A program made the translations under genes and the position numbers. Positions 1 to 38,524 of a stretch of 38,524 nucleotides of DNA are shown here, in pieces. Numbering within the stretch: position 1 is the stretch's first letter; the number at the start of each line of letters is the position of its first letter. The notes beneath the pieces are model-generated. The model saw only the letters and a list, made by a program, of their open reading frames with translations. It was not told where the DNA came from and searched no databases. This stretch comes from Allobrachymonas sp. (lineage in GTDB: Bacteria; Pseudomonadota; Gammaproteobacteria; Burkholderiales; Burkholderiaceae_C), in contig JAUMWT010000022.1 in NCBI GenBank assembly GCA_030529505.1, forward strand, positions 1 through 38,524, written 5' to 3'.

Positions 1-48
1 GCTCAAATCCGTTGTTTGATGTTGTGGCTCAATATCTCATGACGACGA

Positions 49-1862
49 TATCTAAAAACCAGCGACATCGCCAACCAGGCCGATTACCAGGCCAGCGGCT
101 GAGGCGCAAGCATGGGCTTTGCCTTTGGGCAAACCACCAAGCCCGAGCAGGCCACAGACAAGCAGACTCAAGAAGGAGACAAGCAGCCCAAGCCAGGCCA
201 AGGCAAGCCCGACTCCAGCATGGGCGTGGGCCAAGCCCAAGGCAGCGCCAGCAGCCTCACCCGAAGCGGCATCAGTGCCGGCCGCATCGAAATCCGTGAC
301 GAAGCCACCCAGCAAGAAAAAACAGGGCAGGGCAGTGCTGAAGCACTGGCCGCACTCAACACTGCCATCACCAGCGAAGCAGACGCCAGCCAGCGCCTGG
401 CGCCCATCTTTGACAAAGACAAAGTCGCCAAAGACATCGGTGCGCAGGTGCACATCGGCAAAGAATTTGGCAAAGTTGCCCCCAAAGCCATTGCCGACTA
501 TGCCGAAGGCCAACTGGCCAAAGCGGCCTTGCTGGAAAAACAAGCCCAGAACGAAAGCGACCCAGCCAAGCAAAACGAACTGCGCCAACAGGCTCAAAGC
601 CTGAAAAACACCTGGGGTGAAGGCAAACCGGGGCGCCTGGCCGCGCACGCCTTTGCCGCAGGCTTGAGCGGTGGCCTACCTGCTGCGGTCGGCGCCCTCA
701 GCAGTCAAACCCTCATCCCGCATCTGGACGAAGCCCTGCAAGGGCAAGACGTCCCACAAGACCTGCGCAACACCCTGCTGAGCGCAGCCGGTCTGGGCAT
801 TGGTGCGGCCACAGGTGGCGCAGCAGGCGCTGCGGCTGGGCTGAACATCACCGACAACAATTACCTCAAACATCACGAATACGAGGCCATGCTCAAGGAA
901 CTGGGGCAGTGCCAAGGCAAAGCTGCTTGCGATGCCGTATTCAGCAAGTACAAGCAGATCAGTGACAAAAACAATGCGGGCCTGCTCGAAACCGTCGCCA
1001 AAGGCGACATTCAAGCCAACAGAGAAGTCACGCGAGACATCAACCAAGTCTTTGACAGTGGTATCGTGGACAAAGGCTACCAGCAGCTGCTCAACATGTC
1101 AGGCAAACGTGACTTGGCAGAGCAGTTTGCCCAGTTTGCCGACAAGTCCTGGCAAATGGATGCCAACGGCACGCTGGGATTTGGACAAACCTCAGCTGAT
1201 GAACTGGCCCGGCATGCCAACAAAGAACTGCTCATCAAGCAGTACCGCGAAGGCAAAATCGACGGCACACAGTTTGCAGGCGGATTGACAGGCTGGCACT
1301 GGATGAAAACGGTGCGAATATGCCCATTGGCTTGCCCAAGGGAATCTATGTACTAACAGGCAAGCTGGCCCTTGATGCAAGCAACAGCCAAGCGAAAGGG
1401 AAAACAACAACCACAGCTGCTCATGAGCCAGCAACCCATGCACAGGCAGGAGCTGGCAAAAACCAGCCAGCTGCTGCGCAGAACAATGGAGGACAGAAGT
1501 CGTCAACTACCGCAGCCAAGCCGGATGTGGCTGCTAATACAGGCCCGGTGACTTCTCAGCATAAGGTTCCTTTTGTTTTAAAAGAAAATCGTGCTCCTAA
1601 AATTTTTGGGAACCGAGAAGGACATTTACCAGATACGCCAGAAAACCGCAATTTACTTTTGAATGTTGCCAATGACTCATCAACTACATTAGGAAAAGAT
1701 AAGCTTGGTAATACATGGTCTGCAAAAACATTTCCTGATGGCTCTCAAGTTTGGGTTCAAACTAGAGGCGGACAAATTTGGAATGGCGGATTAAACAATC
1801 CACCAAAATCATTTAATCCTACTACGGGTCTTTCTTCTCCTACGCGACCAGGATGGAAGTAA
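49..1862 (+). pseudogene. 3' part of a CdiA / filamentous haemagglutinin exoprotein gene, disrupted
   Basis: This is the C-terminal part of a large two-partner-secretion exoprotein (CdiA/haemagglutinin type) that is normally exported by a CdiB-like porin. Visible marks are the haemagglutinin-like phrase TSDIANQADYQASG at the left edge, an Ala/Gly-rich stretch (AGLGIGAATGGAAGAAAG), and a NNYLKHHE segment near 860-885 that resembles the VENN-type pre-toxin region. The reading frame is broken twice. A TGA at 100-102 follows the NQADYQASG phrase. Around 1287-1300 the frame changes: frame 1 runs on to a stop at 1356, whereas the natural continuation (LDENGANMPIGLPKGIYVLTGK) is in the frame that passes through 1320 and ends at 1862. 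The first intact segment after the TGA starts at 112. The rest of the gene lies outside the window. Decay or two sequence errors would explain the breaks; if both were errors, the toxin would still be delivered. Confidence 0.75.
1553..1862 (+). other. Polymorphic toxin tip (CdiA-CT-like) at the end of the exoprotein
   Basis: The last ~100 residues differ sharply in base composition from the GC-rich exoprotein body; they are A+T-rich, as exchanged CDI toxin modules usually are. The segment reads NREGHLPDTPENRN... GKDKLGNTWSAKTFPDGSQVWVQTRGGQIWNGG...PPKSFNPTTGL. This pattern is familiar from small C-terminal toxin domains of CdiA, Rhs and LXG-type proteins. I recall such domains being grouped with barnase/RelE-like RNases, but I cannot confirm a fold or activity from sequence alone. 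The immediately following small gene is the expected immunity partner. The tip is translated in the frame after the frameshift near 1290, so it may no longer be made as part of an exported protein. Confidence 0.6.
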
Positions 1863-1864
1863 TC

Positions 1865-2080
1865 ATGGAAAAAATAACAGTTGAACAAGCATATCGAGCA
1901 ATGTTTTATTTTCTTGAAAATGAATATGAGCTTACTCATTCGGAAGAGCTTGCCGGAATGTTGGGTTCATTATCTTGGGAAATATTTGATGGAGGTCCTG
2001 CTGATTCGGCTTCATGGAGTGATTGGCTTAACGCAGTAAAGAAAGCAATCAATAAGCCTGATATGCCTGTTGGCATATAG
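1865..2080 (+). CDS. Probable CDI immunity protein (CdiI-like)
   Basis: This is a 71-residue acidic cytosolic protein (MEKITVEQAYRAMFYFLENEY... LGSLSWEIFDGGPADSASWSDW) placed directly after the toxin tip. Its pattern (T-V-E-Q-A-Y-x-A-M, then an acidic loop and D-x-x-x-W-x-D-W) resembles small immunity proteins found behind polymorphic toxins. The inferred role is to bind and neutralise the cognate toxin tip. The ATG at 1865 is preferred because GGAAG lies just before it. An upstream ATG at 1853 would add MEVI and overlap the toxin stop codon. The gene shares the A+T-rich composition of the toxin, which suggests that the two moved as one module. Unlike the exoprotein it is intact, so it could still protect against neighbours carrying the same toxin. 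Confidence 0.65.
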   Translation: MEKITVEQAYRAMFYFLENEYELTHSEELAGMLGSLSWEIFDGGPADSASWSDWLNAVKKAINKPDMPVGI

Positions 2081-2619
2081 AAGCCTGCGGCAAACAGCAA
2101 GCCCTGTGGGAACTCTCGCGCCAGCGCGACGCCCAACTGCGCAGCACCTGCGGCAATGGCTTGTCGCTTGAATGCGGTGCTCTCACCAAACAAGCCAAGG
2201 ACATGGGCAACAAGCTCAACCTGGGCACGCCAGAGTACAAACTGGCAGGCCCCGTAGCCCGCAGCCCAAGCCCGTACGATCTGGGCGGACTCAACCATCC
2301 TGAAATCACCAGCGTGGCAGATGTGCGTCGGCCCAGCATGCGCGAACAACTGGAAAACGGCTTGTTCCGCTTGCAAGATGCCTATGCCAACGACCTGCCG
2401 GGCACCGGCACCCTTCTGGGGGCAGGCTACCAAGTGCTGGGGGGCAAGATTGAGCACTTGCCGCGCGTGGTGGAACTGGGCACGGAAATAGGCGGCCCCT
2501 TGTCCACACTGGCTAGCGGCCAAGTCTGGCTTGCCCAAAGCGATCAAGGGAGGCCATGTCCAAGCGCCAACAGGCGGCGCCAGGAACCTGCAAGACCAGC
2601 AGTGCGGGCAGCTTGGTGA
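2062..2619 (+). pseudogene. Orphan CdiA C-terminal fragment, no start codon
   Basis: The open frame runs from just after a TGA at 2059 with no credible start; a TTG at 2161 is the first start-like codon. It encodes CGKQQALWELSRQRDAQLRS, then CGNGLSLECGALTKQ and a globular-looking middle part (GTPEYKLAGPVARSPSPYDLGG ... GTGTLLGAGYQVLGG). The cysteine-spaced beginning is like the region of CdiA-type proteins that precedes the toxin. It probably represents an older displaced toxin module (orphan cdiA-CT) left behind the current one. The last ~30 residues turn arginine- and proline-rich (RPCPSANRRRQEPARPAVRAAW), which suggests another frame break near 2540. No toxin family can be named. Confidence 0.5.
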
Positions 2620-2711
2620 CATCCAGCCAAGGCCATATCGACCTCAAAGCCCAAGCCAACTACCAGCAAACCGGCAGCAGCGTCGTGCCGGATAACTTCA
2701 ACTTAACATAA
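2586..2711 (+). pseudogene. Filamentous haemagglutinin repeat fragment
   Basis: In frame 3 the sequence reads TSSAGSLVTSSQGHIDLKAQ followed by ANYQQTGSSVVPDNFNLT and a TAA at 2709. This is the typical repeat unit of haemagglutinin/CdiA beta-helix shafts (set apart by S-Q-G-x-I-x-L-x-A and Y-x-Q-x-G-S). Such repeats normally lie far N-terminal to the toxin, yet here one sits downstream of it and overlaps the preceding fragment in another frame. It is therefore debris from recombination between cdiA copies rather than a gene. Confidence 0.55.
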
Positions 2712-2735
2712 TGCACATCGTATCAAGTCAATAAA

Positions 2736-3014
2736 GAGACCCGACGCCAGCGTCTGCGCAGGCTATGCCGCATGGAACAAGGTTTGCGGCTGCGTTGCCT
2801 GTACTGCTATCTGGGCTGGAGCCGACGGCAATGTGCGCAATTCTTTCATGTCAGCGAGCGCACTTTACATAATTGCCGCCATGAGTTGCCTGGCAAGTCG
2901 TCCACTTCATGGTGCTGCAGCTTCAGGCGGTGTGGCTTGCATGCCATCCGGCTTGATCATTTCTGGTGGTTCAGGCCTTTGCGGAATGGGCAAGCCTTTG
3001 AGTTCGGCCGCTGA
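2736..3014 (+). pseudogene. Helix-turn-helix protein remnant
   Basis: The open frame (ATG at 2772, but in-frame codons ETRRQRLRRLCR already precede it) encodes RCLYCYLGWSRRQCAQFFHVSERTLHN. This is a clear helix-turn-helix of the Cro/XRE kind, as seen in small phage- or plasmid-linked proteins. After about 2895 the similarity stops and the frame runs on in antisense to the end of the ankyrin gene (2907-3710), giving a meaningless tail. The gene therefore looks truncated by the junction with the ankyrin locus. It marks the boundary between the decayed CDI region and the housekeeping block. The source element is not recognisable. Confidence 0.45.
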
Positions 3015-3710
3015 AGCAGGCGAGAGCGGCGTTGCGGGCTGCACGTTGTAGGCTGGCTGACGCTGGCGCTGAGCGTTTTGGATGGTCTGGATGATGTTGG
3101 GATTGGCGCCGCGGCGGGCAAAGTCCAGTGCCGTCATGCCGAGCTGGTTTTTGGCCCAGGGGTCGGCACCTTGCTGTAACAGGAGCTGCACGGCTTTTTC
3201 ATTACCGCTGTATTGTGCTGCCATCATGAGCGGCGTAGTGCGGTTGGGCGACTCGGTGTCGATGAAAGCATCGTGATCCAGCAACAATTGCATCATGGCG
3301 ATATTGCCTTTGGTGGCGGCGTAATGCAGTGGCGCCCAACCGTGTTTGTTGACGGCAGCACCCTGGGCGATCAATTGTTTGGCCAAATCATCTTGGCCAG
3401 TGATGATCGCCAGCATGAGTGGCGACTCGCCAGCACGATTGAGTGCATTGACATCAACCTGGCGGCTTTGCAGCAGAACCGGAATGGCTTTTTCGGACTG
3501 CTGGTGAATGGCCAGGGTCAGCGCCGTGCGTCCTTTGCTGTCTTGCCGGTTGGGGTTGACGCCCCCTGCGATTTGCGTGCGCACACCCGATGCATTGTTG
3601 CGGATGACGGCGGCAATCAGCTCATCAAGGGAAGCGGCAGAAGCTGCAACACTCAACAAAAAAAATCCATAAAAAATAGATAGATACTTTATTCTATTAA
3701 TGCTTTTCAT
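2907..3710 (-). CDS. Exported ankyrin-repeat protein
   Basis: A 267-residue protein with an N-terminal signal peptide (basic MKSINRIKY, then a hydrophobic stretch ending in VAASAAS around residue 26). About five ankyrin repeats follow, roughly residues 28-215, with repeated blocks such as GRTALTLAIHQQSEKAIPVLL, GWAPLHYAATKGNIAMMQLLL and TTPLMMAAQYSGNEKAVQLLL. The last ~50 residues are rich in Pro, Gln and Ala and probably disordered. It is expected to act in the periplasm as a protein-binding scaffold; the partner is unknown. It lies downstream of tatD in the same orientation after 149 bases. It is the last gene of the mltG-tmk-holB-pilZ-tatD run. The confidence is for the fold and export, not for a function. 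Confidence 0.85.
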   Translation of the reverse strand: MKSINRIKYLSIFYGFFLLSVAASAASLDELIAAVIRNNASGVRTQIAGGVNPNRQDSKGRTALTLAIHQQSEKAIPVLLQSRQVDVNALNRAGESPLMLAIITGQDDLAKQLIAQGAAVNKHGWAPLHYAATKGNIAMMQLLLDHDAFIDTESPNRTTPLMMAAQYSGNEKAVQLLLQQGADPWAKNQLGMTALDFARRGANPNIIQTIQNAQRQRQPAYNVQPATPLSPASAAELKGLPIPQRPEPPEMIKPDGMQATPPEAAAP

Positions 3711-3859
3711 AAGATCATCCGTTCAAAAATAAGTGGGTTGCAGCGAACTTCTAAAGCTTTTTATAAGGTTTGGAGTGCAATGCTTCAGAAGCAATAAACA
3801 TAAGGAAAATCAATGAGATGATAAATTTAATTTATCCATTTTGTTATTTAATGAAAAGG

Positions 3860-4648
3860 CTACGGACGAAACAACTGTTGAAAGTTGCGCGTGGTTTGGG
3901 CAGCCACTTCTTGCACAGATAGCTGTTTGACAGCAGCGATTTGCTCGGCCACATGCACCACGTAAGCGGGTGAATTGGTTTTGCCACGGTAAGGCACAGG
4001 GGCCAAATAAGGGCTGTCGGTTTCGATGAGCATGCGCTTCAGCGGTACGTAGGCGGCAATGTCGCGCAGGTCTTGCGCATTGCGAAAGGTGATGATGCCC
4101 GAGAACGAGATGTAATAGCCCATGTCCAGTGCGGCGCGGGCCACATCCATCGTTTCGGTGAAGCAGTGAAAAACGCCGCCACAGCAGTCACTGCCCTGCC
4201 CGGTTTCGCCTTCTTCACGCAGGATGGCCAAAGTGTCTTGTGCGGCGCTGCGGGTGTGAATGACCAGGGGCTTGCCCAATTGCCGTGCGGCGCGGATGTG
4301 GGTGCGAAAACGTTCGCGCTGCCAGTGCATGTCGGCCACGCTGCGGCCGTTCAGGCGGTAGTAGTCCAGCCCGGTTTCGCCAATGGCCAGCACTTTGGGC
4401 AGGCTGCCGCGTTGCAGCAGGTCGTCCAGCGTGGGCTCTTTCCCCGTTTCATTGTCGGGATGTACGCCAGCACTGGCCCAGAAATCGGGGTAATCCTGCG
4501 CGAGCTGATACACCTCGTCAAATTCTTCCAGGCTGATGCTGATGACCAGCGCCCCACTGACTTGCGCTTGCTGCATGGCCTGCCGTATGGCTGGCAGATT
4601 GGGGCGCAATTCAGGAAAATTGAGATGGCAGTGTGAATCGATGAACAT
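3860..4648 (-). CDS. tatD: TatD-family metal-dependent deoxyribonuclease/hydrolase
   Basis: A 262-residue TIM-barrel hydrolase of the TatD/YcfH type, cytosolic, using two metal ions; family members have 3'-5' exonuclease activity on DNA. Metal ligands are visible: HxH in MFIDSHCHL (His6, His8), Glu in AIGETGLDYYR, His in LVIHTRSA, His in VFHCFTE and Asp in LIETDSPYLAPVPYRGK. The start is set at the MFIDSHCHL methionine because the family begins there. An upstream ATG at 4759 would add 37 unrelated residues. In many proteobacteria this gene follows holB and tmk, as it does here beyond pilZ, but the gap to pilZ is enlarged by inserted repeats. Confidence 0.93.
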   Translation of the reverse strand: MFIDSHCHLNFPELRPNLPAIRQAMQQAQVSGALVISISLEEFDEVYQLAQDYPDFWASAGVHPDNETGKEPTLDDLLQRGSLPKVLAIGETGLDYYRLNGRSVADMHWQRERFRTHIRAARQLGKPLVIHTRSAAQDTLAILREEGETGQGSDCCGGVFHCFTETMDVARAALDMGYYISFSGIITFRNAQDLRDIAAYVPLKRMLIETDSPYLAPVPYRGKTNSPAYVVHVAEQIAAVKQLSVQEVAAQTTRNFQQLFRP

Positions 4649-4841
4649 GGTTTGAACGACAAAGCCAACAGCTCTTGCAAGCGCGTTGACGGGAATGAAG
4701 CGCTTATTTTTACAGCTGGCGCAGAGAAAGGAAAGCTGCCGACGCAGCGGCTGTTTCAAGGCTTGGAAGACGGGACGGATTCAAAGCCGGTCTTGGCTAC
4801 AAAAGAACAACAGGCCGTCTGCCTGCAAAGAACCTAGCGTT

Positions 4842-4895
4842 GCCTGCAAAAGGCAAAGTTTGTTGTTTGCCGTCTGGCGTTTGCCTTTGCGAGGC
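4842..4895. repeat. Long hairpin in the pilZ-tatD interval
   Basis: The left arm GCCTGCAAAAGGCAAA (4842-4857) pairs with the right arm TTTGCCTTTGCGAGGC (4880-4895). The stem is 15 base pairs with one bulge on each side, and the loop is 22 nt. No T-run follows on either strand, so it is not an obvious terminator. The segment GCCTGCAAA also occurs as a direct repeat at 4821-4829. It may be a remnant of a small repetitive element or an RNA structure in the leader of tatD. The whole 4649-5481 interval holds no convincing gene; besides this hairpin only the inverted-repeat element at 5080-5350 stands out. Confidence 0.5.
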
Positions 4896-5079
4896 TTGCA
4901 GCAATTGAAACGGCAAAACCAGAGAGCAGACCCGCAAAAATATTTGCGCTCGGCCAGCATCTGATCGATCTGTTCAAAGCCGATGGTGATGCAGCAGCGG
5001 CCAAGGCTCAAGCACCAAGCCCGCTGAGGACAAGGGGCCAAGCGACTCAAACTGTGTACGCTCTTTTGCCATCTTTCGA

Positions 5080-5350
5080 TTAGGGTCTGTTCGCACTCCT
5101 TTGAACGATGCGTTGCGCTTCAAAAGGTCACTGGCCAAGGCGCCAGGCGCTGCCATGCGACGCTTGGCCAGGCTGGCAGCGCAGGCAATGGCCTTTTTAG
5201 TGCAACCCGAGGGGAAGCGGCTTGCCAGAGAGCGCCTCTCTTTGTTGTGCTTCTTGCGCAGACACATGGTCTGCACTGCGGCGCACGTCTCAATTGGCGC
5301 TCTGGCAGGCAGCTTCGTATGCTCAAAGGAGCGTGGTGAACAGAGCCTAG
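5080..5350. mobile_element. Non-autonomous inverted-repeat element (MITE-like) A
   Basis: The left end TTAGGGTCTGTTCGCACTCC (5080-5099), continuing TTTGAA, is matched in reverse complement by the right end, which read inward is CTAGGCTCTGTTCACCACGC then TCCTTTGAGC (5350-5321). The ends therefore share TAGG-CTGTTC and CTCCTTTGA with a 3-4 base indel. The outer TTAG/CTAG tetranucleotides fit a YTAR target duplication, known for IS5-group elements. The tip CTGTTCGCAC resembles, from memory, ends of IS5-type elements. The interior lacks a transposase. An ORF on the minus strand across it (4974-5276) is probably not a gene. Element B at 33464-33656 has similar ends. Confidence 0.55.
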
Positions 5351-5481
5351 GCTTATGGCACCCGCCTTGCAGTGCGGCATTTGCTGCATGCCGATCACCC
5401 TGCCCGGCGTTTTTTGAAAGTCAAACGCTTGCAGCAAGAGCGTCATTGGGCGCCCGGGCACAAACAGCAGGAACAACAGGC

Positions 5482-5889
5482 TCAGAACGTTTGCGTTTCG
5501 CGCTCGGAACCGATGTGCGCGCCCAGAATGGACTCGATTTTGGCGCGCAGGTGTTCGGACTCGGGCGAATCGGGAAATTGCACGCCCACGCCCTGCACGC
5601 GCTGATACATGGCGCGTGGGGGCGTCCACCAGATGACTTTGCCGCGAATGGGAAAACGCTCGTCGCCCGTGAGTTTTTCGGGCAGTGTCAGCATGACGAA
5701 AACGGAGTCTCCCAGGCGCAAGTCCTTGTTGGTGGGCACGAAAATCGCGCCGTTCTGGATCATGGACATGTAGGTGGCGTAGAGCAGCCCTTTTTCCTTG
5801 ATGTTGAATGGCAGCACCACAACCCGTTCGTTGGGGTCTAGAGCAGGGGTGGCGCTGGTTACGCCGGTAGCGGGGGTTTTGTCAGGCAT
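5482..5889 (-). CDS. PilZ-domain protein
   Basis: A 135-residue protein with a single PilZ domain (residues ~20-120), a small beta-barrel of the type 4 pilus-linked group. The sequence ERVVVLPFNIKEKGLLYATYM followed by NGAIFVPTNKDLRLGDSVFVML and KVIWWTPPRAMYQRVQGVGVQF is typical of the PilZ proteins encoded after holB in beta- and gamma-proteobacteria. These proteins affect type IV pilus assembly. The canonical c-di-GMP-binding RxxxR and DxSxxG motifs are not evident, as in the founding PilZ protein, so it probably acts by protein contacts. It lies downstream of holB with a 278-base gap (5890-6167) in which no other feature is seen. An independent promoter there is possible but not recognised. 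Confidence 0.9.
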   Translation of the reverse strand: MPDKTPATGVTSATPALDPNERVVVLPFNIKEKGLLYATYMSMIQNGAIFVPTNKDLRLGDSVFVMLTLPEKLTGDERFPIRGKVIWWTPPRAMYQRVQGVGVQFPDSPESEHLRAKIESILGAHIGSERETQTF

Positions 5890-6167
5890 TGGTATCAGGC
5901 ACTGGATGAAGAATGCGCCGTATGGTAACAGCCCGGCAGCGTGTGTGACAAGAATTTACAGGCCTATTTTCCCTTCGCACGGCTTGCTGAGCATGAATGT
6001 TGCTGGCCTTCACGCAAAGCCGCCTAGCCTGGCAAAAGATGGCTGAGCTGGCCAGAATCGTGCAACCGCAAAAAGCAAGGAGGGCAAGCCAAGGCCATCA
6101 TTCAAAACAGAGCAGCTCGACTGCCACTGCCCTTTTCCAACCTTCAAAAAAAACATGAGCAGGGTTT

Positions 6168-7256
6168 TCATTGCCTGTGTTCAAGGGTTGCCAATGGCTG
6201 GCGCTGTGTGGAGATGCTGCGGCGCATGCGGGTAGCCTGGGCCAGCAAATCTTCCAGAAACAGGCCGGGTATATAGGGGTGCTCGGCTGTGCGGGCGGCG
6301 CGGGCCAGGTCTTGCGCCCAGGCGGTGAGCGTGGCCCAGTCTTGCAGGTTCTGCGGGCGGGGCAAGTCGTCTGCTGCAAAAAAGCGCGGCATGCCGCCTG
6401 CCTTGATGGCGAGCAGATCGTGGCAGATTTTTTGCAGCACCACCAGGGTTTGCATGGGGCTGAAAGCAGCAAAGGCAGCGCCCTGCTCTGTCAAGGCGGC
6501 TCGCGGCAGGCCTTTCCACAGCTGGCCGTTGATGCCCATCCGGGCCAGGTCCAGCGCGTCTTGCGGGCGTCCGCCTGCGGCGGTGAGCAAGGTGGCGGCG
6601 TCTTCTGCGCCCAGGCCCTGCGTGTGCAGCCAGACCAGGGCCGCATCGTGCGCGGGCCAATGCATGGTGTGCAACTGGCAGCGGCTGCGAATGGTGGGCA
6701 GCAGCAGGTGGGCCGCCTCGCTGGCCAGCACGAAGCGGGTGTCGCCAGCAGGTTCCTCCAGCGTTTTGAGCAAGGCATTGGCCGTGATGATGTTCATGCG
6801 CTCGGCCGGGTAGATTAGCACGGCTTTGCCCAGGTTGCGGCTGCTGGTGCGCTGGGCAAATTCAATGGCGGCGCGCATGGCTTCGATGCGTATTTCCTTG
6901 CTGGGCTTGCGCTTTTTGTCGTTGATTTCTTTCTGCGCTTTTTCGTCCAGCGGCCAACCTTGCTCCAAAGCCTGCGCTTCGGGCATCAGCATGCAGGCAT
7001 CGGCATGGGTGTGTGCGTCCAGCGCATGACAGCTGGTGCAAGTGCCGCAGGCCAGGCCGTTGGGCTGTGGCTGCTCGCACAGCCAGGCCCGCATCAGGGC
7101 CATGCCCAGCTCTTGCTGGCCCAGGCCCGATGGCCCTTGCAGCAGCCAGGCATGGCCGCGTTGCTGCAAAAGCGCAATGGCTTGCTGCTCAATCCAAGGG
7201 GCCAAGGCGGGCGCAGCATCGGCCACGGCAGCAGGTGCAGATGGCGTTTTGCTCAT
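6168..7256 (-). CDS. holB: DNA polymerase III subunit delta'
   Basis: A 362-residue clamp-loader subunit that, with gamma/tau and delta, opens and loads the beta clamp during replication. The degenerate P-loop [10 protein letters not shown] (residues 41-50) lacks the usual GKT, as expected for delta', which does not hydrolyse ATP. Four cysteines (60, 70, 73, 76) form the zinc-binding module. [20 protein letters not shown] and [10 protein letters not shown] (SRC motif) are diagnostic. The start ATG overlaps the tmk stop codon in an ATGA, so it is translationally coupled to tmk. This is the conserved tmk-holB arrangement. An upstream methionine is not available because of the coupling, and the start is therefore firm. 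Confidence 0.95.
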
Positions 7257-7960
7257 AACCAGCCCTTGGCGCGAATGGCCGCAAAAACCTGCTCGCGCAC
7301 GGCATCGACAGACTGGGCCGCGTCAATGCGCACAAAGCGCTGCGGGTTTTCGTCCGCGCGGCGAGCGTAGCCGCGCTGCACGTTTTCAAAAAACTGGGCG
7401 GATTCAGCCTCGAACTTGTCGGGCTGGCGCGCGCCGCTCAAGCGGGCGGCAGCAGTAGCAGCGGGCAGATCGAACCAGAGCGTCAAGTCCGGTTCTTGCA
7501 AGGCTGCAGCCTGCGCGGCTCCGCCCTGCCCTGTTGGCGCGCCCGCTGCCGGCTGGGGAGACGTTTGGGCCAGCACCATCTGCTCCAAGGTCAGCAGGGT
7601 TTGCCAATCAAAGCCGCGTCCGCCGCCCTGGTAGGCAAAGGTGGCGTCGGCAAAGCGGTCGCACAGCACAACCTGCCCTTCGGCCAGCGCCGGGGCGATC
7701 ACTTGTTGCAAATGGTCGCGCCGGGCAGCAAACACCAGCAGGGCTTCGGTGAGGGCATCCATTTTTTCGTGCAGCACCAGTTGGCGCAGGCTTTCGGCCA
7801 GGGGCGTGCCGCCAGGTTCGCGGCTGCACAGCACCTGGCGGCCGCTGGCTGCAAAGGCTTGCGCCAAAGGCGCGATGTGCGTGCTTTTGCCCGCGCCATC
7901 AATGCCTTCCAGGCTGATGAAAAGGCCGCGCGGCGCGCTGGGGGCAGAAGGTGTGCTCAT
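7253..7960 (-). CDS. tmk: Thymidylate kinase
   Basis: A 235-residue kinase converting dTMP to dTDP with ATP, needed for dTTP supply. The P-loop GIDGAGKST is at residues 19-27, the [11 protein letters not shown] loop follows, and the [17 protein letters not shown] substrate motif starts at about residue 100. There is an Ala/Gln/Gly-rich insertion around residues 140-155 ([20 protein letters not shown]) before the LID region. It is longer than the usual ~210 residues mainly through this insertion and the N-terminal tail. Both ends overlap neighbours by four bases (mltG upstream, holB downstream), so the three genes form a tight operon. Confidence 0.96.
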
Positions 7961-8982
7961 GGTTTTTTGAGGATGAAGCGTTGCACGGCGCGGTTGTGCT
8001 GTTGCAGGGTTTCGCTGAATTCGCTCGCGCCCGTGCCGTCGTTGCGGGCGACAAAGTACAGCGCCTTGGTGTCAGCCGGGCTGGCTGCGGCGGCCAGGGC
8101 GGCCTCGCCGGGCATGGCAATGGGCGTGGGCGGCAGGCCTTGGCGGGTGTAGGTGTTGAATGGGGTGTCTTGCTGCAAGTCGGCCCGGCTGAGCGAGCCG
8201 TCGTAAGCCGCGCCCAGGCCGTAGATCACGGTGGGATCGGTTTGCAGGCGCATATTGATGCGCAAGCGGTTGACCATCACGCCAGAAACCATCGCCCGAT
8301 CCGGCCCGTAGCCAGTTTCTTTCTCGACGATGCTGGCGAGCTTGAGCAAGTCGTAGGGTGTTTGCAGGGGCAGATCGTCGGTGCGGCTTTGCCAGGCGGC
8401 ATCGAGCTTGCGCTGCATGGTTTGGTGGGCCATGCGCAGGATTTGCAGGTCAGACGTGTTGGGTGCGTATTTGTAGGTGTCTGGAAAGAACCACCCCTCA
8501 GCCGATGGCGTGCCCTGTGCGCCCTGGCCGCCCACGGCTTGCAGCAGTTCGGCGTCGCTCATGGCGGCGCTGTCGTTTTTCAGCCCCTCGGCCTTGGCCA
8601 AGGCAGCGCGCAACTGGCGCATGTTCCAGCCCTCGCCGATGCGGAACTTTTTCAACGCAAATTCGCCACGCACCAATTTGCGCAGCAGGCTGCGCGGGGT
8701 GTCGGTTTTGCGCAGTTCGTAATCACCGGCCTTGAAGCGGCTGCTTTGCCCAGTCACACCCAGCCACAGGCGCAAGGCCAAGGGCGATTGCTGCACGCCT
8801 GCATCGACCATGCTTTGCGCCACGGCAGCGGCGCTGGCGCCGGGCTGGATTGAAAACTCAACCGTGGAACGCTTGAGCGGCAAAGGCTGGCCCGCCCACC
8901 AAAACACCCCGGCACCCGCCAAGCCAGCCAGCAGCATGCACAACAGCGCGGCTGTGCCCACTTTTTTCCAGAAACTGCGCAC
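7957..8982 (-). CDS. mltG: Endolytic peptidoglycan transglycosylase MltG
   Basis: A 341-residue inner-membrane lytic transglycosylase that cleaves nascent glycan strands and helps set glycan length. One N-terminal transmembrane helix (residues ~10-30, [24 protein letters not shown]) is followed by a LysM-like part and the YceG catalytic domain. The latter contains [16 protein letters not shown], the catalytic [24 protein letters not shown] and [12 protein letters not shown], and [16 protein letters not shown] near the end. It opens the mltG-tmk-holB run and faces ygfZ across a 125-base divergent promoter region. The start ATG at 8982 gives a short basic N-terminus before the helix, as expected. 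Confidence 0.95.
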
Positions 8983-9040
8983 CCTGAAAATCTCGTCTTG
9001 AAAAAACCATGCCCGCTACGGAGCAAACAACCGCAAAGCT

Positions 9041-9068
9041 TTGCAGCCCAAGAGCGAAGAATCATAAT
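9041..9068 (+). promoter_or_regulatory. Candidate sigma-70 promoter for ygfZ
   Basis: TTGCAG (9041-9046) and CATAAT (9063-9068) are separated by 16 bases and lie about 40 bases ahead of the chosen ygfZ start. They are in the 125-base space between divergent mltG and ygfZ. This assignment rests on consensus resemblance only. Confidence 0.4.
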
Positions 9069-9107
9069 TCAGAGTCGCATCAGCCCCGCCCTTTTGCTTT
9101 TCACGCC

Positions 9108-10280
9108 ATGAACCACGCCTCCATCCCCTTCACAGATGCCCCTGCCGCTACGCCCGTCGATAGCGGCTTCGCCAGCCACGGCGTCATCGCCCTGCTGGGG
9201 CCGCAAGCCAGCCCGCGCAGCAATTGGGGCTTGGTGCGTGTGCGCGGCGCAGACGCCACCTCCTTTTTGCACAAACAATTGACGCAAGATGTGAACCGCA
9301 TGGGCCCCAAAGACGCGCGCCTGGCCGCCTGGTGCAATGCCAAGGGGCGCATGCTGGCGAGCTTTGTGCTGCTGCGTGAACAGGGTGCGCAAGATGCCGC
9401 GGATGAGCCTTCTTACCTGCTGCTGTGCCGGCGCGATGTGATGGCAGGCTTCATGCAAAAGCTCAAGATGTATGTCCTGCGCAGCAAGGTCGTGATCGAA
9501 GATGCCAGCGCATCCATGAGCGTTTACGGCCTGCTGGGCGATGCGGCTCTGGCAGCCTGGCAAGCACATGGGCAACAGCCGCCCGCTGCGCCCTGGCAGT
9601 GCCTGAGCGTGCAAGAGAACGCGCAACGCCGTTATCTGCTCAGCCTGTACCCGGCCACGGTAGATGCTGCGACGCTGGAATCCACCTCCCTGCCGCGCAC
9701 CGTCTGCCTGCAAATGCCCGGCCTGCCCGCACCTGATGGCCCTGCCCTGCCCCTGTGGCAATGGGAATGGTCGGAAGCCGCCAGCGGCGTGCCCGGCATC
9801 GAGCAAGCCTGCAGCGGCTTGTTCGTGCCGCAAATGATCAATTTCGAAAGCGTGGGTGGCGTGAACTTTCAAAAAGGTTGCTACCCTGGGCAAGAAGTGG
9901 TGGCACGCAGCCAGTTTCGCGGCGCCATCAAGCGCCGCGGGCAGATTGCCGCTGCGCAAGCCACGGGCTTGGCCGCAGGAGATGAGGTCTGGTTCTGTCC
10001 GCTGGCAAGCGGCGATAGCAGTAGCCCAGCACAGTCCGCAGGCGCAACCATTGAAGGGGCCAACACCCCGCCCGAGGCCGAGCCCTGCGGCACCCTGGTG
10101 CAAGTTGCACAAACTGCTCCCGCTTCGGATGCATCAACAGCCCACAGCCTGGTATTTGCCTCGCTGCAAAACAGCAGCGTTGAAGCGGCACTTGCTAGCC
10201 AAGGCCAACTGCGCGTGGGCCATGCCCAGGGGCCGGTGTTGCAACTCCACCCCCTGCCCTACCCTTTGATTGAGGTATGA
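9108..10280 (+). CDS. ygfZ: YgfZ/GcvT-family folate-binding protein
   Basis: A 390-residue member of the YgfZ (COG0354) group, related to the T protein of glycine cleavage. It uses folate and supports Fe-S enzyme maturation and repair, including the tRNA-thiolation enzyme MiaB. The N-terminal part has WGLVRVRGADATSFLHKQLTQDV, and the family signature KGCYPGQEVVARSQFRG with its essential cysteine is around residue 260. Residues ~300-345 form an Ala/Ser/Pro-rich insertion with no clear relatives. The ATG at 9108 (MNHASIPF) is preferred over 9009, because the 9009 start would place the gene over its own promoter region. It stands alone and divergent from mltG. Confidence 0.93.
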   Translation: MNHASIPFTDAPAATPVDSGFASHGVIALLGPQASPRSNWGLVRVRGADATSFLHKQLTQDVNRMGPKDARLAAWCNAKGRMLASFVLLREQGAQDAADEPSYLLLCRRDVMAGFMQKLKMYVLRSKVVIEDASASMSVYGLLGDAALAAWQAHGQQPPAAPWQCLSVQENAQRRYLLSLYPATVDAATLESTSLPRTVCLQMPGLPAPDGPALPLWQWEWSEAASGVPGIEQACSGLFVPQMINFESVGGVNFQKGCYPGQEVVARSQFRGAIKRRGQIAAAQATGLAAGDEVWFCPLASGDSSSPAQSAGATIEGANTPPEAEPCGTLVQVAQTAPASDASTAHSLVFASLQNSSVEAALASQGQLRVGHAQGPVLQLHPLPYPLIEV

Positions 10281-10352
10281 GATTTGGCTGAATACCCGCA
10301 CCGGAAACTGCCATGCAAGCGCAAGCCTTGAAAGACGCAGGGCATGGCCTGA

Positions 10353-10625
10353 TTGCAAATAGTGCTTGCAAAAATCAGCAAGCATCGAAAAACGCTGAAA
10401 GCCGTTTATGCCAAACTCACATCAGCGACGATCGCCTTTTCGGACCTGGAGAGCTTGCTGCTGGCGGTGGGTTGCATATTGACAGAAGGGGCTGGCTCCC
10501 GCGTGCGCTTCGACAAAGGCGGACACGCCATGCTGTGCCACCGCCCGCACCCGGGCAAAGAAGCCAAGCGTTATCAAGTTGTGCAGGCCCGCGAGTTTCT
10601 GGAAAAGCTGGAGATCAAGCCATGA
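10353..10625 (+). CDS. hicA: HicA-type mRNA interferase toxin
   Basis: A small basic toxin of up to 90 residues that, in its family, cleaves mRNAs and tmRNA in the cytosol. The sequence SKHRKTLKAVYAKLTSATIAFSDLESLL, then a G-S-R-V-R-F strand and CHRPHPGKE carrying the catalytic histidine, is characteristic. There is no ATG: TTG at 10353 or GTG at 10362 must serve, the latter giving MLAKISKHRK. Family members usually begin just before SKHRKTL, so the true start could be a few codons later. The stop overlaps the hicB start in ATGA, giving the toxin-first order typical of hicAB. It lies 72 bases after ygfZ and is probably a mobile insertion between housekeeping genes. Confidence 0.88.
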   Translation: MQIVLAKISKHRKTLKAVYAKLTSATIAFSDLESLLLAVGCILTEGAGSRVRFDKGGHAMLCHRPHPGKEAKRYQVVQAREFLEKLEIKP

Positions 10626-10957
10626 GCAAGATGAGCCACAAAGGCTATACCGCATACATTGAATACGATGACCGTGACGAGATCTTTTTTGGTCGTATTT
10701 TGGGCATCAGCGACATCATCGGTTTTCATGCAGACACTGTCGCTGATCTGAAGCATGCGTTTGAAGAGGCGGTTGACGACTACATCACCAGTTGCCAAAA
10801 ACTGGGCAAAGAGCCACAAAAAGCAGCCAGCGGCAAGCTGATGTTGAGGGTTTCTCCGCAAGTGCATCGCGCATCTTTGATCACAGCGCAAGCACAGGGC
10901 AAAAGCCTGAATCAATGGGCGGAAGAGGTTTTGAGTGCAGCCGCCAACGCTTGTTGA
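10622..10957 (+). CDS. hicB: HicB-type antitoxin
   Basis: A 111-residue antitoxin. It has an N-terminal partial RNase H-like fold (MSHKGYTAYIEYDDRDEIFFGRILGISDIIGFHADTV, residues ~4-60) that covers the toxin. The C-terminal ribbon-helix-helix part (SGKLMLRVSPQVHRASLITAQ then GKSLNQWAEEVLSA, residues ~78-108) binds DNA and represses the operon. The ATG at 10622 overlaps the hicA stop by four bases, which couples translation. A rho-independent terminator follows at 10999-11021. The longer open frame reaching back to 10313 is only the uninterrupted frame over hicA. Confidence 0.92.
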   Translation: MSKMSHKGYTAYIEYDDRDEIFFGRILGISDIIGFHADTVADLKHAFEEAVDDYITSCQKLGKEPQKAASGKLMLRVSPQVHRASLITAQAQGKSLNQWAEEVLSAAANAC

Positions 10958-10998
10958 GTTGCTCTGACTGCAGTTTTGACTGGTTCCCCATACAAAAA

Positions 10999-11021
10999 GC
11001 CGCCTCATCGGGCGGCTTTTT
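10999..11021 (+). terminator. Rho-independent terminator after hicAB
   Basis: The stem GCCGCC (10999-11004) pairs with GGCGGC (11011-11016), preceded by five A and followed by a T-run. It lies 40 bases after the hicB stop and closes that operon. Confidence 0.85.
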
Positions 11022-11159
11022 GCTTGCTGTGTTGGCAAATGCAGGATGAGCGTTGCGGCTGGATTCGATGCAAGGCTTGAAGGCTCAACGCTTTCCGTCA
11101 CCCAGCTTGGGCTTCTGATGCGCCCTTGCCATCACGAACATCACTGCGTCATTCAGGCA

Positions 11160-11636
11160 TCAAACGTAACGCACGTCCACGATTTCATAGTGGCGTGTGC
11201 CTGCGGGCGCCTCGACAACAGCGGTATCGCCTGCGTATTTACCGATCAGCGCGCGGGCGATGGGGCTGCCCACGTTGATCAGGCCCAGTTTGAGGTCGGC
11301 CTCGTCTTCACCCACGATCTGGTAGGTGATCCGCTCGCCGGAGTCTTCATCCTCCAGATCAACCGTGGCGCCGAACACCACGCGGCCATCGGCATCCAGC
11401 GTGGAGGGGTCGATGATTTGCGCAGCCGCGAGTTTGCCCTCCACCTCTTTGATGCGGCCTTCGATGAAGCCCTGGCGGTCTTTGGCGGCATCGTATTCGG
11501 CGTTTTCGCTCAAGTCGCCGTGCGAGCGCGCCTCGGCAATGGCGGCGATCACGGCTGGGCGATCTTGCGTTTTGAGGCGGTGCAGCTCGGCCTTGAGTTT
11601 TTCTGCGCCTTTGAGGGTCAGGGGAACGGTGCTCAT
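11160..11636 (-). CDS. greA: Transcription elongation factor GreA
   Basis: A 158-residue factor that enters the RNA polymerase secondary channel and stimulates cleavage of backtracked transcripts. The N-terminal coiled coil carries the acidic tip in [25 protein letters not shown], with the conserved D and E residues that hold the catalytic Mg. The C-terminal FKBP-like domain includes [23 protein letters not shown] and ends in YEIVDVRYV. The MSTVPLT start at 11636 is chosen because GGAG lies 9-12 bases upstream; the longer frame to 11663 has no family support. In many relatives greA follows carB; here it stands alone, with an A+T-rich promoter region (11637-11861) between it and the uptake island. 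Confidence 0.96.
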
Positions 11637-11722
11637 GGGAAAACTCCAAAAGAAAACCGCCAAGCGGAACGCTGGGCGGATTGTTTGATAAATGCTTGTA
11701 GGTTAGGTTGTACTCTTTGCTC

Positions 11723-11728
11723 ATTATA
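11723..11728 (-). promoter_or_regulatory. Candidate -10 box of the greA promoter
   Basis: On the minus strand the sequence reads CTATATAATGAG, a perfect TATAAT, about 87 bases before the greA ATG. No good -35 is visible at 16-18 bases, so this is tentative. Confidence 0.4.
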
Positions 11729-11879
11729 TAGATACATGGGCCCAAGAAACAGAAAAATGAACTGCCGAGACGACTTAGAAGCTGTCTGATCTTCCCCCTT
11801 TCCGTTTTTCTTATCTGTTGCATAAAAAATCTTATAAAATTGCAACTATACGTTTCGTGTCATGGAAAGGAGACTGTTT

Positions 11880-14054
11880 ATGCCCCCCCGCCATATCTTT
11901 GCGAGTTGCTTTGCCACCTCCATTTGCTGGGCATGCTGTGTTGCCAAGGCACAAGAAGTCAGCACGCTTCCCGTCACAGAAGTTCAAGCACATAGGCCGC
12001 CCCCTGGAGAAATTGATTTAGATGCAACAACAAACACTGCCAGTAGACTGGGACTGAGCATCAAGGAAACGCCTGCCTCTGTTTATCAAGTTGATCGTTT
12101 CACGATGGAAGCACGAGGCGATCGAACCACTCATGAGGCGCTACGGAATATGCCTGGTATCCATGACGCCAACAAGCCAAACGTAGGAGGCTCCCTGAGC
12201 TACCGTGGTTTCAGCGGCGCTCAGATCACCCACCTGTTCAATGGCACTTCGGTTCAATTCGACATGATAGCGGGGCGACCGGTAGATAGCTGGATCTATG
12301 ATCGTGTTGAGTTAATAGGAGGCCCCTCCAGCTTTTTATATGGAGCAGGTGCAGTAGGAGGCTCTATTAATTACATCACCCGTTTGCCTCAACGCAGCAA
12401 TGCATACGAAGGCCTTCTGCGCTTAGGATCAAATGGTACGGCTCAAGCTGCTGTAGGGCTGAATCATGTCGTGAATGGCGATTCCAAGCGTGGGAATTTT
12501 TTCCGATTGGATGCCAATGTAAAACGCAGTCGCAGTCGCATGCAGGGCAATGTCAACAGCAGCCAGCAAATTGCTGCATCACTTTTATCTGATTTGACGC
12601 CCAAGCTCACACATACTCTTGCCCTTGAGTATCAGCATGAAAAAATAAACCGCCCGTATTGGGGAACACCTTTGCTTAACCCCAGTATAGGAAAAGGAAT
12701 AATACTTGAGGGTACGCGCTACAAGAACTATAATTCGAGCGACGGCAGATACGAGCAAAATGTCAAATGGGCCAGATCTGTTTTCGACTATCGCTTGTCA
12801 GATAGAAGCAGTATAAAAAACACCCTCTATCACTACAAGGCTCAGCGCGATTATGAAAATGTTGAAACATATCGCTTGACACCCGACAATAAGCGTGTTG
12901 CTCGCAATGAAGCCGTGCTGCAGCGCCACAAACAAACACTTATCGGAAATAGAACAGAAGTTTTGGCTGAAACCCATTTAGGGAAACTGAAAAGCGACTG
13001 GCTGCTCGGTGTTGACTACAGCATCAACAAGCAAACGAGATTCCCCTACATTTTAAATGCAGAGATAAGCACAGTAGATCCTTACAATTTTCAAACAGAG
13101 AGATTCTATGATATTTCCGGGATGAGAAGGCAGCACGATCCAGATCGCACAGTAAGGGTTCGTACATTAGGCTTATTCGCAGAGAATCGTACGAAGCTTA
13201 CACCCTCCTTCTCTTTATTAACTGGCTTGCGCCATGACCGCATCAAGATTGACTTAAAAAATCATCGCGCGATCAACGCAAGCAACCCTGCCAGCTTCAC
13301 CCGGCACTACGCTGCAACCACAGGGCGAGTTGGTTTGATGTGGGACATCACTTCGTCAGCCAATGCTTATTTGCAATACTCCATGTCGGCGGACCCACCT
13401 TCTGGCATGCTAACTGCGACAAGCTTTGGTCAAGCGCGCATTAATACCGACTTGAGCACTGGCAAACAGTTTGAAATCGGCAGTAAATTCAAATTACTGG
13501 ACGGCCGCGCAACAGGGACGGTAGCAGCTTATCATATCGTACGCAAGAACTTGGCCACACGTGACCCATTCGACCCACAAAAAACCATTTTGGTTGGGCA
13601 GCAGTCTGCTCAAGGCATAGAGTTTGTAGTGGATGCTCAGCTCACCAAGCAGCTAAGGGCTCAAGCCAATATGGCTTTTGTCAAACCCAAGTTTGATAAC
13701 TTCACAGAAGTGGTTAAAGGCAAGCCTGTTTCACGGGCTGGCAACACGCCCAACAATACGCCGCGCAGTATAGCCAACCTTTGGCTTAATTATGCATTTA
13801 GGCCTGGGTGGAATGCATCTATGGGCATGCGAAGAGTGTCAAGTGTGTATGGCGACAATGCCAATACGATCAAGGCCCCAGCTTACACTTTGCTTGACTT
13901 TGGTTTGGACTACACCCAAAACAAAAATCTAACATTCCGAGCCAATTTGCGAAATGCTACCAATAAGCTTTATGCCAACAATATAACACATTCACGCATG
14001 TTCTATTTGGGAGAGCCTCGTGGCTTCGATGTTTCTATACGACTCAATTTTTAA
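11880..14054 (+). CDS. TonB-dependent outer-membrane receptor, siderophore type
   Basis: A 724-residue outer-membrane receptor for uptake of a metal chelate driven by TonB-ExbBD. There is a signal peptide (MPPRHIFASCFATSICWACCVAKAQE). A plug domain (residues ~40-160) carries IKETPASVYQVDRFTMEARG, EALRNMPGIHDANKP and YDRVELIGGPSSFLYGAGAVGGSINYITRLP. A 22-strand barrel follows and ends in the terminal aromatic motif DVSIRLNF. The ATG at 11880 is preferred because AAAGGAGA lies 8 bases before it; the ATG at 11862 sits ahead of that site. Base composition is intermediate between the GC-rich chromosome and the A+T-rich ABC operon that converges on it, suggesting a separate origin. The ligand is unknown; the neighbouring binding protein and FecCD permease make a metallophore or corrinoid likely. 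No convincing Fur box was found upstream. Confidence 0.9.
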   Translation: MPPRHIFASCFATSICWACCVAKAQEVSTLPVTEVQAHRPPPGEIDLDATTNTASRLGLSIKETPASVYQVDRFTMEARGDRTTHEALRNMPGIHDANKPNVGGSLSYRGFSGAQITHLFNGTSVQFDMIAGRPVDSWIYDRVELIGGPSSFLYGAGAVGGSINYITRLPQRSNAYEGLLRLGSNGTAQAAVGLNHVVNGDSKRGNFFRLDANVKRSRSRMQGNVNSSQQIAASLLSDLTPKLTHTLALEYQHEKINRPYWGTPLLNPSIGKGIILEGTRYKNYNSSDGRYEQNVKWARSVFDYRLSDRSSIKNTLYHYKAQRDYENVETYRLTPDNKRVARNEAVLQRHKQTLIGNRTEVLAETHLGKLKSDWLLGVDYSINKQTRFPYILNAEISTVDPYNFQTERFYDISGMRRQHDPDRTVRVRTLGLFAENRTKLTPSFSLLTGLRHDRIKIDLKNHRAINASNPASFTRHYAATTGRVGLMWDITSSANAYLQYSMSADPPSGMLTATSFGQARINTDLSTGKQFEIGSKFKLLDGRATGTVAAYHIVRKNLATRDPFDPQKTILVGQQSAQGIEFVVDAQLTKQLRAQANMAFVKPKFDNFTEVVKGKPVSRAGNTPNNTPRSIANLWLNYAFRPGWNASMGMRRVSSVYGDNANTIKAPAYTLLDFGLDYTQNKNLTFRANLRNATNKLYANNITHSRMFYLGEPRGFDVSIRLNF

Positions 14055-14120
14055 TACATAACAAGAGAAAGAAAAGATTTGATCATGCATTAGCTATAGA
14101 GTATTTGCTATTGATTAACT

Positions 14121-14156
14121 CTTCCTTTCTGTCACGCAGAGAGGAAGGGGTTTTTT
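14121..14156 (+). terminator. Rho-independent terminator after the TonB receptor
   Basis: The arm CTTCCTTTCTG (14121-14131) pairs with CAGAGAGGAAG (14137-14147), allowing one G-T pair, and six T follow at 14151-14156. It lies 67 bases after the receptor stop and before the 3' end of the convergent ABC operon. On the minus strand no T-run follows, so it serves mainly the plus-strand gene. Confidence 0.75.
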
Positions 14157-14205
14157 ATGAATATTTGTCTCGCAGCAATAAATTAGGCAAGTCGTCCAAC
14201 ACTAA

Positions 14206-14994
14206 CTATTTAATAATTTGCGATATTTTTGTTTTTGTCTTGGGGAATACCCCGAAATCATTCATTGAACATATATCGCCATAAAGATTATTTAAGGTGG
14301 AGATATCCATCACCTTATCCACCGGTCCAGATTTTATAATTTCGCCATTGTTCATGATCACAACATTATCACAAAACCAAATAATATGATTGGGATCATG
14401 AGTACATACTATGATGGTCTTTTCTTGTTCTTTTAATTTATTCAAAATACTCCACAAGTTAATTTGATTTCTGAAATCCAATGCAGATGTAGGTTCATCA
14501 AGAATCATGACTGGCGTTTCTTGAGCAATGGCTCTAGTAATAAGAACCAATTGCCTTTGGCCTCCGGAAAGATTTGTATATGGCTTAAATGCCATATCCA
14601 GCATACCTGTTTCTTCTAGCGCCTTTTCACATATTTTTATATCTTTCAGAGAAGGGGAAAAAATGGCATTCATTCCCGGATTTCTTCCCATGAGAACCAT
14701 CTCGTATACTTGATAGGAAAAAGAGGCACCGTGCTCTTGAGGAACAAAAGATATGGATTTCGAGGTCTCCAAAGGAGTCAAAGTTTTCAATTCTCTTTCA
14801 TTGAAAGAAATATTCCCTTGATAGTTTTTAAAAATATTCGCCAGACACTTAAGTAGAGTTGTTTTTCCGCAACCATTTGGACCGAAAATTCCTGTTATCT
14901 TATTCTTTTCAAATATTGCAGAAACATCATTTAAAATCCTTGCCTCTTTACCATAAAAGAAGCTCAGGTTGTTCACATCAATGATGCACCTCAT
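14206..14994 (-). CDS. ABC transporter ATPase, FecE/FhuC/BtuD type
   Basis: A 262-residue cytosolic ATPase that powers the adjacent FecCD permease. The Walker A motif GPNGCGKTT is at residues 38-46, the Q-loop in FVPQEHGASF near 83, the signature LSGGQ at 142-146, Walker B VMILDEPT at 162-169 and the switch histidine in CTHDPNH at 199. The length and the D-loop SALDFRNQINL fit iron-chelate/cobalamin importers. It is the last gene of the four-gene operon, one base after the permease stop. It is strikingly A+T-rich and lysine/isoleucine-rich compared with the flanking chromosome, which points to transfer from an A+T-rich donor. Confidence 0.93.
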   Translation of the reverse strand: MRCIIDVNNLSFFYGKEARILNDVSAIFEKNKITGIFGPNGCGKTTLLKCLANIFKNYQGNISFNERELKTLTPLETSKSISFVPQEHGASFSYQVYEMVLMGRNPGMNAIFSPSLKDIKICEKALEETGMLDMAFKPYTNLSGGQRQLVLITRAIAQETPVMILDEPTSALDFRNQINLWSILNKLKEQEKTIIVCTHDPNHIIWFCDNVVIMNNGEIIKSGPVDKVMDISTLNNLYGDICSMNDFGVFPKTKTKISQIIK

Positions 14995-14995
14995 G

Positions 14996-16042
14996 CTAAT
15001 ACATCTTTCTTTTTGATCTCAATAGATAAACCAGGTAAGGGGAGCCCAGAAGAGAAGTTACTATACTTATTGGTATTTCCCCCATGATAAGAGTCCTCGC
15101 TATTGAGTCACATGCTATCATAAAAGAAGCTCCCAAAAGACAAGTTATAGGGATCAGATATCTATGATCTGTGCCAGATGAAAGCCTGGTAATATGTGGA
15201 ATCATGAGCCCTATCCATGAAATAATTCCAACTTGCGACACTGAAGTTGAGCAAAGCAAAGTCGCTGTCAATATAAGCACAGCCTTGACGAATTCAATAT
15301 TTATTCCCAAGGATTTTGCTTCTTCATTACCCATGGTAAGGATATTCAACTTCCAGGAAAAAACTAAAGATATAATAAATCCTAAAATAAAAACAGGGAG
15401 TAGTTTTAAAACAGATGCTGAGTCTGAGGTGTAAAATCCGCCCATGAGCCAGAATGAAATCTCTCTTAAGCTTGAGTCGGAAGATATGATTTTTAGATAA
15501 TTAAGTATTGATGTAAAAATGGAAGAAACTATCAGTCCTGCCAAAATTAAATTAACCAAAGGGGTTGACTTGTTCTTTGTTGCGATGAAATAGGCTATGA
15601 ACATCGCCAATATTGAGAATAAAAAGGATGAAACCTCAATGGGAAAGAGTCCAAAAACTATTGAAAATGCTGCGCCGCATGCTGCGCCTGAAGATATACC
15701 TAGAACATAGGGCTCAACCAACGGGTTTCTAAACACTCCTTGAAACAAAAGTCCAGACAAGCTCAAAGATGCGCCTACCAGTGCACTCATTAGGATTCGA
15801 GGGGTTCTTACATTTAAAATGATTGAAACAGAGTTCTCGTCGTGGATCTCGTCAACTTTAATAAAAATAGATTCGTATATGGTTATTATTTCGTTTATTT
15901 TTATTTTATAGCTTCCCCAGCTTGTTGCAAAAACAGTCATGACTATCAGAGCCAAGAATAATAAAAATATATAGATTCTCTTCTTCTTTTGAATAGATGT
16001 GACTTTCTCGGAAAACGATTTATTGACTCCTTTCATAGACAA
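14996..16042 (-). CDS. ABC transporter permease, FecCD/BtuC family
   Basis: A 348-residue inner-membrane permease with about ten transmembrane helices, forming a homodimeric channel for iron-siderophore, haem or cobalamin import. Family marks include RTPRILMSALVGASLSLSGLLFQGVFRNPLVEPYVLGISSGAA, the loop SLGINIEFVK and the late motif VSQVGIISWIGLMIPHITRLSSGTDHRYLIP. The N-terminus is longer and more basic (MSMKGVNKSFSEKVTSIQKKKR) than usual before the first helix. It is contiguous with the methyltransferase gene upstream (start right after its stop) and with the ATPase downstream. Only one permease gene is present, as in BtuC-type systems. Confidence 0.93.
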   Translation of the reverse strand: MSMKGVNKSFSEKVTSIQKKKRIYIFLLFLALIVMTVFATSWGSYKIKINEIITIYESIFIKVDEIHDENSVSIILNVRTPRILMSALVGASLSLSGLLFQGVFRNPLVEPYVLGISSGAACGAAFSIVFGLFPIEVSSFLFSILAMFIAYFIATKNKSTPLVNLILAGLIVSSIFTSILNYLKIISSDSSLREISFWLMGGFYTSDSASVLKLLPVFILGFIISLVFSWKLNILTMGNEEAKSLGINIEFVKAVLILTATLLCSTSVSQVGIISWIGLMIPHITRLSSGTDHRYLIPITCLLGASFMIACDSIARTLIMGEIPISIVTSLLGSPYLVYLLRSKRKMY

Positions 16043-16834
16043 TCATAGCCTCCAATGGATTTTCGTATATTTAGTGTCGTCTTTGTAAACATACCCTTGC
16101 TCGCTTTTAAGATATGTTTGATTTATATAGCTCTTGATTGAATCATCAAACGCATTTGTTTTTATTTTATATCTTGACTTTATGAAATCAAGAACTTTTC
16201 CAATTGTCTTGTGCGATCTATCGAAATGCGTATCATTCAAAATCTTGACCTCTGGACTTATATTAAACTGCCGTAAGACTTGGCATATGATATCCGATTT
16301 GTTTAATTTTATCCTATATTCTTTCCCAAGAATTTCGTATATGGCCTTCTGCTCCTTTTCCCAAGAAGTCATGCCTGAGAACCAAAATATGTAACAGTGA
16401 TTTTTGCTTGAACTGTTCATTTTTGATATGACCTCTGAAATATTCTTCATACTCAAAGAATAAGAGGCAATAACTGCGTCAAATTGAGGGAGACATGCCG
16501 CTTCTTCCCATTTTTCATTGATGATTTCAATGTTTTTGATGTTTTCCTTCTCAATATGGAGTTTAAAGTGCTTTACCATTTCCAGGGAAGGCTCTATTGC
16601 TACAACTTTTTTCACAATTCTGGAAAGGGGCAATGAGAGCACCCCTGGACCCGAGCCTATGTCCAAAACGGTGTAGTGCTCCGGAAAATTGAAATTCTTA
16701 GCTCGAATTATTCCGTCTTGTCGAATGAGATTTGAATCATTGTACTTCCCGGCCTCTTCAGGATCGTCATACAGGTTTTCAATCTCTTCATCGAATGACT
16801 CGTTCCATATGGCATCAAGCTTTTTTATGTTCAT
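16043..16834 (-). CDS. Class I SAM-dependent methyltransferase in a metal-uptake operon
   Basis: A 263-residue cytosolic Rossmann-fold methyltransferase. The SAM-binding motif VLDIGSGPGVLSL spans residues 56-68. The acidic end of strand 2 is VVAIEPSLEMVKHF, and QFDAVIASYSLSM is the motif IV region. The C-terminal ~100 residues (EKEQKAIYEILGKEYR... HKTIGKVLDFIKSRYKIKTN) form a helical extension. It sits between the binding-protein and permease genes with gaps of 2 and 0 bases, so it is co-transcribed and probably needed with the transporter. Its substrate cannot be told from sequence. Modification of the imported chelator, of a corrinoid, or of a metal-carrier protein are possibilities; none is shown. 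The gene shares the operon's A+T-rich character. Confidence 0.85.
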   Translation of the reverse strand: MNIKKLDAIWNESFDEEIENLYDDPEEAGKYNDSNLIRQDGIIRAKNFNFPEHYTVLDIGSGPGVLSLPLSRIVKKVVAIEPSLEMVKHFKLHIEKENIKNIEIINEKWEEAACLPQFDAVIASYSLSMKNISEVISKMNSSSKNHCYIFWFSGMTSWEKEQKAIYEILGKEYRIKLNKSDIICQVLRQFNISPEVKILNDTHFDRSHKTIGKVLDFIKSRYKIKTNAFDDSIKSYINQTYLKSEQGYVYKDDTKYTKIHWRL

Positions 16835-16836
16835 AA

Positions 16837-17997
16837 CTAAAAACTATTTTTCTCCATCCAAGTCAAAAGTTGGGCCTCTTTTATTTCTTTTATTTTCTCT
16901 TCGCTTAAGCCATATAGTTTTTTGTGATACTTGTCCACATACTGATTTACATGAAAATCAGTAAATTTCTCTGGGTAAGCAGCTTTGGCGGAGATGCTTA
17001 AAATAACAGGAACTTCAAGCCTCCAGTCTCCCCACCATGTTAAAAGCCCCAAAGATGCAATTCTGTTATTTTTTATAGCATTGATGCTTGAGATGTTTTT
17101 ATACTCCTCTCTCTTTAATATATCAATGCTTGGAGCGACAGAGCTTGTACTAAGGATAATAACGTCAGGATTTAAGCGGATCAACTGCTCTGCCGACATT
17201 TTCGTTTTTTTCTGATCGCTATAGGCATTCTTGATTCCCGCGTGTTCTCTTACAAATTTTGCATCGCCAGTGTCTTTTCCCCAAACAGAGCCAACTTCTT
17301 TTCCTTTCAAAAGGCTTATATACAAAACCCTTGGCTTATCTTCTTCTTTTATGCCGGACACTCTATTTTGAATGAACTCCACTTGTTCATTCATGAGGCT
17401 TATTATCTCTTCTGCCCTTTCTGTTTTATTGAAAACCTCGCCAAGAAGCTTGATTCCATCGTAATGCTTTTGAAGCTCAACTTTCTCATAATAGCCCGAT
17501 CCATTTATCACCACGAGAGGTATTTTTAGTTGTTTTTCTATTGTTTCGATGGCTTTTTTTGTTATTTCACTGTTTTTTATGTATTCCGAGTTTCTTAATA
17601 TCACCAAATCGGGTTTGCTGGCCACTATGGCTTCAAAATCAACAGCGCCCATAGGGTAGCCAACAATTGGCAGCTCATAAACTTCAGGAAACAAAACAGT
17701 CGTATCTCTTTTTTCTTTTTTTAATTTTGAGTCTATAATTCCGCCTGTTGCAACTATTTTTTCTTTCAAATTCATGGCTATCATGTTTTGAAGCACGAAG
17801 CCCTTATCTATGATTACGACTCTTTTGGGATCCTTGGGAATAGATATTATTTTTCCCCGCATATCCGTAACTTCTTTTATCTCATGAGAGATATGCTTCT
17901 TTTCAATTATTGAATGCTGCTTATCCGAACAACCCAGAATGCAAGAAAAAAGAATGATGCATGCAGAGCAGCCAATTTTTTTAAATCCATCCAACAT
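16837..17997 (-). CDS. Periplasmic metal-chelate-binding lipoprotein (FepB/BtuF-like)
   Basis: A 386-residue class III binding protein. The signal peptide ends in the lipobox ILGC with Cys23, so it is membrane-anchored despite a Gram-negative host, a pattern common in Gram-positive bacteria and some other A+T-rich lineages. The mature part begins VTDMRGKIISIPKDPKRVVII, then PIVGYPMGAVDFEAIVASKPDLVILRN, and the C-lobe has MSAEQLIRLNPDVIILSTSS. These are typical of periplasmic binding proteins for siderophores, haem or cobalamin. The GAGGTG ribosome site stands 6 bases before the ATG. It is the first gene of the operon and lies 60 bases downstream of the palindrome at 18058-18093. Ligand unknown. 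Confidence 0.9.
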   Translation of the reverse strand: MLDGFKKIGCSACIILFSCILGCSDKQHSIIEKKHISHEIKEVTDMRGKIISIPKDPKRVVIIDKGFVLQNMIAMNLKEKIVATGGIIDSKLKKEKRDTTVLFPEVYELPIVGYPMGAVDFEAIVASKPDLVILRNSEYIKNSEITKKAIETIEKQLKIPLVVINGSGYYEKVELQKHYDGIKLLGEVFNKTERAEEIISLMNEQVEFIQNRVSGIKEEDKPRVLYISLLKGKEVGSVWGKDTGDAKFVREHAGIKNAYSDQKKTKMSAEQLIRLNPDVIILSTSSVAPSIDILKREEYKNISSINAIKNNRIASLGLLTWWGDWRLEVPVILSISAKAAYPEKFTDFHVNQYVDKYHKKLYGLSEEKIKEIKEAQLLTWMEKNSF

Positions 17998-18057
17998 AAA
18001 TCACCTCGATTGGCATTAAAACAACAAGCAGATATCCCAATAAATTTATGTCTTCAT

Positions 18058-18093
18058 GCCTATCATAAAATATTCGATATTTTTATGATAGGC
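18058..18093. promoter_or_regulatory. 36-bp near-perfect palindrome, candidate operator of the uptake operon
   Basis: The left arm GCCTATCATAAAATAT (18058-18073) and right arm ATATTTTTATGATAGGC (18077-18093) are inverted repeats differing by one extra base, around TCG. It lies 61-96 bases upstream of the binding-protein start, where an operator or a leader hairpin would act. On the minus strand a TATGAT box lies within one arm, so a bound regulator could block a promoter. There is no T-run, which argues against a terminator. The half-sites do not match the Fur or E. coli NikR patterns that I know. Confidence 0.55.
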
Positions 18094-18469
18094 AGACAAA
18101 GAAGAACAAATAGCCATCCAAAAGATCAGGTATCAAAATCTCTTAAAAATTCTGCTTTGATTTTTCTTCTAAAAGTCAAGTATCGTTCTGAAAAAAACAG
18201 ATGATTTGTTTGAATTTTCGCACAGAATGTACGACGTCGTCACCTTTGCAATGCTTAAGCAGATTTAAAATGAGGTGATATGCATAAGTCTGTTTTCAGA
18301 ATGTTAATATAAAGCAAACTTTTGTATAAGTCATGGCGCCCAGCAGATTGCTACAAGAATGAATGGCTGCCCCAAAAGATTACAAGGTCAACTTTCCGCC
18401 TTGATGCAGAAGGCCCCTCATTGCTATGCGACCAAGGCCCGCAAGAGGTAGAGCCAAATATAGGGCCGT
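18094..18469. other. Gene-free A+T-rich to GC-rich transition
   Basis: No gene is supported here. The first ~240 bases are A+T-rich like the uptake operon. From about 18330 the sequence returns to the GC-rich style of the chromosome, so the right border of the island probably lies near 18300-18350. No attachment-site duplication, tRNA or transposase remnant was recognised at the border. Confidence 0.5.
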
Positions 18470-18832
18470 TTAGTCATGCGGGTTTTGCTCCAGCTTGTTG
18501 AGCAGCGCCTGAATGCGCTCGGGTGCAATGCGTTTTTGCATGAGCTGGATCAGGCCGTCGCCCTCGACCATGGGGCGCAGCACGGCTACTTCGGCCGGGT
18601 AAAAGCGCACCTCCCAGTCGCTCAGTTCCTTGTCGAACTCTTCATCCGACCAGTTTTTGCACTTGGCCAGGCAGTAGACCAGGGGCATGGCCTTGTTTTC
18701 GAGAAAGGATTTTTTGTAAGGCTTTTGCTGCCAGCGGTTGGCAAACCATTCCTTGTGCTCGGCCTCCAGGGTCAGAAGCCGTTTGTTGATGGCTTTTTCA
18801 AGCGATGACAGGGGAAAGCTGTAGAGTTTCAT
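18470..18832 (-). CDS. Conserved-looking protein of unknown function
   Basis: A 120-residue soluble protein (MKLYSFPLSSLEKAINKRLLTLEAEHKEWFANRWQQK... ending LEQNPHD) rich in charged residues, with no signal peptide or membrane segment. I do not recognise a family. Its codon use is GC-rich like the chromosome, and the open frame is clean, which supports a real native gene. The middle part holds two cysteines (VYCLAKCKNW) and a conserved-looking acidic/aromatic block SDEEFDKELSDWEVRFYPAE. It lies between the uptake island and the RNA methyltransferase, 183 bases downstream of the latter in the same direction. Confidence 0.65.
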   Translation of the reverse strand: MKLYSFPLSSLEKAINKRLLTLEAEHKEWFANRWQQKPYKKSFLENKAMPLVYCLAKCKNWSDEEFDKELSDWEVRFYPAEVAVLRPMVEGDGLIQLMQKRIAPERIQALLNKLEQNPHD

Positions 18833-19015
18833 GGATAAGGCTCACTTCGGTTTGTTGTGCGAGGTGTGGTGGCTATTCAGTACTCGAACTTACACCATTG
18901 TTTGCATCAATGCGCAGAAAAGCACGGCTGTCTGCCAGTATCCGTGCACTTTTGCCGAAAAACTGGCGGCAGTGATGCGTGGAATACACAGCTCTGCGCC
19001 TGCGCAGCGATGGGT

Positions 19016-19873
19016 TCAGCCTGCGGCCGATGCGTTTGCTTGGCTTGCTTGAACGCACGCACTGGCGTGCAGGCAAATGGCGGCCGCTGCGGCCACGTTG
19101 AGCGATTCTTCCCCGCCCGGTTGGGCAATGCGCACCATCCGTTCCGCCCGTTGCACCAAGGCACTGGCAACGCCCTGCCCTTCGTGCCCAAACACCCAAG
19201 CACAGGGCGATGGCAAAGCGGCCTGATGCAGCAGATGCTGCCCCTGCAGATGCGTAACGAGCAGCGGCACTTGCAATTGCTGCACTTCATGCAGCGTGGC
19301 ATTTTCAAACAAGCGCAAGGCAAAATGCGCGCCCATGCCTGCGCGCAGCACCTTGGGCGACCACAGCGCCGCCGTGCCCTGCAAAGCCAGCACCTGTTTA
19401 AAGCCCAGGGCGCTGGCGCTGCGCAAAATGGAGCCGACATTGCCTGCATCTTGAATGCGATCGAGGATGATGGTGTTGGCGGCTGGATCAATAGCGATAC
19501 CGACCTGCGGCAGCGCTGCCACATCCAGCACAAAGCCCATTTGCGCTGCAGATGGCAGTGCGCTCAGTTGGGCAAACAGCGCATCGTCCAGCACGTGGAT
19601 GCGCGCCAAGTTGGGCAAGCGGGCTTGCCAAGTGGCTGCGCTGCGCGTCCACAGGCTGTGGCTGAACAGGGCCGCTTGCGGTTGCAAGCCGCGCTGCAAG
19701 GCAGCCTGGCAGAGGTGATCGCCTTCCAGCCAGAGCTTGCCCAGCTTGCGGTAAGCGGCCGGTTCGTGGGCCAGCTTGCGCAGGGATTTGAACAAGGCGT
19801 TGTCACGCGAGCTGATGGGCAGCACTTTGGCCCCGGCGTGTGCTGCAGATGCTGTGCTTGTGCTTTTTTTCAT
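19016..19873 (-). CDS. SpoU/TrmH-family RNA 2'-O-methyltransferase
   Basis: A 285-residue RNA ribose methyltransferase with the SPOUT trefoil-knot fold. The N-terminal substrate-binding part (residues ~15-120) includes [33 protein letters not shown], as in RlmB/TsnR-type enzymes. The three SpoU motifs follow: [26 protein letters not shown] and [12 protein letters not shown]. The target (rRNA or tRNA position) cannot be assigned. It overlaps the rnhB stop in ATGA and is therefore translationally coupled to it. This pairing with rnhB is common in Burkholderiales. The last ~20 residues are Ala/Ser-rich and likely disordered. Confidence 0.9.
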
Positions 19874-20607
19874 GATCCAACTGCACTTTTCGCTGAACCT
19901 TGTTGGGCGGGAACCGTTGCAGCATGGGCATGCGCATCAAGGTTGGCATCTGCATGGGTTCCCTGCTGTCTGGTGGGCGCTTGGTGTTGCTGCAAGGCAG
20001 CAGCCACGGGCGCAAAGCCGCAGCGGTGCTCGGGCGTGGGGCCCAGGCGCTGCAAGGCTGCCAGGTGCTCGGCCGTGCCATAGCCCTTGTGGCGGGCAAA
20101 GCCGTAGGCGGGGTATTGCGCGTCAATCTGCAAGCACCAGCGGTCGCGCGTGACCTTGGCCAGAATGGATGCCGCCGAAATCGCGGGCACTTTGGCATCG
20201 CCTTGCACGATGGATTCGGCCCGCACCTTGAGCACAGGCAGGCGGTTGCCATCCACCAGCACTTTGGCGGGCAGCAGGCGCAGCCCTTCTACCGCGCGGC
20301 GCATGGCCAGCAGGGTGGCGTGCAGGATGTTGAGCTGCGCAATCTCTTGCACGCTGGCGCTGGCGATGCTGCAACACAGCGCCTTGGCCTGAATTTCGTC
20401 AAACAACTGCTCGCGCCGCGCAGCCGTGAGCTTTTTGGAATCGGTCAGGCCCTTGATGGGCTGCTGCTCGTCCAGAATCACCGCGGCAGCCACCACCGGC
20501 CCGGCCAAGGGGCCACGGCCGGCTTCGTCCACGCCGGCAATCAAGCCGCCGGGCGCATCCCAACACAGGCTGGCCTGCTCAGCCTGCAAGAACCTGCTGG
20601 ATCGCAT
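19870..20607 (-). CDS. rnhB: Ribonuclease HII
   Basis: A 245-residue RNase H-type nuclease that cuts RNA in RNA-DNA hybrids and removes misincorporated ribonucleotides. The catalytic block is [14 protein letters not shown] (the conserved DEAGRG, with D and E). Further marks are [23 protein letters not shown] and [14 protein letters not shown], the last carrying the C-terminal Asp. The ATG at 20607 is chosen because it leaves ~20 residues before the core; the frame reaches back to 20658 inside lpxB. It overlaps the lpxB 3' end by about 28 bases. The C-terminal ~35 residues ([24 protein letters not shown]) are an unusual low-complexity His/Ala/Gln tail beyond the usual family end. Confidence 0.94.
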
Positions 20608-21727
20608 GGGCAGACAAGGCGGCAGTATCGCGCCGCAGGCAATGGTGGAGTTCAGCAAAACGCTGCTGCACAGTGGCGCAGCGGGCGGGGTCGTCCAGCC
20701 AGGCCGCTACGGCATCGGCCAGCTTGGGCGGCGTGGCGTCTTCTTGCAGCAGCTCGGGCACCACGAATTCGCGGCTCAGGATGTTGGGCAGGCCCACCCA
20801 GGGCTGCAACTGCTTGCTGCGCATGATGCGCGCCGAGAGGGGGTGCACGGCGTAAGAGATCACCATCGGTCGCTTGAGCAAGGCCGCTTCCAGCGTGGCC
20901 GTGCCGCTGGCGATGAGCGTGACGTTGCAGGCCGTGAGCGCCTCGTGCGATTGGCCATCCAGCACCGTGACTACATGGCCGAGGCCAGCCGCCTGCACCC
21001 TGCCCTGCAAGCGGGCCAGATAACCAGGCGCTGCGGGCAGCAAACAGCGCAGGCCCGGGCGGCGCTGATGCAGCAGACGGGCTGCTTCCAAAAAACGGGG
21101 AGCCAAGTAAGCGATTTCGGAATCGCGGCTGCCCGGCAGCAGAGCCAGCACTTCGGCATCGGGCGGCAGTTGCAGCGCGGTGCGCGCGGCTGCCTGGTCG
21201 GGCTCCAGCGGCAATACGCTGGCCAATGGGTGGCCCACGTAGGTCGCGGCAATGCCGTGCTGCTCCAGCAAGGCGGGCTCGAAAGGAAACAAGCACAACA
21301 CATGATCGGCACTGCGGCGAATGGTGTGGACGCGATGCGGCCGCCAGGCCCAGATGGAAGGGCAAACGAAATGCACGGTGCGAATGCCCTTTTGCCGCAG
21401 GCTTTCTTCCAGGCCAAAGTTGAAATCGGGCGCATCCACACCGATGAAGACATCGGGCCGCTCTTGCAGAAACCGCTGGCGCAACTGCGAGCGAATGCGC
21501 CACAGGCCGAACACGCGCTTGAACACCTCCAGGCTGTAGCCATGCACCGCCAGCAACTGGCTGGGCCACAACGCCTGAAAACCCTGCGCCTGCATGCGCG
21601 GCCCGCCAATGCCACTGGCCTGCCACTGGGGCCAATGCTGGCTCACCCCTTGCAGCAGCAGGCTGGCCAGCAAGTCGCCCGAGGCTTCGCCTGCCACCAT
21701 GCCGATGCGTAAACTGGATTGCTGCAT
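20579..21727 (-). CDS. lpxB: Lipid-A-disaccharide synthase
   Basis: A 382-residue peripheral membrane glycosyltransferase (GT19) that joins UDP-2,3-diacylglucosamine and lipid X to the lipid A disaccharide. Family marks are [20 protein letters not shown] at the N-terminus, [76 protein letters not shown] and [21 protein letters not shown]. Gene length is normal. It is the last lpx gene of the run and is separated from lpxA by an unrelated membrane-protein gene, whereas the usual order is lpxA directly before lpxB. Confidence 0.96.
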
Positions 21728-21750
21728 TGTGAAGTATGCCCGCTGAAAAT

Positions 21751-22236
21751 TTATTTTTCAAATGGGATATGTCCGCTATCGATCTTGCCGTATTTTCTAG
21801 GTCTTTTGGATTTTTGATTTTTTTTGGGCCGGGCAAAGAAAATAAGAATCGCCCCCACTACCAAGAAATGCCACGCCAAAAAATATCCAATCATGCCCCA
21901 CAAAGGCATAAAGAAAAAAATAACATCTTTGTCTCCAATTATTTCCCAAATAAAACCTGGAACAAAAAATATCCCGGGAAATGCAAATAATGCCATGGTC
22001 ACCAAAAAAATTCCCCAATTTACTTGATTGGAGTTGATGACACTTTCATCTCTTAGATTTTTACTGAATACCCAATTCAATATAATCAATGGAATGGAAA
22101 TGAGCCACCAATACGGACTATAGTGTTTGGAGAAAAAATAAAGATAAGCAAGCGTCAAGCAACATGCGGATGCTGCGATGGACAGGCATGCATACCCTCT
22201 TTTGGTGAGCAAAATGATGGATTTGAAGAAGTGCAT
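21751..22236 (-). CDS. A+T-rich membrane protein inserted between lpxA and lpxB
   Basis: A 161-residue inner-membrane protein with four predicted transmembrane stretches at about residues 15-35, 41-58, 73-97 and 105-135. It has a short basic N-terminus (MHFFKSIILLTKRG) and a basic C-terminal tail (ARPKKNQKSKRPRKYGK). Composition is rich in Phe, Ile and Trp. I do not recognise the family. The ATG at 22236 begins 38 bases after the lpxA stop; the open frame extends to 22629, but that part only overlaps lpxA. The DNA is strongly A+T-rich compared with lpxA and lpxB on either side, so it was probably acquired. Its end is 24 bases before lpxB, so the lpx operon can still be read through. No immunity-type partner is visible. 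Confidence 0.65.
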   Translation of the reverse strand: MHFFKSIILLTKRGYACLSIAASACCLTLAYLYFFSKHYSPYWWLISIPLIILNWVFSKNLRDESVINSNQVNWGIFLVTMALFAFPGIFFVPGFIWEIIGDKDVIFFFMPLWGMIGYFLAWHFLVVGAILIFFARPKKNQKSKRPRKYGKIDSGHIPFEK

Positions 22237-22274
22237 GAATTTGCCATCTTCCGCTATTGAAAGCGTTGCAAAAA

Positions 22275-23078
22275 TCACCGCACCATGCCCCGCTTGCTGC
22301 CCGCCAAAAAGTCGAGCATGCAGCAAATATCGTGGCCCGCGTCGGGGTATTGGTCTGCCAAAGCCTCGATGGCCGTGCGGGCTTGTTCCAGCGGCAGGCC
22401 GTCGCGGTACAGGTATTTGTGCATGGCCTTGATGGCGACGATGCGTTCGGCTGAAAAACCCCGGCGGCGCAGCCCCTCGATATTGAAGCTGCGCGGCTTG
22501 CCGGGGTTGCCGTCCACCAGCATATAGGGCGGAATGTCTTGGTTCACGGCCGAGTTGGAGCCGAGCATGGCATGCGCACCCACGCGGCAGAACTGGTGGA
22601 TGCCCGATTGCCCGCCGATGATGGCCCAATCGTGCACCTGCACGTGGCCGGCCAGCCCCACGTAGCTGGCCAGAATGGTTTGGTTGCCCACTTGCACGTC
22701 GTGCGCGATGTGCACGGATGACATGATCCAGTTGTCATCGCCCACGCAGGTGCAGCCGCTGTCTTGCACGGTGCCGGTGTTGATGGTGCAAAACTCGCGA
22801 ATGGTGTTGCGGTGGCCGATTTCCAGCCGGGTGGGTTCGCCTGCGTATTTCTTGTCTTGCGGCGCGCCGCCGATGGCGTTGTGGGAATAGATGCGGTTGT
22901 CTTCGCCGATGCTGGTGTGCCCTTCGACCACGCAGTGCGAGCCGATCACGCTGCGCGCGCCAATCGTCACATGCGGGCCGATGAGGGTGAAAGCGCCAAT
23001 CGTGGCGTCGGTCGCCACCTGGGCGGAAGGGTCAATCAGGGCGGTTGGGTGGATGTGCGCCACGGGCTTTCCTTGCAA
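22275..23078 (-). CDS. lpxA: UDP-N-acetylglucosamine acyltransferase
   Basis: A 267-residue trimeric acyltransferase for the first step of lipid A synthesis, moving a hydroxyacyl chain from ACP to UDP-GlcNAc. The N-terminal two thirds are hexapeptide repeats of a left-handed beta-helix ([25 protein letters not shown]...). [21 protein letters not shown] carries the catalytic His. [21 protein letters not shown] and [20 protein letters not shown] are diagnostic for LpxA. It starts 7 bases after the fabZ stop, in the conserved lpxD-fabZ-lpxA order. Confidence 0.97.
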
Positions 23079-23085
23079 TCCGGTC

Positions 23086-23547
23086 TCAGACTTTGCGCAC
23101 GGCGCACATCAGGTCGGCCTCGCAGGCCAGCTCGCCGTCAACCGAAGCGGTGGCATGGTATTTGTAGATGCCGCCACGCCCGCGATCGGCGGTGACTTCA
23201 AACACGATCTGGTCGCCTGCGATCACGGGGCGTTTGAAGCGTGCATTGTCAATGCCCGCAAAGTAATACACGGTGTCCGGGGCCAGGCCGGTATCGCCAT
23301 TGGGGTAGGTGAACAGGAGCGAGGAGGCCTGCGCCATGGCTTCCAGAATCAGCACGCCGGGCATGACCGGGTGGTGTGGAAAGTGACCACCGAAAAACGG
23401 TTCGTTGATGGTGACGTTCTTGATGGCCTTGAGCCGTTTGTTTTCCAGATCGACTTCGATCACGCGGTCGATCAGCAAAAACGGATAGCGGTGCGGCAAG
23501 TGCCGCATCACCTTGAAAATGTCCATTGGAGGCACTGGCTGCGTCAT
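23086..23547 (-). CDS. fabZ: 3-hydroxyacyl-ACP dehydratase FabZ
   Basis: A 153-residue hot-dog-fold dehydratase that removes water from 3-hydroxyacyl-ACP in fatty-acid synthesis and so competes with LpxA/LpxD for hydroxyacyl-ACP. The catalytic histidine is in [17 protein letters not shown] and the acidic residue in [38 protein letters not shown] follows. The start overlaps the lpxD stop in ATGA. Confidence 0.97.
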
Positions 23548-24542
23548 GATTTTTGCAATGCTTTCAGTTCTTGTTCGAGTGCTTTGATGCGGTCGCGCAG
23601 TTTGTGCAACTGCTTGGCCGTGGCGGCATTTTTTTCCCAGGCGGCATTATCGTCGATGGGAAAGAAGCCCGTATAAACCCCCGGCTTGTGCAGCGAGCGC
23701 GAGGCAAAGGATGTGGCCGAGATATGCACCCCTTCGGCCAGCGTGATGTGCCCCATGATGTTGGCCGCGCCGCCAATGGTGCAGCCCGCACCCACGGTGG
23801 TGCTGCCGGCAATGCCCGAGCAAGCTGCCATGGCCACGTTGCGGCCCAGGTGCACGTTGTGGGCGATCTGGATCAGGTTGTCGAGCTTCACGCCGTCTTC
23901 AATCACGGTGTCATCCAGCGCACCGCGGTCGATGCAGGTGTTGGCGCCGATTTCCACATCGTTGCCGATGCGCACGCGGCCCAATTGCTCGATCTTGATC
24001 CACTGTCCCTGCTCTTGCGCAAAGCCGAAACCATCGGCACCGATCACGGCGCCAGCGTGCACGATGCAACGCTCACCGATGGAGCAGCCTTCGCTCAGCG
24101 TCACGCGCGATTTGAGCCAGGAGCCTGCGCCAACGCAAGCGCCCTGCTCCACCACGCACATGGGGCCGATGATGGCATCGGGGGCCACATTCGCCTGGGG
24201 GTGCACAAAGGCCGTGGGGTGAATGTGGTAGTCGGGCCGGGGCTGGCTGCGCTGCTTCCACCATTGGCTCAGGTATGCAAACCCGGCGTAGGGGTTGGCC
24301 ATGACGATGTGATTCAAGCCGCGGCTGTGTGCCTCTTCTTGTGCCCAGGGCGCCACGATGACGCAGCCCGCCGTGCTCTCTTGCAAATGCGGCAGAAAGT
24401 GGCGATTGCTGAGAAAAGTGATGCTGTGGGCATTGGCCGTTTTCAAAGGCGCGATGCGCGCAATGCTTTGACTGCGATCGCCGTGCAGCACGCCACCGTG
24501 CGCTTGCAGAAAATCGGCAATCTCTCCGAGTGAGTAAGCCAT
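23544..24542 (-). CDS. lpxD: UDP-3-O-acylglucosamine N-acyltransferase
   Basis: A 332-residue acyltransferase of the third lipid A step. The N-terminal uridine-binding domain is [22 protein letters not shown] to about residue 95, then come hexapeptide repeats ([21 protein letters not shown]...). [21 protein letters not shown] holds the catalytic His. A short C-terminal coiled part ends the protein ([16 protein letters not shown]). The start at 24542 (MAYSLGEI) matches the family; an alternative ATG at 24557 would add MKASI. A hairpin terminator or attenuator lies between it and ompH upstream. Confidence 0.96.
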
Positions 24543-24619
24543 GATGGACGCTTTCAATCAACGCTGAAGCAGCGGGCTGCGCTGTGGCATGCCAGCAAAC
24601 AGCCCCTGCATGCAAAACA

Positions 24620-24641
24620 AAAGGCGCTTTGCAGCGCCTTT
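24620..24641 (-). terminator. Terminator or attenuator between ompH and lpxD
   Basis: On the minus strand AAAGGCGC (24641-24634) pairs with GCGCCTTT (24627-24620), followed by TTGTTTTG. It lies 17 bases after the ompH stop. It may separate the rpsB-to-ompH part of the cluster from the lpxD-to-lpxB part, or only dampen transcription. Confidence 0.65.
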
Positions 24642-24657
24642 GCTCCTTGAGGATTTT

Positions 24658-25191
24658 TCACTTGGCCGCATTCAGTGCACGCAAGACCTTGTCGGTGATG
24701 TCGATGCGGGAATTGATGTAGGCCGCCTCCTGGATGATGACGTCGTACTGCTCTTGGCGGGCCGTTTGCTCGATCACCCGGTTGGCTTTCTGAATGAAAC
24801 GCTGCAACTCGTCGTTTTTGCGGTTGTTCAGGTCTTCTTGGAACTCCTGGCGCTTGCGCTGAAAGTCCTCGTCCTGCGCCATCAACTGCTGCTGCTTGGC
24901 CGTGCGCTGCGCTTCGCTCATTTTGGGCGCGTCACGCTCGAACTGTTCGATGGCTTTTTGCAAGGCGCTGCCCTGCGCCACCAATTGGCGCTCGCGGCCC
25001 GAAAACTCCTGCTTGAGCTTGTTCTGCGCGGCCTTGGAAGCCTCGGCTTCGCTGAACAGACGCTCGGCATTCACGAAGCCGATGCGCGTGGGAAAGACCT
25101 CTTGCGCCTGTGCCGCATGGGTCGTCCACAAGCAACTGGCTGCCAGCAGCAAGCCGATGGATGTGCGTTGAAAGCGTTTGGATGGTTTCAT
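24658..25191 (-). CDS. skp: OmpH/Skp periplasmic chaperone
   Basis: A 177-residue periplasmic chaperone that holds unfolded outer-membrane proteins for BamA. The signal peptide runs to about residue 29 (LLLAASCLWTTHAAQA). IGFVNAERLFSEAEASKAAQNKLKQEF is the conserved start of the mature protein. A long coiled-coil arm follows (FERDAPKMSEAQRTAKQQQLMAQDEDFQRKRQEFQEDLN). The C-terminal DVIIQEAAYINSRIDITDKVL strand closes the trimer base. The start overlaps the bamA stop by one base (TGATG), so it is coupled to bamA. Confidence 0.95.
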   Translation of the reverse strand: MKPSKRFQRTSIGLLLAASCLWTTHAAQAQEVFPTRIGFVNAERLFSEAEASKAAQNKLKQEFSGRERQLVAQGSALQKAIEQFERDAPKMSEAQRTAKQQQLMAQDEDFQRKRQEFQEDLNNRKNDELQRFIQKANRVIEQTARQEQYDVIIQEAAYINSRIDITDKVLRALNAAK

Positions 25192-27551
25192 CAGAATGTC
25201 GTCCCCATTTGAAATTGAAACTTCTGCAACTTGTCACCGGGCTGCTTGCGCAAGGGCTGGCCATAAGACAGGCTCAGCGGCCCCAGCGGCGAGATCCAGC
25301 GCAGCCCCAAACCGGCCGAGGCCCTCACGCTGCGGTCTGCATGCGTGGATTTGTAGCTGGGCGAAGAATCGGCATACACATTGCCTGCGTCCACAAAGGC
25401 AAACAGACGCAGGGTTTTGTCGTTGTTGGCGCCGGGCAAGGGGCTGATCAGCTCCAGGTTGACGTTGAACATCTTGTTGCCGCCCACCGAGTAGGAAGAG
25501 CCTGTGACAGGATCCACCTCTTGCGGGCCGATGCCGCCGTAATCAAAGCCGCGAACCGAACCCGTGCCGCCCGCAAAGAAGTTCTTGTAGAAGGGGAAGC
25601 AGTTGTGGCTCAGGCCGGAGGCCGCATCCTTGCGGCAGCTCAGGCCCTTGCCGTAGCCCAGATCAGTGTTGAACATGAAGGTCACGTTCTTGGTCAGCGG
25701 GAAGTACTGCTGGTATTTGTAGGTGGCCATGGCATAGCGCATTCTGCCTGCGGGGCTGAGCACGCCGTTGACCTGATGCAAAGAACCTTCGGTGGGCACC
25801 AGCGCGCTGTTGCGGCTGTCGCGCGCCCAACCGATGCTCAAGGGCACGCCCAGAGCGGATTTGCCGTAGTAATCGATGTAGCGTTGATACGAAGGCGGCA
25901 AGGCCGAAGACTTCTTGTGGATGCCGTAACGTTCCAGACCCAAACCGAAGTTGATCGTGTCGCGTTCGGAAATGGGCACGCCGAAGCTCAGACCGGCGCT
26001 ATCGGATCGCACGCGGTAATCGCCGCCCTGCCCCGGCCGCGGCTCAGCCATGGAGTGCGAGGCATAGAACGTTCTGGAAATGCCCGAAGTGGTGAAGTAG
26101 GGATCGGTCGAGCTGATCGAGTACGTGCGATCGTATTTGCCGGTGTTGATGTTCAGCGCGAAAGACTGGCCGGAACCGAAAATATTGTCCTGACTCAGGC
26201 TGAACGAGAAAGTCAGCTTGTCTGTGCTTGAAAAACCGGCGCCCAGCTGGATGGATCCCGTGGGCCGCTCTTTGACCGTGACCACAATATCAGCCTGATC
26301 GGGTGAGCCATCAACGGGCCGGGTTTCGAGGTCGATATCGGTGAAATAGCCAAGCCGCTCCAAGCGTTCGCGCGAAAGGCGGACCTTTTCGGGATCGAAC
26401 CAGGCCGATTCGTACTGGCGCATCTCGCGGCGGATGACTTCATCGCGCGTTTTGGTGTTGCCCGCCACGTGGATGCGGCGGATGTAGGCCCTTTGGCCGG
26501 GCTCGGCCGCCAGAATCAGTTCCACCTGCTGCGTGGCCGGGTCGATGCGGGGCTTGGCCTCGACCTTGGCAAAGGCGTGGCCGTAAGTGCCGAAGCGTTT
26601 CTGAATGCCGTCGATCGAGGCTTGCACGTCTTCGAGTTTGTAAGCCGTGCCCGGCTTGATTTGGATGAGCGATTGGAATTCGGCCTCTTTACCCAGGTAG
26701 TCGCCATCCATCGTGACTTTGGAAACCACATAGCGCGGCCCTTCCGTCACGTGCACAACCACGCTCATGTCTTTCTTTTCGGGCGAGATCACGGTCTGCA
26801 CCGAATCCACGCGGAATTCGATGTAGCCGCGATCGTGATAGAACTTGCGCAGGGCTTCCAGATCGGTGTTGAGCTTGTTTTCGGTATAGACATCGGACTT
26901 GGTGTACCAAGAGAGCCAGTTGCCGGTGTTCAGCTCCATCTGGTCTTGCAGCGTGGCGCTGCTGAAGGCCTGGTTGCCCACGAAGCGAATGTCCTTGATG
27001 CGCGATTTGTAGCCTTCCTTGACCGTGAACAGCAGGTTGACGCGGTTGCGCTCGATGGGCGTGACGGTGGGCGTGATCTCCGCACCGTAAAAGCCTCGCT
27101 CCTGATACTGGCGCAGCAATTCCTGAACGGCGCGCGTTTCCACCGCCTTGTCGTAAGGGCGGCCCGAACCAACGCCCAAACGCGCCAAACCACCCAGCAA
27201 GGTCGATTTGTTGAATTCGCTGCCCGCGTTCACCTCCACCGTGTTGATGGTGGGGCGCTCCTGCACCACCACGACCATGTCGTTGCCGCGCACGTCGATG
27301 CGCACGTCCTGGAACAGGCCCAGATCAAACAACGAACGGATGGCTGCGGCGCCCTGCTCGTCGCTGTAGGTATCACCTACGCGCATGGGGATGGAAGCAA
27401 AAACGGTGCCCGCATCCACGCGCTGCAAACCTTCGACCTTGATGTCTTTGATGACGAAAGGTTCGGCCGCCCAGGCGGCATTGGCAGAAAAGAGCAGGCT
27501 GGCCGCGACGACCAGAGGCTTCAATGAAAAAGAGGATGTGGTACGGCTCAT
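25191..27551 (-). CDS. bamA: Outer-membrane protein assembly factor BamA
   Basis: A 786-residue essential outer-membrane insertase. The signal peptide is MSRTTSSFSLKPLVVAASLL ending ANAAWA. Five POTRA domains follow, roughly residues 25-420, beginning PFVIKDIKVEGLQRVDAGTVFASIPM and with the repeated turn GxxxxxFxxSTLLGGL. The 16-strand barrel includes the lid motif VRGFDYGGIGPQEVDP and ends QFQMGTTF with a C-terminal Phe. The ATG at 27551 gives a standard signal peptide; one at 27578 would add nine residues, and no clear ribosome site helps to decide. It sits between rseP and ompH as in most proteobacteria. Confidence 0.97.
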   Translation of the reverse strand: MSRTTSSFSLKPLVVAASLLFSANAAWAAEPFVIKDIKVEGLQRVDAGTVFASIPMRVGDTYSDEQGAAAIRSLFDLGLFQDVRIDVRGNDMVVVVQERPTINTVEVNAGSEFNKSTLLGGLARLGVGSGRPYDKAVETRAVQELLRQYQERGFYGAEITPTVTPIERNRVNLLFTVKEGYKSRIKDIRFVGNQAFSSATLQDQMELNTGNWLSWYTKSDVYTENKLNTDLEALRKFYHDRGYIEFRVDSVQTVISPEKKDMSVVVHVTEGPRYVVSKVTMDGDYLGKEAEFQSLIQIKPGTAYKLEDVQASIDGIQKRFGTYGHAFAKVEAKPRIDPATQQVELILAAEPGQRAYIRRIHVAGNTKTRDEVIRREMRQYESAWFDPEKVRLSRERLERLGYFTDIDLETRPVDGSPDQADIVVTVKERPTGSIQLGAGFSSTDKLTFSFSLSQDNIFGSGQSFALNINTGKYDRTYSISSTDPYFTTSGISRTFYASHSMAEPRPGQGGDYRVRSDSAGLSFGVPISERDTINFGLGLERYGIHKKSSALPPSYQRYIDYYGKSALGVPLSIGWARDSRNSALVPTEGSLHQVNGVLSPAGRMRYAMATYKYQQYFPLTKNVTFMFNTDLGYGKGLSCRKDAASGLSHNCFPFYKNFFAGGTGSVRGFDYGGIGPQEVDPVTGSSYSVGGNKMFNVNLELISPLPGANNDKTLRLFAFVDAGNVYADSSPSYKSTHADRSVRASAGLGLRWISPLGPLSLSYGQPLRKQPGDKLQKFQFQMGTTF

Positions 27552-27617
27552 GAAATGAAACGATCGTGCATGAATCAAGGAGTGAACGAACGGGACTGAG
27601 GCCAGCCACGACGAAGT

Positions 27618-28991
27618 TCAATGGAAATGCCTGGCAATGTCATTGAAAGTGGCAATGAGCATCATGCATCCCAGCAAAATCAAGCCCGCTTTCTGCAGGC
27701 GCAATTGCCAAGCTTCCGATACCGGGCGGCCCGCAGCAGCCTCCCAGAGATAATATATCAAGTGCCCCCCGTCCAAGACCGGCACGGGTAACAAATTCAG
27801 CACGCCCAGGCTCACGCTGATGAGGCCGAGGAAGGCGATGTAGGCACTCCAGCCCGCCTGGGCCGATCGCCCGGCGTAATCGGCAATGGTGATCGGCCCG
27901 CTCAGGTTCTTGACGGAGATCTGCCCGCTCAGCATCTTGACAAAGCCCTTGATGCTGATCAGCGCCACATCCCACACCTGCTTGACGCCATAGCGCAAAC
28001 CTTCGAACAAGCCGTAGCGCACCATCACGGTAGCCGGCGCCGCGCCGAAATAGATGCCCACGCGCGCGACTTGCTTGCCGTTGACCGTTTCCAGATTCGG
28101 GGTGACTTGCAAATTCAGCTTCTGTTCCCCGCGCTTGACTTGCCAGCTCTGCGCTTGCCCGGACAAGTCGCTGCCAATCAGTTGCTGCAATTGCAGGGCA
28201 TCGTCCACAGGCTGCTGGTTGATGCTCAGCACCAGATCTTGGTCGCGCACGCCTGCACGCGCAGCTGCCCCATCAGCGATCGTCTTGCGCACCACGGGGG
28301 GCATCCAAGGGCTGCCCACGCCGATGAGGCGGGCAAAGCCTTCGTCGGCTTCTTGCCCGGGCTGGATTTCGCTCAAAGGGATGACGATGGTGCGCTCTTT
28401 GCTTGCATTGGCATCGCCAGCCAAGGTGGAGCGCACTTCCAGTGCCACATTGCGCCGGTCCAGCGCGGCCTGGCTCAGGTTCCAGCTCAATTGCTCCAGC
28501 GAAACCACGGGCTGCCAATCGTCAGCCGAAGCGTGGCGCCATTGCAGCACCTTGTCGCCACTGCGCAGGCCCGCCTTGGCCGCCAGACTGTTCGCCGGGG
28601 GCTGGGCCACGATGGGCTGGGCCTGCTGCATGCCATGCCAGGCCATGCCGGTGTACAAGCCAGCGGCCAGCAGCAGATTGGCAATGGGGCCAGCAGCCAC
28701 AATGGCAAAACGCTTCCACACCGGCTGGGTGTTGAAGGCCAGATGCCGCTCGGCCGGGTCAACGGGGCCTTCGCGCTCGTCAAGCATCTTGACGTAGCCG
28801 CCCAGTGGCAGCAGGCACAGGGCAAATTCCGTTTCCTGGTTTTTGCCTTTCCAACGCAGAATCGGCTTGCCAAAGCCCACGGCAAAGCGCAGCACTTTCA
28901 CGCCACACCAGCGCGCGACTTGGAAGTGGCCGTATTCGTGAATCGCCACCAGCAGCCCAATGGCCACGATGAATGCCAGTACTGTGATCAT
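27618..28991 (-). CDS. rseP: Site-2 metalloprotease RseP
   Basis: A 457-residue inner-membrane zinc protease that makes the second cut of anti-sigma factors in the envelope stress response. The zinc motif HEYGH is in helix 1 (LLVAIHEYGHFQVARWCGVKVLRFAVGFG). Two PDZ domains occupy the central periplasmic part, with AAARAGVRDQDLVLSINQQPVDDALQL in the second. The C-terminal LNLLPVPVLDGGHLIYYLWEA contains the third zinc ligand. The gene lies 11 bases after dxr and upstream of bamA, tying envelope stress to barrel assembly. Confidence 0.96.
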   Translation of the reverse strand: MITVLAFIVAIGLLVAIHEYGHFQVARWCGVKVLRFAVGFGKPILRWKGKNQETEFALCLLPLGGYVKMLDEREGPVDPAERHLAFNTQPVWKRFAIVAAGPIANLLLAAGLYTGMAWHGMQQAQPIVAQPPANSLAAKAGLRSGDKVLQWRHASADDWQPVVSLEQLSWNLSQAALDRRNVALEVRSTLAGDANASKERTIVIPLSEIQPGQEADEGFARLIGVGSPWMPPVVRKTIADGAAARAGVRDQDLVLSINQQPVDDALQLQQLIGSDLSGQAQSWQVKRGEQKLNLQVTPNLETVNGKQVARVGIYFGAAPATVMVRYGLFEGLRYGVKQVWDVALISIKGFVKMLSGQISVKNLSGPITIADYAGRSAQAGWSAYIAFLGLISVSLGVLNLLPVPVLDGGHLIYYLWEAAAGRPVSEAWQLRLQKAGLILLGCMMLIATFNDIARHFH

Positions 28992-29002
28992 GTCGGTAAT
29001 TT

Positions 29003-30190
29003 TTAAATCAGTGAGGTTGCCATGCGGCGCGCCTGTTCATCCAGCGCCATCAAGTCCGGCAGCGTAGCAGGTGGCTCAAACACGGTGCGTTGCAGGGTTT
29101 CTGCATTGAGTGCGTAGATTTGATCGAAGCGGATGCGCCGATCCAGAAAAGCGGCCACCGCCACTTCGTTGGCGGCATTGAGCACCACGGCGCTGCCCGG
29201 CGGCGCAGCCAGCACCTGCCAAACGAGCGACAAGCACGGAAAACGCTGCGGATGCCCGTGATGCTGCACCGACTCGAACGTCATCTGCACCATGTCGGCA
29301 AAGTCCAGCGCCTGCGCGCCGCTGGCCATGCGCTGCGGCCACGACAGGCCGTAGGCAATCGGCACGCGCATGTCGGGCAAGCCCAGTTGCGCCACGATGG
29401 AGGCATCGCGGTACTGCACCATCGAGTGCACGATGCTTTGCGGGTGGATGACCACCTCCATCTTTTCGGGCGGCATGCCGAACAGGTAATGCGCCTCGAT
29501 CACCTCCAGCGCCTTGTTCATCATGGTGGCCGAATCGACCGATATCTTGCGCCCCATCGACCAGTTGGGATGGGCGCAGGCCTGCTCGGGCGTGACGTGC
29601 GGGAGCTGTTGCGGATCCAGCGTGCGAAACGGCCCGCCCGACGCGGTGAGGATGATTTTTTCCACCCTATCGGGCCAAGTGGCGGGGTCTTCGGGCAAAG
29701 ACTGGAAGATGGCCGAATGCTCGCTGTCAATCGGCAGCAGCGTGGCCCGTCCTTGCTGCACGGCCTGCAAAAAAACCTGCCCGCCCATCACCAGCGCCTC
29801 TTTGTTCGCCAGCAACAGGCGCTTGCCCGCGCGTGCTGCGGCCAGGCAAGGCGCCAGGCCCGCCGCGCCCACGATGGCGGCCATAACGATGTCCGCATCG
29901 GAGTGCGAGGCGATCGTTACCAGCCCTTCTTCACCGGCCAGCACTTGCGTGGGCAAGCCATGCGCCTGACATTGCTCGCGCAGCGCCGCGGCATGCGGGG
30001 CCGAAGCCATGACGGCATAGCGCGGCTGCTGCTGGCGGCACAGCGCCAGCATCTTGTCCACCTGCGTGGCCGCGCTGATGGCCAGCAGGCCGAAGCGATC
30101 GGGGTGACGCGCCATCACGTCCAGCGTATTGCCGCCGATCGAGCCGGTAGCGCCCAGCACCGTGAGCCATTGTTTTGCGCTGTTTGACAT
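29003..30190 (-). CDS. dxr: 1-deoxy-D-xylulose 5-phosphate reductoisomerase
   Basis: A 395-residue NADPH enzyme forming 2-C-methyl-D-erythritol 4-phosphate, the committed step of the MEP isoprenoid pathway. The NADPH loop GATGSIGGNTLDVMARHPDRF is at residues ~14-34. The metal and substrate residues are in LLPIDSEHSAIFQSL, LTASGGPFRTL, PNWSMGRKISVDSATMMNKALEVIEAHYLF and PQSIVHSMVQYRDAS. The product feeds undecaprenyl phosphate synthesis through the nearby uppS. Confidence 0.97.
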   Translation of the reverse strand: MSNSAKQWLTVLGATGSIGGNTLDVMARHPDRFGLLAISAATQVDKMLALCRQQQPRYAVMASAPHAAALREQCQAHGLPTQVLAGEEGLVTIASHSDADIVMAAIVGAAGLAPCLAAARAGKRLLLANKEALVMGGQVFLQAVQQGRATLLPIDSEHSAIFQSLPEDPATWPDRVEKIILTASGGPFRTLDPQQLPHVTPEQACAHPNWSMGRKISVDSATMMNKALEVIEAHYLFGMPPEKMEVVIHPQSIVHSMVQYRDASIVAQLGLPDMRVPIAYGLSWPQRMASGAQALDFADMVQMTFESVQHHGHPQRFPCLSLVWQVLAAPPGSAVVLNAANEVAVAAFLDRRIRFDQIYALNAETLQRTVFEPPATLPDLMALDEQARRMATSLI

Positions 30191-30227
30191 GAATGTGCTT
30201 CAGGATTGAGGCTTGCCCGCTGCGGCT

Positions 30228-31070
30228 TCAGCTCTGCATCCACATCGTGGCGGCAAAAGCCAGCGGCAGCACCGGCAACAAAGAATCGATGCGATCCAGA
30301 ATGCCGCCGTGCCCGGGCAGCAGATGGCTGCTGTCTTTGATGCCCACGCTGCGCTTCATCAGCGATTCGACCAAATCGCCCATGATGCTCACCACGGCAA
30401 TGGCCGCTGCCAGCAGCGCCAGCACCGGCCAGCCCGCTTGCTCCACCGTTTGCGTATAAAAGTTGTTGGCATTTGGCCAGACACGTGCGCCGATCAGCGC
30501 CATGAGCAAAACACCGACCGTGCCGCCCACAGCGCCCGCCCAGCTTTTGCCCGGGCTGATCTGCGGCGCCAGCTTGCGCTTGCCAAAAGCGCGCCCTGCG
30601 AAATAGGCCGCCACATCGGCCATCCACACCAAGGCGATGACGGACAGCAGATAGCCCGAGCCCTTCATATGCAAGCGCACGGTGGCGATCCAGGCCATGC
30701 AGAGTGACAGCCAGCCCAGCAGCAGCCGCAACAGGCGTGGCAGGCGCTGCCAGGCGGGAATGCCCAGGCGCAACAAGCTGCAGGCGTAGATCAGCCAAAG
30801 GGCCGACCAGGCCGAGGCCACTTGCGCCCAGAAGATGTTGGCGCCGAAATGGGCGTGCGTGGCCAGCATCCAGCGGCAACTGGCTGCCATGACTGCGCCA
30901 AACGCCCAAGCCCCGGCGCTGGGCAGGCCGCTCAAACGCCCCCATTCCCAACCGGTCGCACCGATCAGCGCGACCATGAAAAGCGGAAAGGCTCTGGGCG
31001 AGGGGTGACTCAACACCCCCAGCAACACCACGAGCAGCACCAGCGCGGTGATGACGCGTTGTTTCAGCAT
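30228..31070 (-). CDS. cdsA: Phosphatidate cytidylyltransferase
   Basis: A 280-residue integral membrane enzyme that makes CDP-diacylglycerol from phosphatidate and CTP. About eight hydrophobic helices are visible. The C-terminal signature SLMKRSVGIKDSSHLLPGHGGILDRIDSLL contains the conserved K-D and D-R-x-D residues that bind metal and substrate. The start overlaps the uppS stop by seven bases, so it is coupled to uppS, and dxr follows after 37 bases. Confidence 0.96.
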   Translation of the reverse strand: MLKQRVITALVLLVVLLGVLSHPSPRAFPLFMVALIGATGWEWGRLSGLPSAGAWAFGAVMAASCRWMLATHAHFGANIFWAQVASAWSALWLIYACSLLRLGIPAWQRLPRLLRLLLGWLSLCMAWIATVRLHMKGSGYLLSVIALVWMADVAAYFAGRAFGKRKLAPQISPGKSWAGAVGGTVGVLLMALIGARVWPNANNFYTQTVEQAGWPVLALLAAAIAVVSIMGDLVESLMKRSVGIKDSSHLLPGHGGILDRIDSLLPVLPLAFAATMWMQS

Positions 31071-31849
31071 GCGGGGCCTTTCTGCCCTGAATCGGCTCGT
31101 GCTGGCTGCTCTTGGAGTTGGGTTTGTTGGGAGACTTGTTCGGAGGTTTGCCCGAAGCGCCGCTCGCGGCTTTGAAAGTCGCGCAAAGCGGCATCCAGCG
31201 CCTGCTCGTCAAATTCCGGCCACAGGGTATCGGTGAAATACAGCTCGCTGTACGCGCTTTGCCACAGCAAAAAGTTGCTGATGCGTTTTTCGCCGCCGGT
31301 ACGGATCAGCAAATCGGGATCGGACACATGGCTGAGCGCCAGCGCCTGCTGCAAGCTTTCTTCGGTGATGGCCTGCCCTTGCCGGGCCAGCTTGGCAGCG
31401 GCCTGAGCCACATCCCAGCGGCCGCCGTAATTGACGCAAACGTTGAGAATCAGGCGCTGGTTTTTGGCGGTGGTTTTTTCGGCCTCGGCCAAGGCGTGGC
31501 GCATGGCGGGCGACAAGGCGCTGCGCTCGCCTGCAAAATGCAACTGAATGCCTTGCTCGTGCAGCTTGGGCACTTCTTTGCTCACGGCTTTGAGGAGCAG
31601 ATCCATCAAGCCACTCACTTCATCGGCTGGACGGTTCCAGTTCTCGGACGAAAAGGCAAAAACCGTCAGCACCCGGATGCCCCGCTGCACGCAGGCCTGA
31701 ACGCAGCGCTTGAGGGCTTCCAGCCCCTCGCGGTGGCCCGCCAGGCGCGGCATGAAACGCTTTTTGGCCCAGCGGCCATTGCCGTCCATGACGATGGCCA
31801 CGTGCTGCGGCACGGCAGCTGGGGCAGACGCACGGGTGGAGTGGAACAT
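31064..31849 (-). CDS. uppS: Undecaprenyl diphosphate synthase (cis-prenyltransferase)
   Basis: A 261-residue enzyme that extends farnesyl diphosphate with isopentenyl units to the C55 lipid carrier of peptidoglycan and LPS O-units. HVAIVMDGNGRWAKKRFMPRLAGHREGLEAL contains the catalytic Asp and the P-loop-like part. FAFSSENWNRP and DLLIRTGGEKRISNFLLWQSAYSELYFTDTLWPEFDE are the other signatures. The ATG at 31849 (MFHSTR) is preferred over a TTG at 31861. A Gln/Glu-rich tail ends the protein. Confidence 0.96.
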   Translation of the reverse strand: MFHSTRASAPAAVPQHVAIVMDGNGRWAKKRFMPRLAGHREGLEALKRCVQACVQRGIRVLTVFAFSSENWNRPADEVSGLMDLLLKAVSKEVPKLHEQGIQLHFAGERSALSPAMRHALAEAEKTTAKNQRLILNVCVNYGGRWDVAQAAAKLARQGQAITEESLQQALALSHVSDPDLLIRTGGEKRISNFLLWQSAYSELYFTDTLWPEFDEQALDAALRDFQSRERRFGQTSEQVSQQTQLQEQPARADSGQKGPAC

Positions 31850-31960
31850 GCTCGGGGCCAAGAATCAATGCGAAAGCCGATGCCGGCATCCGATGCATCA
31901 GGCCATGCAGAAGCATCGGGGCGAATCAAAATGGATCAGGTCGATTCGGTGCGCAGCACT

Positions 31961-32521
31961 TCAAACCGCCATGATGTCGCGTTCTTTTTCCTGAACGAGC
32001 TGATCCACCGCGGCAATTTCCTTGTCGGTGATTTTCTGCACTTCGGCTTCGGAGCGCTTCTGATCGTCTTCGGAAATCTCCTTGTCTTTCACCAGGCGCT
32101 TGACCGATTCATTGGCGTCGCGGCGCAGATTGCGGATGGCGACCTTGGCCGATTCGCCCTCGTGGCGCACGATCTTGGTCATTTCCTTGCGGCGCTCCTC
32201 GGTCATGGGCGGCATGGGCACGCGAATCAAATCGCCCATGGCAGCGGGGTTCAGACCCAGGTCGCTGTCGCGAATGGCTTTTTCAACCTTTGCGGCCATG
32301 TCTTTTTCCCAGGGCTGCACACTCAAGGTGCGCGCGTCCAGCGAAGAGACATTGGCGACCTGGCTCAAGGGAACCATGGAACCGTAGTACTCCACCTGCA
32401 CGGTGTCGAGCAAGGCCGGGTTGGCACGGCCCGTGCGGATTTTGCTGAGGTTGGTTTTGAGCATGGCGATGGATTGCTCCATCTTGCCTTGCATGGTTTT
32501 CAGAATATCGGCCACGGACAT
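31961..32521 (-). CDS. frr: Ribosome recycling factor
   Basis: A 186-residue tRNA-like factor that, with EF-G, splits the post-termination ribosome. It starts [18 protein letters not shown]; conserved blocks are [47 protein letters not shown] and [21 protein letters not shown]. The ATG at 32521 is set by homology; the open frame to 32755 runs into pyrH in another frame and is not coding. It follows pyrH after 128 bases and precedes uppS. Confidence 0.97.
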
Positions 32522-32649
32522 GTGCTTCTCCCAGAAAGATGTACGAGATGGATAAATGAGTTTGCGAGATCTGCAGCAGTGATGCGGGCTCCGCAAGGTC
32601 AAATAGGCTGGAGTCTGCGCAGACTGGCAGCAATCAGCCCAGGCAAATG

Positions 32650-33372
32650 TCAAACGGTCACCAGCGTGCCTTCGTCCTGCCCGGTAACGACGCGCTTGAG
32701 CGCCCCGGGCTTGACGATGGAAAACACCTTGATCGGCAGCTTCTGATCGCGGCACAAGGCAAAGGCCGTGGCATCCATGATGCCCAGATTGCGCGTCATG
32801 GCCTCGTCAAAAGTCAATTGATCGTAACGCCTGGCGCCGGGGTCTTTGCTTGGATCGGCTGTGTAAACGCCATCCACCTTGGTGGCCTTGAGCACCAGCT
32901 CGGCGCCGATTTCCGCCCCGCGCAGGGCGGCGGCCGTATCGGTGGTGAAGAAAGGGTTGCCGGTGCCGGCGGCAAACACCACCACCTTGCCCTCTTCGAG
33001 GTATTGCAGGGCCTTGGGGCGAACGTAAGGTTCCACCACCTGTTCGATGGAGATGGCCGACATCACGCGCGTGGTCAGGCGTGCCTTGTTCATGGTGTCG
33101 GCCAGTGCCAGCGCATTCATCACGGTGGCCAGCATGCCCATGTAGTCGGCCGTGGCCCGATCCATGCCGAAAGCACCGCCGGCCACGCCGCGAAAGATAT
33201 TGCCCCCGCCGATGACCACTGCCACCTGCACGCCCATGTGCACGATTTCGGCAATTTCTTCGGCCATGCGCACGATGGTTTCGTGGTGGATGCCGAAAGG
33301 ATCGGGGCCCATGAGGGCTTCGCCTGAAAGTTTCAGCAGCACCCTTTGAACAACGGGTTGGGGGTCAGACAT
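32650..33372 (-). CDS. pyrH: UMP kinase
   Basis: A 240-residue hexameric kinase turning UMP into UDP. The amino acid kinase fold is shown by [13 protein letters not shown] at the N-terminus, [63 protein letters not shown] and [15 protein letters not shown]. It is separated from tsf by 388 bases containing an inserted repeat element, whereas tsf and pyrH are usually close. Confidence 0.97.
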
Positions 33373-33463
33373 GGCGGCTCCAGATCAGAGGAAAAACAGC
33401 GGGCTAATCAAACGAAAAGAAAAACGCGAGCAAAACCGAATGGGGATCATGACGGGCTTGTCC

Positions 33464-33656
33464 CTAGAGCCTGTTCAAAATCTCAGCGGGAGGCGATTGG
33501 ACAGAATGCGGGATGAGATGCAAGGCGCACATCTTTGTATATGGCGCGGTGCATCGCCCGTGCAGCATGAGCCAGATGGTTGACGAGATTGGCAACGCCG
33601 CAACCGCCCGCTTCCATTTTCGACCGCCCGAGAGGAGAGTTTGAACAGGTTCCTAG
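33464..33656. mobile_element. MITE-like element B with CTAG target duplication, between tsf and pyrH
   Basis: The interior is 185 bp (33468-33652). The left end reads AGCCTGTTCAAAATCTC; the right end, read inward, is GAACCTGTTCAAACTCTC, so the terminal inverted repeats match at about 14 of 15 positions after the first bases. CTAG flanks both sides (33464-33467 and 33653-33656), a clean 4-bp target duplication of the YTAR kind used by IS5-group transposases. There is no ORF of note inside. An extra AACCTGTTCA at 33737-33746 resembles a third end. The rest of the tsf-pyrH gap holds nothing else recognisable. Confidence 0.7.
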
Positions 33657-33760
33657 GCCTGCTCCTGCACCAAGCGCAACAGCAAATCCGCCCCAAACGG
33701 CCCCGGGCCTTGAAAGAACCGGCTATCGAAACCTGTTCACAAGGCCCAGGCAGCAAGGCT

Positions 33761-34651
33761 TTAGCCTTGCTTGGCAGCGGCGACTTGCGCAGCCACTTCG
33801 GCAGCGAAGTCGTCGGTCTTTTTCTCGATGCCTTCGCCCACCACATACAGGGTGAAGGCTTTGACGGTGGTGTTTTTTTCCTTGAGCATTTGCTCAACGG
33901 TTTGCTTGTCGTTCTTGACGAAGGGTTGGCTCAAGAGCGCCACTTCTTTCAGGTACTTCTGAATGGCGCCCTCGACCATCTTGGCCGCGATATCGGCAGG
34001 CTTGCCCGATTCGGCCGCCTTGGCCTGGGCCACGGCACGCTCTTTTTCGATCAAATCGGCCGGCACATCGGCAGCAGCCAGCGCCACGGGCTTCATGGCG
34101 GCCACGTGCATGGCCACGTCCTTGGCCGCGGTTTCGTCGCCTTCGTACTCCACCATCACGCCGATGCGGGTGCCGTGCAGATAGTTCATGAGCTTGCTGC
34201 CATCGGCAAAGCGTTTGAAGCGGCGGAAGCTCATGTTCTCGCCAATTTTGCCGATCAGGCCCTTGCGCACCTCTTCCAGAGTGGGGCCAAAGCCATCTTG
34301 CTCGTAGGGCAGCGCGCCCAGCGCATCGATATCGGCCGGATTGTGCTTGGCAATCAAGCCCGCTGCAGCATTGACCATCGCCAGGAAGCTGTCGTTCTTG
34401 GTCACGAAATCGGTTTCGCAGTTGATTTCGACCAAAGAGCCGACCTGGCCGTCGATGCTGCTGCCCACAGCGCCTTCGGCCGCAACGCGGGAAGCGGCCT
34501 TGCTGGCTTTGCTGCCCAGCTTCACGCGCAGAAGCTCTTCAGCCTTGGCCATGTCGCCATCGGCCTCGCTCAGGGCTTTCTTGCACTCCATCATGGGCGC
34601 ATCGGTTTTTGCGCGCAGCTCTGCAACCATGCTTGCTGTGATTGTTGCCAT
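33761..34651 (-). CDS. tsf: Elongation factor Ts
   Basis: A 296-residue guanine-nucleotide exchange factor for EF-Tu. The N-terminal UBA-like domain [42 protein letters not shown] is followed by the exchange motif [36 protein letters not shown] and a C-terminal [20 protein letters not shown] complete it. It lies downstream of rpsB, separated by a strong terminator-like hairpin at 34712-34736. Confidence 0.97.
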
Positions 34652-34711
34652 AGTGGTTCTCCCTTGGTTTGTTCGCTTGACTAAATCGGTGAATCAGAAA
34701 TTTTGACTAAG

Positions 34712-34736
34712 AAAAAGGGGCCTGACGCCCCTTTTT
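34712..34736 (-). terminator. Symmetrical terminator or attenuator between rpsB and tsf
   Basis: AAAAAGGGGC (34712-34721) and GCCCCTTTTT (34727-34736) form a perfect ten-pair stem with a five-base loop and A/T tails in both directions. It lies 54 bases after the rpsB stop. It probably reduces read-through so that tsf and downstream genes are made at a lower level than rpsB, or works as an attenuator. Confidence 0.8.
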
Positions 34737-34790
34737 TGGATGTGATTGCGATGAAGGCGGTACGCCTCTGCCTTCATACAAGCGCGTTTT

Positions 34791-35546
34791 TTATGCGCTG
34801 GCCTCTTCCACTTCCACGAACTCGTCGTCGGAAGCTTGTGTGGAAACAGCCTGAGCCAGCTCATCGACGGCGTTGGCACGGCCTTCCAGAATGGCGTCGG
34901 CAATGGCGCGGGCGTAAAGCGTCACGGCCTTGGCCGAGTCGTCGTTGCCCGGAATCACGTAGTCGATGCCATCTGGGTTGTGGTTGGTATCGACCACACC
35001 AATCAGCGGAATGCCCAGCTTGCGCGCTTCAGCCACGGCGATTTTGTGGTAACCCACGTCGATGACGAAAATGGCATCGGGCAGCGCATTCATTTCCTGA
35101 ATGCCGCCAATGTCTTTTTCGAGCTTGTCGAGCTCGCGCGTGAACATGAGCTGGTCTTTCTTGCTCATGGCGTCCAGCCCAGCTTCGCGCTGGGCCTGCA
35201 TGTCTTTCATGCGCTTGAGCGAAGTCTTGACGGTTTTGAAGTTGGTCAGCATGCCGCCGAGCCAACGCTGATCCACATAAGGCGTACCGGCACGGCGGGC
35301 TTCGGCTGCAACGATTTCACGCGCAGCGCGCTTGGTGCCAACCATGAGGATGGTGCCGCGGTTGGCCGAAAGCTGGCGGGCGAATTTGACCGCTTCTTCC
35401 AGCATGGGCAGGCTGTGCTCCAGGTTGACGATGTGGATTTTGTTGCGGGCACCGAAGATGTAGGGTGCCATTTTGGGGTTCCAGAAGCGCGTTTGGTGGC
35501 CAAAGTGCACACCGGCTTCCAGCATTTCACGCATGGTGACGGACAT
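34791..35546 (-). CDS. rpsB: 30S ribosomal protein S2
   Basis: A 251-residue small-subunit ribosomal protein. It starts [26 protein letters not shown] and contains [51 protein letters not shown] and [18 protein letters not shown]. The C-terminal tail is acidic ([13 protein letters not shown]). The ATG at 35546 is set by the family; the open frame continues upstream to 35732 but without homology. It heads the long minus-strand run. Confidence 0.98.
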
Positions 35547-35699
35547 ATTTGCTCCAAAGGTTGGTTCTAAAATCCGTTCAGTTTGCCTGCCAAAACCTGT
35601 GCGCGGCTTTGGCATGGGCAACACCCGGAAAAACGGATTTGCGACTTGTCTTGAGGCCTTTAAGAAACTGTTCAAAGCAAGGCCCAGCAAAACTGGCGG

Positions 35700-35705
35700 A
35701 TTGTA
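35700..35705 (-). promoter_or_regulatory. Candidate -10 box of the rpsB promoter
   Basis: On the minus strand GCTACAATCC gives TACAAT about 155 bases before the rpsB ATG. No strong -35 is visible. The implied long leader would be room for feedback control by S2, as known in gamma-proteobacteria, but no matching structure was identified. Confidence 0.35.
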
Positions 35706-35811
35706 GCATGGACGCACAGCCCCAAGCCACATGCCGTGTTTTCCGCTGGAACCGCCCCGGCTGTTCGAGGCGCCAAGGCCCTCCTCTTTCCACCCCCGCT
35801 TCTTTTTTCAT

Positions 35812-37671
35812 ATGCAAGCCCCCTCGTCCTTTCCGCGCTTGCTTCGGGCCAGCCCGCATGCATTTGAGCGCTTGCCCTTGCACGGCGTGCGCACCACCCG
35901 GCAATGGGAAGAAACCGCAGTCAACGCCCTGCCGCCGCACACCCTGATGCAACGTGCAGGCTTGGCGATCGCGCGCGTGGCCCTGGCCGTGGCACCCCAT
36001 GCCCAATGCATCTGGATCGCCTGCGGCCCCGGCAACAACGGGGGCGATGGCCTGCAAGCCGCCACCTGGCTGCAGCAATGGGGCAAGCAGGTCAAAATCA
36101 GCACCTTGGCGCCGCAAACGGCCATGCCAGCAGATGCCCAAGCCGCCTGGCAAAGCGCAATGGAAGCGGGCGTTTGCTGGGTTGATGAGCCGCCTGCCTT
36201 GCAAGCCGAGGATTTGTGCATCGACGCCTTGCTGGGCATCGGCGCCAGCCGCCCGCCCGACGCCGCCATGCAGCGCCATATCGCAGCCATGCGCAACAGC
36301 CCGGCCCCCATATTGGCTGTGGATATCCCCAGCGGCTTGCTGGCCGATACCGGCGCTTGGGCGGGCAATGCGCCCGGCGTGGCGGCCGACCACACCCTCA
36401 GCCTGCTGACGCTGAAACCTGGCCTTTTTACCGCGCAAGGCCGCGACGCCGCGGGCCAAGTCTGGTGGCACGATCTGGATGCATCCACAGACGCGCCTGA
36501 AATAGACACGCCCGAAGCCCCGGCAGCAGACGCCTGGCTGCAAGGCATTGTGGCCAGCGCATTCCCCAAGCCCCAGCATGATGTAAAGCGGCCAAGATTC
36601 GCTCCTGATGCATCGCTGGACTCAGGCGCAAACCGCTTCACCTTCACTGCCCCTGCCCCCTGCTCACCCCAAACGCATGCCCACGCCAGCCACAAAGGCT
36701 GCTTTGGCGATGTTTGCATCATTGGCGGCGACGCGGGCATGCAAGGCGCGGCCATTCTGGCGGGCGAAGCGGCGCTTTACGCAGGCGCAGGCCGGGTCTA
36801 TGTGGGCTTGCTGCAAGCCAGCACAAGCGTGACGCACGATGCCGGTCTGATGCTGCGCCCTTTGCCCACACTTTCTTTGCCCGCAGACGACGAGTCCGTG
36901 CCAGCGACGGGTTCGGATTTGAATCCGGCTCTGGATTCGGCTTTGGCTGCCGCCCTGCCTTGCCGCCAAGCCAGCACTGTGTGCGGCTGTGGCGGCGGCC
37001 AGGCCATTGCCCGCTGGCTGCCCGCTGTGTTGCAGCAAGCGCCCAGGCTGCTGCTGGATGCCGATGCGCTCAACGCCATTGCCGCCGCACCTGCACTGCA
37101 AACCCTGCTGCGCCAACGCGCGGCGCAAGGCGCTTGCACCCTCCTCACCCCGCATCCGCTGGAAGCCGCCCGCCTGTTGCACAGCAGCGCAGCCGCCGTT
37201 CAACGAAATCGGCTGCAAGCTGCGCAGGAACTGGCCAATGCGTTTCAATGCATCGTGGTGCTCAAAGGCTCGGGCAGCATATGCGCCCTCGCTTCTAAGC
37301 TGTTGCCCGAAAACGAAACTGCAAACACAGCAGCCCCCGTCATCAACCATTCGGGCAATGCCCTGTTGGCAACGGCCGGTACGGGCGACGTGCTAGCCGG
37401 TTGCGTCGGCGCTTACTGGGCGCAAGCGCAGGCACAGATGTCGCCAGCCACGCCAGCAGATGCCTGGCTGGCCGCTTGGCGCGCCTGCTGCACCGCCGTG
37501 CATGCCCACGGTCGCGTGGCCGATGTGTGGAATGCGTGTACGATGCGCGGCTCCATCCACGGAGCGTTTGATGGCATCTGGCCGCCGCAGCCGCTTTCGG
37601 CTCAGGGCTTGGCGCGCCATCTGTGCCGCCCCGGCCCGGCGAATTGGCAGCCGCCCATGCTTTGCCCGTGA
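35812..37671 (+). CDS. nnr: Bifunctional NAD(P)H-hydrate epimerase / ADP-dependent dehydratase
   Basis: A 619-residue fusion that repairs damaged NAD(P)H hydrates. The epimerase half (residues ~15-220) has ALPPHTLMQRAGLAIARVAL, CGPGNNGGDGLQAATWL and VDIPSGLLADTG. The dehydratase half (residues ~280-600) has KGCFGDVCIIGGDAGMQGAAILAGEAALYAGAGRVYVG, LLDADALNAIA, LTPHPLEAARLL, VVLKGSGSICA and NALLATAGTGDVLAGCVGA. The linker is long and Ala/Pro-rich. The ATG at 35812 is preferred; one at 35731 would add 27 residues of atypical sequence. It is divergent from rpsB. Confidence 0.95.
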   Translation: MQAPSSFPRLLRASPHAFERLPLHGVRTTRQWEETAVNALPPHTLMQRAGLAIARVALAVAPHAQCIWIACGPGNNGGDGLQAATWLQQWGKQVKISTLAPQTAMPADAQAAWQSAMEAGVCWVDEPPALQAEDLCIDALLGIGASRPPDAAMQRHIAAMRNSPAPILAVDIPSGLLADTGAWAGNAPGVAADHTLSLLTLKPGLFTAQGRDAAGQVWWHDLDASTDAPEIDTPEAPAADAWLQGIVASAFPKPQHDVKRPRFAPDASLDSGANRFTFTAPAPCSPQTHAHASHKGCFGDVCIIGGDAGMQGAAILAGEAALYAGAGRVYVGLLQASTSVTHDAGLMLRPLPTLSLPADDESVPATGSDLNPALDSALAAALPCRQASTVCGCGGGQAIARWLPAVLQQAPRLLLDADALNAIAAAPALQTLLRQRAAQGACTLLTPHPLEAARLLHSSAAAVQRNRLQAAQELANAFQCIVVLKGSGSICALASKLLPENETANTAAPVINHSGNALLATAGTGDVLAGCVGAYWAQAQAQMSPATPADAWLAAWRACCTAVHAHGRVADVWNACTMRGSIHGAFDGIWPPQPLSAQGLARHLCRPGPANWQPPMLCP

Positions 37672-37773
37672 ATGGCCAATCACTTGACCGGCCCTGCCAT
37701 GAAAGGCCTTGCTGCGTTGCGGCTTCCCGCACCCATCCACGCTCTTTGCAGCGCAGCCGTTTATTCTTGAACC

Positions 37774-38313
37774 ATGAAACAACTGCTCGAATTCGTTCCG
37801 CTGGTGCTTTTTTTTCTGGCCTACAAAATCAAAGGCATTTATTTCGCAACCGGCGTGCTGATGGCCGCTACCGTGTTGCAAATGGCCGTGATTTATGCGC
37901 TGGATCGCAAACTCGCCCTCATGCACAAGGTCACGCTGGTCTTGATTCTGCTGTTTGGCGCCATGACCCTGCTGCTACGCGATGAACGCTTCATCAAATG
38001 GAAGCCCACCGTGCTCTACGTAGCGATGGCGCTGACGCTGGCCGTGGCCCTGTGGGGCCTGAAAAAAAACCTGCTGCACATCTTGCTGGGCGCACAGCTC
38101 AAACTGCCCACGGGCGTATGGCACCGGCTCACCATCACCTGGGTGGCCTATTGCCTGTTCATGGCGGGCATCAATGCCGTGATGGTGCTGTTTTTCAGCA
38201 CCGATCAATGGATCAGCTTCAAGCTCTGGGGCTATGTGTTTCCGCTCGCCTTCTTGGTGGGGCAAGGTGTTTATATCGCCCGTTATTTGAAAGACGATGC
38301 CTCCGCCAGCTAG
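37774..38313 (+). CDS. yciB: Septation protein A / YciB family inner-membrane protein
   Basis: A 179-residue inner-membrane protein with five transmembrane helices ([30 protein letters not shown], then four more, ending [21 protein letters not shown]). The block [22 protein letters not shown] and the motif AWHR-like [23 protein letters not shown] are family marks. YciB links cell-envelope synthesis and division machinery in E. coli. It follows nnr after 102 bases on the same strand and is itself followed 85 bases later by an insertion sequence. Confidence 0.95.
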
Positions 38314-38398
38314 ACGGCCGAAAACCACCATCAAGTGTTCAAAAAAACTTTGGGGCTCAGGAAGCAAACATGTGCCCACCACATGCCAACCTCTTGAG

Positions 38399-38524
38399 AT
38401 GCAAGGGAAAAACAAGTACTACCGCCATTCAAAAATCAGTGAGGCCAAATTTCGACACCTTTTGCGCCCGTTTGCCATGGATTTGACCGCCACGGATGCC
38501 GCGCAGTTGTGTGGCCTTTCCGTG
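38399..38524 (+). mobile_element. Start of an IS1595-type transposase gene, cut by the window edge
   Basis: From the ATG at 38399 the frame is open to the window end and reads KNKYYRHSKISEAKFRHLLR then PFAMDLTATDAAQLCGLSV. This matches the N-terminal zinc-ribbon-like/HTH region of IS1595-family transposases (typically KYYRRSKISEAKFRQL...F..DLTAT..A.LTGLS). The preceding 85 bases after yciB should contain the left inverted repeat. GTGTTCAAAAAAAC at 38335-38348 is a candidate, but it cannot be confirmed without the right end. The element is only the first 42 codons; completeness is unknown. Confidence 0.75.

Follow-up and report, generated by a model that had tools for sequence, protein, structure and literature searches.

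The window, a 38,524-nt stretch of an Allobrachymonas contig, carries an island of five genes, all of them intact open reading frames (ORFs) at the location given in the original prediction. On the plus strand, a gene at 11862–14054 encodes a 730-aa TonB-dependent receptor (Pfam PF00593/PF07715) of the CrtA (copper-chelate) family. It converges, tail to tail, on a minus-strand ABC operon (17997–14206) that encodes, in order, a substrate-binding protein (SBP; 16837–17997, 386 aa, PF01497, E = 3.9e-22), a class I SAM-dependent methyltransferase (16043–16834, 263 aa, PF13649 being the best of 11 Pfam matches), a FecCD-family permease (14996–16042, 348 aa, PF01032, E = 4.2e-86) and an ABC ATPase of the metal-chelate (FecE/BtuD-like) type (14206–14994, 262 aa, PF00005). 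Gaps between the four genes are 0 to 2 bases at the listed starts, which for the permease is a TTG with an ATG two codons downstream. Judged by eye, the N-terminus of the SBP ends in a lipobox-like ILGC, and the methyltransferase has no signal peptide. The island lies between greA and a SpoU gene, as had been described, except that a GC-rich 120-codon ORF of unknown family (18470–18832) intervenes before the SpoU gene.

The operon is A+T-rich in GC-rich surroundings (35–37% GC versus ~63% in the flanking host genes), and the receptor is intermediate between operon and host in both composition (47.7% GC) and codon usage, so that this part of the original prediction stands. GC/GC3 values are.351/.342 for the ATPase,.365/.364 for the permease,.366/.420 for the methyltransferase,.369/.375 for the SBP and.477/.480 for the receptor, versus.611/.732 for greA,.625/.699 for SpoU,.649/.745 for rnhB and.654/.781 for lpxB. 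The operon had also been called rich in lysine and isoleucine, which is true of isoleucine in all four ABC genes (11–14% versus 2–7% in five host genes) and of lysine in three of them (8–12%); lysine is not raised in the fourth, the permease, where it makes up 5.2% versus 5.4% in greA.

A terminator-like hairpin of the intrinsic type between the two units (14119–14149, plus strand; 14 pairs, 6 GC, T-rich tail; a consensus match only) would end the receptor transcript ahead of the ABC operon. Terminator-like sites in the region number 8 versus 7.0 in shuffles, which is no excess, and promoter and terminator counts are at chance level. A near-perfect 38-nt palindrome at 18057–18094 (TGCCTATCATAAAA-N10-TTTTATGATAGGCA; 14-nt arms, 100% complementary) lies ~60 nt upstream of the SBP start and is perhaps an operator or leader hairpin; no counterpart was seen in the 480 and 330 bases examined in front of the archaeal SBP genes. 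Because there are no flanking direct repeats in 11660–18860, no tRNA in the window and no integrase among the eight ORFs of 10559–18832 in a Pfam scan, no insertion mechanism is visible.

Among the matches listed, the closest relatives of the ABC operon belong to methanogenic archaea. Ca. Methanofastidiosum (L086) and a close relative (L186/L223, 73–83% identical to L086 in the four genes) have the same four genes in identical order. Identity between the window and L086 is 50% for the SBP, 41% for the methyltransferase, 47% for the permease and 51% for the ATPase, the last being the highest among the ATPase matches listed. The SBP is 49% identical to that of L186 and 28–35% identical to the other 29 rows of sequence set A6, and by plain identity the nearest permease among the matches listed is a Methanosaeta row (L071, 52%). 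The source of this archaeal signal was a permease-alignment scan of genome contigs; a single-protein scan of genome contigs with the methyltransferase alone gave no relative.

Trees of three of the four operon genes agree with this kinship. The permease forms a clade with G1158 and two rows of Methanofastidiosum type in a quick tree (98*), the methyltransferase one with four methanogen rows (100/99) and the SBP one with three archaeal rows (100/99). Support for the exact sister pair is weak (SBP 89/45, methyltransferase 93/84). Approximately unbiased (AU) tests, with groups chosen after the trees had been seen, reject a grouping of the methyltransferase with those of the host genus and Spirochaetes (P = 0.0045) and of the SBP with a bacterial clade (P = 1.2e-6). 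Codon usage of the operon correlates with that of Methanofastidiosum genes at r = 0.90 versus 0.19 for the host flank, and the AT-rich Mucispirillum fits fairly well too (0.78). The window rows in these trees have unusual composition and are partly long, so the pull towards AT-rich archaea may be partly compositional. Our best reading of these comparisons is that the operon would have its source in, or a source in common with, methanogenic archaea related to Ca. Methanofastidiosum, and that it looks like the transfer of a whole transport operon between domains.

No donor exceeds 52% identity among the matches listed, so a bacterial intermediary is possible; the profile searches were run outside Bacillota and Fusobacteriota. 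Plasmids gave no tblastn match to the methyltransferase, and only matches below 60% identity to the SBP and permease. The SBP was found in 0 of 298 Campylobacterota (E ≤ 1e-60; a search without a positive control), in no confirmed viral contig and, at E ≤ 1e-50, in one of 369 sampled genomes of the class, namely its own. The archaeal operon of L223 is part of a larger metal locus, with CbiN-CbiQ-CbiO, a second FecBCD, a TrmO_N-FmdE fusion and F420-hydrogenase genes around it, whereas the operon in the window stands alone beside the receptor gene. The L086 contig, only 4,433 bases long, does not extend far enough to reveal the surroundings of its operon.

Neither the ABC operon nor the receptor was found in the eight other genus genomes searched, an absence that is soft because four of the eight are less than 90% complete; the next-best permease across nine genus genomes reaches 43%. 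In one relative (G002), greA and SpoU-rnhB-lpxB lie on a single contig in the same order and orientation as here, with carAB in between. A simple replacement of carAB by the island is made less likely by the position of carB, which lies immediately upstream of greA in five of seven genus relatives but not in G004 or G007. The assembly comprises 100 contigs at 83.5% completeness and 4.25% contamination, which would leave room for a chimera in which archaeal DNA was misjoined to the host contig. We regard this as very improbable, given that both flanks are syntenic on the one G002 contig and that the neighbours of the operon are a bacterial receptor and a GC-rich ORF, so that a chimera would need at least two misjoins.

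The best PDB match of the receptor is a full-length one to 9rvq_A (E = 2.9e-237), deposited as CrtA, and the next-best solved receptor follows at E = 1.3e-35, which makes CrtA its closest relative among solved receptors. It also scores above the general TonB-siderophore subfamily model TIGR01783 (234 versus 223.5 bits). Five of the six residues of the CrtA (BfrG; PDB 9rvq/9rvx) ligand site (Y130, W265, E337, Q356, H358 and R395) are kept, including the histidine reported as essential in the available part of the CrtA study (PMC12914433). The corresponding residues in the window receptor are F133, W267, E335, Q354, H356 and R393, the phenylalanine at the Y130 position being the one difference; 12 of 14 close orthologues have YWEQHR, and the last residue is V in the other two. 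The tree nests the receptor among Burkholderiales CrtA-like receptors, in a clade with L201, L202 and L203 (SH-aLRT 88, not starred).

The available text of the CrtA study ties the family to copper for heme-copper oxidases and names PepSY_TM, cruR, ExbBD/TonB, PCuAC and ScoI as locus neighbours, with no ABC importer among them; a PepSY_TM gene follows the CrtA-family gene in >75% of loci and cruR often precedes it, a common but not universal arrangement (PMC12914433). Within 1.5-kb flanks, we found a PepSY_TM gene adjoining the receptor in 12 of 14 close orthologues (L201 and L202 likewise lack this neighbour) and a PepSY_TM relative in 22 of the 27 receptor loci compared in all. The window differs from CrtA loci in having no PepSY_TM gene and no recognizable CruR-like ORF, and no PepSY_TM gene was found in the rest of the genome (an 83.5%-complete assembly, searched without a positive control). 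In these same flanks, ABC parts occur beside none of the 14 close orthologues, and no SBP, methyltransferase, permease, ATPase or FmdE match at E ≤ 1e-3 occurs in any of the 27 loci.

The original prediction had proposed different donors for the two halves and their assembly into a scavenging system. The trees bear out foreign origin from two donors, with the receptor among Burkholderiales CrtA-type receptors and the ABC operon among methanogens. The second half of the proposal is not borne out, as most of the receptor's relatives have PepSY_TM rather than ABC parts beside them; to the extent of the 1.5-kb flanks, the receptor adjoins unrelated genes in all relatives compared, which the original prediction had named as evidence against itself. 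We consider it rather likely that the island comprises two units that would have been acquired independently, namely a copper receptor and a chelate importer, transferred between domains, with its own methyltransferase. TonB-dependent transporters deliver cargo to the periplasm, and the first unit (11862–14054) would take chelated copper(II) into that compartment, a role suggested by its likeness to CrtA. Against copper speak the phenylalanine at the Y130 position, the score above TIGR01783 and the lack of PepSY_TM and CruR-like neighbours.

One assembled two-membrane system, in which receptor and operon pass the same chelate on to the cytosol, would fit the adjacency of the units, their common absence from the eight other genus genomes and the receptor's intermediate composition and codon usage. 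We nevertheless find it unlikely, because the units converge with a terminator-like hairpin between them and ABC parts are absent near all 27 receptor relatives. A receptor match lies within 3 kb in only three of 80 permease loci, but archaea have no outer membrane and many of these loci are archaeal, so the count says little. The tie of the receptor family to copper for heme-copper oxidases, as given in the available text of the CrtA study, also speaks against a joint system (PMC12914433). Quite improbable, in our view, is a hybrid route in which a copper chelate would enter via the CrtA-type receptor and then the importer of archaeal type, to give up its metal once the chelator is methylated in the cytosol.

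In our preferred reading of two separate units, the second (17997–14206) would be a FecCD-type, binding-protein-dependent metal-chelate importer with a cytosolic SAM methyltransferase, its direction of transport being predicted from its family. As in FecCD/BtuCD-type importers, genes for a FecCD permease, an ABC ATPase and a Peripla_BP_2 SBP lie in a single operon, and the operon shares a PF01032 permease, a PF00005 ATPase and a PF01497 SBP with HI1470-1472, FhuBC, HmuUV and BtuCD; it differs from them in the methyltransferase gene between the SBP and permease genes. A chelate or corrinoid would pass the outer membrane via some host receptor, be captured by the binding protein and be pumped inward by the permease and ATPase, after which the methyltransferase would methylate it, yielding an altered ligand or aiding metal release. 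The methyltransferase probably modifies the imported ligand, and the context offers a cobalt/nickel chelate or a corrinoid as a lead for the cargo.

The best NCBIfam row of the permease is a BtuC model (E = 2.4e-76; 257 bits versus a cut-off of 461), and CbiNQO cobalt transport genes lie near the L223 operon, which would suit a corrinoid (vitamin B12-type) importer with a methyltransferase whose substrate is the corrinoid itself or a compound related to it. We regard this as possible but rather doubtful, since no B12 model reaches its cut-off (a second BtuC score is 194 versus 334 bits, and BtuD scores 112 versus 281) and the window has no Rfam match at the gathering score and so no cobalamin riboswitch that we could find. 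No curated NCBIfam cut-off is reached by the permease or SBP, or by the ATPase among the best 25 of 192 rows. Moreover, the PDB matches of the permease (HI1471, FhuB, HmuU and BtuC) are led by HI1471 (3.6e-59), with FhuB and the heme permeases also ranking above BtuC. HI1470-1472 is a molybdate importer, and HI_1472 is the second-best PDB match of the SBP profile (3psa, 7.1e-17). Among NCBIfam models, the SBP scores best with one for ferrichrome/ferrioxamine B, though at 68 versus 374 bits it stays far under the cut-off. By analogy with what the nearest named relatives may import, a ferric siderophore or an oxyanion (for example, molybdate or tungstate) is a possible cargo, though a doubtful one, as the likeness is at family level only and no Fur box occurs in the window at ≤3 mismatches.

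A further parallel lies in actinomycete zincophore clusters, where FecCD-type importers are encoded with predicted PF13649 methyltransferases, as in the window, and where modification of the zincophore has been suggested; the clusters in the available part of that survey also contain zincophore synthesis and efflux genes, unlike the island (PMC7438024). By this analogy, the operon could import a chelator of zinc or another metal, of the opine (nicotianamine-like) type, that other organisms produce and the methyltransferase would modify. This seems decidedly unlikely, as the family matches of the five island genes include no opine biosynthesis gene (nicotianamine-synthase-like or opine dehydrogenase), and the archaeal relatives have none in the stretch annotated (L223).

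Of 80 FecCD permease loci, 21 have a class I methyltransferase no more than 3 kb from the permease, mostly in methanogens. FecCD importers paired with PF13649 methyltransferases are already known from the zincophore clusters, as far as the available text of that survey goes (PMC7438024); in the literature searched, we found neither a description of the pairing of methanogen type nor a case of its passage into a bacterium. A compact, complete bacterial copy could be a convenient means of learning the cargo of such importers and the reason for their SAM requirement. The locus also carries a caution, in that adjoining receptor and ABC genes need not be one system. A comparable toolkit exists in the host genus itself, where class I methyltransferases accompany FecCD importers in L039 (at ~11.5 kb from the permease), L040 and L041, FmdE occurs in L040, L041 and L042, and TonB receptors occur in L039 and L041. 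These loci differ from the island in being GC-rich, the L041 genes having host codon usage (0.90), and the host-genus methyltransferases sit on another branch, next to a Spirochaetota row, with 23–26% identity to the one in the window.

In the window, the interval between greA (11160–11663) and a SpoU-type gene (19016–19873) contains, by ORF and Pfam calls, a plus-strand TonB receptor gene (11862–14054) followed on the minus strand by genes for a binding protein (SBP), a methyltransferase (MT), a permease and an ATPase (17997–14206), with only 0 to 2 bases between the four operon genes by their listed starts. GC content is 35–37% in these ABC genes and 47.7% in the receptor gene versus 61–65% in four flanking host genes, so the A+T-rich five-gene island of the original prediction is real and correctly placed. 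Together, these genes appear to represent a copper-family receptor and an archaeal-type chelate importer with an MT that were acquired side by side.

In another genome of the host genus, G002, a single contig carries the gene order lpxB-rnhB-SpoU-carA-carB-greA, and carB lies directly upstream of greA in five of the seven genus relatives compared (not in G004 or G007). In the window, carA-carB are missing from the SpoU–greA interval (11664–19015), and the island and a 120-codon ORF occupy the space; a carB query of its own genome (2.39 Mb in 100 contigs, 83.5% complete, 4.25% contamination) returned only a 25% match, located elsewhere. A plus-strand HicA-HicB toxin–antitoxin pair (10353–10957) sits between ygfZ and greA, a position with no HicA/HicB match in G004, G007 and G008, the three relatives for which both ygfZ and greA are present in our data. 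With the island on one side of greA and the HicAB pair on the other, gene gain thus seems to have recurred around this gene. We found neither flanking repeats nor a tRNA. The 120-codon ORF (18470–18832, minus strand), which is GC rich and lies between the island and SpoU, has no match in Pfam, NCBIfam or PHROG and none around greA in the seven genus relatives compared. At the window start, two plus-strand ORFs (112–1862) without a Pfam match resemble, on visual inspection, the terminal part of a large secreted protein.

For the receptor, the best solved relative in a PDB search is 9rvq, the deposited CrtA structure (E 2.9e-237; runner-up receptor, 1.3e-35). CrtA is described as the prototype of a TonB-dependent family that imports chelated copper for heme-copper oxidases, with a conserved ligand site of six residues that includes a histidine essential in CrtA (PMC12914433). 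At these six places, the window receptor aligns F, W, E, Q, H and R; the set is Y, W, E, Q, H and R in 12 of 14 close orthologues, with V as the last residue in L201 and L202. The window receptor also scores above the cut-off of TIGR01783, a general siderophore-receptor model (234 versus 223.5 bits); the 25 NCBIfam matches listed include no equivalog model that it passes. With up to five candidates scored per genome, matches at E≤1e-90 occur in 24 of 199 related genomes, its own included, and in none of the eight other genus members. Using a gene from locus L207 (PF03929 by Pfam) as query, we found a PepSY_TM relative adjoining the receptor gene in 12 of the 14 close orthologues and 22 of 27 receptor loci overall; the CrtA report gives such a neighbor for over 75% of crtA loci (PMC12914433). 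No PepSY_TM gene is present in the window, and none was found in its own genome (83.5% complete) by a search run without a positive control. Six of the 14 close orthologues have a small ORF resembling the one that precedes the receptor gene of L197 or L203, which, judging by eye, we take to be CruR-type; a Pfam search put no name on that of L197.

The ABC operon has different relatives. We scanned the genome collection with a permease alignment and kept the best 80 of 552 confirmed loci, among which methanogens head the ranking (43–52% identity). A Candidatus Methanofastidiosum methylothiophilum locus, L086, has the same four genes in identical order (SBP 50%, MT 41%, permease 47% and ATPase 51% identical to the window's), and both binding proteins have N-termini that look lipoprotein-like by eye. 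Genome G217, located by MT profile (E≤1e-20 matches in 6 of 115 genomes of its phylum), likewise carries all four genes in this order, 73–83% identical to those of L086. Within 3 kb of the permease, at least 21 of the 80 loci have an MT relative, at least 14 FmdE and at least three a TonB receptor, all lower bounds because 3 kb was available on both sides in 54 loci; of the 21 with an MT, only L086 has it between SBP and permease. The 14 loci with an FmdE-domain gene this close to the FecCD permease (for example, L111, L120, L119 and L140) belong to Mucispirillum, Mailhella, Burkholderiales and other bacteria.

Trees for three of the four operon genes point the same way. In a permease tree built by a quick method (54 rows, including 42 of the 80 loci), the window joins the two Methanofastidiosum-type rows and G1158 in a starred clade (98), despite its highest plain identity among the best 80 of 552 loci being to a Methanosaeta row (L071, 52%). 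It lies inside 100/99 clades with four methanogen rows for MT (36 rows) and three archaeal rows for SBP (31 rows), and constraints uniting the MT with host-genus and Spirochaete MTs (p 0.0045) or the SBP with a bacterial clade (p 1.2e-6) were rejected, both groups having been named after the tree was seen. The exact sister pair lacks firm support (93/84 for MT, 89/45 for SBP). The window sequences have an unusual composition and, in the permease and MT trees, long branches, so we stop short of proposing that the donor was itself an archaeon. Operon codon usage correlates with Methanofastidiosum genes at 0.90, Mucispirillum at 0.78, one Campylobacter at 0.59 and the host flank at 0.19; receptor usage is intermediate (0.70 with the operon, 0.56 with the host).

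A CrtA-family receptor versus an operon grouping with methanogen and archaeal rows supports the proposal of two different donors. That the halves were joined as one scavenging system finds no such support: the receptor family is a known copper one, the importer is of archaeal type, and none of the 27 receptor loci has an SBP, MT, permease, ATPase or FmdE match within 1.5-kb flanks.

SBP searches at E≤1e-50 matched only the window's own genome among 369 sampled genomes of its class; at E≤1e-85, the phylum to which a Methanosaeta genome belongs gave one match in 344 genomes, G1158, where the permease directly follows SBP with no MT gene in between. The next-best permease within the genus is 43% identical, and MTs of two other members match the window's at 24–26% (four of the eight other genus genomes are <90% complete). 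The host genus already has GC-rich FecCD importers with another MT branch, FmdE and TonB receptors, a type of toolkit that the island therefore extends. One such cluster, in genus member G008 (L041, 284–12783), reads binding protein, FmdE, TonB receptor, MT, second TonB receptor, binding protein, permease and ATPase.

Judging from gene context alone, in one Methanofastidiosum-type genome (G217), the importer may carry cobalt or nickel, or else a corrinoid: the operon locus there (L223) adjoins CbiN-CbiQ-CbiO, a second FecBCD set, genes for a TrmO_N–FmdE fusion and a TrmO_N protein, and F420-reducing hydrogenase genes. Among solved structures, HI1471 ranks first for the permease, and 4ovk followed by HI_1472 for the binding-protein profile; neither protein reached a curated NCBIfam cut-off. 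By eye, the window MT has no signal peptide, so it is expected to work on the cytosolic side once import has taken place. We suggest that it may methylate the imported ligand, which would alter the ligand or release its metal. Actinomycete zincophore clusters are described with FecCD importers and PF13649 methyltransferases, an enzyme suggested there to alter the chelator (PMC7438024). The L223 fusion gene (6472–7638), beside a FecBCD importer and CbiNQO, represents another type of methyltransferase encoded close to a FecCD importer, and a stretch at 2407–3423, between CbiO and a FecB gene, resembles, by eye, a broken transposase.
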